Virus record (IMG/VR): IMGVR_UViG_3300036444_000044
Span: 1 to 39,041 of that record
DNA: 39,041 nucleotides
Direction: 5' to 3' (one strand)
Origin: a virus
In this document: one piece after another, positions 1 through 39,041 of the stretch
Position numbering within the stretch: the stretch's first letter is position 1
Layout of the letters: every line of letters begins with the position of its first letter
Notes under the pieces: model-generated
The model's database searches: none
What the model was told of the DNA's origin: nothing
Seen by the model: only the letters and a program-made list of their open reading frames with translations
Program-made: the position numbers and the translations under genes

Positions 1-1182
1 ATGGATCAAGTTCGAAATCCTTTTGCGCCTGGGGCCGGGAATCGACCGCCCGAACTGGCGGGGCGTGAGGCGATCCTCCAAGATGCCTCCGTTGCAATCC
101 AGCGGGCGTTGATTGGAAGGGCGAGTAGATCGCAAATGCTGCTGGGCCTTCGAGGCGTTGGCAAGACGGTCCTGCTTAACAAGATTCAGGAGGTTGCCGA
201 GGGGCACGGCCACATCACTTCGTTCATCGAGGCCCCAGAAGGAAAGCCACTATCTGACTTGCTTTACCCCAGAGCTTTTCAAGCACTAAGAAAACTCTCC
301 CTGATCGATTCAGCCAAAGCAAGCGCCCTGTCCGGGTTACGCGCTCTTCGGTCATTTGCCTCTGCCTTCCATGTGAAGATCGGGGATATGGAAATATCGG
401 TTGACGCTGAAGCTGGCGCCTCAGATAGCGGTGATCTCGAAACTGATCTGCCGGACCTGTTTGTGCGAATTGGTGAGGCGGCAAAAGCGGCTGGCAAGGC
501 CTGGACCCTGTTGATCGATGAGGTGCAGTATCTCAAGAGTGAAGATTTGGCAGCGTTGATTGTGGCGATTCACAAGATCAATCAGAAGAATCTCCCAATG
601 TTGTTCTTCGGGGCGGGGTTGCCCCAGGTTGCAGCACTCTCTGGTGATGCTAAATCCTATGCTGAACGGCTTTTCCACTACCCACACGTAGGCGCGCTTG
701 ATGATGATGCTGCACGGTCTGCGATTCGTCAACCAATTGAAGACGAAGGCGAGTCAATCACAGACCAGGCTCTCGCGGAAATCATCGCGAAGACCCGCGG
801 CTATCCCTATTTCCTCCAAGAATGGGGGTATCAATGCTGGAACTTGGCGGAAACTAGCCCAATTGACAACGAGATAGCCGAACGCTCCGCAATGACGGCC
901 ACCAAGCGCTTGGATGACGGATTTTTTAAAGTTCGCTTTGATCGCCTAACCCCTAAAGAACGCGAATACGTGATTGCGATGGCTGAACTCGGGCCTGGGC
1001 CATACAGATCCGCCGAAGTCGCTGAGAAATTAGGTGAGAGCCATCGGAGCTTGGGCCCGCGACGCTCTCAGATCATCAGCAAAGGAATGATCTTTAGCCC
1101 TTCCCACGGCGATATTGCATTTACCGTGCCGATGTTCAACGAATATCTCATGCGGAACTTCGCCGACAAAAAGGCAGAGTAA
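1..1182 (+). CDS. Orc1/Cdc6-like AAA ATPase
   Basis: A 393-aa P-loop ATPase of the Orc1/Cdc6-like AAA type that databases usually call 'ATP-binding protein'. A Walker A motif (GLRGVGKT, about residues 48-55) and a Walker B motif with the sensor-like sequence LLIDEVQYL (about residues 169-177) are visible. The C-terminal third reads like a winged-helix segment (LTPKEREYVIAMAELG onward). No nuclease or transmembrane part is seen. The ATG is base 1 of the window, so a longer N-terminus upstream cannot be excluded. An intrinsic terminator follows. Proteins of this kind are common on genomic islands but their substrate is generally unknown. It may belong to the island next to the prophage rather than to the phage itself. 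Confidence 0.8.
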   Translation: MDQVRNPFAPGAGNRPPELAGREAILQDASVAIQRALIGRASRSQMLLGLRGVGKTVLLNKIQEVAEGHGHITSFIEAPEGKPLSDLLYPRAFQALRKLSLIDSAKASALSGLRALRSFASAFHVKIGDMEISVDAEAGASDSGDLETDLPDLFVRIGEAAKAAGKAWTLLIDEVQYLKSEDLAALIVAIHKINQKNLPMLFFGAGLPQVAALSGDAKSYAERLFHYPHVGALDDDAARSAIRQPIEDEGESITDQALAEIIAKTRGYPYFLQEWGYQCWNLAETSPIDNEIAERSAMTATKRLDDGFFKVRFDRLTPKEREYVIAMAELGPGPYRSAEVAEKLGESHRSLGPRRSQIISKGMIFSPSHGDIAFTVPMFNEYLMRNFADKKAE

Positions 1183-1254
1183 AGCCCATCAAATATCCGC
1201 CTTGCCCAGATCTGACCTTGCTCCTGCCCTCGCTATCGTCGTAGCCTCGTAACG

Positions 1255-1278
1255 AAGCCGCCCTTGAGGCGGCTTTTT
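1255..1278 (+). terminator. Intrinsic terminator after the AAA ATPase
   Basis: An 8-bp perfect stem AAGCCGCC / GGCGGCTT (1255-1262 and 1268-1275) with a 5-base loop is followed by T residues to 1278. It stands about 70 bases after the ATPase stop and directly at the 3' end of the convergent minus-strand gene, so it should insulate the two. Confidence 0.8.
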
Positions 1279-1592
1279 CATGGGCGCTTGGCGAGCCCAG
1301 CTCTGTAGAGAGTGCCGCCGATGCCGCACAGGATCGCCCAGTCGTCCTCCGAGAGCTGGTCCTGCATCACGTCCATCCAGGCTGCAAGGTTGGCAATCGC
1401 CTCATCGAGCCCCGCTCGGCTCTTCCGTGCGTCAAGGATCTCAGCTTGAGTCTGGAACAGGGCGATGATGGGGTGGATCATGCGCGCACTGTGCCCCCGA
1501 GGGCGTTGTTCGGCAACAATCTTTGAGCGGAATGCGAGAAGACGCCGCAACTGGCCCGCCTCAGCTCGGAGGCTATGCCTATATCCCTGCAC
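1278..1592 (-). CDS. Small hypothetical protein
   Basis: Up to 104 aa, helical and acidic in the C-terminal half (AIANLAAWMDVMQDQLSEDDWAILCGIGGTLYRAGLA). I do not recognise a family. The first 37 residues are Arg-rich and look less protein-like, and an internal ATG at 1481 gives a 67-aa protein that is the more credible form; neither start has a strong ribosome binding site. It converges on the ATPase terminator. Bases 1593-1784 upstream of it hold nothing I can identify. Confidence 0.5.
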   Translation of the reverse strand: MQGYRHSLRAEAGQLRRLLAFRSKIVAEQRPRGHSARMIHPIIALFQTQAEILDARKSRAGLDEAIANLAAWMDVMQDQLSEDDWAILCGIGGTLYRAGLAKRP

Positions 1593-1784
1593 CGCTGCTC
1601 CGTCCCGATTTCAAGTAAGCCGACCCTACGTCAGTCCAACCGCGCTATCGGATTTGGCTTGCAAAGCCGGCCGTAGGAAAAGCGCTGGCAGTCGAAGCCG
1701 CCTTTTTGGGATTGCAGTCTCAGTCGGCGCCAGCGATGTTCCGGGAGATGCTCCGGCGCCGTGCCGGGCACAACAGGAGATCTC

Positions 1785-1964
1785 ATGGCAGACGACCCCA
1801 AGAAAACCGGCCTCGACCGCAAGCTCATCTCCCTCAATGAACCGCACGAAGTGCGCTCTTGGACCGAGTCCCTCGGCTGCAGCGAGACGCAATTGCGCGA
1901 TGCCGTCAAGGCAGTTGGCAATTCAGCCGAGGAAGTGCGGCAGTACTTGGTTGGGGACCGGTGA
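1785..1964 (+). CDS. DUF3606 family protein
   Basis: A 59-aa protein matching the DUF3606 pattern as I know it: a D-x-K-x-T-G-x-D-R start, then I-S-L-N-E-x-x-E-V-R-S-W-T, and a C-terminal half with L-R-D-A-V-K-A-V-G-N-S-A-x-x-V-R-x-Y-L. Family members are widespread in Proteobacteria and have no assigned function; the C-terminal part resembles a small helical DNA-binding fold. The start at 1785 is preceded by AGGAG at a good distance; an upstream in-frame ATG at 1761 is rejected for lack of one. Its stop overlaps the ATG of the next gene, so the two are probably translated together. Confidence 0.8.
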   Translation: MADDPKKTGLDRKLISLNEPHEVRSWTESLGCSETQLRDAVKAVGNSAEEVRQYLVGDR

Positions 1965-2227
1965 TGCCGTCCATCCGCCGAATCTCCGTTCACGTTGACG
2001 AGCCGGACCCGGGACACTTTTACTGGGTGCTGATGGAGGAAGGCGACGACGCTTCGCAATGGCGAGAGCTGGAGGCGGCCGACACGCCTTGCGAGATGTG
2101 GATCGACGCCTTGACGGCGGGCACCAGTGCGCTGATCGGCTACGCCGCCGACGAACGAATCGGGCCACGCTCTTCCGGGGAAGACGAGGACGGCTCGCCG
2201 GTCGCGGACAGGCAGTTTCTGTCCTGA
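1964..2227 (+). CDS. Hypothetical protein coupled to the DUF3606 gene
   Basis: An 87-aa protein that starts inside the stop of the DUF3606 gene (TG-ATG overlap). The first half is a clear beta/alpha pattern (ISVHVDEPDPGHFYWVLMEEG, then a Trp-rich stretch). The tail is acidic and disordered. I recognise no family. The codon pattern and the overlap argue that it is a real gene. It converges on the SRAP gene, leaving about 22 bases between the stops. Confidence 0.65.
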   Translation: MPSIRRISVHVDEPDPGHFYWVLMEEGDDASQWRELEAADTPCEMWIDALTAGTSALIGYAADERIGPRSSGEDEDGSPVADRQFLS

Positions 2228-2249
2228 GCGACGCAGCTGGAGGGGGCGG

Positions 2250-2996
2250 CTACAGAAGGCCCGGCTGGACCGGCAGCTGCGGGGGCTCTTTCGCTTTCAG
2301 CACCTTGGGCGGCAGCGGCTCCGGCGTCATCGTGAGCATCTCGGCCGGGTACTCGCGCATGAACTCGAAGGCGTCCTGCGGAGAAGCGTCGAGCCAGGCC
2401 TCGTACTGCGCCGGCGGCAGGAGGACGACCATACGCTTGTCCTGCATGTGCGGCGGGCGTTTCGGGTCGGGCCGATGCATGTGCATGAACAGCGGATGCG
2501 TGTCGGCGTTGATTGTCAGCATGGTGAAGCTGAGCTCCCACGCTCCACTTGCTGGGTTCTTCCAGGGTGACCACAGGCCGGCCACGCCGAGCGCGTCATC
2601 GTTGGCCGCCGTGAACCTCGTCGGGATCGCCTTGCCTGTGCGCCAGTCCGGTTCGTAGATCGCCTCGCAGGGAATGATGCAGTGCCGCGGCTTCGCCCAT
2701 GCGTTCTTGAAGCTGGCGAGCTGATCGACGGTCTCGGTTCGGGCGTTGTAGGTCCGCAGGCCGTACTTCACCTCCTTCGCAAACCCGGGCAGCAGCCCGA
2801 AATGCCCGTCCACAAGTTCCAGGTTCGGCACGGCCTCGTCGCCTGAGTCGCGCTCCGGCGGCCGGCGGATGAACGGCGCCATCTGCGTCGGGTAGATATG
2901 CAAGCCTCCAGGCGGTGGCTGCCACTCCGGGGGCAACTTGATACCCATCTTTTCCAGCTTTCGGCGGCGTGTTTCAGCTTGGTAGTGGGAGCACAT
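2250..2996 (-). CDS. yedK: SRAP/YedK-type abasic-site processing protein
   Basis: A 248-aa SOS-response-associated peptidase (SRAP, HMCES/YedK family). These proteins bind abasic sites in single-stranded DNA and form a covalent thiazolidine link through the Cys that becomes N-terminal after Met removal; the sequence begins Met-Cys2. The other conserved elements are present: YNARTET (Asn84), CEAIYEP (Glu115) and a His-rich segment before the last conserved strand (His172-His183, followed by KRMVVLLP). The C-terminal tail is Pro-rich. A perfect LexA box lies about 58 bases upstream and would put the gene under SOS control. YedK homologues are frequent prophage cargo. The family call is firm; its role for the phage is inferred. 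Confidence 0.92.
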   Translation of the reverse strand: MCSHYQAETRRRKLEKMGIKLPPEWQPPPGGLHIYPTQMAPFIRRPPERDSGDEAVPNLELVDGHFGLLPGFAKEVKYGLRTYNARTETVDQLASFKNAWAKPRHCIIPCEAIYEPDWRTGKAIPTRFTAANDDALGVAGLWSPWKNPASGAWELSFTMLTINADTHPLFMHMHRPDPKRPPHMQDKRMVVLLPPAQYEAWLDASPQDAFEFMREYPAEMLTMTPEPLPPKVLKAKEPPQLPVQPGLL

Positions 2997-3053
2997 CGCC
3001 CCATTTTTGCCCGCGCGAGTGGCCGTTGTCCACGTTCGATGTACGCCAAACTA

Positions 3054-3069
3054 CTGTATATTCATACAG
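3054..3069. promoter_or_regulatory. LexA (SOS) box between divergent genes
   Basis: CTGTATATTCATACAG is a textbook CTGT-N8-ACAG LexA operator with an all-AT core except one C. It overlaps TATATT (3057-3062), a plausible -10 for the plus-strand genes beginning at 3113, and on the other strand it overlaps TATACA, a possible -10 for the SRAP gene. One operator may therefore repress both directions. LexA binding is inferred from the motif. Confidence 0.85.
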
Positions 3070-3112
3070 CATTCAGGAGTTGCACCGTGTTGGAAATCTA
3101 CCGGAGAGGGCC

Positions 3113-3400
3113 ATGAGCAAGGTGAAGGCGGCACGCCAGGAATGGGAAGAGCAGTACGCCGCGGCGCTGCTCAAGTTCGAGCCGCGGTTGGCGCTCGACG
3201 ACGCGCTCGAGGAGGCGTGGCAGCGCTACGAAAGCAGCGGCCACGAGAACCCGATCGCGGTAGCGCGGCGCGCTGCGCACGTGGACGACGAGCGGACAGA
3301 AGAGATGATCCTCGGCGTGAACACGCCCGCCTGGATGACCCCGGGGGCCGAGGTGCCGCCGGGCTGGAGGTTCGACGGTGGCCGCTGGCGCAACGATTGA
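3113..3400 (+). CDS. Hypothetical protein, first gene of an SOS-box operon
   Basis: A 95-aa protein, helical in the N-terminal two-thirds (QEWEEQYAAALLKFEPRLALDDALEEAWQRYESSG) and ending in a Trp/Gly-rich segment (PPGWRFDGGRWRND). I do not recognise a family. The start at ATG 3113 follows GAGAGGG; longer in-frame starts would run through the LexA box and are rejected. It overlaps the next gene by 23 bases and starts a three-gene plus-strand operon predicted to respond to SOS. Confidence 0.7.
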   Translation: MSKVKAARQEWEEQYAAALLKFEPRLALDDALEEAWQRYESSGHENPIAVARRAAHVDDERTEEMILGVNTPAWMTPGAEVPPGWRFDGGRWRND

Positions 3401-3623
3401 CGACGAGCTGCTCGAGATGGCGCGCAGGGTCGGCGAGCTCGGCCCCAACGAGCCGATGCGCCCGTCGCTGCGTGATTTCGCTGATCACGTCGCCGGCCGA
3501 TGCGCGCGCATCGGCAATCTCTACGGTGACTGGGACCGAAATGCCGGCGATCACATCCGGGCGGTCATGCATGAGGTGCCTGGCCTGCTCCCCAAGAACG
3601 CGGGCGGTGATCCATGCGAGTAA
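3378..3623 (+). CDS. Hypothetical protein, NAG(D/E)HIRA family member 1
   Basis: An 81-aa protein starting at GTG 3378, with GGAGG directly upstream inside the previous gene. Its C-terminal half (GNLYGDWDRNAGDHIRAVMHE) is clearly related to the end of the protein at 6159-6386 (GDRYTNAHGGNAGEHIRARYGE), and the segment EPMRPSLRDFADHVAGRCA matches EPMDPALLQYGFRVAELCA there. No known domain comes to mind. It overlaps its neighbours on both sides (23 and 10 bases), which suggests coupled translation. Confidence 0.7.
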   Translation: MAAGATIDDELLEMARRVGELGPNEPMRPSLRDFADHVAGRCARIGNLYGDWDRNAGDHIRAVMHEVPGLLPKNAGGDPCE

Positions 3624-3955
3624 TGATGCGGCGACGCTATCGTGCAGGGTTGCAGCTGACAAACCGCGACTTCGGCGACCAGTCGTGGGCTTGTGGGATG
3701 CTCACCTTGGAGAACCGCGAGGGCCGTCCGCGGCTCGGGCTGTGGCCGGCGCGCCCAGACGCCAACGTCCGTCCGCTTGGCATCCTCTGGCGACCCGAAA
3801 TCGTTGCCTGCGCGATGGACACGATCAGCTTCGCAGGGGCTGAGCACGTAGGGGATCTGTGGTTCTATCAGGTCTGGTACTGCCAGACCTACTCCCTGCC
3901 TGAGGACCTCTCGCACGAGCTCATGCGCCGGAGCCTTGATCGCAATCCGGGTTAG
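3614..3955 (+). CDS. Hypothetical protein
   Basis: A 113-aa protein rich in Trp, Tyr and Arg with alternating beta strands (WACGMLTLE, RLGLWPA, DLWFYQVWYCQTY). ATGs at 3614, 3623 and 3626 are possible starts; 3614 overlaps the end of the upstream gene by 10 bases. It is the third gene of the operon behind the LexA box. I recognise no family and no membrane segment. Confidence 0.6.
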   Translation: MRVMMRRRYRAGLQLTNRDFGDQSWACGMLTLENREGRPRLGLWPARPDANVRPLGILWRPEIVACAMDTISFAGAEHVGDLWFYQVWYCQTYSLPEDLSHELMRRSLDRNPG

Positions 3956-4119
3956 GACGCCGTGGCTTCTATGGCGAAGCCGACAGCAACGGCACCAGCG
4001 ACTGCGGCAGCCACCAATAGAAAGACGATGTCACGGCGCTCGCAACGGGCTGAATGAGATTGCTTCGCTCCAACAAGGAGTGACAACGACCACGCTCCAA
4101 AGCAGAGTGCATCAATCAC
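3952..4119 (-). CDS. Possible small two-helix membrane protein
   Basis: A 55-aa reading frame beginning at GTG 4119, with GGAAG eight bases upstream. Two hydrophobic stretches (ALCFGAWSLSLLVGA, and IVFLLVAAAVAGAVAVGFAI near the C-terminus) are separated by a charged segment (RCERRD). It ends tail-to-tail with the plus-strand gene at 3614, the two stops overlapping. It is below the length at which ORF calls are reliable; the second helix and the ribosome binding site are the only support. Bases 4120-4368 beyond it contain no convincing gene. Confidence 0.4.
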   Translation of the reverse strand: MIDALCFGAWSLSLLVGAKQSHSARCERRDIVFLLVAAAVAGAVAVGFAIEATAS

Positions 4120-4368
4120 GGCTTTGGCTTCCAGTCGAAAAGGCTGGGACGGTTGAATGCAGAGAGATCATTAAGCGACAGAAGAAGAAAGGGATGTACC
4201 GATAGCGCGGCTGAAGGATTGTCATGCAGAAGGCGGCCATGCTCGGCAATCCCGGATCGTTGCTGGGTCTTAATGAGGTCGAGCGGTACTTGCAAGATGG
4301 TAGGTGCACGCGCGTCCTATTAGATTTCATAGTTGCGCGCCTCTGGTGGCGCCGCATACTGCACACCC

Positions 4369-4908
4369 ATGGCCAAGCCTCCCCGCCCCCGCGTCTATCT
4401 CGCCGGCCCGGACGTTTTCCGGATCGATTGTGCTGAGCACATGCGCAAGCTGGTGCTGGCCTGCGAAGCGGCGGGCCTCGAGGCGTTGCCGCCGTCCGAT
4501 GGCATGCCGCCAATCACTGCCCTCGGCAAGGAAGCCGAGTACATCTTCGAGACGAACATGGCGAGGCTGCGGCAGGCAGACGGCGTCATCGCGAACCTCG
4601 AGCCTTTCCGAGGCACTGAACCGGACTCGGGAACCGTGTTTGAAGTGGGCGCGGCGGTCGCGATGGGGTTGCCCGTGGTGGCCTACGGTGTCAGCGGTGC
4701 CTACGCGGCACGCGTGAAGCGACTCATGAAGGTGGTCCGCGCCAACGGAGTGTTGCGAGACCCAAAGAACTATGTGGTCGAGGATTTCGATCTTCCGTTA
4801 AACCTGATGCTTGCGTGCTCAGTGGGGATCGAGGACACCGCGGAGGATGCGCTGGCAGCGCTTGCCGAGTGGTTCGCCGATCTCGGACCGGCCCCCGTCA
4901 TTCACTGA
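4369..4908 (+). CDS. Nucleoside 2-deoxyribosyltransferase
   Basis: A 179-aa cytoplasmic enzyme of the nucleoside 2-deoxyribosyltransferase family, which exchanges the base on a deoxynucleoside through a covalent deoxyribosyl-enzyme intermediate. The family landmarks are visible: YLAGPDVF at residues 10-17, an R-G-x-x-x-D-S-G-T-x-F-E-V-G motif at 81-94 with Glu92 as the expected nucleophile, then an A-x-G-x-P-V-V-A-Y strand, and an Asn in LPLNLMLA near residue 146. The start at ATG 4369 is chosen because the conserved first strand follows within ten residues; there is no clear ribosome binding site. In a phage context it would feed base salvage or exchange, but it could equally be a host gene of the flanking island. 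Confidence 0.85.
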   Translation: MAKPPRPRVYLAGPDVFRIDCAEHMRKLVLACEAAGLEALPPSDGMPPITALGKEAEYIFETNMARLRQADGVIANLEPFRGTEPDSGTVFEVGAAVAMGLPVVAYGVSGAYAARVKRLMKVVRANGVLRDPKNYVVEDFDLPLNLMLACSVGIEDTAEDALAALAEWFADLGPAPVIH

Positions 4909-5012
4909 GGCCGCCTGGGCTTTGCACGTTCTTGAAGATCGTGGCGTATCCAGCGAGTTCGCTGCCTGTTCCTCGGAGACCGGCGCTCTTGTGATTCAGG
5001 CGAAGGGCCTGG

Positions 5013-5237
5013 TCATTCCCGCTTTCGCGCGAGTTCAACCCTCCCCAGCGGGGTGATCCTCTCAACGATCGCGAATTCCGGCGTAGCGTCCGGCTGACTC
5101 CGGCTGGACGGTTTGGAAATGGAAGCGGCGACCATTCCTGCTGCAAGCAAAACAGCCACGCAGTCGATCTCCTTGGCGTCTTCGACGCGCAGGGGAAATT
5201 CTGTGTGCTGGATTTTGCGGAGGTAGTCGAGCGGCAT
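5013..5237 (-). CDS. Small conserved hypothetical protein
   Basis: A 74-aa protein (N-terminus MPLDYLRKIQHTEFPLRV, a hydrophobic VAVLLAAGMVAASI segment, C-terminus ITPLGRVELARKRE). I recall closely similar small proteins of unknown function in Burkholderiales genomes and mobile elements, which supports both the gene and the host assignment. The C-terminal ITPLGR-x-E-L segment resembles the wing of a winged-helix protein, but that is only a resemblance. It lies downstream of the gene at 5307 on the same strand. Confidence 0.65.
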   Translation of the reverse strand: MPLDYLRKIQHTEFPLRVEDAKEIDCVAVLLAAGMVAASISKPSSRSQPDATPEFAIVERITPLGRVELARKRE

Positions 5238-5306
5238 TCGGAATAGAAGAGCGGCGGCACCTGCACACGAGGAGTGCTCTACTATGCCACGGCCGGTTGC
5301 TTCGGA

Positions 5307-5519
5307 TCACCACCCCCTCGCGGAGTACTCCGCGATCCACTGCTCGGCGTGGAGCTTAGCCTCGGCGCGGGCGGCCTCCGCGCTCGCCGATGAGCGGGTG
5401 ATCCTGCACATTAGCTGGCCGGACAAGGTGATGGTGGCCACATAGGCTCCGTCACCTCGCTCGGCCACCTCTATGCTCCATCCTTGTTTCGGAGTTTGAG
5501 TGGGGGGCGATCTGCTCAT
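5307..5519 (-). CDS. Small conserved hypothetical protein
   Basis: A 70-aa protein with a compact beta-beta-alpha pattern: WSIEVAERGDGAYVATITLSGQLMCRIT, then an Ala-rich amphipathic helix (AEAARAEAKLHAEQWIAEY). Similar small proteins of unknown function are, to my memory, found in Burkholderiales mobile DNA. It forms a minus-strand pair with the gene at 5013. GTGAGG stands just before the ATG. Confidence 0.65.
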   Translation of the reverse strand: MSRSPPTQTPKQGWSIEVAERGDGAYVATITLSGQLMCRITRSSASAEAARAEAKLHAEQWIAEYSARGW

Positions 5520-5649
5520 GGCCTCACTTTGGGCCGGCGGCGAAAGCCGGTGCTTTCCAGCTCGCCTAACCTTGTTGTCAGCCGAATTCGACGTGCCGTC
5601 CTACGATGCGCGGCCGCTCGAGCGCCGATCCGCGGGCTACGATCCGGGC

Positions 5650-5829
5650 ATGGTCTCCCTTCGTGCCCACCTTCTTCTCATTGGTCTTGTAGCCCTGCCT
5701 CCAACCGTCGCTGCCGATCCGCCTGGCTCGCGCCTGCGGTCAAAGCGGTCGCCATTCGGTTCAGAAAGTCAGGAAGTATTTGGCAGGAGACCGGTAAATC
5801 CAACCGAATGCGCCATCACCGCCCATTGA
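5650..5829 (+). CDS. Possible small secreted peptide; otherwise gene-free stretch
   Basis: This is the only candidate in the 400-base gap 5520-5923. A 59-aa frame starts with a signal-peptide-like segment (MVSLRAHLLLIGLVALPPTVAADPP), with an AxA-type processing site near residue 22, followed by a short basic, low-complexity tail. There is no good ribosome binding site. It may be a decayed or spurious frame; apart from it I see nothing in the gap. Confidence 0.3.
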   Translation: MVSLRAHLLLIGLVALPPTVAADPPGSRLRSKRSPFGSESQEVFGRRPVNPTECAITAH

Positions 5830-5923
5830 TTCTCAGTCCAGCTTCCGGCTACAGTGCGGCCCCTGCAGTCCGCACCCTCCTCGCGGCTCTGCAGATCATT
5901 CGAGGCGAAGTGGAAGGAGAGCC

Positions 5924-6118
5924 ATGAAGAAAGAAGATGATCGTGGGTTGCTACGACTTGAGCCTGATGTGCTTTCGGCCCTGGAGAAAATCGGACCCTA
6001 TTGGCAAGTCCAAGCCAACGAAGTCCTGAGGCAAGTATTCGTTTCGGATCTGCGAATGGATGAGTTCGAGTTGCCTGCCTTTGCGCGGCGAAATCCCCTG
6101 CGCGGTCAGCACCAGTGA
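5924..6118 (+). CDS. BrnA-antitoxin-like small protein without a toxin partner
   Basis: A 64-aa protein following AAGGAGAG. Residues 10-40 (LRLEPDVLSALEKIGPYWQVQANEVLRQVFVSD) resemble the C-terminal ribbon-helix-helix segment of BrnA-type antitoxins, in which D-x-D-V-L...G-x-x-Y-Q-x-x-I-N-x-V-L-R is typical. BrnA normally represses its own operon and binds the RNase toxin BrnT. No BrnT-like gene lies on either side: upstream is a 400-base gap and downstream another small unknown. It may be a stand-alone DNA-binding protein or a relic. The similarity is from memory of the motif and is moderate. Confidence 0.55.
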   Translation: MKKEDDRGLLRLEPDVLSALEKIGPYWQVQANEVLRQVFVSDLRMDEFELPAFARRNPLRGQHQ

Positions 6119-6158
6119 TCTGAGTGAGGCAAGGCCGTTTTCATCAGGAGACCAGCCC

Positions 6159-6386
6159 ATGACCGAAAACGCCGTCGATTGCGACGAGGAGAAGTGCGAT
6201 GCGCAAGCCGAGTTCGAGCGGATCGCCGTCGAAATCGGGCTGATGCAGGCCGGCGAGCCGATGGACCCGGCACTGCTGCAGTACGGGTTCCGAGTCGCAG
6301 AGTTGTGCGCCTCGGTCGGGGACCGGTACACCAACGCCCACGGGGGGAACGCGGGGGAGCACATCCGGGCCCGCTACGGGGAGTGA
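6159..6386 (+). CDS. Hypothetical protein, NAG(D/E)HIRA family member 2
   Basis: A 75-aa acidic protein with AGGAG upstream of ATG 6159. Its second half is homologous to the protein encoded at 3378-3623: both share EPM-x-P-x-L, a following helix with R/K-V-A-x-x-C-A, then G-(N/D)-x-Y and the terminal NAG-(D/E)-H-I-R-A. The N-terminal 25 residues differ. The function is unknown. It sits 26 bases upstream of the thermonuclease gene and is probably co-transcribed with it. Confidence 0.7.
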   Translation: MTENAVDCDEEKCDAQAEFERIAVEIGLMQAGEPMDPALLQYGFRVAELCASVGDRYTNAHGGNAGEHIRARYGE

Positions 6387-6412
6387 CGACCGCGGGCGGA
6401 TAGCATCGAGCG

Positions 6413-6916
6413 ATGGTTCGTTTCGCCCTTCTCGCCGCCGCCCTCGCTCTCCACCTCCCGCTGCTTGCCAATGACGAGCCGCCCACTCCCTGCCTCATCG
6501 TGGGAATCAGCGACGGCGACACGGTGGCGGCTCGCTGCGGCACCGCGGGCGAATACGAGCAGGTCAAGATCCGCATCGCGGCCATCGACGCACCGGAAAA
6601 ACGCCAGCCGTTCGGCGAACGCTCGAGGCAGTCTCTCGCCAAGCTATGCCACATGCAGAACGCCGCCGTATTCCCGCGCGAGCGGGACCGCTACGGTCGC
6701 ACGGTCGCCGACGTCGAGTGTCGCGGGCAGGATGTCGGAACGCACCAGGTAGCCAACGGCATGGCCTGGGTATATGAGCGCTACGCCAAGGTGGCAGACG
6801 CGCCGCTCTACAGGGCCCAGGATGCGGCTCGGCAGAGTCGGGCGGGACTATGGCGCGACGCTGAGCCCGTCGCGCCGTGGGAGTGGCGCAAGGAGCGCCG
6901 TCAACCAAGGCCATAG
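6413..6916 (+). CDS. Secreted thermonuclease (SNase-like)
   Basis: A 167-aa staphylococcal-nuclease-fold protein with an N-terminal signal peptide (about residues 1-19, ending ...LHLPLLANDE), so it should act in the periplasm or outside the cell, where the family degrades DNA and RNA with Ca2+. Conserved parts are IVGISDGDTV, the active-site loop KIRIAAIDAPEK (Arg, Asp and Glu in the expected places), ERDRYGRTVADV (second active-site Arg), GMAWVYERYA and the closing AGLW. It converges on the phage lysis genes with only eight bases between the stops. Such nucleases are common cargo of mobile elements in Burkholderiales. Confidence 0.88.
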   Translation: MVRFALLAAALALHLPLLANDEPPTPCLIVGISDGDTVAARCGTAGEYEQVKIRIAAIDAPEKRQPFGERSRQSLAKLCHMQNAAVFPRERDRYGRTVADVECRGQDVGTHQVANGMAWVYERYAKVADAPLYRAQDAARQSRAGLWRDAEPVAPWEWRKERRQPRP

Positions 6917-6924
6917 GCCGGGCC

Positions 6925-7407
6925 TCAGGGGCGCGGCAACATCAGGGAGTCGTAGACGCGCTCGCAGGTGTTGCCGGCGACTCCCCGCTCTCCAGCAAGC
7001 CGCGCCAGATCTTCCGATCTCTGCTCAAGGCGGCCGAACACGTCGGCAAACACCATGAGGGGATCGGCGGCTGGCGGGCCTGCGGCGGCAGCGGGGGGAT
7101 TCGGGCAGGCTCGCTGGATGTAGCGGATGGCAGGCTGCTGCACCCGGCTGTCAGGCAAAGCAGCAGCATCGCGAGCCTCGGCTTGAATGATGGGTTGAGC
7201 ATCTTGGACTTCCTTTGCGACGGCCGCGGCGCGGCGCTGTTCTTCGGTGCGCTGCGCGCGGTCGGCGAGCAGCCGGGATTCCGCATCCGCGGCTCGCTGG
7301 TCGGCGGCATCTTGCTTGAGCTCGGCCACGCGCACCGTCTGCAGGCCGAGCAACGCCAGCAGGACGGCCATGACGGCTAGCTTCCAATTGGCGAGCAGCC
7401 AGGTCAT
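6925..7407 (-). CDS. Rz: Inner-membrane spanin Rz (DUF2514-like)
   Basis: A 160-aa i-spanin: an N-terminal signal anchor (WLLANWKLAVMAVLLALLGLQTV, about residues 3-25), a long Ala/Arg/Glu-rich coiled coil facing the periplasm (residues 26-75), a Pro/Ala linker and a C-terminal segment (ADPLMVFADVFGRLEQRSEDLARLAGERGVAGNTCERVYDSL) typical of the DUF2514 lysis proteins. It fuses inner and outer membranes in the last step of lysis together with the outer-membrane lipoprotein. The ATG at 7407 overlaps the endolysin stop (ATGA). A separate Rz1 lipoprotein is encoded entirely inside this gene in another frame. Confidence 0.85.
   Translation of the reverse strand: MTWLLANWKLAVMAVLLALLGLQTVRVAELKQDAADQRAADAESRLLADRAQRTEEQRRAAAVAKEVQDAQPIIQAEARDAAALPDSRVQQPAIRYIQRACPNPPAAAAGPPAADPLMVFADVFGRLEQRSEDLARLAGERGVAGNTCERVYDSLMLPRP
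6942..7202 (-). CDS. Rz1: Outer-membrane spanin lipoprotein Rz1, nested inside Rz
   Basis: An 86-aa frame wholly inside Rz. It starts at ATG 7202 with AAGGAAG seven bases upstream. The N-terminus is basic then hydrophobic and ends in a lipobox (MLLLCLTAGC, Cys21), so the protein would be lipidated and exported to the outer membrane. Residues after the Cys are Ser/Pro-rich (ARIPPLPPQARQPP), as in Rz1 proteins. The tail is longer than in lambda Rz1 and unusually basic, a consequence of sharing DNA with Rz. Lipobox, Pro-richness, ribosome binding site and location all agree. Confidence 0.82.
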   Translation of the reverse strand: MLNPSFKPRLAMLLLCLTAGCSSLPSATSSEPARIPPLPPQARQPPIPSWCLPTCSAALSRDRKIWRGLLESGESPATPASASTTP

Positions 7408-7883
7408 TTCAGCGCCATCAGGTTGGAGGCCACGCGGCGAGCCCAGCCCTTGCCGAAATTCGCCCAGGTGTTCAGGTCGGTGTAGAACTGGAGGCGCTGG
7501 CCGTTGAACCGGGCGACGACGAAGGGCCCAGCCACGCGCGCCGCGGCGACGGTGACGGCACCGATGACGCCGTCCGCGCTTGTTCCTACTGCGCGCTGCA
7601 GCCACTTGGCCGACTGCCCTGCCCCGTGGTTCACCGCAGCATCGAACACGTCGAACCTCACCGACTCGGGCAACTCGTCGGCGCGCACCGCCTCCCAATA
7701 GGTCTTGCGGTAGATCGTCTTGGCGGTCGCGACTGGAAGATCCCGCATCGGCCCCGTGTAGCCGTGAGCGCGGGCAACCACCTTTGTGACGCCCCACATG
7801 GTTTCGCCCCCAGGGTCGGCCGGGTTGTTGCTGTATGCGCCCTCGTGGCCCAGCAAGCGCTCGAATGCTTGATCAAAGTTCAT
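7404..7883 (-). CDS. Endolysin, GH108-type N-acetylmuramidase
   Basis: A 159-aa glycosidase of the GH108 family (N-acetylmuramidase with a C-terminal PG_binding_3-like part), which cuts the glycan strands of peptidoglycan. The catalytic Glu14 lies in the family motif LLGHEGAYSNNPADPGGETMWGVT; YRKTYWEAVRADELP and FDAAVNHGAGQSAKWLQRAVG follow as in other members. There is no signal peptide or SAR helix, so a holin is required for release. The start at ATG 7883 (GGAGA upstream) overlaps the stop of the lipoprotein gene by one base and excludes a ten-residue Arg-rich extension. It lies between that gene and the Rz gene. Confidence 0.92.
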   Translation of the reverse strand: MNFDQAFERLLGHEGAYSNNPADPGGETMWGVTKVVARAHGYTGPMRDLPVATAKTIYRKTYWEAVRADELPESVRFDVFDAAVNHGAGQSAKWLQRAVGTSADGVIGAVTVAAARVAGPFVVARFNGQRLQFYTDLNTWANFGKGWARRVASNLMALK

Positions 7884-8062
7884 CAGTCTTCTCCAGGAGG
7901 AACGCCCGCGCATTGGGCGTAGAGGCGGATCACTACGGCGTAGTGGTTGGCTCGCTGCTCGGCTGTCGCCCGTGTGGGCATCTCAGGCAGTGGCGGGCAA
8001 AGTCGAGGCGTGGCTACACACCCCGCGAGCAGAAGCGCGGGGAGGATGAGCGCGAACCTCAT
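7883..8062 (-). CDS. Small lipoprotein in the lysis cassette
   Basis: A 59-aa protein with a short lipoprotein signal (MRFALILPALLLAGC, lipid-anchored Cys15). Mature residues are Pro-rich at first (ATPRLCPPLPEMPT) and then a short helix with two more Cys. Both ends are locked into the operon: its ATG overlaps the upstream stop (ATGA) and its TGA overlaps the endolysin ATG. Rz1-like o-spanins have this size and Pro-rich start, yet a nested Rz1 is also present downstream. It could be a second o-spanin or another envelope protein, such as an exclusion lipoprotein. Confidence 0.75.
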   Translation of the reverse strand: MRFALILPALLLAGCVATPRLCPPLPEMPTRATAEQRANHYAVVIRLYAQCAGVPPGED

Positions 8063-8514
8063 TTGCCGGCCCGCTCTTTCAGCTTCTCGTTGGCCTTGCG
8101 AATCTCGCGATTGACGACCTCAGGCTGCACAGCGGTCGGTTGTGCCGGCAAAGATTTCCCCACCCGCGCAGCTTGGACGACCGCCGCTTTTGCGGCCTTG
8201 TCGGCTTTTGCGGCTGCTTGATCGACCTTCTCCACAACGTCACTCACGGTGCTTGCGGCGTCCTGCAGCTTGTCGGCAGTGACGGCTTGGGCGTTCGCCG
8301 CACCGTCGAGACGTTCTGTGATGTCGTCGATCTTCTTGGCGAGATCAGTGAACATCACGCGCGTGACATCCCGCTCCTGCTGCAACGTTTCCCGGTAGTA
8401 GGCCGACGCCAGCGTTCCCCCGAGCAGCGCCCCGGCAAGGACGAATCCGGCCAGCGCGAACATGGCCTTGATGTGCCCGCCGTAGTCGCGCAGCTTCTGG
8501 ATGGTTTCACGCAT
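8059..8514 (-). CDS. One-TM coiled-coil lysis-cassette protein (holin candidate)
   Basis: A 151-aa protein with one hydrophobic helix (AMFALAGFVLAGALLGGTLASAYY, about residues 17-40), then a long coiled coil (about 45-115) and a Lys/Arg-rich tail (NREIRKANEKLKERAGK). The short N-terminus before the helix and the basic C-terminus fit a type III-like holin or an antiholin, but the coiled coil is far longer than in T4-unrelated holins, so a structural envelope role is also possible. It overlaps the upstream gene by eight bases and the lipoprotein gene by four. Confidence 0.65.
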   Translation of the reverse strand: MRETIQKLRDYGGHIKAMFALAGFVLAGALLGGTLASAYYRETLQQERDVTRVMFTDLAKKIDDITERLDGAANAQAVTADKLQDAASTVSDVVEKVDQAAAKADKAAKAAVVQAARVGKSLPAQPTAVQPEVVNREIRKANEKLKERAGK

Positions 8515-8854
8515 GCTCGCCTCCCTCTAGGCGCCGGACTTCGGCAGTCAAGGTATCGATCTTCTCGTTGGCGAACTTGAGCTGCAGCGTCAGGATGCTG
8601 ACGTTGTTTTTCAGGTCGTATAGCTCCCTGACTAACGCCTCCACTCGCTTATCCGCTTCGTCGGCTCGGGTCACGGCCCGGTCTCGTTCATCCATGACTT
8701 GTTTCATCAGTTGGTCGCCCGTGCGCGCATTGGTCAGCGCTGAGTTCAGGGAGGAACTTAGGATCGGCCACAGGAACTTGTAGGCCAGGCCGAAGATGAC
8801 GACTCCGGCCCCGCCCGAAAGCCATGTGCTTGGGTTATCGAAGTCCATCTTCAT
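8507..8854 (-). CDS. One-TM coiled-coil protein (holin or antiholin candidate)
   Basis: A 115-aa protein with a single membrane helix near the N-terminus (SGGAGVVIFGLAYKFLWPIL, about residues 13-32) and a coiled-coil remainder (RAVTRADEADKRVEALVRELYDLKNNVSILTLQLKFANEKIDTLTAEVRRLEGG). It is the first gene of the lysis cassette, directly downstream of the S74 fibre gene, which is where a holin is usually found. Starts at 8854 and 8848 are both possible. With the next gene it forms a pair of one-TM coiled-coil proteins; which of them makes the membrane lesion cannot be read from the sequence. Confidence 0.65.
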   Translation of the reverse strand: MKMDFDNPSTWLSGGAGVVIFGLAYKFLWPILSSSLNSALTNARTGDQLMKQVMDERDRAVTRADEADKRVEALVRELYDLKNNVSILTLQLKFANEKIDTLTAEVRRLEGGEHA

Positions 8855-8879
8855 GGCTTTCTCTGAGGCGCGGCCCGGC

Positions 8880-9842
8880 TCACGCCTTAGCCTCTAGTGC
8901 GGCCACCTTCGCTTCCAGTTGCTGGATCGCGTGAAGGGCTACGCAAAGGTGCTCCCACACCCGCGGCTGCTTCCATGTGCCGGAGCTGTCCACCAGCTCG
9001 GGATCGATCACTTCGAGGTCTTGAGCGATCAGGCCGGACTTGTGTTCGTGCCCATCGTCATGACCAGGCTCGAAGTTGAACGACTTGAAGGCCATCGCCC
9101 GCACCTTGGCGAGAGAGTCCTGCGTGGAAGGCTTGATGTTCTCCTTCAAGCGAGCGTCTGAGACAGTCGTCCCCCAGTTGAGGACGGTTCCGGTGTCCAG
9201 GATGAGCGCGCATCCACCAGTTCCCAGGTTCTCCAACCGGACAACGTTGTTGCCCTTCTGCACGGCATAGGCCGCGGTGATGTAGCCCGGGCCGTTTGTG
9301 AACTGGCTCAGGTCCGTTGGGCGATTTGGGATCGCTTGCCAGACGGTGTAAGCGGGCTGGAAAGTGCCATCCACCGTTGGCACGACATAGCCGTTGAAGG
9401 CTTCCCAGGTCAACCCCACCACGTTACCAGTGCCGCTCTTCACGTAGCCAGCCGGACCCACACCGCCCAAGGCGTTGGCGTTGGTCGCGGTTACAGCGGT
9501 GGTCGCGTTCGTCGCTGTCGCTGCGTTGCCCGTGATGTTGATGGGCCAGTTGATCCCGTAGTCCGTAGCGTCGATCTGCAGTCGGAGTTGTGTCGTGGCG
9601 CTCCATCCGATCTTGACGGCGTTGGTTAGCTGCGAGGCTCCTGTGCCCTGCTGGACAGGGGTGTAGCCGATAGCGGCGGGCAGTGCGCCGGCAGAGAACC
9701 CCGTGCCGTCGCGCAACTGCGCAATGAAGCTGCCGTGGTAGCGCTGCTGATCGTCCAGCGCCGAGGGAGGATCAACGGCGCCATCCGGTCCATTCAAAGC
9801 TGGATTCGTGGACAGAGACGAGAGGGTTGTATTGATCGACAC
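8880..9842 (-). CDS. Tail fibre with C-terminal peptidase S74 chaperone
   Basis: A 320-aa fibre protein. The N-terminal part (about 1-80) would attach to the virion; the middle is Thr/Asn/Ala-rich (NITGNAATATNATTAVTATNANALGG), typical of trimeric fibre shafts. The C-terminal domain starts at WGTTVSDARLKENI and includes HKSGLIAQDLEVIDPELV, the signature of the intramolecular chaperone peptidase S74, which helps trimerisation and then cuts itself off before the conserved Ser. A coiled coil closes the protein. I choose GTG 9842, preceded by GGAGG at five bases, over a TTG four codons upstream. It is last in the structural block, just before the lysis genes. Confidence 0.88.
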   Translation of the reverse strand: MSINTTLSSLSTNPALNGPDGAVDPPSALDDQQRYHGSFIAQLRDGTGFSAGALPAAIGYTPVQQGTGASQLTNAVKIGWSATTQLRLQIDATDYGINWPINITGNAATATNATTAVTATNANALGGVGPAGYVKSGTGNVVGLTWEAFNGYVVPTVDGTFQPAYTVWQAIPNRPTDLSQFTNGPGYITAAYAVQKGNNVVRLENLGTGGCALILDTGTVLNWGTTVSDARLKENIKPSTQDSLAKVRAMAFKSFNFEPGHDDGHEHKSGLIAQDLEVIDPELVDSSGTWKQPRVWEHLCVALHAIQQLEAKVAALEAKA

Positions 9843-9855
9843 CGGAACCTCCAAA

Positions 9856-9879
9856 AAGAAAACCCGCTGAAGCGGGTTT
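9856..9879 (-). terminator. Intrinsic terminator inside the late operon
   Basis: On the minus strand a perfect AAACCCGCT / AGCGGGTTT stem (9860-9868, 9871-9879) is followed by a T-rich run. It lies after the ejection-protein gene and 14 bases before the S74 fibre start. Its stem closely resembles the hairpin at 18071-18095. Confidence 0.8.
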
Positions 9880-9906
9880 GTGGGAAGAAAGCACGCGCAC
9901 TAGAAT
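9878..9906 (+). promoter_or_regulatory. Promoter of the small membrane-protein gene
   Basis: TTGTGG (9878-9883), a 17-base spacer and TAGAAT (9901-9906) form a good sigma70-type promoter on the plus strand. The -10 ends seven bases before the ATG at 9913, so the transcript would start at or next to the start codon and be leaderless. The -35 sits in the arm of the terminator hairpin. Confidence 0.55.
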
Positions 9907-9912
9907 GCGCCG

Positions 9913-10026
9913 ATGAACAAGCCAGACCAATCAACCGAGAACGCGCTTGCCGCGCTGTTTCTCATCTCGCCATTCGTGGTCTGGGGTGTGAGTGCGGTGT
10001 TGCTGGTACTGTTATTCGTCCTGTAA
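9913..10026 (+). CDS. Small single-helix membrane protein (moron)
   Basis: A 37-aa protein: a polar N-terminus (MNKPDQSTENA) followed by one long hydrophobic helix (ALFLISPFVVWGVSAVLLVLLFVL) running to the C-terminus. It is encoded on the strand opposite to all surrounding late genes, in the gap between a terminator and the ejection-protein gene, whose stop it overlaps. It has its own promoter immediately upstream and no ribosome binding site, consistent with leaderless expression from the prophage. Such 'morons' often alter the host envelope or superinfection. The function is unknown. Confidence 0.6.
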   Translation: MNKPDQSTENALAALFLISPFVVWGVSAVLLVLLFVL

Positions 10027-12009
10027 GAGCCCGCCACTGATCAGCGAGCCGACTTGCCCCGCCAGAAGCGGGTTATCCAGGTAGTTCTTCGAAGCCATCG
10101 CGCGGACGACCCTTGGCGATGTGAATGCCCGAGCCATCAGGTTTGCGCCCAGAACGCCGCCGCCTGCTGCCAGAGGAATAAGCGGGCTCAATGCCCCGGA
10201 AATTGCACCCGCACCGCCGAGTCCAATTGCACCCAGCGTCCCCCTGGCGGCTAAGCTCGCAGCCGTCCCTGAAGGGTTCGCCCAGAGTTGAGAGTTCTCG
10301 CGCATGAGCGAAGTGGCACGAGCTACGCTGTCTACCGCGGCTTTCACTTCCGAGGCGTTCTTGAAACCGGACAGCAGTTCTTCTCGCGTCTGCGGCGTCA
10401 TGCGGTTCCAGTTGGTCAAGAACGTGTCGGGAGACCAGGCCGAGCCGGTGTCGTCTTGCCCGCCCGCGCGCGCTCGACCGAGCCTTTCAATGATTGTTCC
10501 CGCTGCATCGCCTCGCGCGCCTTCCGGCAGCGACTTCTTGACGGCTCTGAGGGTGCTGAGGTTGTCTTCCGCCGCTCTCGAGTACATGCGAAAAGCTGTT
10601 TCTGGGGTCTTCGCATCGGCGAGCGGCGCGACCCGGTCCATTCGACCAATCACTGCGCGGTTGTAGTCATTGGCACGGTTGAATGCTGCGGTGGCAGCGG
10701 GGCCGGTCTGTGCCGCAGCGCCACGCATATCTTCTGACAGTGCGCCGTAGAGCGGATTCCACTTGCTGCGCGGAACGTCGCTCATGATGGTGTTGTCAGA
10801 AATCTCTTGGCCCACCGCGCTGCGCAACTTCTTCACAGCCTGAAACGGCAGCTTGTCGGTCGATACGGGTTGTCGCACCGCAACTGGTGCGTTCCAAAGG
10901 CCCCCGCCTCCTTGGATCGTCGTGCCCACAGTGTCGGCATCCATGGCTCGACCGATACCGAGCATGCGCGAGTTTTGAAACATCGGCGACAAATTCGGCG
11001 CACCCTCGATGACTGGATTTAGCGTGTTGATCGCCGTCTTCGTTCGCGCAACGTTCACCGGTGTGTCTGCCGGGATCACCTCACCAAGATCGTCATAGAG
11101 CCTGGTAGTGGTTGCCGTCGTCTGGTCGCGGAAGTTCTGGTTCAGCCCCTTCTGAATCGAGATACCGCTTTCCAGGCTACCGCGATTCATGGATGCCATA
11201 TCAGCAGCGTCCTGTGTCCGATCCTGCATTCCCTGCACGACTTTATCGCGAGCGCCACGCATGATTTTGACGGCCCCTGGCGTGCTCTGGAGGAGGTTTT
11301 CCATTCCGCCGATCAGCCGGTTCCCCGAGGCGAGGCCCAACGTGGGCGAGGTGACGCCTGCGTTCTCCAGATCTTGGATGCGTTGAGCCATATCGCGACG
11401 GCCAGCCTCGCCGCCACGCACGACTCTTTGTACTGCACCGGCTCCGTAGTGTTGGGCACCAAGCGGAAGCATGCCCGCGGCGATAGCCAGCTCAGGGCTC
11501 CCGGTCCGGTCTCCGGCGAACTTGCCGGCGGTTCCGCTTGCCACGCCTAGCAAACCTTGGTTGACCGCCTGCATGGTGCTCTGCGGGCCGATCATCGCGC
11601 CGGCCACTGCCTGCCCTGCGTTCTGGATGTAGCCTCCTTCGTAGGTTGGATTCACGGGGGTCAGAACAGCCGCGCCAGGCCGGGTCCTCCGCGCTTTGTC
11701 GATCAGGTATTCACCGGAACCAGCGATAGTCTTTCGGTCTGGAATTTGCAGCCATTTTGGTGTGTTGCCTGTCAGCGCCGTCACTGGAGTTCCCAGCGCA
11801 GCCCTCCCCAGGTCCAGCACGTTCGCGACCGTATCCACCGGCAGGCCGACTAAGCGAAGCAAGCCCCGATTGCCGCCTGTGCCGAAAGCGTTAATCATGT
11901 CCACGCCACGATTGCCGGACCCCTCGTCGTCCCACTTGACCTTGCCGGCATCAATCGAGTTTTCCTTTGGCATCTCGTCCCATTGGACGGCAGCGGTGTC
12001 AATCGGCAT
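10012..12009 (-). CDS. Large internal virion / DNA-ejection protein
   Basis: A 665-aa protein with no enzymatic motif that I can see. The N-terminus (PIDTAAVQWDEMPKENSIDAGKVKWDD) contains two copies of a V-x-W-D-(E/D) element. The middle is mostly amphipathic helix (residues about 170-560). The C-terminus is Gly/Ala-rich and hydrophobic (about 590-640: GTLGAIGLGGAGAISGALSP...LAAGGGVLGANLMARAF), suitable for membrane insertion. Large helical proteins at this position in short-tailed phages are packaged and ejected with the DNA. I choose ATG 12009, with GGGAG eight bases before it; it overlaps the upstream gene by 11 bases. Confidence 0.65.
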   Translation of the reverse strand: MPIDTAAVQWDEMPKENSIDAGKVKWDDEGSGNRGVDMINAFGTGGNRGLLRLVGLPVDTVANVLDLGRAALGTPVTALTGNTPKWLQIPDRKTIAGSGEYLIDKARRTRPGAAVLTPVNPTYEGGYIQNAGQAVAGAMIGPQSTMQAVNQGLLGVASGTAGKFAGDRTGSPELAIAAGMLPLGAQHYGAGAVQRVVRGGEAGRRDMAQRIQDLENAGVTSPTLGLASGNRLIGGMENLLQSTPGAVKIMRGARDKVVQGMQDRTQDAADMASMNRGSLESGISIQKGLNQNFRDQTTATTTRLYDDLGEVIPADTPVNVARTKTAINTLNPVIEGAPNLSPMFQNSRMLGIGRAMDADTVGTTIQGGGGLWNAPVAVRQPVSTDKLPFQAVKKLRSAVGQEISDNTIMSDVPRSKWNPLYGALSEDMRGAAAQTGPAATAAFNRANDYNRAVIGRMDRVAPLADAKTPETAFRMYSRAAEDNLSTLRAVKKSLPEGARGDAAGTIIERLGRARAGGQDDTGSAWSPDTFLTNWNRMTPQTREELLSGFKNASEVKAAVDSVARATSLMRENSQLWANPSGTAASLAARGTLGAIGLGGAGAISGALSPLIPLAAGGGVLGANLMARAFTSPRVVRAMASKNYLDNPLLAGQVGSLISGGLLQDE

Positions 12010-13735
12010 ATGCGGTACTCCCATCCGAATACTGAACAACGCGCCGGCCGTTTAGCGTTCCGGTTCGCGTTACCTGTTTGGCTTGCGAGGCGCCGCCACG
12101 TGCTTCTGGCAAAGGAGCTACTTTGAAGATGCCGACTTGGCTGCTAGTCGCAGGGTTCGCGTTCATCTCGTCGAGCTTGCCCTGATGCTGGGCGTACTGA
12201 AAACGAGCCGAGCGCTCTGCTGCAGCCGCAAGTATCTTGATCTCCGCCGCAGTAAGACCATCGATGTCACCTGAGCTAGCGCGTTCTGCCAGCGCACTTT
12301 CCTTGTCGGTGATGGCGCCCTGTCCACTCATCGTTTTGCGGCCCGCAATCGTCAGCTTCGCCATTTCCTGTATTGCTACTCGAGTGTTTGCGATGCGTTC
12401 GGCATCGTCCCTCCCTGGAATGCCAAGGGTTTCTGCGATCTGTAGTCCACGGAGGCGCAACGATGCTCCCGGACCTGTCAGCGTCTTGTTCGAATCGATT
12501 GCCTGCTGGATGCGCTGGGCCGTTCCAACTGCCTGAACCGCGCTTGTCGCTTGCTCGGCACTTTCCTTCATGATGCCGCCTGTCTGGTTCGCCATGGAGG
12601 TGGCCGCAGCCTTCTGCGCATCGTTGATTGCCTGCTGCTGCGGAGACAGCTCCACCACGTTTCCAGCTGACAAGGGCGCAGCACGGACGCCAGCGCCAGG
12701 GCCGATCAGCGGAACTGGCGCAACAGCCGCCGCTTGCCGGCGCAGATCCGCGACTTGCGCCTGTAGAGCCTGACGCGACGCGGCATCTGGCACCTTTCCA
12801 GGGGTTGCAAGGTCGCGCTCGATAGCGGCGATCTCGCGCTGTGCAGCGGCGCTTATGTTCTTAGCCGCAGCTTCGTTCTGGAAGCCACCGCCGCCAGCCT
12901 GCACCCGCATTTGCGCTTCGCTCCCATAGCCCGGGGCTGCGCCCATGGGCCGCCCAGGAAGCAACGGCGCGCTAGGCTGCAGCACATCGGAGCGTGGCCG
13001 AACGACCATTTGCCCATCCGGCGAAAGCACGCGCTCCGGCTGGTAGTTCGCCGCCGAGCGGTTGCGGGCTTCCTCGAACGATCCGAAGGCGCCAAGTGCA
13101 CCCGGGGTTGGCATGACGTTCGGCATGCCGTCTTGGCCGATCAGAGTGACCGTGGACTTGCCATCTTGCGAGGTATTGAGGCTCGGCAGGAACCCTGGCT
13201 GTACGCGGTTCTTGTCGTAGACGTACCCGTTCTGGACCTGCATATCGGGCGTGCCGCGCTTGAACAGCATGTCGGCGATGCCCTTGCCGCCATTGCTGAA
13301 GTAGTCGGCAACGAGTGCATCAACGGGGATGCCGAACTGTTGCGACCATTCGGCGAACTTGCCTTGTGCAGGCGGGGGGGCATCAGGAGGGGCGCCAGCA
13401 GCAGCCTTCAGGGCAGAGCCGGCCGAAGCAGGCGAAGCCCCCGCGGCGCCCGTGGCAGCAGCGCCAGGCGCAGCACCGCCGAGGTAGTAGGCGTCCTGTT
13501 GCTGTTGGCGCGCGAGTTGCGCGCGGCGCATTGCATCCTGCGACGTGTTCTCGGCAATCTGCGACTCGAGCAGCTTGTTTCGCAGGCGCCCGTCTTTCGC
13601 GGCCTGGGCTTGGCCGACGCCTGCGGCGATGCGCTGGCCGAAGCTCATGGGCACAGGGGAAGGCCCGCCCGCGGCGAGCAGCCCAAGGCCAAGCTGCGCC
13701 TCATCAGTGGTCAAGAAGTCCAATAGGCCTGCCAT
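11999..13735 (-). CDS. Virion-associated protein, likely ejection or internal protein
   Basis: A 578-aa protein: hydrophobic N-terminus (MAGLLDFLTTDEAQLGLGLLAAGG), then a Gln/Arg coiled segment, an Ala/Pro linker (about 85-125), a central folded part and a long helical region (about 390-510). It has no recognisable enzyme motif. It follows TAAGGAG and overlaps the next, larger ejection-like protein, with which it probably works. Homologues in short-tailed phages are annotated only as structural or hypothetical, so the role is inferred from order. Confidence 0.6.
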   Translation of the reverse strand: MAGLLDFLTTDEAQLGLGLLAAGGPSPVPMSFGQRIAAGVGQAQAAKDGRLRNKLLESQIAENTSQDAMRRAQLARQQQQDAYYLGGAAPGAAATGAAGASPASAGSALKAAAGAPPDAPPPAQGKFAEWSQQFGIPVDALVADYFSNGGKGIADMLFKRGTPDMQVQNGYVYDKNRVQPGFLPSLNTSQDGKSTVTLIGQDGMPNVMPTPGALGAFGSFEEARNRSAANYQPERVLSPDGQMVVRPRSDVLQPSAPLLPGRPMGAAPGYGSEAQMRVQAGGGGFQNEAAAKNISAAAQREIAAIERDLATPGKVPDAASRQALQAQVADLRRQAAAVAPVPLIGPGAGVRAAPLSAGNVVELSPQQQAINDAQKAAATSMANQTGGIMKESAEQATSAVQAVGTAQRIQQAIDSNKTLTGPGASLRLRGLQIAETLGIPGRDDAERIANTRVAIQEMAKLTIAGRKTMSGQGAITDKESALAERASSGDIDGLTAAEIKILAAAAERSARFQYAQHQGKLDEMNANPATSSQVGIFKVAPLPEARGGASQAKQVTRTGTLNGRRVVQYSDGSTAYAD

Positions 13736-13744
13736 GTGTACTCC

Positions 13745-14551
13745 TTAGAAAGTGCCACCAGGGCCTGCGCTTGCAGCACCACCAGGAGCGCCAGAACTGG
13801 GGCCTTCTGCGGTGCCCGGCGCGCCTTGCGGACCCATCATCCATTGGTCAAAGATCGGGTGCGAGTAGCGCGGGTTCGTTCGACGATAGACGCCCAAGGC
13901 CTGCCCTTGATCGCCCTTGCCATAGATGTTGTTCGGGTCAACGCCGCCCATTGCGAAGTACTCCGACATGTCGCGATACGCCTGCGTGCCAGGCTGAACA
14001 TCCATGCCGTACTTGAATGAGCCGTAGCCGCCGCTCCCAAGGAGTCCGCCACTCGCGCTTTGGCCGCTCATGTTCATGCCGCTCAGCACATCGCCCTGCT
14101 GGATGAACTGGCCGAGCGGACTTTCTTGTGCAGCTTGGGCCGGTGCCGGATCCGGCTTGGCATCAAGGACTGACCGCTGTCCAAGGCCGCCACCGCTGCC
14201 GCCGCCCATGGCGTTCCAATCCCATGCCTTTGGACGTGCCAATGGATTGGCAGGGTCAAACCCGACCGGCTGCTGCTGCATCTGCCCCAGTAGGCTCGGC
14301 ACGAGGTCGCGCATGTAGTCGCTCTGGGCATAGCTGTTGTCGTAGGCCGCTTGCTGCTGGGGGCTGAAGGGTTGCGCTTGGTAGCGGCCCTGCATCTCAA
14401 TGCCTTGGAGGGCATTCGTGAGAAGCCACGGCTGCAATGGCGCCCACGGTTCTTTGCTCTGCGTCTGTGTACCAGCGCCGCCGCCACTGTCGCTTTCCAG
14501 CATCGAGCCTGCAAGGCCGATGCCAGCACCTACCACTGCCCCCCAGCTCAT
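13745..14551 (-). CDS. Gly/Gln-rich virion protein
   Basis: A 268-aa protein that begins with a hydrophobic glycine helix (MSWGAVVGAGIGLAGSML), continues with a Gln/Tyr-rich part and contains a more ordered segment (YGMDVQPGTQAYRDMSEYFAMGGVDPNNIYGKG). The end is Gly/Ala/Pro-rich and probably disordered. The start overlaps the cupin-like gene (ATGA). Low complexity and position between tail and ejection genes suggest a minor virion protein. I recognise no family. Confidence 0.6.
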   Translation of the reverse strand: MSWGAVVGAGIGLAGSMLESDSGGGAGTQTQSKEPWAPLQPWLLTNALQGIEMQGRYQAQPFSPQQQAAYDNSYAQSDYMRDLVPSLLGQMQQQPVGFDPANPLARPKAWDWNAMGGGSGGGLGQRSVLDAKPDPAPAQAAQESPLGQFIQQGDVLSGMNMSGQSASGGLLGSGGYGSFKYGMDVQPGTQAYRDMSEYFAMGGVDPNNIYGKGDQGQALGVYRRTNPRYSHPIFDQWMMGPQGAPGTAEGPSSGAPGGAASAGPGGTF

Positions 14552-15051
14552 CGCTGCACCTCTTGTTGGTTGATCGGCATATCGGCCTCCAGTTGCTTTT
14601 GCTGTTGCTGAACGAAATCAAGGTACTCGCCCGGTGTCTGGGCGACAAAGTGCGACTCGATCTTTTCGATGTCCGTCTCGTCGGTCGGGTGCATGCACGT
14701 CCAAACCACGTCTTCTAGAGCGATGGCGACCCGGCGCGTCCCGGCAGGCGCGACGATGTGAAATCCCTCTCGAACGATCTTGGTCGTGCCGTCATCCATG
14801 TGCAGCGCCATCGAGCCTTTGCTGAGGATGGACAGCCCGGGATATTTGTGGACCTTGCTGCTAATGAAAGCGCCCTTCGGCAGCCTCATTTCTCGCGCAT
14901 ACAGTCCGGGCGCGAAATGGTGGACGATCTCGGGCTCGAAGCGGGCGCGAAGCTCTGCCGGCTGCTTCAGCACCTCTGCCTCTAGGGCGTCGATCTTCTG
15001 ATCGCGCGAGGTCGGATAGCGCGATGCGACGCGACTTAAAGCGGCGATCAC
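14548..15051 (-). CDS. Cupin-like protein in the structural gene block
   Basis: A 167-aa protein with a short helical N-terminus and a beta-rich core (GLYAREMRLPKGAFISSKVHKYPGLSILSKGSMALHMDDGTTKIVREGFHIVAPAGTRRVAIALEDVVWTCMHPTDETDIEKIE) whose strand order fits a cupin barrel. Several His and Glu residues could bind a metal, but the canonical cupin motifs are only partly conserved. The C-terminus is a Gln-rich helix. The start is GTG 15051, which overlaps the previous stop (GTGA); the longer frame upstream merely shadows the neighbouring gene. A cupin fold among virion genes is uncommon; enzyme or structural role is open. Confidence 0.7.
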   Translation of the reverse strand: MIAALSRVASRYPTSRDQKIDALEAEVLKQPAELRARFEPEIVHHFAPGLYAREMRLPKGAFISSKVHKYPGLSILSKGSMALHMDDGTTKIVREGFHIVAPAGTRRVAIALEDVVWTCMHPTDETDIEKIESHFVAQTPGEYLDFVQQQQKQLEADMPINQQEVQR

Positions 15052-15773
15052 AGAAACTGCCCGTAGTCTTGGTTGCCGTACATCGAGCCGGTGCCGAATC
15101 CGGTGTTGTTGCCGCTGCCGTTGTTCCACCCGCTGCTGCCGTTGTTGTTGTTGAGACTGTTCCACCAGGAGCTGCCGAGCTGAGCGCCACCAAGAGCGCT
15201 GGCGAAGGGATTGCTTGAGGTGCCTTGCGTGCTGGTCTGCGTGCCGAACCCGTTTGCCATCCCGTTTGCCATGTTGGAGAACTGCTGCCAGTAGTTCATC
15301 GGCGCGTTCTGCTGCGTCGTCGTGTTGTTGATGTCCTGCTGGTTATAGCCGCCCAGCGTGCCGAGCAGACCGATCCCAGCCTGCAGATTCCCCATGTTCT
15401 GTGCATAGGCATCGTTGTTCAGCGTGCGGCCAAACCCAAGGTTGAACTGCTGGTTGTTGGCATCTTGTTGCTGCTGCCACTGGTACATCGCCTGCTGGTT
15501 CTGGTAGTCGTTGAACCGCAGCTTCAATGACAGATCGCCGAGGTTCGTCTGCAACTGGTCTTGAGCAACACGGTTTGCCGCGTCGATCCCCGAATTGCCG
15601 AAGGAGCCCGACCGCACCATGGCCGCATTGAACGCGGGTTGCGTCGAGCGGTTGTAGTTGTCCACCATGTCTTTCGAGGACATGTCGATGATCCCCTGCA
15701 GGTTCGGGTTCTGCTGCCCGATGTAGGGATTGGTGGCCGTGGTGCCGAGGCCGAGGTTATAGGGGTCTGCCAT
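15048..15773 (-). CDS. Asn/Gln-rich virion protein
   Basis: A 241-aa protein of strongly biased composition: Asn, Gln, Gly and Tyr dominate, and the last 70 residues are almost only N, S, G and W. Residues 1-110 (SKDMVDNYNRSTQPAFNAAMVRSGSFGNSGIDAANRVAQDQLQTNLGDLSLKLRFNDYQNQQAMYQW) are helical. Proteins like this occur in the tail/ejection block of short-tailed phages. It has no enzymatic motif. It is followed by the cupin-like gene with a four-base overlap. Confidence 0.6.
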   Translation of the reverse strand: MADPYNLGLGTTATNPYIGQQNPNLQGIIDMSSKDMVDNYNRSTQPAFNAAMVRSGSFGNSGIDAANRVAQDQLQTNLGDLSLKLRFNDYQNQQAMYQWQQQQDANNQQFNLGFGRTLNNDAYAQNMGNLQAGIGLLGTLGGYNQQDINNTTTQQNAPMNYWQQFSNMANGMANGFGTQTSTQGTSSNPFASALGGAQLGSSWWNSLNNNNGSSGWNNGSGNNTGFGTGSMYGNQDYGQFL

Positions 15774-15788
15774 GAGTGCTCCTTCGAA

Positions 15789-15983
15789 TCAGGGGGTTTC
15801 GAGCGCCGTCACACGGGCCTCGAGGTCGATCACTTGCGCTTCAAGGTCTGCGATGCGCTGCGTCTGCGCTGTGGCGGTGTCATCAAAGCCGTTCACCGCT
15901 TGAACAACCTTGCGCAGGAAGGCGAGCAGTGAGTACATGAAGTTCGGACCAGCAGTGATGCGGGGGTCGTTGTCGAGCTTCAT
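15789..15983 (-). CDS. Small coiled-coil virion protein
   Basis: A 64-aa protein whose C-terminal half is a heptad-like coiled coil (TAQTQRIADLEAQVIDLEARVTALETP); the N-terminal part (ITAGPNFMYSLLAFLRKVVQAVNGFD) is amphipathic. The ATG overlaps the stop of the beta-propeller-like tail protein (ATGA). It could be a trimerising accessory of the tail. No family is known to me. Confidence 0.6.
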   Translation of the reverse strand: MKLDNDPRITAGPNFMYSLLAFLRKVVQAVNGFDDTATAQTQRIADLEAQVIDLEARVTALETP

Positions 15984-17431
15984 CGCGCACCCACCGGAAT
16001 GGCTTTCACGTCGTAGGCGGTGGCTTTGTGGTCGCCGGTCATGTCCACCCTCACGCGATGGAAACGGCCCGACTGTCGAAGGTCGAACTTGCCATCGTTG
16101 ATCGCGTTGGTAGACGTGACGACGAGAGAATCGCCCTCGTTCATCTTGGCAAGGCCCGTAGCCGTTGCGGATGCGGGCGACTTCGTGAAGCGCACCCGGA
16201 AGCGGTCGATCATGGTTACCGTGTCGTCGTCGCCAATGTCGCCCGTCGTGAAGCTGGATTCAGTCGAAACGCCGTTCAGCGCGACCAGCAGGTTTGTGCT
16301 GTCGAAGTAGGCCGGGACTTGCCCACCGCCCATCCAGAATTGCGAGTCAAGCGGGACATTTGGCAGCGCGTCGATGGTCGCCGCGAGGGTGTCCATGCCG
16401 TCAATCGTGACGCCAGGCGTGATGTACGCGAGAGGTGCCTGGACAACCTGATCAGCAATGCCCCAGCGCTGCCGTTTCGTGTGATAGACCAGCGTCCGAT
16501 CGATCTCGCCGGCAGAGGTGCGCGACGGGAAATTGACGCGGACAAGGGAATTCTTCTTGTCGAAGGTCGCCTGCGTCTTGAAGCGATAAATCGGGTCGGC
16601 GTTCTCGGCGAACCATGCCCGCACGATCCCTTCGCCGATGGAAACAGGGCGGGTGCCGTCGAACAGCCAGAAGTCATCCGCGCCGACGACGAAATGAGCG
16701 CCGCCGATGTCGCAGACGGCTTCCTGCCCCACCGCACCAGCGCCCTCGCCAGGAATGAGCGTCCAGGCCCATTGCGCATCACCACCGACGAACGAGCCGA
16801 GGAAGATTCCCCGCTCTTTGTAGGCCACCACGTAGTCACCGAGCGCCAATCCAGCCTGAATGGCGCCTTCAACGGCAACCAGTCGGCCTGTGGTCGGACC
16901 GCCCTGCACTGGCGTCCAGTTGGTCTGGTCGCTCTGAGCACTGTTCCACCAACGATCCGGAGACACCCCAAAGGTGCCGTCGTTCGTGTTGAAGGCAAGA
17001 ACAAAGTTGTTGGAGGCGCTCACCACGATCTTTGCTCGAGGTGCGGTCGGGATGTCAGCAAACACGCCCGACGACGACGACTGCATGGGGTCCACGAGGT
17101 TCGAAGCGATGGTCGTATCGCCGAACTGAGCGAAGCTCCAGCGCGATTCCGTCGAGCCGGTGTAGCCACCTACCTTGCTGCGGTCGGTCCAGACGGAGCC
17201 GGCCAGTTCGTAGAGGGCCGTTTGCGTGCCGGCGAAGATGCGGCGGGTTCCTGCGAGCTGGGTGGCGACGACTGCACCGCGGCTCGGGCTTGCCAGGGCA
17301 GCGACAGCCACCGAGACAGGCGAAGGCGCGCCCTTGTACCCCGCTTCGAACGGGATCAGGTTCGAGCAGTCCATGAGAATGCCCGGCGTCACCGGGTCTC
17401 CATCCGGCGCGAAACCTACGATGGGAGTCAT
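15980..17431 (-). CDS. Tail tube/hub protein with beta-propeller character
   Basis: A 483-aa all-beta protein with regularly spaced blade-like segments: FAGTQTALYELAGSVWTDRS, FAQFGDTTIASN, VAYKERGIFLGSF, FVVGADDFWLFDGTRPVSIGEGIVRAWF, TLVYHTKRQRWGI. This pattern is familiar from the 'nozzle' or hub proteins of short-tailed phages (T7 gp12 and P22 gp10 type), which form the channel below the adaptor. It follows the adaptor gene with a four-base overlap, the order seen in those phages. The assignment rests on pattern and order rather than a specific signature. Confidence 0.68.
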   Translation of the reverse strand: MTPIVGFAPDGDPVTPGILMDCSNLIPFEAGYKGAPSPVSVAVAALASPSRGAVVATQLAGTRRIFAGTQTALYELAGSVWTDRSKVGGYTGSTESRWSFAQFGDTTIASNLVDPMQSSSSGVFADIPTAPRAKIVVSASNNFVLAFNTNDGTFGVSPDRWWNSAQSDQTNWTPVQGGPTTGRLVAVEGAIQAGLALGDYVVAYKERGIFLGSFVGGDAQWAWTLIPGEGAGAVGQEAVCDIGGAHFVVGADDFWLFDGTRPVSIGEGIVRAWFAENADPIYRFKTQATFDKKNSLVRVNFPSRTSAGEIDRTLVYHTKRQRWGIADQVVQAPLAYITPGVTIDGMDTLAATIDALPNVPLDSQFWMGGGQVPAYFDSTNLLVALNGVSTESSFTTGDIGDDDTVTMIDRFRVRFTKSPASATATGLAKMNEGDSLVVTSTNAINDGKFDLRQSGRFHRVRVDMTGDHKATAYDVKAIPVGAR

Positions 17432-18051
17432 CGCCGACGCATCCTTAGCGTGGAGCCGCTCGAGGTGGCGCGCTTGTCTTCACTACGCAGGGACTCGATC
17501 AGCCCACCGTAGAGCGCTGCCCACGTAGCCGCTTCGTCTGGCTTCTTGAGGAACAGCGCGCCCTCGGTCAGTGCCGCGTAGAGGTAGACGTTCGGATGGT
17601 CGGTCAGTAGCCAGTTGCTGCTCGACTGGAACAGCGGATCGAGCCGCTTGTAGTACACCGTGTCGATGGAGTACGCCACGGAAGGCACTTGGTCGAGAAT
17701 GACATCGCCGCCAACGATGGTGTAGAACCCCGGCCTACCGGTCCTGCAGCGGCTGCGCTCCGCAAGCATCTCCTGTGGCATGAATGACAGAGGGCGACGG
17801 TCGATTGCCAGTGACTTGAAGTCGAGCCAGCCGGCCGGTAGAGACGCACTCTGACTCGCCGCGGCGTTGATCGTGATGCTCACGAGCATCTTGCGAAGGC
17901 GCAGATCCGTAGCAATGCGGGATTCAGCGTGCGCGATGAAGGTCGGGATGTCCGTCGTCAGGTCCGTGCGGTTCATCCAGCGGGCGATGTCCGCCTGGAG
18001 ATCCGTGTAGGTGGCTGCGCCGCCAGTGCCTGTGTCGATGACGATTGCCAT
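17428..18051 (-). CDS. Head-tail adaptor protein
   Basis: A 207-aa protein that begins ATYTDLQADIARWMNRTDLTTDIPTFIAHAESRIATDLRLRKM, the helical opening typical of SU10/T7 gp11-type adaptor proteins, followed by a beta-rich insert (LPAGWLDFKSLAIDRRPLSFMPQEML, YTIVGGDVILDQVP) and returning helices (YLYAALTEGALFLKKPDEAATWAALYGGLIESL). It should sit as a ring between portal and tail nozzle. Directly upstream is a terminator; the ATG at 18051 has AAGG before it. The downstream tail protein gene overlaps it. Confidence 0.78.
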   Translation of the reverse strand: MAIVIDTGTGGAATYTDLQADIARWMNRTDLTTDIPTFIAHAESRIATDLRLRKMLVSITINAAASQSASLPAGWLDFKSLAIDRRPLSFMPQEMLAERSRCRTGRPGFYTIVGGDVILDQVPSVAYSIDTVYYKRLDPLFQSSSNWLLTDHPNVYLYAALTEGALFLKKPDEAATWAALYGGLIESLRSEDKRATSSGSTLRMRRR

Positions 18052-18070
18052 GGTCAGGGCCTTTCAGGCA

Positions 18071-18095
18071 AAGAAAAACCCGCCGAAGCGGGTTT
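18071..18095 (-). terminator. Intrinsic terminator inside the late operon
   Basis: On the minus strand AAACCCGC-TTCG-GCGGGTTT (stem 18076-18083 and 18088-18095) has a UUCG tetraloop and a T-rich tail. It lies between the YadA-like fibre and the adaptor genes. The stem is nearly the same as that at 9856-9879. Confidence 0.85.
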
Positions 18096-18115
18096 GGGGT
18101 TGAGGGCTACCATAT

Positions 18116-19786
18116 TCAAGCAAGCTCCCACACCCTCAGGGTGCCATCCCACTTTGTGGCAACGGTCGCATCCTGCCGGGGCGTCACAGTGATCTGAACC
18201 CCGTTCGATGCGATAGCTACGGCGATGGTCGCGGCATTGACGCCAACACCCATCCCCGCATCGACCACGCTTGTGATCACCGGAGAGGCAATCAGCGTGC
18301 TCGTGGCCGCGTCGCGTTGGATGGAGAACTCGGCCTTGAAGGTGGCGCCTTTCAGATTTCCACCCCTCCCTCGAACGCGCAATTCGCACTGCCAAACCGA
18401 TTGGATCGGCGGGACGAACGCATCGGTCACACCATCGATCCCCTTGAGCGTGGCGGCGGCCGTCGTGCCCGTGTAGACCATCAGCGGGACGCTGAACTCC
18501 TGTGCGAAGGAGCTAGTCGCCGTGGGCGTGTCTCGATAGGCCCAATTGATGATCTGACCCTGCCATGAAGACACCGCACGCAAACCGGCGCGAGCTTGTG
18601 CGTACTTGTGGGTTGCCGAGTGATTGGCGCCAATGGCAAAGGTGTATTGAGCCGTCAGCGTGTTGTCGGTGCCGTGCGCGAGGCTGTCAGCGCCCGAAAC
18701 CACATTGCGGCGACCTAGTGCGAAAGAAGCAGTCCCGCTAACTTGGTTTGTGTCTCCGTGGGCAAGCGCCATTTGCCCAGTGACGCGATTGCGATTCCCG
18801 AAAGCAACGGCATGCGCTGCATTGACGTAGTTGAGGAATCCCCCGCCAGTGAATGCACCCACCCCGCAGAGTGGGCCATGCCAGTTGCCGGAGCCTCCGA
18901 TATTCATCCCATAGGAGCCTGCCTCCATCAAGGCATATGAGCCGCCGATACTGCTGAGGTGGTCGCCCCCAGTAATCCTGTGATGCGCGCCCGTCACTTG
19001 ATGCATCACGCCTTTCTCCGTCACGCAGTCATACCCTGCGCCGATCCAAGCGTAGTCGGGACGCGTTCCCCCCGGCTCGGTTTTCGCGTTCACGTCTTCA
19101 ACGTCGATGCGATCGCCAGCGATAAGCGCAACAGCCAGGGTAATGTCAACATTCGCACCGTTCACCACTGCGGAATAGTTGGCGCCCGGCGCCCCGAGCG
19201 CTGTGACGAAACCATCTGCAGCCGCACGCTTCACGATGCGAAGATCTGCGAGGTTGTCTGGGAGGTGGTTGTAAGAGAAGAGGGAACCCGCGCCTGTGAA
19301 CGTTTGCCGAGCTTTCGACCAACCAACCAGATGCTGATTCGTCGGGTCGCCGCCACCGCTGATCGTCGCTACACGGACGGCTGGATTGATCGCATTGATC
19401 TCGGGGTTGGTTACGACGTTGGGTGATCCGGCCGAGGCCACCGAACGAGTAGGGATGGCCTCGATCTCAGTTAGGGCCTCGTCGGCTTTGGCGTTCGCAA
19501 CAGCGGCCTGCGTTACTGCGGTGGAGGCATCCACACCGATCAGCAACGAATCGGCAATCAGCACATCCTCATAGCCCCCGCCATTGACCGTGACGTTGTA
19601 GCGTCCATCCGCAGCGTAGAACTCGAAGTACCCATTGGCATCGGTCGAGATCGGGTTGTCTTTCGGCGTGCCGGCGTTGTCCGCGTAGATCGTCGCAAGA
19701 CCGCCACCAAACACGCTCACAGTGACCTGCAGGCCGCTGACGGCATCACCAGTGCGGCTGGTGACGTTGTTCTGGTACTTCTGCAT
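18116..19786 (-). CDS. Tail fibre/spike with YadA-like beta-roll repeats
   Basis: A 556-aa receptor-binding-type protein. Residues 1-85 form a beta-rich, transthyretin-like N-terminal domain (GDAVSGLQVTVSV...GYFEFYAADGRYNVTVNGGGYEDV) suited to virion attachment, followed by a helical linker. Residues about 255-395 contain repeated 14-16-residue units of the form (S/A)-x-A-x-G-x-x-N-x-V-(T/S)-G (AFGNRNRVTG, AHGDTNQVSG, ALGRRNVVSG, AHGTDNTLT, AIGANHSAT), the pattern of the left-handed beta-roll in YadA-type trimeric adhesin heads. A beta-sandwich-like C-terminus follows. It lies between the capsid-side gene at 19788 and the adaptor, and the ATG overlaps no gene but stands two bases after one. 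Confidence 0.78.
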   Translation of the reverse strand: MQKYQNNVTSRTGDAVSGLQVTVSVFGGGLATIYADNAGTPKDNPISTDANGYFEFYAADGRYNVTVNGGGYEDVLIADSLLIGVDASTAVTQAAVANAKADEALTEIEAIPTRSVASAGSPNVVTNPEINAINPAVRVATISGGGDPTNQHLVGWSKARQTFTGAGSLFSYNHLPDNLADLRIVKRAAADGFVTALGAPGANYSAVVNGANVDITLAVALIAGDRIDVEDVNAKTEPGGTRPDYAWIGAGYDCVTEKGVMHQVTGAHHRITGGDHLSSIGGSYALMEAGSYGMNIGGSGNWHGPLCGVGAFTGGGFLNYVNAAHAVAFGNRNRVTGQMALAHGDTNQVSGTASFALGRRNVVSGADSLAHGTDNTLTAQYTFAIGANHSATHKYAQARAGLRAVSSWQGQIINWAYRDTPTATSSFAQEFSVPLMVYTGTTAAATLKGIDGVTDAFVPPIQSVWQCELRVRGRGGNLKGATFKAEFSIQRDAATSTLIASPVITSVVDAGMGVGVNAATIAVAIASNGVQITVTPRQDATVATKWDGTLRVWELA

Positions 19787-19787
19787 G

Positions 19788-20114
19788 TCAGCGCTTCAGG
19801 TAGGGCGTGTAACCCACGAATGCGGGGTTCTGGACGAAGAAATCCCGGATGGCTGCGCGACGCTCTTTCGTGTCCTTGATGACGCAAATCTTTGCGTAGA
19901 AGGCCGCGGGGATGTGGCCGACGAACTTGCCTTCGCCCCAGGACTGCCCTTCTTGGCCTTCGCGCATTTGTCGAGCGCGCTCAAGATGCGGTTCCGCATC
20001 GAAGGTCTTCTGAGTGATCAGAGAATCACCTTCGAAGTGGAACTGCGTGCGAATACCGGTGTGGGGGTTGATCCCTTCATCGACGGTCACGTTCTCGGAA
20101 TAGCCGTTTTGCAT
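19788..20114 (-). CDS. Conserved phage structural-region protein, function unknown
   Basis: A 108-aa protein with a beta-rich first third (TGIRTQFHFEGDSLITQKTF) and a helical second part ending in RRAAIRDFFVQNPAFVGYTPYLKR. It lies between the major capsid gene (separated by a terminator) and the fibre. GGAG stands eight bases before the ATG. I recall similar proteins next to SU10-type capsid genes without assigned function. A head-completion or decoration role is possible but unsupported. Confidence 0.6.
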   Translation of the reverse strand: MQNGYSENVTVDEGINPHTGIRTQFHFEGDSLITQKTFDAEPHLERARQMREGQEGQSWGEGKFVGHIPAAFYAKICVIKDTKERRAAIRDFFVQNPAFVGYTPYLKR

Positions 20115-20130
20115 GGTGTGCGCTCCAATG

Positions 20131-20155
20131 AAAAAGGGCCTCCCGAAGGAGGCCC
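20131..20155 (-). terminator. Intrinsic terminator after the major capsid gene
   Basis: On the minus strand GGGCCTCC-TTCG-GGAGGCCC (stem 20136-20143 and 20148-20155) with a UUCG tetraloop is followed by five Ts. It stands about 20 bases after the capsid stop and could cap the abundant capsid message or define operon segments. Confidence 0.9.
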
Positions 20156-20176
20156 CGTTGTTGACCAGAGAACGAC

Positions 20177-21148
20177 TTAGCCGCCCGAGAGGTCGGCGAT
20201 CTTCCAGTGAACGTTTTCCGAGGTGACGCGAACCGTCGCATCGACCAGCACTTGCTCTTTGGTCGAGTCGCCAGAGCGGCCGAGCGGTTCCGACTGGAAC
20301 GGGCGCAGGTAAACGATGTCGCCGTACTCCGAGTTCAGGCCGAACACTTGCGTACTGCCGGCCATGATGTAGTGCGGGACGATCTCCATCTCGCCGAAGT
20401 CCGACATGTAGACATCCGCGCCTGCCACGATGCGCGCTTGCTTCTTGCGCTCGACTTCCACGCGGTTCACAGCGATACCAGCGAAACCCGAGAAGACGGT
20501 CTTGTGGTTCGGGCTGAGGTAGACCTGCGGGGGCACCTTGCCGCTCGAGGTGTACGTGGCCTGAACCGCAGTCTTCAGCAGAGCTTCGGTCAGCGCGCGA
20601 GCCGTGCCAGCCGTGGGCGCAACAGTCGGAGCGCCCGAGGTGTGAGCCACGGTCGAGCCGCCAGCGCCGTGCTGTGCGTTCGTGTAGATCAGCACGCCGA
20701 GGCCACCGGACTTGGCAGCAGCAGCACCCGAACCAGCGACGGCCGGGTTTGCCGACACGACCATGGCTTCCATGTCGCGCTGCAGTTCCTTGTACGCCTT
20801 GGCCTTGTAGTAGGCCATTGCGGACTTCATGCCGGCCTTCTTGACGCGCTCAGCACGGCCCGAAACCGCGATGGTGTCCTGGAAGATCTGGCAGATGTTG
20901 CCCACGCGCACCGGAGGGGTCTTGGCGCTCGCCGTGGCGTCGTCGCCGTCGATGGCCGCGTTGTCCTTGTTCGGGGTGCGCAGCGCGTCACGTTGCCACT
21001 CGTGGTAGGTGTTCTCCGCGGTGGCGCGACCGAACGACGAGACCACCGGAGTTTCCTCGGGGTTGGTCATCGTGATCTTGTCGATCAGGTCTTCACGGAC
21101 GTTCGTGCCGGCGTCGTACCGGTCATAAAGGTTGGTCGGTTGAGCCAT
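20177..21148 (-). CDS. Major capsid protein, SU10 type (DUF5309)
   Basis: A 323-aa shell protein matching the SU10/DUF5309 capsid family: the N-terminus DLIDKITMTNPEETPVVSSFGRATAENTYHEWQRDAL, then NICQIFQDTIAVSGRAERVKKAG, ELQRDMEAMVV, KVPPQVYLSPNHKTVFSGF and VNRVEVERKKQARIVAGADVYMSDFGEMEIVPH are all characteristic. The central Gly/Ala/Thr stretch (about 145-185) is the flexible loop. A strong AAGGAAG precedes the ATG. It is downstream of scaffold and portal genes, as usual, and followed directly by a terminator. Confidence 0.93.
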   Translation of the reverse strand: MAQPTNLYDRYDAGTNVREDLIDKITMTNPEETPVVSSFGRATAENTYHEWQRDALRTPNKDNAAIDGDDATASAKTPPVRVGNICQIFQDTIAVSGRAERVKKAGMKSAMAYYKAKAYKELQRDMEAMVVSANPAVAGSGAAAAKSGGLGVLIYTNAQHGAGGSTVAHTSGAPTVAPTAGTARALTEALLKTAVQATYTSSGKVPPQVYLSPNHKTVFSGFAGIAVNRVEVERKKQARIVAGADVYMSDFGEMEIVPHYIMAGSTQVFGLNSEYGDIVYLRPFQSEPLGRSGDSTKEQVLVDATVRVTSENVHWKIADLSGG

Positions 21149-21175
21149 TTGGCTTCCTTTCAGGCCCTCACGGGC

Positions 21176-22183
21176 TTAGAGCTTGTTGTTGAGGAGGAAC
21201 GACGCGAGATCCCTGGTGCCAGCCCGCCCGGAGCGGAATTTCTGGTCAAGGCGCTTGTTCGCTTGTTCCGACTTCGGCACGTTCTGACGCGGCGGCGGGA
21301 GCTTGGGGGCGGTCTTCACCTCCTTCTTCACGGCCTCCGTTTTCGTCTTCAGTTCGCGGTAGGCAAGGGCATCGCGCATGATCAGCACGACCTTCGGATC
21401 GGTCACGTTCGCGAAACGCGACTCTTCCACGCCGTAGCTCTTCGCCACGCCATCGAAAATGCCCTTCAGCTTCGGCTTGTCGATGCCCGCCTGGCCCAGC
21501 ACGCCCCACGCCTTGTGGAACTCCTGCTGTTGCGCTGCCTGCGTCTGCTGTTGCGCTTGCTGCTGCTCGACCGACATGCCCTGCTCGATCTGGGAGAGAA
21601 CCCCCTTGATCGCCTCGGCACGCGCGCGCTCCTGGACCCAGGCGGCCTGGTCGGTTTGCGCAAGCTGTGCCATCTCCGCGTCTGACTTCAGGCCCGCGAG
21701 CACTCGGATGGCGGCATGTGCCTTCTGCGCCTCCTGCATGTAGTGGTTCCGGCCCTCTTCCAAGCGGCGGCTGACCAGTTCATGCGCTTCACGTTCCCGA
21801 TTGCCTAGCTCCTGCTGCTTGCGGGTGTAGTCCGCGTGCCGCTGGTAGCCGGCGATGAGTTCCTTTTCGTCAACCTCTTGCACGAGGTCCGCGCCGTCTA
21901 CGCCCTTGACGGTGACTTTGAACTTCTGGCTTGTCTGCTTTTGGGCTGCGTCGTCGTCGGCGGGGGTGTCCTTGTCAGGGTCCGCGTCGTCTTCGTCGCT
22001 GTCAGGGCCAGCACCATCGGCGTCGTCGCCGTCTGGGTTTTGATCGACATCAGGGTTGTCCAGCTCGTCGCCGGGTCCATCGTCGTTGGGCAGTGATCCC
22101 GCAAGGTCGGCCTCGGGGTTATCGACCAGGAACGCTGCCACGTCATCCATAGACACCGGGGCCATGTCGGCTTGTCCGTTCAT
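21176..22183 (-). CDS. Scaffolding protein
   Basis: A 335-aa protein. The first 90 residues are extremely acidic and disordered (runs of Asp, Gly, Pro), followed by a small beta hairpin (KFKVTVKGVDGADLVQEVDEKELIAGYQRHADYTRKQQELG) and a long charged coiled coil. The C-terminus is basic (KRLDQKFRSGRAGTRDLASFLLNNKL), as needed for coat binding. Length, charge pattern and place between portal and capsid genes make a scaffold very likely. I prefer ATG 22183; an upstream extension of 13 residues is possible. Confidence 0.82.
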   Translation of the reverse strand: MNGQADMAPVSMDDVAAFLVDNPEADLAGSLPNDDGPGDELDNPDVDQNPDGDDADGAGPDSDEDDADPDKDTPADDDAAQKQTSQKFKVTVKGVDGADLVQEVDEKELIAGYQRHADYTRKQQELGNREREAHELVSRRLEEGRNHYMQEAQKAHAAIRVLAGLKSDAEMAQLAQTDQAAWVQERARAEAIKGVLSQIEQGMSVEQQQAQQQTQAAQQQEFHKAWGVLGQAGIDKPKLKGIFDGVAKSYGVEESRFANVTDPKVVLIMRDALAYRELKTKTEAVKKEVKTAPKLPPPRQNVPKSEQANKRLDQKFRSGRAGTRDLASFLLNNKL

Positions 22184-22275
22184 GTGATGTTTGCTTTCAG
22201 TCAAGACCACCCCTCGAGACACCAGGGGTAGACGAGGGACGCATCACTGCGGAGCCCAGATAGGCCGGTGTAAGC

Positions 22276-22581
22276 CTAGAGAACCTTGCGCAGAACGCGC
22301 TTCATGCCAGATTCGCTGCGGGCGCTGTCGATGTCGATCTGTGCGCTTGCCATCTTCCCGGCCTCAAGGATGCCGCGGAGAGTCTGTGCGACCGCATCGG
22401 TCAAGCGTGCGGCCTGAGCGAGCAGCAGGAGGCCTTCACGGTCGCGGATGGGGCATGCCTTCATCTTCGCCACGGCGTCTTCGCTCATGAGGCGTAGCGC
22501 CTCGTTGAATGCCGGGTTGTCGAGCACGCGCTGTGCTTCCTGGCCGAGATCGGACAGTTGCTGGTTGCTGGAGCGGTTCAT
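22276..22581 (-). CDS. Small helical protein between portal and scaffold
   Basis: A 101-aa, entirely helical protein (QEAQRVLDNPAFNEALRLMSEDAVAKMKACPIRDREGLLLLAQAARLTDAVAQTLRGILEAGKMA). The ATG overlaps the portal stop (ATGA). Small proteins of this kind are regularly found at this place in phages with SU10-like heads; their role in assembly is unknown to me. Confidence 0.68.
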   Translation of the reverse strand: MNRSSNQQLSDLGQEAQRVLDNPAFNEALRLMSEDAVAKMKACPIRDREGLLLLAQAARLTDAVAQTLRGILEAGKMASAQIDIDSARSESGMKRVLRKVL

Positions 22582-24830
22582 TGCTGCACCTCGCGGGCGA
22601 TCTCGCCTGTGGCGGCGTCAGTGGCTGCGTTGCTGACCTTGGCCTTGCTGCCGATGTTGGCTACCTCGATGCGGGTCGCAGCCTCAAGCTCTGCCTTCCA
22701 GCGGTTGAAGCCGTCTTCACGAAACTTGGCTTCCTGCTCGTACTGCATGCGCAACTGGGCTAGCCGGGCCTCGTTCTGGATCTTGAAGGCTTGTTGCTCA
22801 GCCTCGGCGCGCTGGCGGTTCGTGTCCACCTCGGCTTGCATCTGCATGCGCATGCGCTCGAGTTCCGCCTGTTGTGCGAGTTCGGCCTGTTTCCCTTGCG
22901 CGTCGGCCTGAAGCTTGGCGGCGTCGCTCTGCTGCTGTGCCTGCGCCTTGATCTGGGCGACTTGCAGGGCAGGATCGGGCTGCGGAGGCGGCGGGCTCGG
23001 CAGCTTGGCCTCTGGGCCAGGATCGGCGAGGAAGTCCCCCACGTTCTTGAACCCACCCAGCGCGATCATCTTGGCCTGCGTGGTGTAAATCTGCTGCGGC
23101 TTGACCATCATCGGGCCGAGCGGGCTTTGTGCGAGGCCCATCTGGGTCTGGAACACGTTGTTGAGCACGGCAAGTTGCTTGTCCTTGTCGCCCGTACCGA
23201 GACCGACATTGACGGTCATGTCGTAGCCGTCGTGCCATTCGTTCGGGTCCAGCTCAACGAAGTCACCGCGCAGCTTGAATGCAAGCGGCTGCATGTCGCC
23301 AGAGGTCAGGAGACGCAATACGCCCTTGAAAATGGGCTTGACGACCGTTTCGGCCATGATCCGCGCGATGAGCTTGATCCGGGACTTGGCGGCGTTGGCG
23401 GTCATCATGACTTCGGCAGCGGTGCGGTCTGGACGCAGCGCGTTCGGGTCGAGGCCCTGCTGTTGCTTGGAAACGCCCGTGCGCTTCTCGCCCATTTGAT
23501 CGACGTACTCGAGCAGCGGGAACATCTGGTTGCCGACGAAGGTTGTCGGCTCCATCTGGACGGCGCCCATCGACCTGACACGGATGTTCACGCCCGGACG
23601 CCCGTCAAGGAGGTCATCGACGTTGGCCTGCGGTGCGTCGTTGCCATCCACGAGCACCAGCTTGCGCGGGTTGTTGGATGCAAAGGCGTTGTTCACCACT
23701 CCACGGGTCAGATCGGTCTTGAGCGTCTGCAGATCACTCATGATCTCGGCAACGCTCATGCCGTCCCAGCGATGCTGCACGAGGATGGGCGAGCCAGTCG
23801 AAACCGGCACTTCGTCGCATTCCTCGTTGCTCAGGATCTTGCCGTCGAGGCGGTAGATCTCGCGGCGCTCGGCGATGCCGTCTCCGTCGAAGTCCACGAG
23901 CACCCATTCAATGCGCAAATAGCCTCGCGTGAGACTCTCGTCGTCCGTCTCCACCGCGTTGACTGGATCGTTGATCTCGTTCGTCAGGCCGCGACGGCTG
24001 CGGCGCTGCTCGATCGACTCGCCAACGCCAGGCTGCACGCTTCCCGCCAGTTCTTCGGCGGTCACGTCATCGAAGCCCATCTGCTTGAGGTCCGAAAGCG
24101 TGACTTCGATGTTGCGGGCCACATAGGGGCATTCCGCGAGCATTGGGCTTGTCCAGTCGCGCTGGATCAGCAGGTTGTCGGGCTCGAAAGCGTCGATCCT
24201 GATCACCTGGCGCTCGGTCATGCGCGAGATCATCGCGTTGACCAACGTCTGCATGATCGGCTGGCCCATCTCGTCTATGACGGGCTGGCCGGTCATCGGG
24301 TCGATCAAGGGCTGCGGCTCTGCTTCTTCGGCCGCTACGATCTTGACGCCCTTCTCCTCCTGCATCAGCGCCAGCATCTCGAGGCTGACGCCGTTCAAGC
24401 GCTCCTTGCGGTTGGTCCGCTCGGTTTCCTTGCGCCAGTGGACAGCACAATTCTTGAACATCAGGGCGTCCTTGAACGCCGTGTACAGCGTCAGGAAGCC
24501 GTTGTTCTGCTTGTAGAAGACGTAGTTCGCGGCGTCGGTGGCCTGGTCGGCCCCCTTGGCATCCGAAGCCTGCGTGGGCTCGAATACAACCGCATCGTCG
24601 CTGCTCACGAACATGTCGAGCAGATCGGGAAGGATCCACTCGACAGTGTCCTGAACTTCAGACGTGACGATGGACGACCAGCCATCTTCCTCGTTCCCGT
24701 AGGGCTGGCGATAGTATTCTTTCGCCGCAGCTCGCCTTTCCTGCGCGAGCGTGCCCCACACGAACTGGGCAGAGTTCTCTTCCAACTCCTGGAGCATGCC
24801 CAAGAGCTTGTCGTCGTCCATCTTTGCCAC
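22578..24830 (-). CDS. Portal protein, SU10 type
   Basis: A 750-aa portal that forms the dodecameric DNA channel. The core shows WSSIVTSEVQDTVEWILPDLLDMFVSSDDAVVFEP, WRKETERTNRKERL, LVDFDGDGIAERREIYRLDGKIL and a central helix region (DLQTLKTDLTRGVVNNAFASNNPRKL), familiar from the large SU10-like portals. The last 170 residues are a Gln/Ala/Glu-rich helical barrel (QVAQIKAQAQQQSDAAKLQADAQGKQ...). The start is GTG 24830 or ATG 24821. The gene lies between an unknown protein and a small helical one, and the N-terminal segment with the SU10-like capsid argues for one head module. Confidence 0.88.
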   Translation of the reverse strand: MAKMDDDKLLGMLQELEENSAQFVWGTLAQERRAAAKEYYRQPYGNEEDGWSSIVTSEVQDTVEWILPDLLDMFVSSDDAVVFEPTQASDAKGADQATDAANYVFYKQNNGFLTLYTAFKDALMFKNCAVHWRKETERTNRKERLNGVSLEMLALMQEEKGVKIVAAEEAEPQPLIDPMTGQPVIDEMGQPIMQTLVNAMISRMTERQVIRIDAFEPDNLLIQRDWTSPMLAECPYVARNIEVTLSDLKQMGFDDVTAEELAGSVQPGVGESIEQRRSRRGLTNEINDPVNAVETDDESLTRGYLRIEWVLVDFDGDGIAERREIYRLDGKILSNEECDEVPVSTGSPILVQHRWDGMSVAEIMSDLQTLKTDLTRGVVNNAFASNNPRKLVLVDGNDAPQANVDDLLDGRPGVNIRVRSMGAVQMEPTTFVGNQMFPLLEYVDQMGEKRTGVSKQQQGLDPNALRPDRTAAEVMMTANAAKSRIKLIARIMAETVVKPIFKGVLRLLTSGDMQPLAFKLRGDFVELDPNEWHDGYDMTVNVGLGTGDKDKQLAVLNNVFQTQMGLAQSPLGPMMVKPQQIYTTQAKMIALGGFKNVGDFLADPGPEAKLPSPPPPQPDPALQVAQIKAQAQQQSDAAKLQADAQGKQAELAQQAELERMRMQMQAEVDTNRQRAEAEQQAFKIQNEARLAQLRMQYEQEAKFREDGFNRWKAELEAATRIEVANIGSKAKVSNAATDAATGEIAREVQQ

Positions 24831-24833
24831 GGC

Positions 24834-25427
24834 TTAGCGCTTCTTCTTGCCGGTTTCGGCAGTGCCGATGACGCCCTTGGTCTCGCGGGCCACCTGAGCG
24901 ACAGCCGCGGTCTTCTCTTCGTCCGTCGCCTTGATGTTGCCCTTCGGCTCGATCTGATTGGCGATGGTCGCGAGTTCCTCAGCGGTCGGCTCTGCAGAAG
25001 CGAGGTTTGCGCCGCTTTCCAGCTGGTCAGCCGTCACGACACCGGATTCGCCGGCAAGCTGCGGCTTGTCGCTCGAGGTCGTCGGGTTGGGCGTGTGAGC
25101 GTCCTTGCCCGAGATCACGTCCGAGGTCAGTTGCTCTTCGGCACGTTCACGCAGTGCGTCAAGGTCTGTGCCAAGCGCAGCAGCAGCCGGAACGTCGCCC
25201 GATTGCTTCATGCCTTGCGGGACCGTCATCGGCGTGACGCGGCGCTTGTCTTCGGCGGTTTCCTCAAGGGGCGACTCCTTCGGGAAGGGAGGCACACCGA
25301 CTCGCTGAGAGCCATCCGGGTAGGTGTGGACTTCTGCGCGGGGCGTGTTCTTCGCCTCCTTGTCGGCCGCTTCCTTGCGGTTCTCAGCCAGTGCGGCTTC
25401 AAGATCGTTGCGAGTTTTCGCGTTCAT
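24834..25427 (-). CDS. Hypothetical protein between terminase and portal
   Basis: A 197-aa acidic protein, largely disordered and without a recognisable domain (KESPLEETAEDKRRVTPMTVPQGMKQSGD...DSLTSDVISGKDAHTPNPTTSSDKP in outline). Short helices occur at residues 5-25 and near the C-terminus, which ends with a Lys-rich GKKKR. AAGGAG precedes ATG 25427; a longer frame overlapping the terminase is rejected. It lies three bases before the portal gene start. Confidence 0.62.
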   Translation of the reverse strand: MNAKTRNDLEAALAENRKEAADKEAKNTPRAEVHTYPDGSQRVGVPPFPKESPLEETAEDKRRVTPMTVPQGMKQSGDVPAAAALGTDLDALRERAEEQLTSDVISGKDAHTPNPTTSSDKPQLAGESGVVTADQLESGANLASAEPTAEELATIANQIEPKGNIKATDEEKTAAVAQVARETKGVIGTAETGKKKR

Positions 25428-25527
25428 AGTTTGCTCCTTTGGCCCCAAAGGCCGGTTGGTTGAGCAGCCCACGGTCGAGGGTTGCGGGCGACAGACTGAA
25501 GTCGTCGCTGATGCCCATTTCTGGGCG

Positions 25528-26775
25528 TCATGCCAGCATGCGGCTCTTGTAGACAAGCGGTTTCATCGCCGCTGAATTGCCCATCTCTTCCACCGCCATG
25601 GCGGCGTAGCGGAACATGTCCGCGCCATGGCTGTATTCGTCATGCAGCGGAGAGTCGGGCTCTCGCGTCTGCTTGTTGATCGCACGCTGGTAGCGCTTCA
25701 AGCACTCGAGCAGGCGAGCCGTCTTGTCTTCGTCGAAGTACACCCGCGGGAACATCATTCGAGCGGCCTTGATGCCCTCTTCGATGTCCAACTGAGGGAG
25801 CACCTTCACATTCCGCCCCATCGCCTTCAGGGCCTCTTCCGTGCTCTTGCCGGTCTGGATGTTCCTGGCCCGGCCGTCACGGGGAATGAAGTCCACCCCC
25901 CAGCGATACGGGCGCTTCTCGATCTGCGACACGTACCAGTCGAGCGTGTGGTGCGAGTCCTCGATGTAGTCGATGCACCGCACCTCAGCACCTGAGCGCT
26001 GCCAGAACCCGATGGTCATGGCGTCGTTCCAACCCAAGTCCCAGACCGTATGGACCTTCAGGAGCGGGTCATACGGAACGAGGCGAGCGCGCTTTTCCTC
26101 GTACAGCCGCTCTATTTCGTAGCGGTAGATCGCACCTTCTGCGACACGCTTTGGTTGACCGCCCCAGATGTTGGGGTAGTTGTCCGGGTCACGACGCAAC
26201 GTGTCCTGCCGCTCCATCTCCAGCTCAGGACCAAACCAAGGGTTGTCGTCCCAGTTCATCTGGATCACGAAGTCTTCCGGCGCGGCGTGAACGACGAAAC
26301 GCTGGTACGTCTCGTCCGTCTCCATGTCGGGGTTGAACGTGATCCAGATTTCAGAACCAGCCTTGCGGATGGTCGGCGTCAGGATGTCCCAACTACGCTT
26401 CGTGACGGTCTGCGCTTCCTCGATCCAGCAGATGTCGCAGCCCTCGAAGGACTTGATCGACTCGACCGTGTGCTGCGCCAGGCCAGCGAACAAGAACAGA
26501 CTGCCGTTCTTTCCTCGAATCTCTGTCTCCAGAATGTCGAAGAAAGCACCCAGGCCCATTGCCTGGATCTGGTCACTCAGAAGCCGATGGACCGAATCCT
26601 TGATCGACTTCTGCACCTCCCGAGCACAGAGAACACGAATCGGCCTCTGCGCCGCCAGGACAAGCAAAGCGCGGGCGAATCCCCAAGACTTGCCGGACCC
26701 ACGACCGCCGTAAGCAACCTTCTTCCGGTTTGGACGGAAGAGCGGCTGCAGCTTCTCGGGAAGTTGGACGTTCAC
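25528..26775 (-). CDS. terL: Terminase large subunit
   Basis: A 415-aa packaging motor and nuclease. The ATPase half has Walker A GGRGSGKS (23-30), Walker B CDICWIEEA (113-121) and a coupling motif TFNP (146-149). DDNPW at 176-180 is typical of the Terminase_3 family. The nuclease half shows its acidic residues in VWDLGWND (Asp246, Asp251) and SHGADMFRY (Asp386). It drives DNA into the prohead and makes the packaging cuts. The start at ATG 26775 overlaps the small-subunit stop. Confidence 0.95.
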   Translation of the reverse strand: MNVQLPEKLQPLFRPNRKKVAYGGRGSGKSWGFARALLVLAAQRPIRVLCAREVQKSIKDSVHRLLSDQIQAMGLGAFFDILETEIRGKNGSLFLFAGLAQHTVESIKSFEGCDICWIEEAQTVTKRSWDILTPTIRKAGSEIWITFNPDMETDETYQRFVVHAAPEDFVIQMNWDDNPWFGPELEMERQDTLRRDPDNYPNIWGGQPKRVAEGAIYRYEIERLYEEKRARLVPYDPLLKVHTVWDLGWNDAMTIGFWQRSGAEVRCIDYIEDSHHTLDWYVSQIEKRPYRWGVDFIPRDGRARNIQTGKSTEEALKAMGRNVKVLPQLDIEEGIKAARMMFPRVYFDEDKTARLLECLKRYQRAINKQTREPDSPLHDEYSHGADMFRYAAMAVEEMGNSAAMKPLVYKSRMLA

Positions 26776-27083
26776 TTGTTGCCAACGAACTGCACCGTCA
26801 GGCTGTGATCGATTGCCCCGCCGTCCTTGCCCGTGTGCTCAATCGCAGCCAGCTTCGGATGGATGTACGGCGCGGCATCCTTCGCGAAACCCGCCGCCTT
26901 CTCGAGATCACCAGAGGCGCGAAACTCGTTCATCGCCTCAAGCATCACTTCAAGCGGCGTTATGCCAGCAGCAGCGGCCTTGTCTGCAATCTCACGCGTC
27001 TTCTGCGTGGCAGACCCAGCCTTGCGACCAGCGCCCTTGCGAACACCTCCGCGCTTTGATTGGGTTTGATTGTTTTCAGACAT
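26772..27083 (-). CDS. terS: Terminase small subunit-like protein
   Basis: A 103-aa basic-to-acidic protein: N-terminal KRGGVRKGAGRKAGSATQKTREIADKAAAAGITPLEVMLEAM, then a helix and PYIHPKLAAIEHTGKDGGAI. This layout (a GAGRK element then a helical segment and a conserved 'PKL' tail) is typical of small terminase-associated proteins directly upstream of a large subunit. It overlaps that gene by four bases. It is the first gene of the late block, right behind two tandem terminators. No classic helix-turn-helix can be read, so DNA recognition is inferred. Confidence 0.75.
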   Translation of the reverse strand: MSENNQTQSKRGGVRKGAGRKAGSATQKTREIADKAAAAGITPLEVMLEAMNEFRASGDLEKAAGFAKDAAPYIHPKLAAIEHTGKDGGAIDHSLTVQFVGNK

Positions 27084-27120
27084 TTTGATTTCCGGGGCTA
27101 CCGAGGCTTATCCGTAGGTT

Positions 27121-27157
27121 GAAATGAAAATGCCCGCCGATCTTGCGAAGGGCGGGC
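27121..27157 (-). terminator. Second tandem terminator before the late genes
   Basis: On the minus strand GCCCGCC (27151-27157 complement) pairs with GGCGGGC (27132-27138 complement) over a 12-base loop, followed by ATTTTCATTT. It lies about 50 bases before the small-terminase start, downstream of another hairpin at 27182-27205. Confidence 0.75.
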
Positions 27158-27181
27158 TAAGGCTGGTGGTCAGCCAAGGAG

Positions 27182-27205
27182 AAAAAATCCGAGGCTTCCA
27201 CTCGG
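27182..27205 (-). terminator. First tandem terminator before the late genes
   Basis: On the minus strand CCGAG-TGGAAGC-CTCGG (27189-27205) is followed by A and six Ts. Together with the next hairpin it should stop transcription entering the late genes unless it is antiterminated. Confidence 0.75.
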
Positions 27206-27736
27206 TGCGGGAGTCAGCTGGATCAGGCTTACGCTGCCGTTTGGTCAGAGACCGTTCGGGTTGGCGTCCCTCTGGCGGATGACCGATCCGCACAACTCGG
27301 TGTAACTCCCCCGGATTCGAGGGAATTGCGTGGGTGCCGGGCTAGACCTGAGGCTATGAGCCAGATGAGGTGATGGTCTGCCCGGCGTACTGGTTTGGCA
27401 GATTTAGCTCAAATACTGCCTAGATGAGTGCGAGGTGAAAAACTCCTGACGGTTTACCCGCCGCCCGAGCGCGCAAGGCTGGCGCCGGTCCCGGGGCGGT
27501 GCTGGCTGCGATGGCAGGCTGAGCTACACCGCTGGAGACAGTCACCCGGAAGCGCCCGAACTCTCAGGCTGTTGCGATCCGGGAGGCCGATAAGGGAATT
27601 TCCGTTTCGGACTTGAGCCTGATGCCGAGGCAGAGCAGGAACGAGAAAAGCCGCCTAAGGGTGAAACCTCAGCCGAGTTGCGCGGGCAAACACCTAGCAA
27701 TGCGTGAAGCTTTGTTGCTAATGTTTGTTTTCTGTA
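27206..27736. other. Gene-free leader region before the late operon
   Basis: About 530 bases without a convincing open frame on either strand; the frames present are short, Arg/Pro-rich and lack ribosome binding sites. On the minus strand an imperfect hairpin CTGAGG-tttcac-CCTTAG followed by GGCGGCTTTTCT (about 27645-27680) may be a further terminator or pause site. By position this should contain the late promoter and the site where a Q-type protein loads, but I see no consensus -35/-10 pair. I find no tRNA-like fold. Confidence 0.5.
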
Positions 27737-27949
27737 TCACTCAGTCTGGAGAGCATCAGGACCGGCTGGTATCCGTTGTTCGATGGCCCCCAGCAGTTGA
27801 ACAGAAGACCGAATGTTCTCAAGTTTCTTCTTCGCATCTTCTTCATCGATTGCGAAGAAGTTAAGTGCCCACCGAGAGCCTCGGTGGGTGTACTCGGCGG
27901 CGTACTCCGTCTGGGCTTTCCAGCCGTCTATGTGCGCGTTCTCATCCAT
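27737..27949 (-). CDS. Small hypothetical protein
   Basis: A 70-aa acidic protein (DENAHIDGWKAQTEYAAEYTHRGSRWALNFFAIDEEDAKKKLENIRSS in outline) with a beta-beta-alpha look. The start at ATG 27949 uses GGAG at 27959-27962 of the opposite strand. It is divergent from the DUF1508 gene, with 14 bases between the start codons. I know no family. Confidence 0.6.
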   Translation of the reverse strand: MDENAHIDGWKAQTEYAAEYTHRGSRWALNFFAIDEEDAKKKLENIRSSVQLLGAIEQRIPAGPDALQTE

Positions 27950-27953
27950 GGAA

Positions 27954-27962
27954 GGAGACTCC
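27954..27962. promoter_or_regulatory. Palindromic ribosome binding site shared by two divergent genes
   Basis: GGAGACTCC reads GGAG on both strands. It lies six bases before GTG 27964 on the plus strand and nine bases before ATG 27949 on the minus strand, so the same nine base pairs encode the Shine-Dalgarno sequence for both genes. The promoters must then lie within or beyond the opposite coding sequences. Confidence 0.65.
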
Positions 27963-27963
27963 T

Positions 27964-28137
27964 GTGTATTTTGAAATCTATCCATCAGGATTGCAGTGGC
28001 GCTGGCGACTGAAAGCAGCGAATCACCAAATCATTGCGTCGGGCGAGGCCTACACCAACAAAGCAAACTGCCTTCACGCCATAGAGTTGATGAAGCAGAC
28101 CACGGTAGTTACGCCCGTCTACGAACGTCAGGCATAG
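27964..28137 (+). CDS. DUF1508/YegP-type small protein
   Basis: A 57-aa protein (FEIYPSGLQWRWRLKAANHQIIASGEAYTNKANC...AIELMKQTT) that fits the DUF1508/YegP repeat as I know it: F-E-(I/V)-Y...W-R-W-R-L-K-A-x-N...I-(I/L)-A-x-S/G-E-x-Y-x-x-K-A-x-C. One repeat is present. The function of the family is unknown; members are common in phages and bacteria. The start GTG 27964 has AGGAG six bases upstream; the longer frame from 27865 runs antisense through the neighbour. It is the only plus-strand gene between the Q-like gene and the late block. Confidence 0.82.
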   Translation: MYFEIYPSGLQWRWRLKAANHQIIASGEAYTNKANCLHAIELMKQTTVVTPVYERQA

Positions 28138-28144
28138 ATCGGCC

Positions 28145-28179
28145 AAAAACAAAACCCGCCGAGATTGCTCTGGGCGGGT
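28145..28179 (-). terminator. Intrinsic terminator after the Q-like gene
   Basis: On the minus strand ACCCGCC...GGCGGGT (28154-28160 and 28173-28179) with a 12-base loop is followed by TTTGTTTTT. It ends the early leftward transcript about 120 bases after the Q-like gene and is also close to the end of the DUF1508 gene on the other strand. Confidence 0.75.
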
Positions 28180-28298
28180 CTTCGGCCTGCAGAGACAGCT
28201 CCGCCATCAACGGCTGGGCTGCTCTTATTTTTCCCGGAACACCCGGGATCTGTACAGGCGATAGCATTTTACGCCACTGAGTTGCGTTAGCGCAAGCG

Positions 28299-28844
28299 CT
28301 ACTCGCGCGCAGCTTCCGCCGTTGCGAGCTTGAGATCAAGATAGCCGGCGATCTGCTTCATCGCCTCTGGCCCTGCCATCGCTTGATGCCGCTCCATGTG
28401 CGCTACCAGCCAGTCCGCCACTTCCGCATGCTCTTTGAAGAGCTTGGCAAGTGAGGTCCGCCCAGTGCCCTTGCAGGGGCTGCATCGCACGCCGAGAGTG
28501 GTGCTGCCGGGAATCACCGTAGCCCCATGCCCTTCGCAGTACTCGCATGTCGGGTTGCGGTGCCAGGCGACACAGCCCTGCGCTAGATCGTAGGCTTGGA
28601 CGCGATTCAGCTTGACGCCAAGCGCCCTCGCCTGCCGCCATGCGTCATCCGCCAGGATCTCGACCAGTTCGCGCGCTGCGGTCCCGTCGCCGAGGAAGAG
28701 GCGCTGCAGCGCTACGGCAAGAGGGAACTGGCGCGCTGCCAGGCCCATGGCGCCCAGGACATCGGAGTCGGAGCGCGTCGTGCGTTCTGCGATCGCCAGG
28801 TTGGTGGACCGAACGGCGGAGGCGTACCGCTCAATCACCTTCAT
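28299..28844 (-). CDS. Q-like late-gene regulator with DnaJ-type zinc finger
   Basis: A 181-aa protein. The middle contains C-x-x-C-x-G-H-G (about residues 99-106) and, about 20 residues on, C-x-x-C-x-G-T-G-R, a four-Cys zinc-finger arrangement of the DnaJ type that is also found in phage antitermination proteins of the Q group. The flanks are helical. It is the last gene of the leftward early operon, followed by a terminator and then, after a leader region with two more terminators, by the late genes: the position of Q in lambdoid phages. Antitermination is an inference from finger and location; a plain DNA-binding regulator is the alternative. Confidence 0.62.
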   Translation of the reverse strand: MKVIERYASAVRSTNLAIAERTTRSDSDVLGAMGLAARQFPLAVALQRLFLGDGTAARELVEILADDAWRQARALGVKLNRVQAYDLAQGCVAWHRNPTCEYCEGHGATVIPGSTTLGVRCSPCKGTGRTSLAKLFKEHAEVADWLVAHMERHQAMAGPEAMKQIAGYLDLKLATAEAARE

Positions 28845-29095
28845 GCGCGGCCTTTCAGGCTATCGCCGATGCGAGCCGCGAGATTGCGCCTACTTCCATC
28901 CACGGACGGCCGCCCGGTTCCGTCCTCGAGGCGGCGGAGCATCTCGCTCAGCTCGGCATCAGTCACTTGCCCTCGGCCCTTCAGCAAGATCATGAGCGCT
29001 GCGATCACCTCTGCCGTGGCAGCTCGGTGCGCGTTCATGGTGTCGGAGAAGAAGTCGGAGTGCTTCAGGTACTGCTCGAATTCGCGCATGCTCAT
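28841..29095 (-). CDS. Small hypothetical early protein
   Basis: An 84-aa helical protein (MSMREFEQYLKHSDFFSDTMNAHRAATAEVIAALMILL, then QVTDAELSEMLRRLEDGTGRPSVDGSRRNLAARIGDSLKG in outline). GGGAGG stands seven bases before ATG 29095, and the stop overlaps the Q-like gene (ATGA), which suggests translational coupling. No family recognised. Confidence 0.65.
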   Translation of the reverse strand: MSMREFEQYLKHSDFFSDTMNAHRAATAEVIAALMILLKGRGQVTDAELSEMLRRLEDGTGRPSVDGSRRNLAARIGDSLKGRA

Positions 29096-29149
29096 TGCCG
29101 TGCCTCCCGATGGGCGCCGGCATTTCTCGGCACGACAGGTGGGCAGCCG

Positions 29150-29389
29150 TCAGACCTCGTCTTCGCCTGGGTTGTACAAATCCCGCACGATGGCTCGCTC
29201 TTCCCGGATTGGGCGCAGCTCTTCCGCTTTGGCGACGCACTCGTCCTTGCTGCCGGTGAACAGAAGCAGGTAGTCGTTCTGCACGTTGTTGACAAAGAAG
29301 CGCATGCCGCTTTTGCAGGTGCGTTCCAGCGGTTCGATGTGGAAGCTGTTGGACCTGCGGCTCCACAGGAGTGTGAAAGGATCAGGCAT
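29150..29389 (-). CDS. Small hypothetical early protein
   Basis: A 79-aa protein with a beta-rich start (FTLLWSRRSNSFHIEPLERTCKSGMRFFVNN) and a helical, acidic end (KDECVAKAEELRPIREERAIVRDLYNPGEDEV). AAGGAC precedes the ATG. It follows the primase-helicase by about 80 bases. A different frame covering the same DNA (Cys/Ser/Arg-rich) is judged a shadow. Confidence 0.62.
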   Translation of the reverse strand: MPDPFTLLWSRRSNSFHIEPLERTCKSGMRFFVNNVQNDYLLLFTGSKDECVAKAEELRPIREERAIVRDLYNPGEDEV

Positions 29390-29470
29390 ATAAGGCGTCC
29401 TTCAGCGTTAGTCGAGAACTCCCCAGGGCAGGCACAACATTGGGCGCCTCTGCCCGTTGGTTGCGGTGGT

Positions 29471-31309
29471 CTACCGATCAACAACTTCATTTGATACCTC
29501 TTGGTCTTGAATGGAAAACTCGACGAAGCGCAGCGGGCACTTCCTCGGCCCGGTGCGGTATTGCTGGGTGGGTTTGTCGAACCACAGGCGCAGGGTGTAG
29601 TCCTGCACTCCATCCTCCCGCTGCTTCTTCAGGATCAGCTTGGCGTCGATTCCGTCCTGCTCCTCCTGCCACTTGGCAAGGGCTTCCGGATCGTTGGGGT
29701 TAGCGGGCGCTTCGTCCTTCTGGGCGCGCCAGATCGAGAACACGTTGTCGGCGCCGTTGACGATGCCGCCAGCACCAGCAACTTCCATCTTTCCGGGCGC
29801 TTCGGTTTCGTCGCGCAGCTTGCGCGGGTGCGCCACCAGGTGGATGTGGACGTTGTGGGTCTTCTTGAACGAAACCAGCTTCTGCACGGCCTCGTTCTGC
29901 TTGGTGATCGCGCCGGGACCATCCTGAGGAACGTCGATCATCATCAGGCTGTCGATGACGAAATGACGGACGCCATAGCGCCGCGCGGCATAGGCGAACA
30001 CCTCGAGCAGACGATCCAGCTTGGCCACGCCTACCAGGTCGAACAACCACAACCGCTCGCGGAACCAGTCACCAATCGCGCGGATGTACTCACGTGTCGG
30101 CCGGTCCTGGCCGCTGGCCTGCTTGTGGAGGCGCTTCATGTGGCGGGCCGCGCCCATCTCGCCGGAGAAGATCACGACGCGCTCGCCCTGCAGCATCAGC
30201 CCGAGCAGGATCTGATCGAGCATCAGGCTCTTCCCGTGCCCGTTGATGCCGGTCCAGCAGGTGTATTCGGCCCGCCGGAAGCGAAACCAGTCCAGTTCCT
30301 TGTCGATGTACAGCGCCGGGTCGAGTGGCGTTCCAGGCGGCGGATAGAACAGCGCTTCGACGGCCGCGGTGTAGTCGTTGGCGCTGCGCAGCTCATCAGG
30401 ATCCAGCGCCCGGGCATCCTCCATCGCCTGCTGGAAATCCACAGCCTCGGCGCCATCCTGCAGCCATTGATTCGCATCCTTCGCGCCGAGACGGACACGG
30501 CGGCAGCGCTCAATGCCCAACCGGTTGATGACCTCGGCCGCGCCCTTGTCGCCGGCCTCGTCGTTGTCGAAGCAAATGAGGATGTCGTCGAAACGCTCGA
30601 GCTTTTCCCAATCGTGTTCGATCCACTGGTGATTGCCGGCGCCCTGGTTGACGGACAGCGCAGGTACGTGCATCTGGTGCAGCGTCATGGCGTCAATTTC
30701 GCCTTCGGTGATCGTGACCGTCCGAGCCCTCGGGTCGATCAGATGCCATCCGAAGAGGCAAGGCGCCGCGCCCGGCTCTTGGCGCATGTCCCTCTTGTCA
30801 TCGGGATTCCGGTACTTGATATTGATGAGTTCGCCGTGCTCGTCGATGAACGGGAACACCGCGTAGGTCTTGCCGCGCTGCACTTGCTCCGCGACCTTGA
30901 AGGCCCGGATCGTTTCCTCGGTCAGTCCGCGGCCGATTAGCCACTCGGCGGCACGCGCTTTGGCGGCCGGGGCGCGTGGGCTCTCCGGGCGGCGGAAGGT
31001 CCTCTCCGGCGGACGCGGGAAGTCGTCACGGATGCCGAGGTGGCGCTTGATGTCCTTCATCGCCTCCGACATCGACTGACCACGGCAGGCCATCCAGAGG
31101 TCGATCAGATCGCCCTTCTCACCGCTCGCGAAGTCAGACCACACCCCCGCCTTGTGGCCCTTGATGCACACCGACAAGCTGTCGCCCGGCTCTCCGCTCG
31201 TGTTGCCGGCCTTCCACTCGCTGCCCCGCGGCTTGCCCTGCGGCAACAGGATGCGCGCGATCTCGGCGGCTTGGCTGGCCAGCAGCTGCTTGATCTCGGC
31301 GGCGTTCAA
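29471..31309 (-). CDS. Primase-helicase of the T7 gp4/Twinkle type
   Basis: A 612-aa bifunctional replication protein. An N-terminal segment (residues about 30-75, WKAGNTSGEPGDSLSVCIKG...) occupies the place of the primase zinc ribbon but lacks the Cys pairs. The TOPRIM domain follows, with TITEGEIDAMTLHQ (199-211) and FDNDEAGDKGA (247-257). The RecA-like ring helicase has Walker A GINGHGKS (354-361), Walker B FVIDSL (450-455) and a sensor-like HLVAHPRK. The start is TTG 31309: AGGAGG lies seven bases upstream and it overlaps the previous stop (TTGA). It is coupled to the O-like initiator upstream and would unwind and prime at the origin within that gene. Confidence 0.88.
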   Translation of the reverse strand: MNAAEIKQLLASQAAEIARILLPQGKPRGSEWKAGNTSGEPGDSLSVCIKGHKAGVWSDFASGEKGDLIDLWMACRGQSMSEAMKDIKRHLGIRDDFPRPPERTFRRPESPRAPAAKARAAEWLIGRGLTEETIRAFKVAEQVQRGKTYAVFPFIDEHGELINIKYRNPDDKRDMRQEPGAAPCLFGWHLIDPRARTVTITEGEIDAMTLHQMHVPALSVNQGAGNHQWIEHDWEKLERFDDILICFDNDEAGDKGAAEVINRLGIERCRRVRLGAKDANQWLQDGAEAVDFQQAMEDARALDPDELRSANDYTAAVEALFYPPPGTPLDPALYIDKELDWFRFRRAEYTCWTGINGHGKSLMLDQILLGLMLQGERVVIFSGEMGAARHMKRLHKQASGQDRPTREYIRAIGDWFRERLWLFDLVGVAKLDRLLEVFAYAARRYGVRHFVIDSLMMIDVPQDGPGAITKQNEAVQKLVSFKKTHNVHIHLVAHPRKLRDETEAPGKMEVAGAGGIVNGADNVFSIWRAQKDEAPANPNDPEALAKWQEEQDGIDAKLILKKQREDGVQDYTLRLWFDKPTQQYRTGPRKCPLRFVEFSIQDQEVSNEVVDR

Positions 31310-32208
31310 GCGGTTGCCTCCTGCGGCACGCGCTTGCCGTTCCGGAACTCGTGAAAGTTGCCGACGTGGCAGCGTTCGTTCTGAGCCTCCGCGATGTGCT
31401 CGAAGCCAGCAACCCTCCACCAAGGGATGCCGTCAACCAGCGGCACCACGACCGGCGAGGCAATCCGCTTCGAGCCGCCGCGGTCCTGCTCCTTCGAAAG
31501 CCATCCGCTGACGAATCGACGAATCCCCTTTGCGGTCTTCCGCTTTTGCGGATTGTCCTTGCACCAGATCCGCGCTCGCAGCAACTCTGCGATCACATCG
31601 ACCGCAGGAAATGCCTGTTGCCATTCCTGCACGTCGGTTGCCGTCACGACGAAGTTCTTGCCATCGATCAACGGGAGCAAGACAACCGTGGCCGGAGCTT
31701 CGGCGTCGATGCCGGTTTCCGGCTCGGCGCAAAAGTTGACGGTTCCTTGATGGTTCAATGACGGTTCTTGACGGTTAGTGTGCGGCATTTGCACTGGTTG
31801 AGTGCGGCATTTGCACGGGTGGGGTGCGGCATCTGCACTGGTTGATGCGGCATCTGCACCGGTGCATCTGGTGCACCCGTGCGGCATTTGCACCGGTAGG
31901 GGTGCGGCATCTGCACTTGTCTTGCGTTGTTCCGTGCGCTTGGAGCACACGTTTGATGGCGAGAACGCGCTTGGAGTGACCTGGTAGGTTGTATGCCGAC
32001 CGTTCGATCGATCCGCAGTCAGGGCGCCTGCGGCTTCGAGCCACTTGATCGCGTCGATCACCGCACGACGTGAAAGGCACGTGCGCTCGCCGATAGTGTC
32101 GATTGAAGGCCAGCAGTGGCCTTGGTCGTTGGCGTTGTCGGCTAGCGAGATCAGCACAGCCTTCGGCGAAGGCGGCATCTTCAAAGGCCAGCACTGGCTC
32201 ATGATCAT
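31306..32208 (-). CDS. Replication initiator, lambda-O-like, winged helix
   Basis: A 300-aa protein with an N-terminal helix-turn-helix/winged-helix domain (SPKAVLISLADNANDQGHCWPSIDTIGERTCLSRRAVIDAIKWLEAAGALTAD, residues about 13-65), a low-complexity linker encoded by six iterons (SADAAPLPVQMPHG...QPVQMPH), and a C-terminal domain (LPLIDGKNFVVTATDVQEWQQAFPAVDVIAELLRARIWCKDNPQKRKTAKGIRRFVSGWLSKEQ) common in phage initiators. It should bind the iterons and load the adjacent helicase. ATGs at 32208 and 32202 both follow a weak GAG; eight bases separate 32208 from the stop of the 37-aa gene. An upstream frame extension is rejected because it overlaps cII. Confidence 0.82.
   Translation of the reverse strand: MIMSQCWPLKMPPSPKAVLISLADNANDQGHCWPSIDTIGERTCLSRRAVIDAIKWLEAAGALTADRSNGRHTTYQVTPSAFSPSNVCSKRTEQRKTSADAAPLPVQMPHGCTRCTGADAASTSADAAPHPCKCRTQPVQMPHTNRQEPSLNHQGTVNFCAEPETGIDAEAPATVVLLPLIDGKNFVVTATDVQEWQQAFPAVDVIAELLRARIWCKDNPQKRKTAKGIRRFVSGWLSKEQDRGGSKRIASPVVVPLVDGIPWWRVAGFEHIAEAQNERCHVGNFHEFRNGKRVPQEATA
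31780..31916. repeat. Six-iteron replication origin inside the initiator gene
   Basis: Six copies of a 15-bp element, consensus GTGCGGCAT(T/C)TGCAC, start at 31780, 31802, 31824, 31845, 31879 and 31902. Five are exact apart from the T/C position; the fourth begins with A. Each has GTGC/GCAC dyad ends. Start-to-start distances are 22, 22, 21, 34 and 23 bases, close to two helical turns, and the 34-base gap contains a degenerate dyad GGTGCA-tctgg-TGCACC. The array lies in the linker-coding part of the O-like gene, as ori does in lambda O. Confidence 0.85.
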
Positions 32209-32213
32209 CGTGC

Positions 32214-32327
32214 TCAACGCCAGGCTCCCATTTCGTGATCGGTAGCCCAGCGGGCATTGCTGAAGTTGCCGCGGTGCACACGCAGCCAGTAGAGGAAGTG
32301 CACAGACCACAAGATCGCTCGTCGCAT
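32214..32327 (-). CDS. 37-aa protein between cII and the initiator
   Basis: A 37-aa frame, rich in Trp, Arg and His (RRAILWSVHFLYWLRVHRGNF in its first part), with its ATG overlapping the cII stop (TG-ATG) and its stop eight bases before the initiator. The precise fit between two coupled genes is the main support. I recall similar short proteins in related phage early regions but cannot name a function. The first 15 residues could form an amphipathic or membrane-touching helix. Confidence 0.55.
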   Translation of the reverse strand: MRRAILWSVHFLYWLRVHRGNFSNARWATDHEMGAWR

Positions 32328-32629
32328 CAGTCCCACTCCAGCGTGCGCACCGACTGCACGGCGCTAAGGTGCTGCTTCGCCATGAGAAGCAGTGCGTCCA
32401 CATAGTCCGGGGGGAAGCACCGCATGTCCTGGCCGACGACTCGCAAGCCGGCGTGAGCTAGTACCAGCGCCAACTTGTCGAGGTGATCGCTGAGGAGGCG
32501 CGAAATGGTCGATTCGCTGACGCCCATCGCCGCTGCGATGGCTGTTTGCGACGCGTCGCGCTGCGTCGCCTTCAGAACGCTCGATACGATCTTGCGAGCT
32601 CGCTCATCTGGTCCGTCAACCGTCGTCAT
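32327..32629 (-). CDS. cII: CII-like transcriptional activator
   Basis: A 100-aa protein, the size of lambda CII (97 aa), with a helix-turn-helix at residues about 24-45 (QTAIAAAMGVSESTISRLLSDHLDKLALVLAHAGLRVV). CII activates the establishment promoter PRE and other lysogeny promoters by binding TTGC-N6-TTGC. Here such a box lies immediately before the gene. The start is ATG 32629 with GGGGAC before it; the long upstream extension overlaps another gene. It overlaps its upstream neighbour (ATGA) and the 37-aa gene downstream. Assignment by fold, size, position between cro and O, and the adjacent binding site. Confidence 0.82.
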   Translation of the reverse strand: MTTVDGPDERARKIVSSVLKATQRDASQTAIAAAMGVSESTISRLLSDHLDKLALVLAHAGLRVVGQDMRCFPPDYVDALLLMAKQHLSAVQSVRTLEWD

Positions 32630-33000
32630 GTTGCGTCCCCTTGCAGCGCGGTGCGCCAAGTTGCACGGCCGTGTAGCGCCTTGCAGGCGGTGCAAGTAGT
32701 TGCCGCACGCCTTGCTGGCACTTCCGGACCAGCGCGCAGAGACTTGGTCGCCATGAACGCCCACAAAGTGCCTCGAACGCCCGGCAACCACCCGGACCTC
32801 ATCCACAGCAGCTCACGCAGCTCCATCAGCACGAATGCGAGTGCCGTCCCCGGCAAGTCCGCACGAACGACCCTCCGCACAACCCGGCTCGACATCCGCT
32901 GGGCAGATGGGGACTTGGAAATGCGCTTCGCCGCCCACGTCGTAGACGTGACGCCCAACCACGGCAACATGCTGCGTAGGAATGCGCGATGAAGGGTCAC
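32626..33000 (-). CDS. Hypothetical protein between cro and cII
   Basis: A 124-aa basic protein starting at GTG 33000, with GAGG six bases upstream, one base after the cro stop. It overlaps the cII start (ATGA). Arg- and Trp-rich helices (VRRVVRADLPGTALAFVLMELRELLWMRSGWLPG) are followed by a small C-x-x-C element (TTCTACKALHGRATW). No known family. An antisense frame of similar length exists, but it lacks a ribosome binding site and the overlaps; the fit between cro and cII favours this frame. Confidence 0.5.
   Translation of the reverse strand: MTLHRAFLRSMLPWLGVTSTTWAAKRISKSPSAQRMSSRVVRRVVRADLPGTALAFVLMELRELLWMRSGWLPGVRGTLWAFMATKSLRAGPEVPARRAATTCTACKALHGRATWRTALQGDAT
32631..32663 (+). promoter_or_regulatory. 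PRE-like promoter with CII box
   Basis: TTGCGTCCCCTTGC (32631-32644) fits TTGC-N6-TTGC, the CII recognition sequence, and begins like lambda PRE (TTGCGT). Thirteen bases on, as in lambda, lies AAGTTG (32658-32663) at the -10 place. It faces right, antisense to cro, toward cI, and lies right at the cII start as PRE does in lambda. Confidence 0.7.
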
Positions 33001-33001
33001 G

Positions 33002-33253
33002 TCACGCCTCGGCTTCGGCAGCCGACTTTGTGCCGGCGCGTACCTGTCGCTGCATTTGTGCGCGCTCAGTCAGAGGTAAATCGTCGAGCGTCAGCCCTTC
33101 AAGCAAAGCCACCAAGCAGTCTGCCAAACCGATCTCGATTTCCTTCGCGGCATAGGCCACTTGGTTCAGCATCCCCCTGGTGGTGCCAGCTTGCTGCGCA
33201 AGCGACTCACGCTCATTGACGGGCAGGCTGAGGTAAAGAGTTTTGAAGGTCAT
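33002..33253 (-). CDS. cro: Cro-like (YdaS-type) repressor
   Basis: An 83-aa protein starting FKTLYLSLPVNERESLAQQAGTTRGMLNQVAYAAKEIEIGLADCLVALLEG, a helix-turn-helix of the Cro/YdaS type in which the turn is AGTTRGML. It is the first gene leftward from PR, divergent from cI, and should repress PRM and PR during lytic growth. The start at ATG 33253 lies about 22 bases downstream of the -10; it lacks a strong ribosome binding site. A longer frame would extend through both operators and is rejected. The C-terminal 30 residues are charged and probably flexible. Confidence 0.8.
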   Translation of the reverse strand: MTFKTLYLSLPVNERESLAQQAGTTRGMLNQVAYAAKEIEIGLADCLVALLEGLTLDDLPLTERAQMQRQVRAGTKSAAEAEA

Positions 33254-33264
33254 GGAAGCACAGT

Positions 33265-33278
33265 TTACCCATGGGTAA
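33265..33278. promoter_or_regulatory. Operator 1 (OR, PR side)
   Basis: TTACCCATGGGTAA is a perfect 14-bp palindrome covering the -10 region of PR. It shares the TTACC/GGTAA arms with three other sites near cI and is a predicted binding site for CI and Cro. Confidence 0.8.
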
Positions 33279-33303
33279 TATTTTTGCAAGCCCCAAAGGT
33301 CAA
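33275..33303 (-). promoter_or_regulatory. Leftward early promoter PR
   Basis: On the minus strand TTGACC (33298-33303), a 17-base spacer and TATTAC (33275-33280) form a strong sigma70 promoter for cro and the early genes. Operator 1 covers its -10 and operator 2 touches its -35, so a bound repressor would block it. Confidence 0.8.
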
Positions 33304-33318
33304 TTACCTGCTGGTAAT
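33303..33318. promoter_or_regulatory. Operator 2 (OR, cI side) with PRM-like element
   Basis: ATTACC-tgct-GGTAAT is a perfect interrupted palindrome. Its right arm contains TAATCT (33315-33320), a likely -10 of the cI promoter PRM, nine bases before the cI start codon. The -35 is poor (CCCAAA), as expected for a promoter that needs activation. The cI message would be almost leaderless, as in lambda. Confidence 0.7.
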
Positions 33319-33328
33319 CTACAAAACC

Positions 33329-33988
33329 ATGAACATCCAACAGATCCGACGCGCCCGACTGCGCCAACTACTGGCAGAAGTCAAGCCGGCCGAGTTGGCC
33401 CGGCTAAGCGGCGTGAGCCCCAGCTACCTAAGTCGCCTCAAGCATGAGATCGACTCACCCTCGGCAAAAAATATGGGCGAGGTGATGGCCCGGAAGCTCG
33501 AGAAGGCCGCTCGGAAGCCGTCTGGCTGGATGGATACGTTGACCGAATCCTTCGACCAGGCGAAGTCTGCTGACACGATGACGAAGTTGCGGCGAGTGCC
33601 TGTGGCCGGCACCGCGAAGGTGGGTGACGAGGGCTACTACGAAGAGATCAGGTCAAGAGCGGACGTAGGGGACGGCTACGTTGAGGTCATGGTTGACGAT
33701 CCGAATGCGTATGGAATCCGTGTCCGAGGACAGAGCATGTTCCCCGCGATCCGAGACGGCTGGTATGTCCTCGTCAAGCCAAATGCGACACCCCGCGAAG
33801 GCGAGTACGTTCTGCTGAAGTTTGCAGACGGGCGAAAGATGGTGAAGGAGTTCCTCTTTCGCCGGGACACGATCATCGAGGTGATGTCGGTCAACGGCGG
33901 GGGGCGGCACACCTTCGATCTGTCGGATCTGGACGAGTTGCACCCTGTAGGCGCGCTAGTCTCGCCAAGCCAGTGGAGCCCTGGCTAG
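33329..33988 (+). CDS. cI: CI-type repressor with S24 peptidase domain
   Basis: A 219-aa prophage repressor. The N-terminal helix-turn-helix is RLRQLLAEVKPAELARLSGVSPSYLSRLKHEI (about 10-42). The C-terminal LexA/CI-type S24 domain has the catalytic Ser136 in RGQSMFP and Lys173 in RKMVKEF. The cleavage region reads VPVAGTAKVGDEG, so the residue pair aligned with the usual Ala-Gly scissile bond is Val98-Gly99. ATG 33329 lies directly after a PRM-like -10 with no ribosome binding site, like lambda cI. It maintains lysogeny by binding the operators at 33265, 33303, 34039 and 34065, and is divergent from cro. Confidence 0.92.
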   Translation: MNIQQIRRARLRQLLAEVKPAELARLSGVSPSYLSRLKHEIDSPSAKNMGEVMARKLEKAARKPSGWMDTLTESFDQAKSADTMTKLRRVPVAGTAKVGDEGYYEEIRSRADVGDGYVEVMVDDPNAYGIRVRGQSMFPAIRDGWYVLVKPNATPREGEYVLLKFADGRKMVKEFLFRRDTIIEVMSVNGGGRHTFDLSDLDELHPVGALVSPSQWSPG

Positions 33989-33997
33989 TTGACCTCT

Positions 33998-34011
33998 GAG
34001 GAAATTTCCTC
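33998..34011. promoter_or_regulatory. Perfect palindrome after cI
   Basis: GAGGAAATTTCCTC is a 14-bp perfect inverted repeat ten bases after the cI stop. As RNA it would make a GAGGA/TCCTC stem with an AATT loop and only a weak T-run afterwards, so it may be a poor terminator or another regulator's site. It does not match the CI operators. Confidence 0.4.
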
Positions 34012-34038
34012 GCTGGGTTTACCCAACTCCTGAGATTA

Positions 34039-34081
34039 TTTTCCCGTGGGTGTTGACCAGCAAGTTTACCTTGAGGTAAAT
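34039..34081 (+). promoter_or_regulatory. Rightward early promoter PL with operators 3 and 4
   Basis: TTGACC (34053-34058), 17 bases and GTAAAT (34076-34081) form a rightward promoter. TTTACC-ttga-GGTAAA (34065-34080) is a perfect palindrome over its -10. TTTTCCCGTGGGTGTT (34039-34054), a degenerate copy of operator 1, covers the upstream edge of its -35. The geometry copies that of PR and its two operators, so CI should repress both, as in lambda OL/OR. Confidence 0.75.
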
Positions 34082-34111
34082 TCTCTTCGTCCCTAGCAAG
34101 ACGGAGCAAGC

Positions 34112-34291
34112 GTGAAATCTCCCTTGGCCACCGGCCATTCTCTCGGGCGTTGCCTGCTCCGTTGCAGGTCGCGGCGGCGCTCGTCTAGGCGGCGCCGGGA
34201 TGGGCGAAGTGAAGCGCGTCGCAGTCTACGTTGCCATCTTCCGCTCTTCCTGCTGGCGCTCGTGCTGCGCCGGCTATGGAGGTGGGCGTGA
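34112..34291 (+). CDS. Short Arg-rich ORF, first after PL (N-like candidate)
   Basis: A 59-aa frame at GTG 34112 with GGAG five bases upstream, about 25 bases after the predicted PL start site. Residues 13-40 are dominated by Arg (RCRSRRRSSRRRRDGRSEARRSLR), then a short hydrophobic segment (PLFLLALVLRRLW). An Arg-rich protein as the first PL gene is what lambda N is, but GC-rich DNA easily yields such frames and there is no homology that I can claim. A second short frame (34200-34343) overlaps it. This entry is tentative. Confidence 0.35.
   Translation: MKSPLATGHSLGRCLLRCRSRRRSSRRRRDGRSEARRSLRCHLPLFLLALVLRRLWRWA
34242..34271 (+). promoter_or_regulatory. nut-like boxA/boxB element
   Basis: CGCTCTT (34242-34248) matches the first seven bases of boxA. 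Six bases on, GGCGC-tcgtgct-GCGCC (34255-34271) can fold as a small hairpin like boxB, though its loop is seven rather than five bases. It is about 155 bases into the PL transcript. No matching element was found downstream of PR, which weakens the call. Confidence 0.35.
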
Positions 34292-34305
34292 GCAACCGCG
34301 CCAAA

Positions 34306-34863
34306 TTACGTCTTGGGTTTGCTCGGTCGCTTTCTTGGGGTAACCGTTTTTTTGGCAGCAGTTTTTCTCGCAGCCATTTCTTCATCAGAGGGGATGAGAT
34401 CGGGGTTGTTCGCGACGAACTTCCCGATAGCTTTTCTAAACGAAGCACTTTCCATGTCGGAGGTTCGCAACTCGGCCCCGAGACTGGCGAGTTTCCTCAT
34501 CGTTTCAGCCTGATCAGACTCACTCTTGTAGGGCAGCCCGGCCGCGCTCTTCTCAGCCATGTTTGCACCGAAGTACCTGTCGATCGATTCGAGGAGTTTG
34601 GCCTCCGCCGTACCAGGGGTTGCCATCCTCGCGTGTTGTGTGATGAACCCCGCCTGAATGGAGAGAAGTGCAGCTTGAGCGAGCACGGTGTTCCTGAGAT
34701 CCATGACGCGCTCCTCTGCCGGATGCGGTTCAAAGCTCTTCTGCAATCGATCGATGATCTCAGCGTTGAAGCTCTTCCCGCTTTTGTCGGACTCTTCGTG
34801 GATCCTCTTGTGCAGATCGGGAGGAACACGGAGAGCTGTACGGATGTAGTCGTCTTGGGCCAT
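34306..34863 (-). CDS. Arc-type ribbon-helix-helix regulator
   Basis: A 185-aa protein with an N-terminal ribbon-helix-helix domain of the Arc/MetJ type: IRTALRVPPDLHKRIHEESDKSGKSFNAEIIDRLQKSFE (residues about 7-45), where the beta strand RTALRVP would contact DNA. Residues 55-130 are helical, and the last 25 are Lys/Arg/Pro-rich (KTAAKKTVTPRKRPSKPK). It is much longer than P22 Arc. It lies on the minus strand, antisense to the predicted PL transcript, and is divergent from another ribbon-helix-helix gene with three shared operators in between. A TAGAAT -10 (34872-34877) places its transcript start almost at the ATG. Confidence 0.85.
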   Translation of the reverse strand: MAQDDYIRTALRVPPDLHKRIHEESDKSGKSFNAEIIDRLQKSFEPHPAEERVMDLRNTVLAQAALLSIQAGFITQHARMATPGTAEAKLLESIDRYFGANMAEKSAAGLPYKSESDQAETMRKLASLGAELRTSDMESASFRKAIGKFVANNPDLIPSDEEMAARKTAAKKTVTPRKRPSKPKT

Positions 34864-34883
34864 GGATGTGAATTCTAGCGCTC

Positions 34884-34952
34884 GGCTTCAAAATGAAGTT
34901 GCTTTCAAAATGAAGCCGACTTATAGTCCGCTCACGGCTTCAAAGTGAAGCC
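34884..34952. promoter_or_regulatory. Three 17-bp operators between divergent RHH genes
   Basis: Three inverted repeats with consensus GGCTTCAAA(A/G)TGAAGCC occur at 34884-34900, 34901-34917 (these two directly adjoining) and 34936-34952. The third is a perfect palindrome around its centre base. They flank and overlap both promoters and are likely sites for one or both ribbon-helix-helix proteins. Confidence 0.85.
34899..34927 (+). promoter_or_regulatory. Promoter of the rightward integration operon
   Basis: TTGCTT (34899-34904), 17 bases and TATAGT (34922-34927) make a good plus-strand promoter. Operator B covers its -35 and spacer; operator C lies at the start of the transcript. It should drive the RHH gene at 34966 and the chain of genes down to the integrase. 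Confidence 0.7.
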
Positions 34953-34965
34953 GGAAAGGATGTGG

Positions 34966-35199
34966 ATGGACAGTATCACCACTCATGTGACCTTCACCTT
35001 GCGAATCCCTCGCAGCTTGAAGGAACGAGTGCAAGCAATGGCGACTGGAGGACACATGTCGATGAACACATGGGTCCTGCAACAGTTGGAGCGCAACGCC
35101 AAGCGCACAAAAGGCGAAGGGGCCAAACCGCGTCAACGGTTAGCCCCTTCATGTGAAACGACCCCTAGCAAAGAAGACGGAACACAAAATGAATGTTAG
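34966..35199 (+). CDS. Small ribbon-helix-helix regulator
   Basis: A 77-aa protein with an Arc-like ribbon-helix-helix: THVTFTLRIPRSLKERVQAMATGGHMSMNTWVLQQLERNAKR (about residues 6-47), followed by a polar tail. It starts the rightward operon that ends in xis and int and probably binds the operators at 34884-34952, competing with or adding to the divergent regulator. I choose ATG 34966, which has GGAAAGG seven bases before it, over ATG 34960 and GTG 34945. It overlaps the next gene by 11 bases. Confidence 0.8.
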   Translation: MDSITTHVTFTLRIPRSLKERVQAMATGGHMSMNTWVLQQLERNAKRTKGEGAKPRQRLAPSCETTPSKEDGTQNEC

Positions 35200-36037
35200 C
35201 ACGCCCTCACGTAAGGCCGCAACAGCGGTTGCCAAAGCGGTGACCGCTGTCACCAAGCCCGCGGCCTCTACATCCGACAAGGCCAGCGCGCCAATCGAGA
35301 ACGAGCCCCAAGCCCCGTTGGTTGCCATCGCGGACATCCGCCGCTGGATGGTCGGCGCAGACAGACAGCTTGAAATGGCCTTTGACGCTGCCGAAAGTGG
35401 CGAACACATCGAGAAGCTGCTCGACCACATCTGCCATTCGGTGATGGTCAAGCCCCTGCACACAATCCAGCGAGAAGACCTAACGCAAGAGGATGCTTGG
35501 CGTCTGTATGAGAGCCTGTTTGTGCCGTTGGCTTGCATCCAGGGCGCGCTCAAGCTCGCTGAAGGGACCGTCTTGCAGCACACGCTCGAAGGTGCGTTTG
35601 GCCTTCTGGACGCCTCGCAGGAGGCTCTGGATCCGGTGAACGACGCGGTGAAGGCGCTGCCTGTCGAACATTCCGCAGGACCGAGCCTGACCGACGAAGA
35701 GGCGAGCGCGCTGTTCCAAGCCTCCAAGATCGAAGACAACGCCTACTGCATGGTTGGCGAGGTAATCGCCATCATTCAATCGCGCCTCGAAGCTGTCAAT
35801 TCCGATCTTCTCGGTGGAGCATTGCGTGTGGTTGAGCACGCGCAAAGAGAACTCGCCGCCGGCGTCTACGCCCAAGACTTCGAAATGTGCGAAGAGGCGT
35901 CCGCCCCGCTTGCCTGCGCCATCGCCGTGCTCGAAATGACGGTTCGGGAACACGATGATGTCGCCCTGTTTGGCGCCCTGCGCCTGCTGGAGATCGCGAA
36001 GACCTCGCTTGACGGCGCTATCGCGGGGGTGAACTAA
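35189..36037 (+). CDS. Hypothetical helical protein
   Basis: A 282-aa protein. The first 45 residues are Ala/Lys/Thr-rich and disordered; the rest is a bundle of helices with conserved-looking Cys and His (LLDHICHSVMVKPLHTI, EDAWRLYESLFVPLACIQGALKLAEGTVLQHTLEGAFGLLDASQEAL, EEASAPLACAIAVLEM). The end repeats a pattern of paired helices (GALRVVEHAQREL... GALRLLEIAKTSL). No enzyme motif is visible. ATG 35189 is preferred to GTG 35153. The stop overlaps the next ATG (TAATG). Confidence 0.65.
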   Translation: MNVSTPSRKAATAVAKAVTAVTKPAASTSDKASAPIENEPQAPLVAIADIRRWMVGADRQLEMAFDAAESGEHIEKLLDHICHSVMVKPLHTIQREDLTQEDAWRLYESLFVPLACIQGALKLAEGTVLQHTLEGAFGLLDASQEALDPVNDAVKALPVEHSAGPSLTDEEASALFQASKIEDNAYCMVGEVIAIIQSRLEAVNSDLLGGALRVVEHAQRELAAGVYAQDFEMCEEASAPLACAIAVLEMTVREHDDVALFGALRLLEIAKTSLDGAIAGVN

Positions 36038-36510
36038 TGGAAACCCTTGCTGAAAGAACCACGCGGAAGGGCGCCAAGGCGCCCGAAAAGCCCAAGACCC
36101 AGGCCCAGTCGGCGCGCGTGCAAACAAACCTGAACGGCCTTTCGTTCATTACGCAGATTCACGACAAGCACGGGGAATACATCTCCACATGCTTTTTCGA
36201 CGTGCCCCACGAAACCTACGAGGCGGGTTGGCACACCGGCATGCGTGTCGCTGCGGAGTTCATGGCCGCGATGCAAAAAAAGACACTCAAGATCAATGTG
36301 CTCAACGTGATTCAAGCGGCGGCGCGGGCCGCCGAGGAAGACGCGAACGGGGTTAACCGCTGTGGTGCTGCAGTTGGCTTTCTGCGGATGCTGGAAGACA
36401 TGCTGCTTTGGTCTGCGAACACGGCTCCCCATAAAACCTACATTGCTGACCGCATCGAGCGACAACGGCAAACCGATGCCCGTCTTGATGCTGCTGGAGG
36501 TGCAGCATGA
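36037..36510 (+). CDS. Hypothetical protein
   Basis: A 157-aa protein with a basic, disordered N-terminus and a folded remainder (FITQIHDKHGEYISTCFFDVPHETYEAGWHTGMRVAAEFMAAMQKK, then NVIQAAARAAEEDANGVNRCGAAVGFLRMLEDMLLW). No family recognised. Both ends overlap neighbours by one to four bases, so it is translated with the gene before and the gene after it in the rightward operon. Confidence 0.62.
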   Translation: METLAERTTRKGAKAPEKPKTQAQSARVQTNLNGLSFITQIHDKHGEYISTCFFDVPHETYEAGWHTGMRVAAEFMAAMQKKTLKINVLNVIQAAARAAEEDANGVNRCGAAVGFLRMLEDMLLWSANTAPHKTYIADRIERQRQTDARLDAAGGAA

Positions 36511-37163
36511 TGGAAGCCAAATCTGTTCCTGGCGTCGAGTTCGACGCGGGCGTGGGCGGCGATCACTACGTTGGCAGCGTTCAAGCACTGATCGCGGCCG
36601 GCATCATCACTCTGGAGCACATCCCGCAGGCCACATCGGTGACCTTCTTCAACGGCGTGCAAGTCGATGGTCGCAAGGTCAAGGCCATGCAGGACGAGCG
36701 CTGGATGCAAATTCGGTACGTGGGCCGCAGCCTCCGAGTCACCAAGGGGATCACTCGCGAAGAACGCGACCGCCGCCAGCAGGCAAGGCAGCAAGAAGTG
36801 GAAGAGCTGGCACGCACCACGCCGAGGAAAGACCCAGGCATCGAAAGTGCGCGCCTGATGGACTACACGGCCAGCGCGGTGCTGCCAGTCGGTACGGCGG
36901 TCTTTGCCTATGGGGAAGGCGCAACCATCATAGGCGAATACAGGCTTCGCCGGGTCTACACGAAAGACGGTCAGTACGCTGACGGAGAGCGGCGCCTGGA
37001 CTACATCCCCGGCTACACGTGCCGCCTTGATGAGGACGGCGCAGAGTTCTTCTATCCTGCACATGCGGTGCGGGCGAAGTCCGGCGCAATGACTCATCTG
37101 CGGCTCGTGTCCGGCGCCGGCCAGCGTCGTGAAATCAGCTTCTCGATTCGGAGCCTCGCATGA
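36507..37163 (+). CDS. Hypothetical protein
   Basis: A 218-aa protein. Residues 1-75 form an alpha/beta region (YVGSVQALIAAGIITLEHIPQATSVTFFNGVQVD), a basic helix follows (TREERDRRQQARQQEVEELAR, about 83-103), and the rest is beta-rich (ASAVLPVGTAVFAYGEGATIIGEYRLRRVYTKDGQYADGERRLDYIPGYTCRL). I see no catalytic motif. The ATG overlaps the previous stop (ATGATG) and its own stop overlaps the RNase H start. Confidence 0.62.
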   Translation: MMEAKSVPGVEFDAGVGGDHYVGSVQALIAAGIITLEHIPQATSVTFFNGVQVDGRKVKAMQDERWMQIRYVGRSLRVTKGITREERDRRQQARQQEVEELARTTPRKDPGIESARLMDYTASAVLPVGTAVFAYGEGATIIGEYRLRRVYTKDGQYADGERRLDYIPGYTCRLDEDGAEFFYPAHAVRAKSGAMTHLRLVSGAGQRREISFSIRSLA

Positions 37164-37609
37164 TCGAGATCTACACCGATGGCTCGTGCTGGCCCAACCC
37201 GAGCACCAACGGCGGCTGGAGCTTCGTTGCCTACGAGAACGGCCGCGAGATCCACACCGGAACAGGCAAGGCCGAGGGCGTCACCTCCAGCAACCGCATG
37301 GAACAGACCGCCATGCTGCGCGCCCTGCTCTGGCTCGGAGATCGTCCGGCACGGCTTCACAGCGACAGCCGCTACGTGGTGGACGGCCTGAACCTATGGT
37401 CTGCCAAGTGGATCCGCAACGGCTGGATGCGCAAGGACAAGGCCACCAAGAAGCTCGAGAAGGTGATGAACGCCGACTTGTGGGAGGTGCTCGTGATCGC
37501 GCGCCAGGCGCAGCACGATGTGCGCTGGGTACGGGGACACGCCGGCAACATAGGCAACGAACGGGCTGATGGGCTTGCGGAGGCTGCCAGAATGGGTGCC
37601 CTGCCGTGA
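37160..37609 (+). CDS. rnhA: Ribonuclease HI
   Basis: A 149-aa RNase HI, which cleaves the RNA strand of RNA-DNA hybrids with two metal ions. The four catalytic acids are Asp7 (IYTDGSC), Glu48 (SSNRMEQTAM), Asp69 (LHSDSRYVV) and Asp137 (GNERADGLA), and the conserved VRGHAG precedes the last one. The length matches cellular RNase HI. It overlaps its neighbours on both sides and lies directly upstream of the excisionase, an unusual place. It could remove primers or R-loops during phage replication; that is inference. Confidence 0.93.
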   Translation: MIEIYTDGSCWPNPSTNGGWSFVAYENGREIHTGTGKAEGVTSSNRMEQTAMLRALLWLGDRPARLHSDSRYVVDGLNLWSAKWIRNGWMRKDKATKKLEKVMNADLWEVLVIARQAQHDVRWVRGHAGNIGNERADGLAEAARMGALP

Positions 37610-37836
37610 CCACCGCGATTGCCCTCGAATGGGTGCCCATGAACCGCTACTGCGAGCTTTTCGGCGAGACCCCTGACGCCGTCGATAAGCGCGTGCGCAG
37701 CGGGCATTGGTTGCGCGATGTGCATGTGCGTCATCCCCTCGGCAGCAAACAACTCTGGGTCAACGTGCTGGCGGTCAACGACTGGGCGGCCGGCCGCAAG
37801 GCCGACCTTTCGGGCAAGCGCAAGGCAAGGGCGTGA
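37606..37836 (+). CDS. xis: Excisionase (Xis-like)
   Basis: A 76-aa protein (WVPMNRYCELFGETPDAVDKRVRSGHWLRDVHVRHPLGSKQLWVNVLAVNDWAAG) with the winged-helix layout of the phage excisionases that bend attachment-site DNA and turn the integrase to excision. The start GTG 37606 overlaps the RNase H stop (GTGA); ATG 37639 is the alternative. Its stop overlaps the integrase start. The basic tail (KRKARA) fits DNA binding. Confidence 0.82.
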   Translation: MTTAIALEWVPMNRYCELFGETPDAVDKRVRSGHWLRDVHVRHPLGSKQLWVNVLAVNDWAAGRKADLSGKRKARA

Positions 37837-39041
37837 GCCCTGGTATCACGGTCCTCCAGCGCAAACGCAAAGAGGTCATCCGGCTCGCGTTCAGCTTCCA
37901 GGGAGTGCAGTGCCGGGAGATCCTCGATCTGCCAGGCACGCGCGAGAACCTGCGCTATGCGGAGCGGCTGCGCGGGGAGATCCTCCGGAAGATCGAGCAC
38001 GACACCTTCCGGTACAACGAGTTCTTCCCTTCGTCGGCAAAGTGCAAGGTCTTCGGACACAGCCCCGCGACCGACAAGGGCCTGACCATCAAGCAGCTTC
38101 TGGAGCGCTACAGAGACCGCTCCAAGGCATCACTCCAGCCGAGCACATGGACGGGCTACAGGAAGGCCATCGACAACATCCTGATCCCGCAATTCGGGCA
38201 TCTGCTCGTCAAGGCCCTGACAGTCGGCATCCTGCGCGAGTGGATCGCCCTGCAGAAGGTCACACGGAAGCGGATGAGCAACCTACTTCTGCCGCTTCGC
38301 AACGCGCTGGCCGAGGCGGTGGCGGATGAGCTGATCGAGTTCAATCCGCTCGACCGTCTCAAGTTGTCGCGCATCTTGCCGCGTGAAACAGCGACAACGG
38401 ACTATGAGCCCGACCCCTACACCGTGGAAGATCTGCTGCGCCTGTTCGCCAAGCTCGACGGCTCCGAGCGCAACGCTTTCCAGTTCTGGGCGTTCTCGGG
38501 CGTGCGCACCAGCGAGCTCGTCGGCGTCCTCTGGGAGGACTTCGCCGCCGATTTCACGGAAGTAGAGATCCGGCGCGCAGTCGTCGAAGGTGAGGAGAAG
38601 ACGACCAAGACCAAGGCAGGGATACGCAAGATCCCAATGCTGCTGGCCGCGCGCCAGGCCGTTCAAGCGCAGCACGACAGCACCGAGGCGACCACTGGCC
38701 GGGCCTTCCTGAACCCGCGCACCGGAGGCGAGTGGACGGACCAATCACTGTTGCGGACGTGGCAACGGGCGTCAAAACTGGCCGATGTACGCTACCGGAA
38801 TCCTTACCAAATGCGGCACACGTTCGCAAGCCAGTTGTTGAGCCAGGGAGAGAATCCGGCGTACATCGCCAAACTGCTCGGCCACAAAACGACCGAGATG
38901 GTGATCCGGAACTACGGCCGCTGGGTCGAGCAAGGCGCCTCGCTGGGCTTCGATCGGCCACCTGTGAGGTACGGCCGCGAGTGCCTCCCCGGCCTTCCGG
39001 AAGTCGAAGACACGTGCGAATCAGGTGCGATTCGCGTGTGA
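37833..39041 (+). CDS. int: Tyrosine-family integrase
   Basis: A 402-aa site-specific recombinase. The N-terminal arm-type DNA-binding domain (about 1-65, IRLAFSFQGVQCREILDLPGTRENLRYAERLRGEI) is of the DUF3596 type; the core-binding domain spans about 85-175. The catalytic domain holds Arg225 (GVRTSEL), Lys261 (TKAGIRK), Arg328 (PYQMRH, with Tyr325 at the place of the usual His), His351 (LGHK) and the nucleophile Tyr361 (IRNYGRWV). The start GTG 37833 overlaps the xis stop (GTGA). The gene ends on the last base of the window, so the attachment site, normally just beyond, is not visible. Confidence 0.94.
   Translation: MSPGITVLQRKRKEVIRLAFSFQGVQCREILDLPGTRENLRYAERLRGEILRKIEHDTFRYNEFFPSSAKCKVFGHSPATDKGLTIKQLLERYRDRSKASLQPSTWTGYRKAIDNILIPQFGHLLVKALTVGILREWIALQKVTRKRMSNLLLPLRNALAEAVADELIEFNPLDRLKLSRILPRETATTDYEPDPYTVEDLLRLFAKLDGSERNAFQFWAFSGVRTSELVGVLWEDFAADFTEVEIRRAVVEGEEKTTKTKAGIRKIPMLLAARQAVQAQHDSTEATTGRAFLNPRTGGEWTDQSLLRTWQRASKLADVRYRNPYQMRHTFASQLLSQGENPAYIAKLLGHKTTEMVIRNYGRWVEQGASLGFDRPPVRYGRECLPGLPEVEDTCESGAIRV

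Follow-up and report, generated by a model that had tools for sequence, protein, structure and literature searches.

Background

The CII-activated promoter PRE (pE) of phage lambda consists of a TTGC-N6-TTGC box, a 13-bp gap, and a weak -10 with A2 and T6 (TTGCGTTTGTTTGC, 13 bases, AAGTAT); it lies at the start of cII, with its one box partly inside that gene, and its transcript runs antisense to cro and into cI. To our knowledge, no open reading frame (ORF) is known at the start of this transcript. The CII tetramer reads the direct repeat using two of its four subunits (PMC9986795). In Pseudomonas phage D3 (NC_002484), the record annotates a CII site TTGCGGGCCCTTGC and pE, with the -10 TTTAAT at N13; the single box lies in cII codons, and cro directly abuts cII, so D3 has neither a small ORF nor an array of boxes. 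In lambda and D3 alike, the PRE-type CII site compared here is a single box at the promoter. YdaT of CP-933P is likewise a CII-equivalent tetramer at a PRE-like promoter, and its footprint spreads to 94–97 nt at higher concentration; it differs in being a POU-domain protein that reads an inverted repeat and has weak secondary sites (PMC9986795).

The window (the whole 39,041-nt stretch of viral DNA analysed here) encodes a CII that is 39% identical to that of D3 over the alignment. Whereas lambda PRE has one box, five boxes appear to lie here between cII and the predicted promoter, and the predicted transcript, unlike that of lambda, begins with a conserved ORF of 79 aa. We consider, on sequence grounds, that positions 32631–32744 form a CII-activated promoter of the lambda-PRE kind that was moved out of cII and extended to five tandem CII boxes, and we put the probability of this reading at roughly two in three. 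The original prediction had inferred that the lysis/lysogeny decision circuit, including a cro antisense RNA, is conserved far outside the classical lambdoid phages. This is right in kind but is not new, because D3 (annotated) and most of the CII genes examined have a box-N13-(-10) arrangement in cII; PRE outside the enterobacterial lambdoids is already known. What appears to be new is a relocated PRE-type promoter, putatively leaderless in its transcript, with five boxes arrayed in tandem upstream of it, together with an undescribed small gene.

Table 1. Features of the locus and its surroundings. Positions are those of the window; "relaxed box" gives the number of aligned prophage sequences with xTxC-N6-xTxC.
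Feature	Position	Strand	Remarks
O-like gene	31306–32403	-	gene-order member
Iteron-like repeats, six, GTGCGGCAT(T/C)TGCAC	31780–31924	+	within O-like gene, 21–34 bp steps
cII	32327–32629	-	100 aa, lambda-CII-type HTH activator
Half-decayed box TTGCGAGCTCGCTC	32592–32605	+	within cII codons E-R-A-R-K
Box 1 TTGCGTCCCCTTGC	32631–32644	+	half-sites 1–2; TTGC-N6-TTGC
Box 2 GTGCGCCAAGTTGC	32651–32664	+	half-sites 3–4; relaxed box 17/18
Box 3 GTGTAGCGCCTTGC	32671–32684	+	half-sites 5–6; relaxed box 13/18
Box 4 GTGCAAGTAGTTGC	32690–32703	+	half-sites 7–8; relaxed box 17/18
Box 5 TTGCTGGCACTTCC	32712–32725	+	half-sites 9–10; TTGC-N6-TTCC; predicted -35-region CII box
Predicted -10 GAGACT	32739–32744	+	exactly 13 bp past box 5
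79-aa ORF	32753–32992	+	undescribed family; ATG 8 bp past predicted -10
cro-position gene	33002–33253	-	83 aa; assigned by position; antisense to predicted transcript
Operator-like palindrome TTTACCCATGGGTAAT	33264–33279
CI-type repressor	33329–33988	+	HTH and S24 peptidase; PF00717 E 6e-12, PHROG 4 E 1e-23
Operator-like palindrome ATTACCTGCTGGTAAT	33303–33318
Operator-like palindrome TTTACCTTGAGGTAAA	34065–34080

The cII gene and its neighbourhood

The gene that had been described as a CII-sized HTH gene was confirmed as a CII homologue. Its product matches PHROG 725 (E 1.2e-19) and Pfam PF05269 (Phage_CII; 23.0 bits against a cut-off of 21.3), and a profile built from its relatives reaches lambda CII in the PDB (1XWR/1ZS4) at E 2e-7. 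The predicted structure, of middling confidence (pLDDT 74), has the lambda CII fold of an HTH and a C-terminal helix; in Foldseek the 11 best-scoring chains all come from lambda CII (E from 3e-3 to 0.13), among them those of the CII-DNA complex (1ZS4) and of the activation complex (8IGR). Relatives of the gene were found in two Variovorax genomes, a proteobacterial MAG, and IMG/VR contigs.

The lambda gene order cI / cro / cII / O is present, followed by primase/helicase, with an extra opposite-strand ORF between the cro-position gene and cII. The cro-position gene had no family match in Pfam and PHROG searches. The CI-type repressor gene is the predicted end target of the transcript considered below. 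The three operator-like palindromes flank cI on both sides, resembling OR and OL, and a consensus promoter at 34053–34082 overlaps the third of them. The iteron-like repeats within the O-like gene mark a probable replication origin.

A probable promoter at the array end away from cII

The original prediction had placed the promoter at box 1, and several of its observations hold. The TTGC-N6-TTGC repeat is present on the plus strand with a gap of 1 bp to cII (ATG at 32629–32627, minus strand), covering the cII Shine-Dalgarno AAGGGG (32637–32642, minus strand); it shares the TTGCGT start with lambda PRE, satisfies the CII recognition rule, and points at cI, so that a transcript from it would be antisense to cro. 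By itself, however, TTGC-N6-TTGC occurs at chance level: the 39-kb window has four copies, shuffled sequence is expected to give 2.33, and at least four arose in 21 of 100 shuffles. The remaining copies, at 619, 6071, and 34096, are at this chance level, including the one at 34096–34109 (minus strand), which adjoins the third operator-like palindrome. The expectation that relatives with cII also keep the repeats is borne out only in part at box 1: its exact form is found in 6 of 18 sequences, the relaxed form xTxC-N6-xTxC in 16.

The hexamer AAGTTG (32658–32663, plus strand), proposed as the -10 of box 1, does lie 13 bases beyond the box (32645–32657 intervening), as in lambda, but it is not conserved. 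It matches TATAAT at one of six positions, is unique to the window, and sits inside box 2, overlapping half-site 4; A2 and T6 at its position occur together in none of the 18 sequences. Further, a conserved element of the same geometry, box 5-N13-(G/C)AGACT-N8-ATG, was found 81 bp downstream. Although box 1 combines an exact repeat, the lambda spacing and TTGCGT, and a cII-proximal position, it is very unlikely that box 1 with AAGTTG is the direct counterpart of lambda PRE; box 1 is real, but probably not the promoter.

The promoter is probably formed by box 5 and GAGACT, at the array end away from cII. The complete element is kept in 18/18 sequences, in an alignment that was anchored on the box 5/-10 element itself and in which one member (L077) was found through that element, the other relatives having first been found by their CII protein. 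TTGC-N6-TTxC at box 5 and AGACT at the predicted -10 are each present in all 18, the exact TTGC-N6-TTGC at box 5 in four; in the window, too, this promoter-proximal box departs from the exact lambda rule. The element accompanies every examined CII gene at least 77% identical to that of the window. When the composite TTGC-N6-TTGC-N13-GAGACT was compared with the 39-kb window, the best match was box 5 to -10, with one mismatch. GAGACT agrees with TATAAT at three of six positions, as does the lambda -10. The stretch 32712–32744 contains two TTGC-like half-sites spaced at 10 bp and, 13 bp beyond them, a weak -10; it is directed toward cI and antisense to cro, and lies 83–115 bp upstream of the cII start. 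A scan for consensus promoters and terminators returned nothing at the site.

An mRNA from this promoter should be leaderless, because only 8 bp separate the predicted -10 from the ATG, which would place the start within about 2 nt of it at ordinary -10 to +1 distances.

The composite promoter pattern was also sought in viral contigs, where it occurred in 53 stretches, 17 of them with a CII gene (one new: L077); the rest were taken as chance. In the corresponding scan for four-fold TTGC-N6 runs, L149 was the only CII-like case among the matches listed, and a weak one (E 0.009); such runs therefore occur without CII, since the other listed matches have no CII hit. A plasmid search returned only D3-like Pseudomonas records.

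Anatomy and conservation of the array

The array spans 95 bp and comprises ten xT(G/C)C half-sites, starting at 32631, 32641, 32651, 32661, 32671, 32681, 32690, 32700, 32712, and 32722; half-sites 3, 5, and 7 start with G. In the window, four TGC pairs have a lag of 10, where 0.27 would be expected (p=0.001), and in the relatives the stretch between the cII start and position 32725 shows TGC words repeated at a pitch of 10 bp. We parse the array as five TTGC-N6-TTGC-like boxes, box 1 being at the cII-proximal end, with centres 20, 20, 19, and 22 bp apart. This parsing appears best because the within-box pitch is always 10 and both odd gaps (9 and 12) fall solely between boxes, an arrangement with a chance of 1 in 6. 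Five tandem sites for a tetramer would fit the reading of a direct repeat by two of the four CII subunits (PMC9986795).

Conservation follows the same pitch. Over the 123 bp from cII to the next plus-strand ATG (17 aligned rows, no indels), conservation had a period of 9.9–10.0 with a power of 16.4, which none of 2000 permutations matched at any period from 2.2 to 25. Among 18 distinct prophage sequences, pairwise identity was 90% at the half-site T and C, 76% at the third base, and 55% in the spacers, in which T makes up just 10% of the bases. The most distant array member, L077, has several degraded half-sites.

These data bear on two further explanations. The array could be a by-product of coding, belonging to a minus-strand ORF (32626–33000) or to an N-terminal extension of cII; in most relatives the minus-strand frame has no stop over 330 nt, and its amino-acid identity approaches that of the small ORF opposite (0.59 versus 0.62) through shared wobble positions. 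We give this explanation almost no credence, as the period-3 power of array conservation is 0.01, the spacers drift freely, and stops interrupt the frame in three relatives (L009, L010, and L018). Alternatively, the repeats might act in RNA, as GCAA-like words of the cII leader read by an RNA-binding protein or a small RNA. The array is indeed transcribed as the cII leader and takes in the ribosome-binding site, but the 10-bp phasing across about nine helical turns is a signature of the double helix, no Rfam match was obtained, and box 5 and the -10 require no such leader; an action in RNA is thus highly improbable.

CII as the likeliest array binder

Exchange of cI, cro, and O among the relatives has left cII, the array, and the small ORF linked; a cI matching that of the window was found only in L003 (53%) and L022 (63%) among the stretches compared. 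The third base that varies in the array (G/C/T) also varies in the single boxes inside other cII genes (TTTC, TTCC, TTGC). CII is the best candidate for the array binder, because the array follows cII through the cI/cro/O swaps, is absent from L022 and L023, where CII is divergent, and shows the same third-base degeneracy.

Another reader, namely the 79-aa product, the O-like initiator, Cro/CI, or a host factor, would leave only box 5 as a CII site. The 79-aa gene adjoins the array, and the O iterons of this phage also bear GTGC and TTGC/CTGC words. Like lambda-type origin iterons, the array is made of tandem short repeats adjoining replication genes; unlike them, it has another unit and pitch, and this phage has its separate iterons in the O-like gene. 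Those iterons run from GTGC to TTGC/CTGC 9 bp apart, with a conserved GCAC end and 21–34 bp steps, whereas the half-sites of the array follow a 10-bp pitch and conserve no GCAC. Replacement of O, cro, and cI leaves the array in place, and L022/L023 carry the 79-aa gene without the array. A reader other than CII is therefore unlikely.

Promoter geometry in other CII genes

The array-less CII genes provide a comparison for the promoter. Their box lies inside cII, mostly over the E-R-A-R-K codons, and in most of those examined the half-sites also deviate from TTGC. We compared 11 array-less genes, among them those of lambda and D3: the hexamer at offset 13 has T6 without exception and combines it with A2 in nine, while at the other offsets from 3 to 29 A2 with T6 occurs in at most two. 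The Pseudomonas phages UFJF_PfDIW6, Shamal, and PP9W have CTTAAT or TTTAAT at N13. No clear box was seen inside the cII of JBD44 and L019, and none at the expected place in L031. As a separate observation, the cII start codon lies in CATG in six relatives (L020, L027, L029, L030, L033, and L035), which places an opposite-strand ATG right at the predicted PRE start, where a leaderless ORF could begin.

The window has no lambda-type single box in the first cII codons. At the spot where the rest of the CII family has PRE, it retains the half-decayed box, and the hexamer at N13 from it is ACCGTC, which is no -10. In L022/L023, which have a divergent CII (31% identity; PHROG 725, E 1e-17) and the same small ORF without the array, TTTC-N6-TTTC, N13, GAGACT or GAAACT, a short gap, and an ATG follow one another inside cII. 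Since PRE sits in cII elsewhere and the presumed ancestral spot in the window is half decayed, the promoter has most probably left cII in the clade of the window.

The 79-aa ORF

The start of the small ORF is kept in 18/18 sequences, and its stop falls at 75–85 codons in all translated relatives except L009 and L010. Differences by codon position amount to 30/24/47%. The evidence that the ORF is coding is good but not complete, as the opposite frame shares its wobble positions. No family match was found in Pfam, PHROGs, NCBIfam, or phage records. The protein is predicted to form a three-stranded sheet, and structure comparison gave no match at a Z of 5 or more.

Distant relatives of the 79-aa ORF lie divergent to other regulators in Comamonadaceae genomes (L045, L046, and L048–L050); those beside it in L045 and L050 match PF06892 (Phage regulatory protein CII, CP76), a family different from that of lambda CII. 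In L010, cro and cI give way to an integrase-like ORF that continues the reading frame of the small ORF; the junction may reflect recombination or an attachment site.

Proposed mechanism and implications

The anatomy of the sequence, its periodicity and conservation, the assignment of CII to its family, and the box-13-(-10) geometry across that family are observed; the scheme that we infer from them concerns CII binding and activation, a leaderless start, cooperativity, and a roadblock. A CII tetramer on box 5 would recruit RNA polymerase to the weak GAGACT, and transcription would start at the ATG (32753) or no more than about 2 nt from it. The leaderless mRNA would encode the 79-aa protein first, then cross cro in antisense and reach cI in the sense direction. 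Boxes 1–4, on one face of the DNA, could carry additional CII tetramers, which would raise the steepness or the occupancy of CII activation; lying in the cII leader over the ribosome-binding site, they might also keep operon transcription from reaching cII and the replication genes. In the accessible literature, which covers few subscription journals, we found no account of cooperativity between CII tetramers bound to adjacent boxes, and nothing relevant on arrays of CII boxes.

We suggest only tentatively, and regard it as rather doubtful, that several CII tetramers on the array combine steep-threshold activation of the leaderless transcript with a roadblock of the cII/replication operon, that the number of boxes is an evolvable setting of the lysis–lysogeny threshold, and that the 79-aa protein is a first-expressed lysogeny-establishment factor.

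The locus suggests a known decision circuit rebuilt with many binding sites in place of one. Five helically phased boxes beside one promoter would provide a natural test of how site number relates to the lysogeny threshold, and an unannotated small gene family is placed as the putative first product of the establishment transcript. The locus also appears to be an example of a promoter that has left its usual place in the CII family, inside the coding region. For that family, the box-13-(-10) arrangement seen inside cII in lambda, D3, and most of the other genes examined offers an easy guide to where CII promoters should lie in Pseudomonas and Burkholderiales prophages that have yet to be studied.
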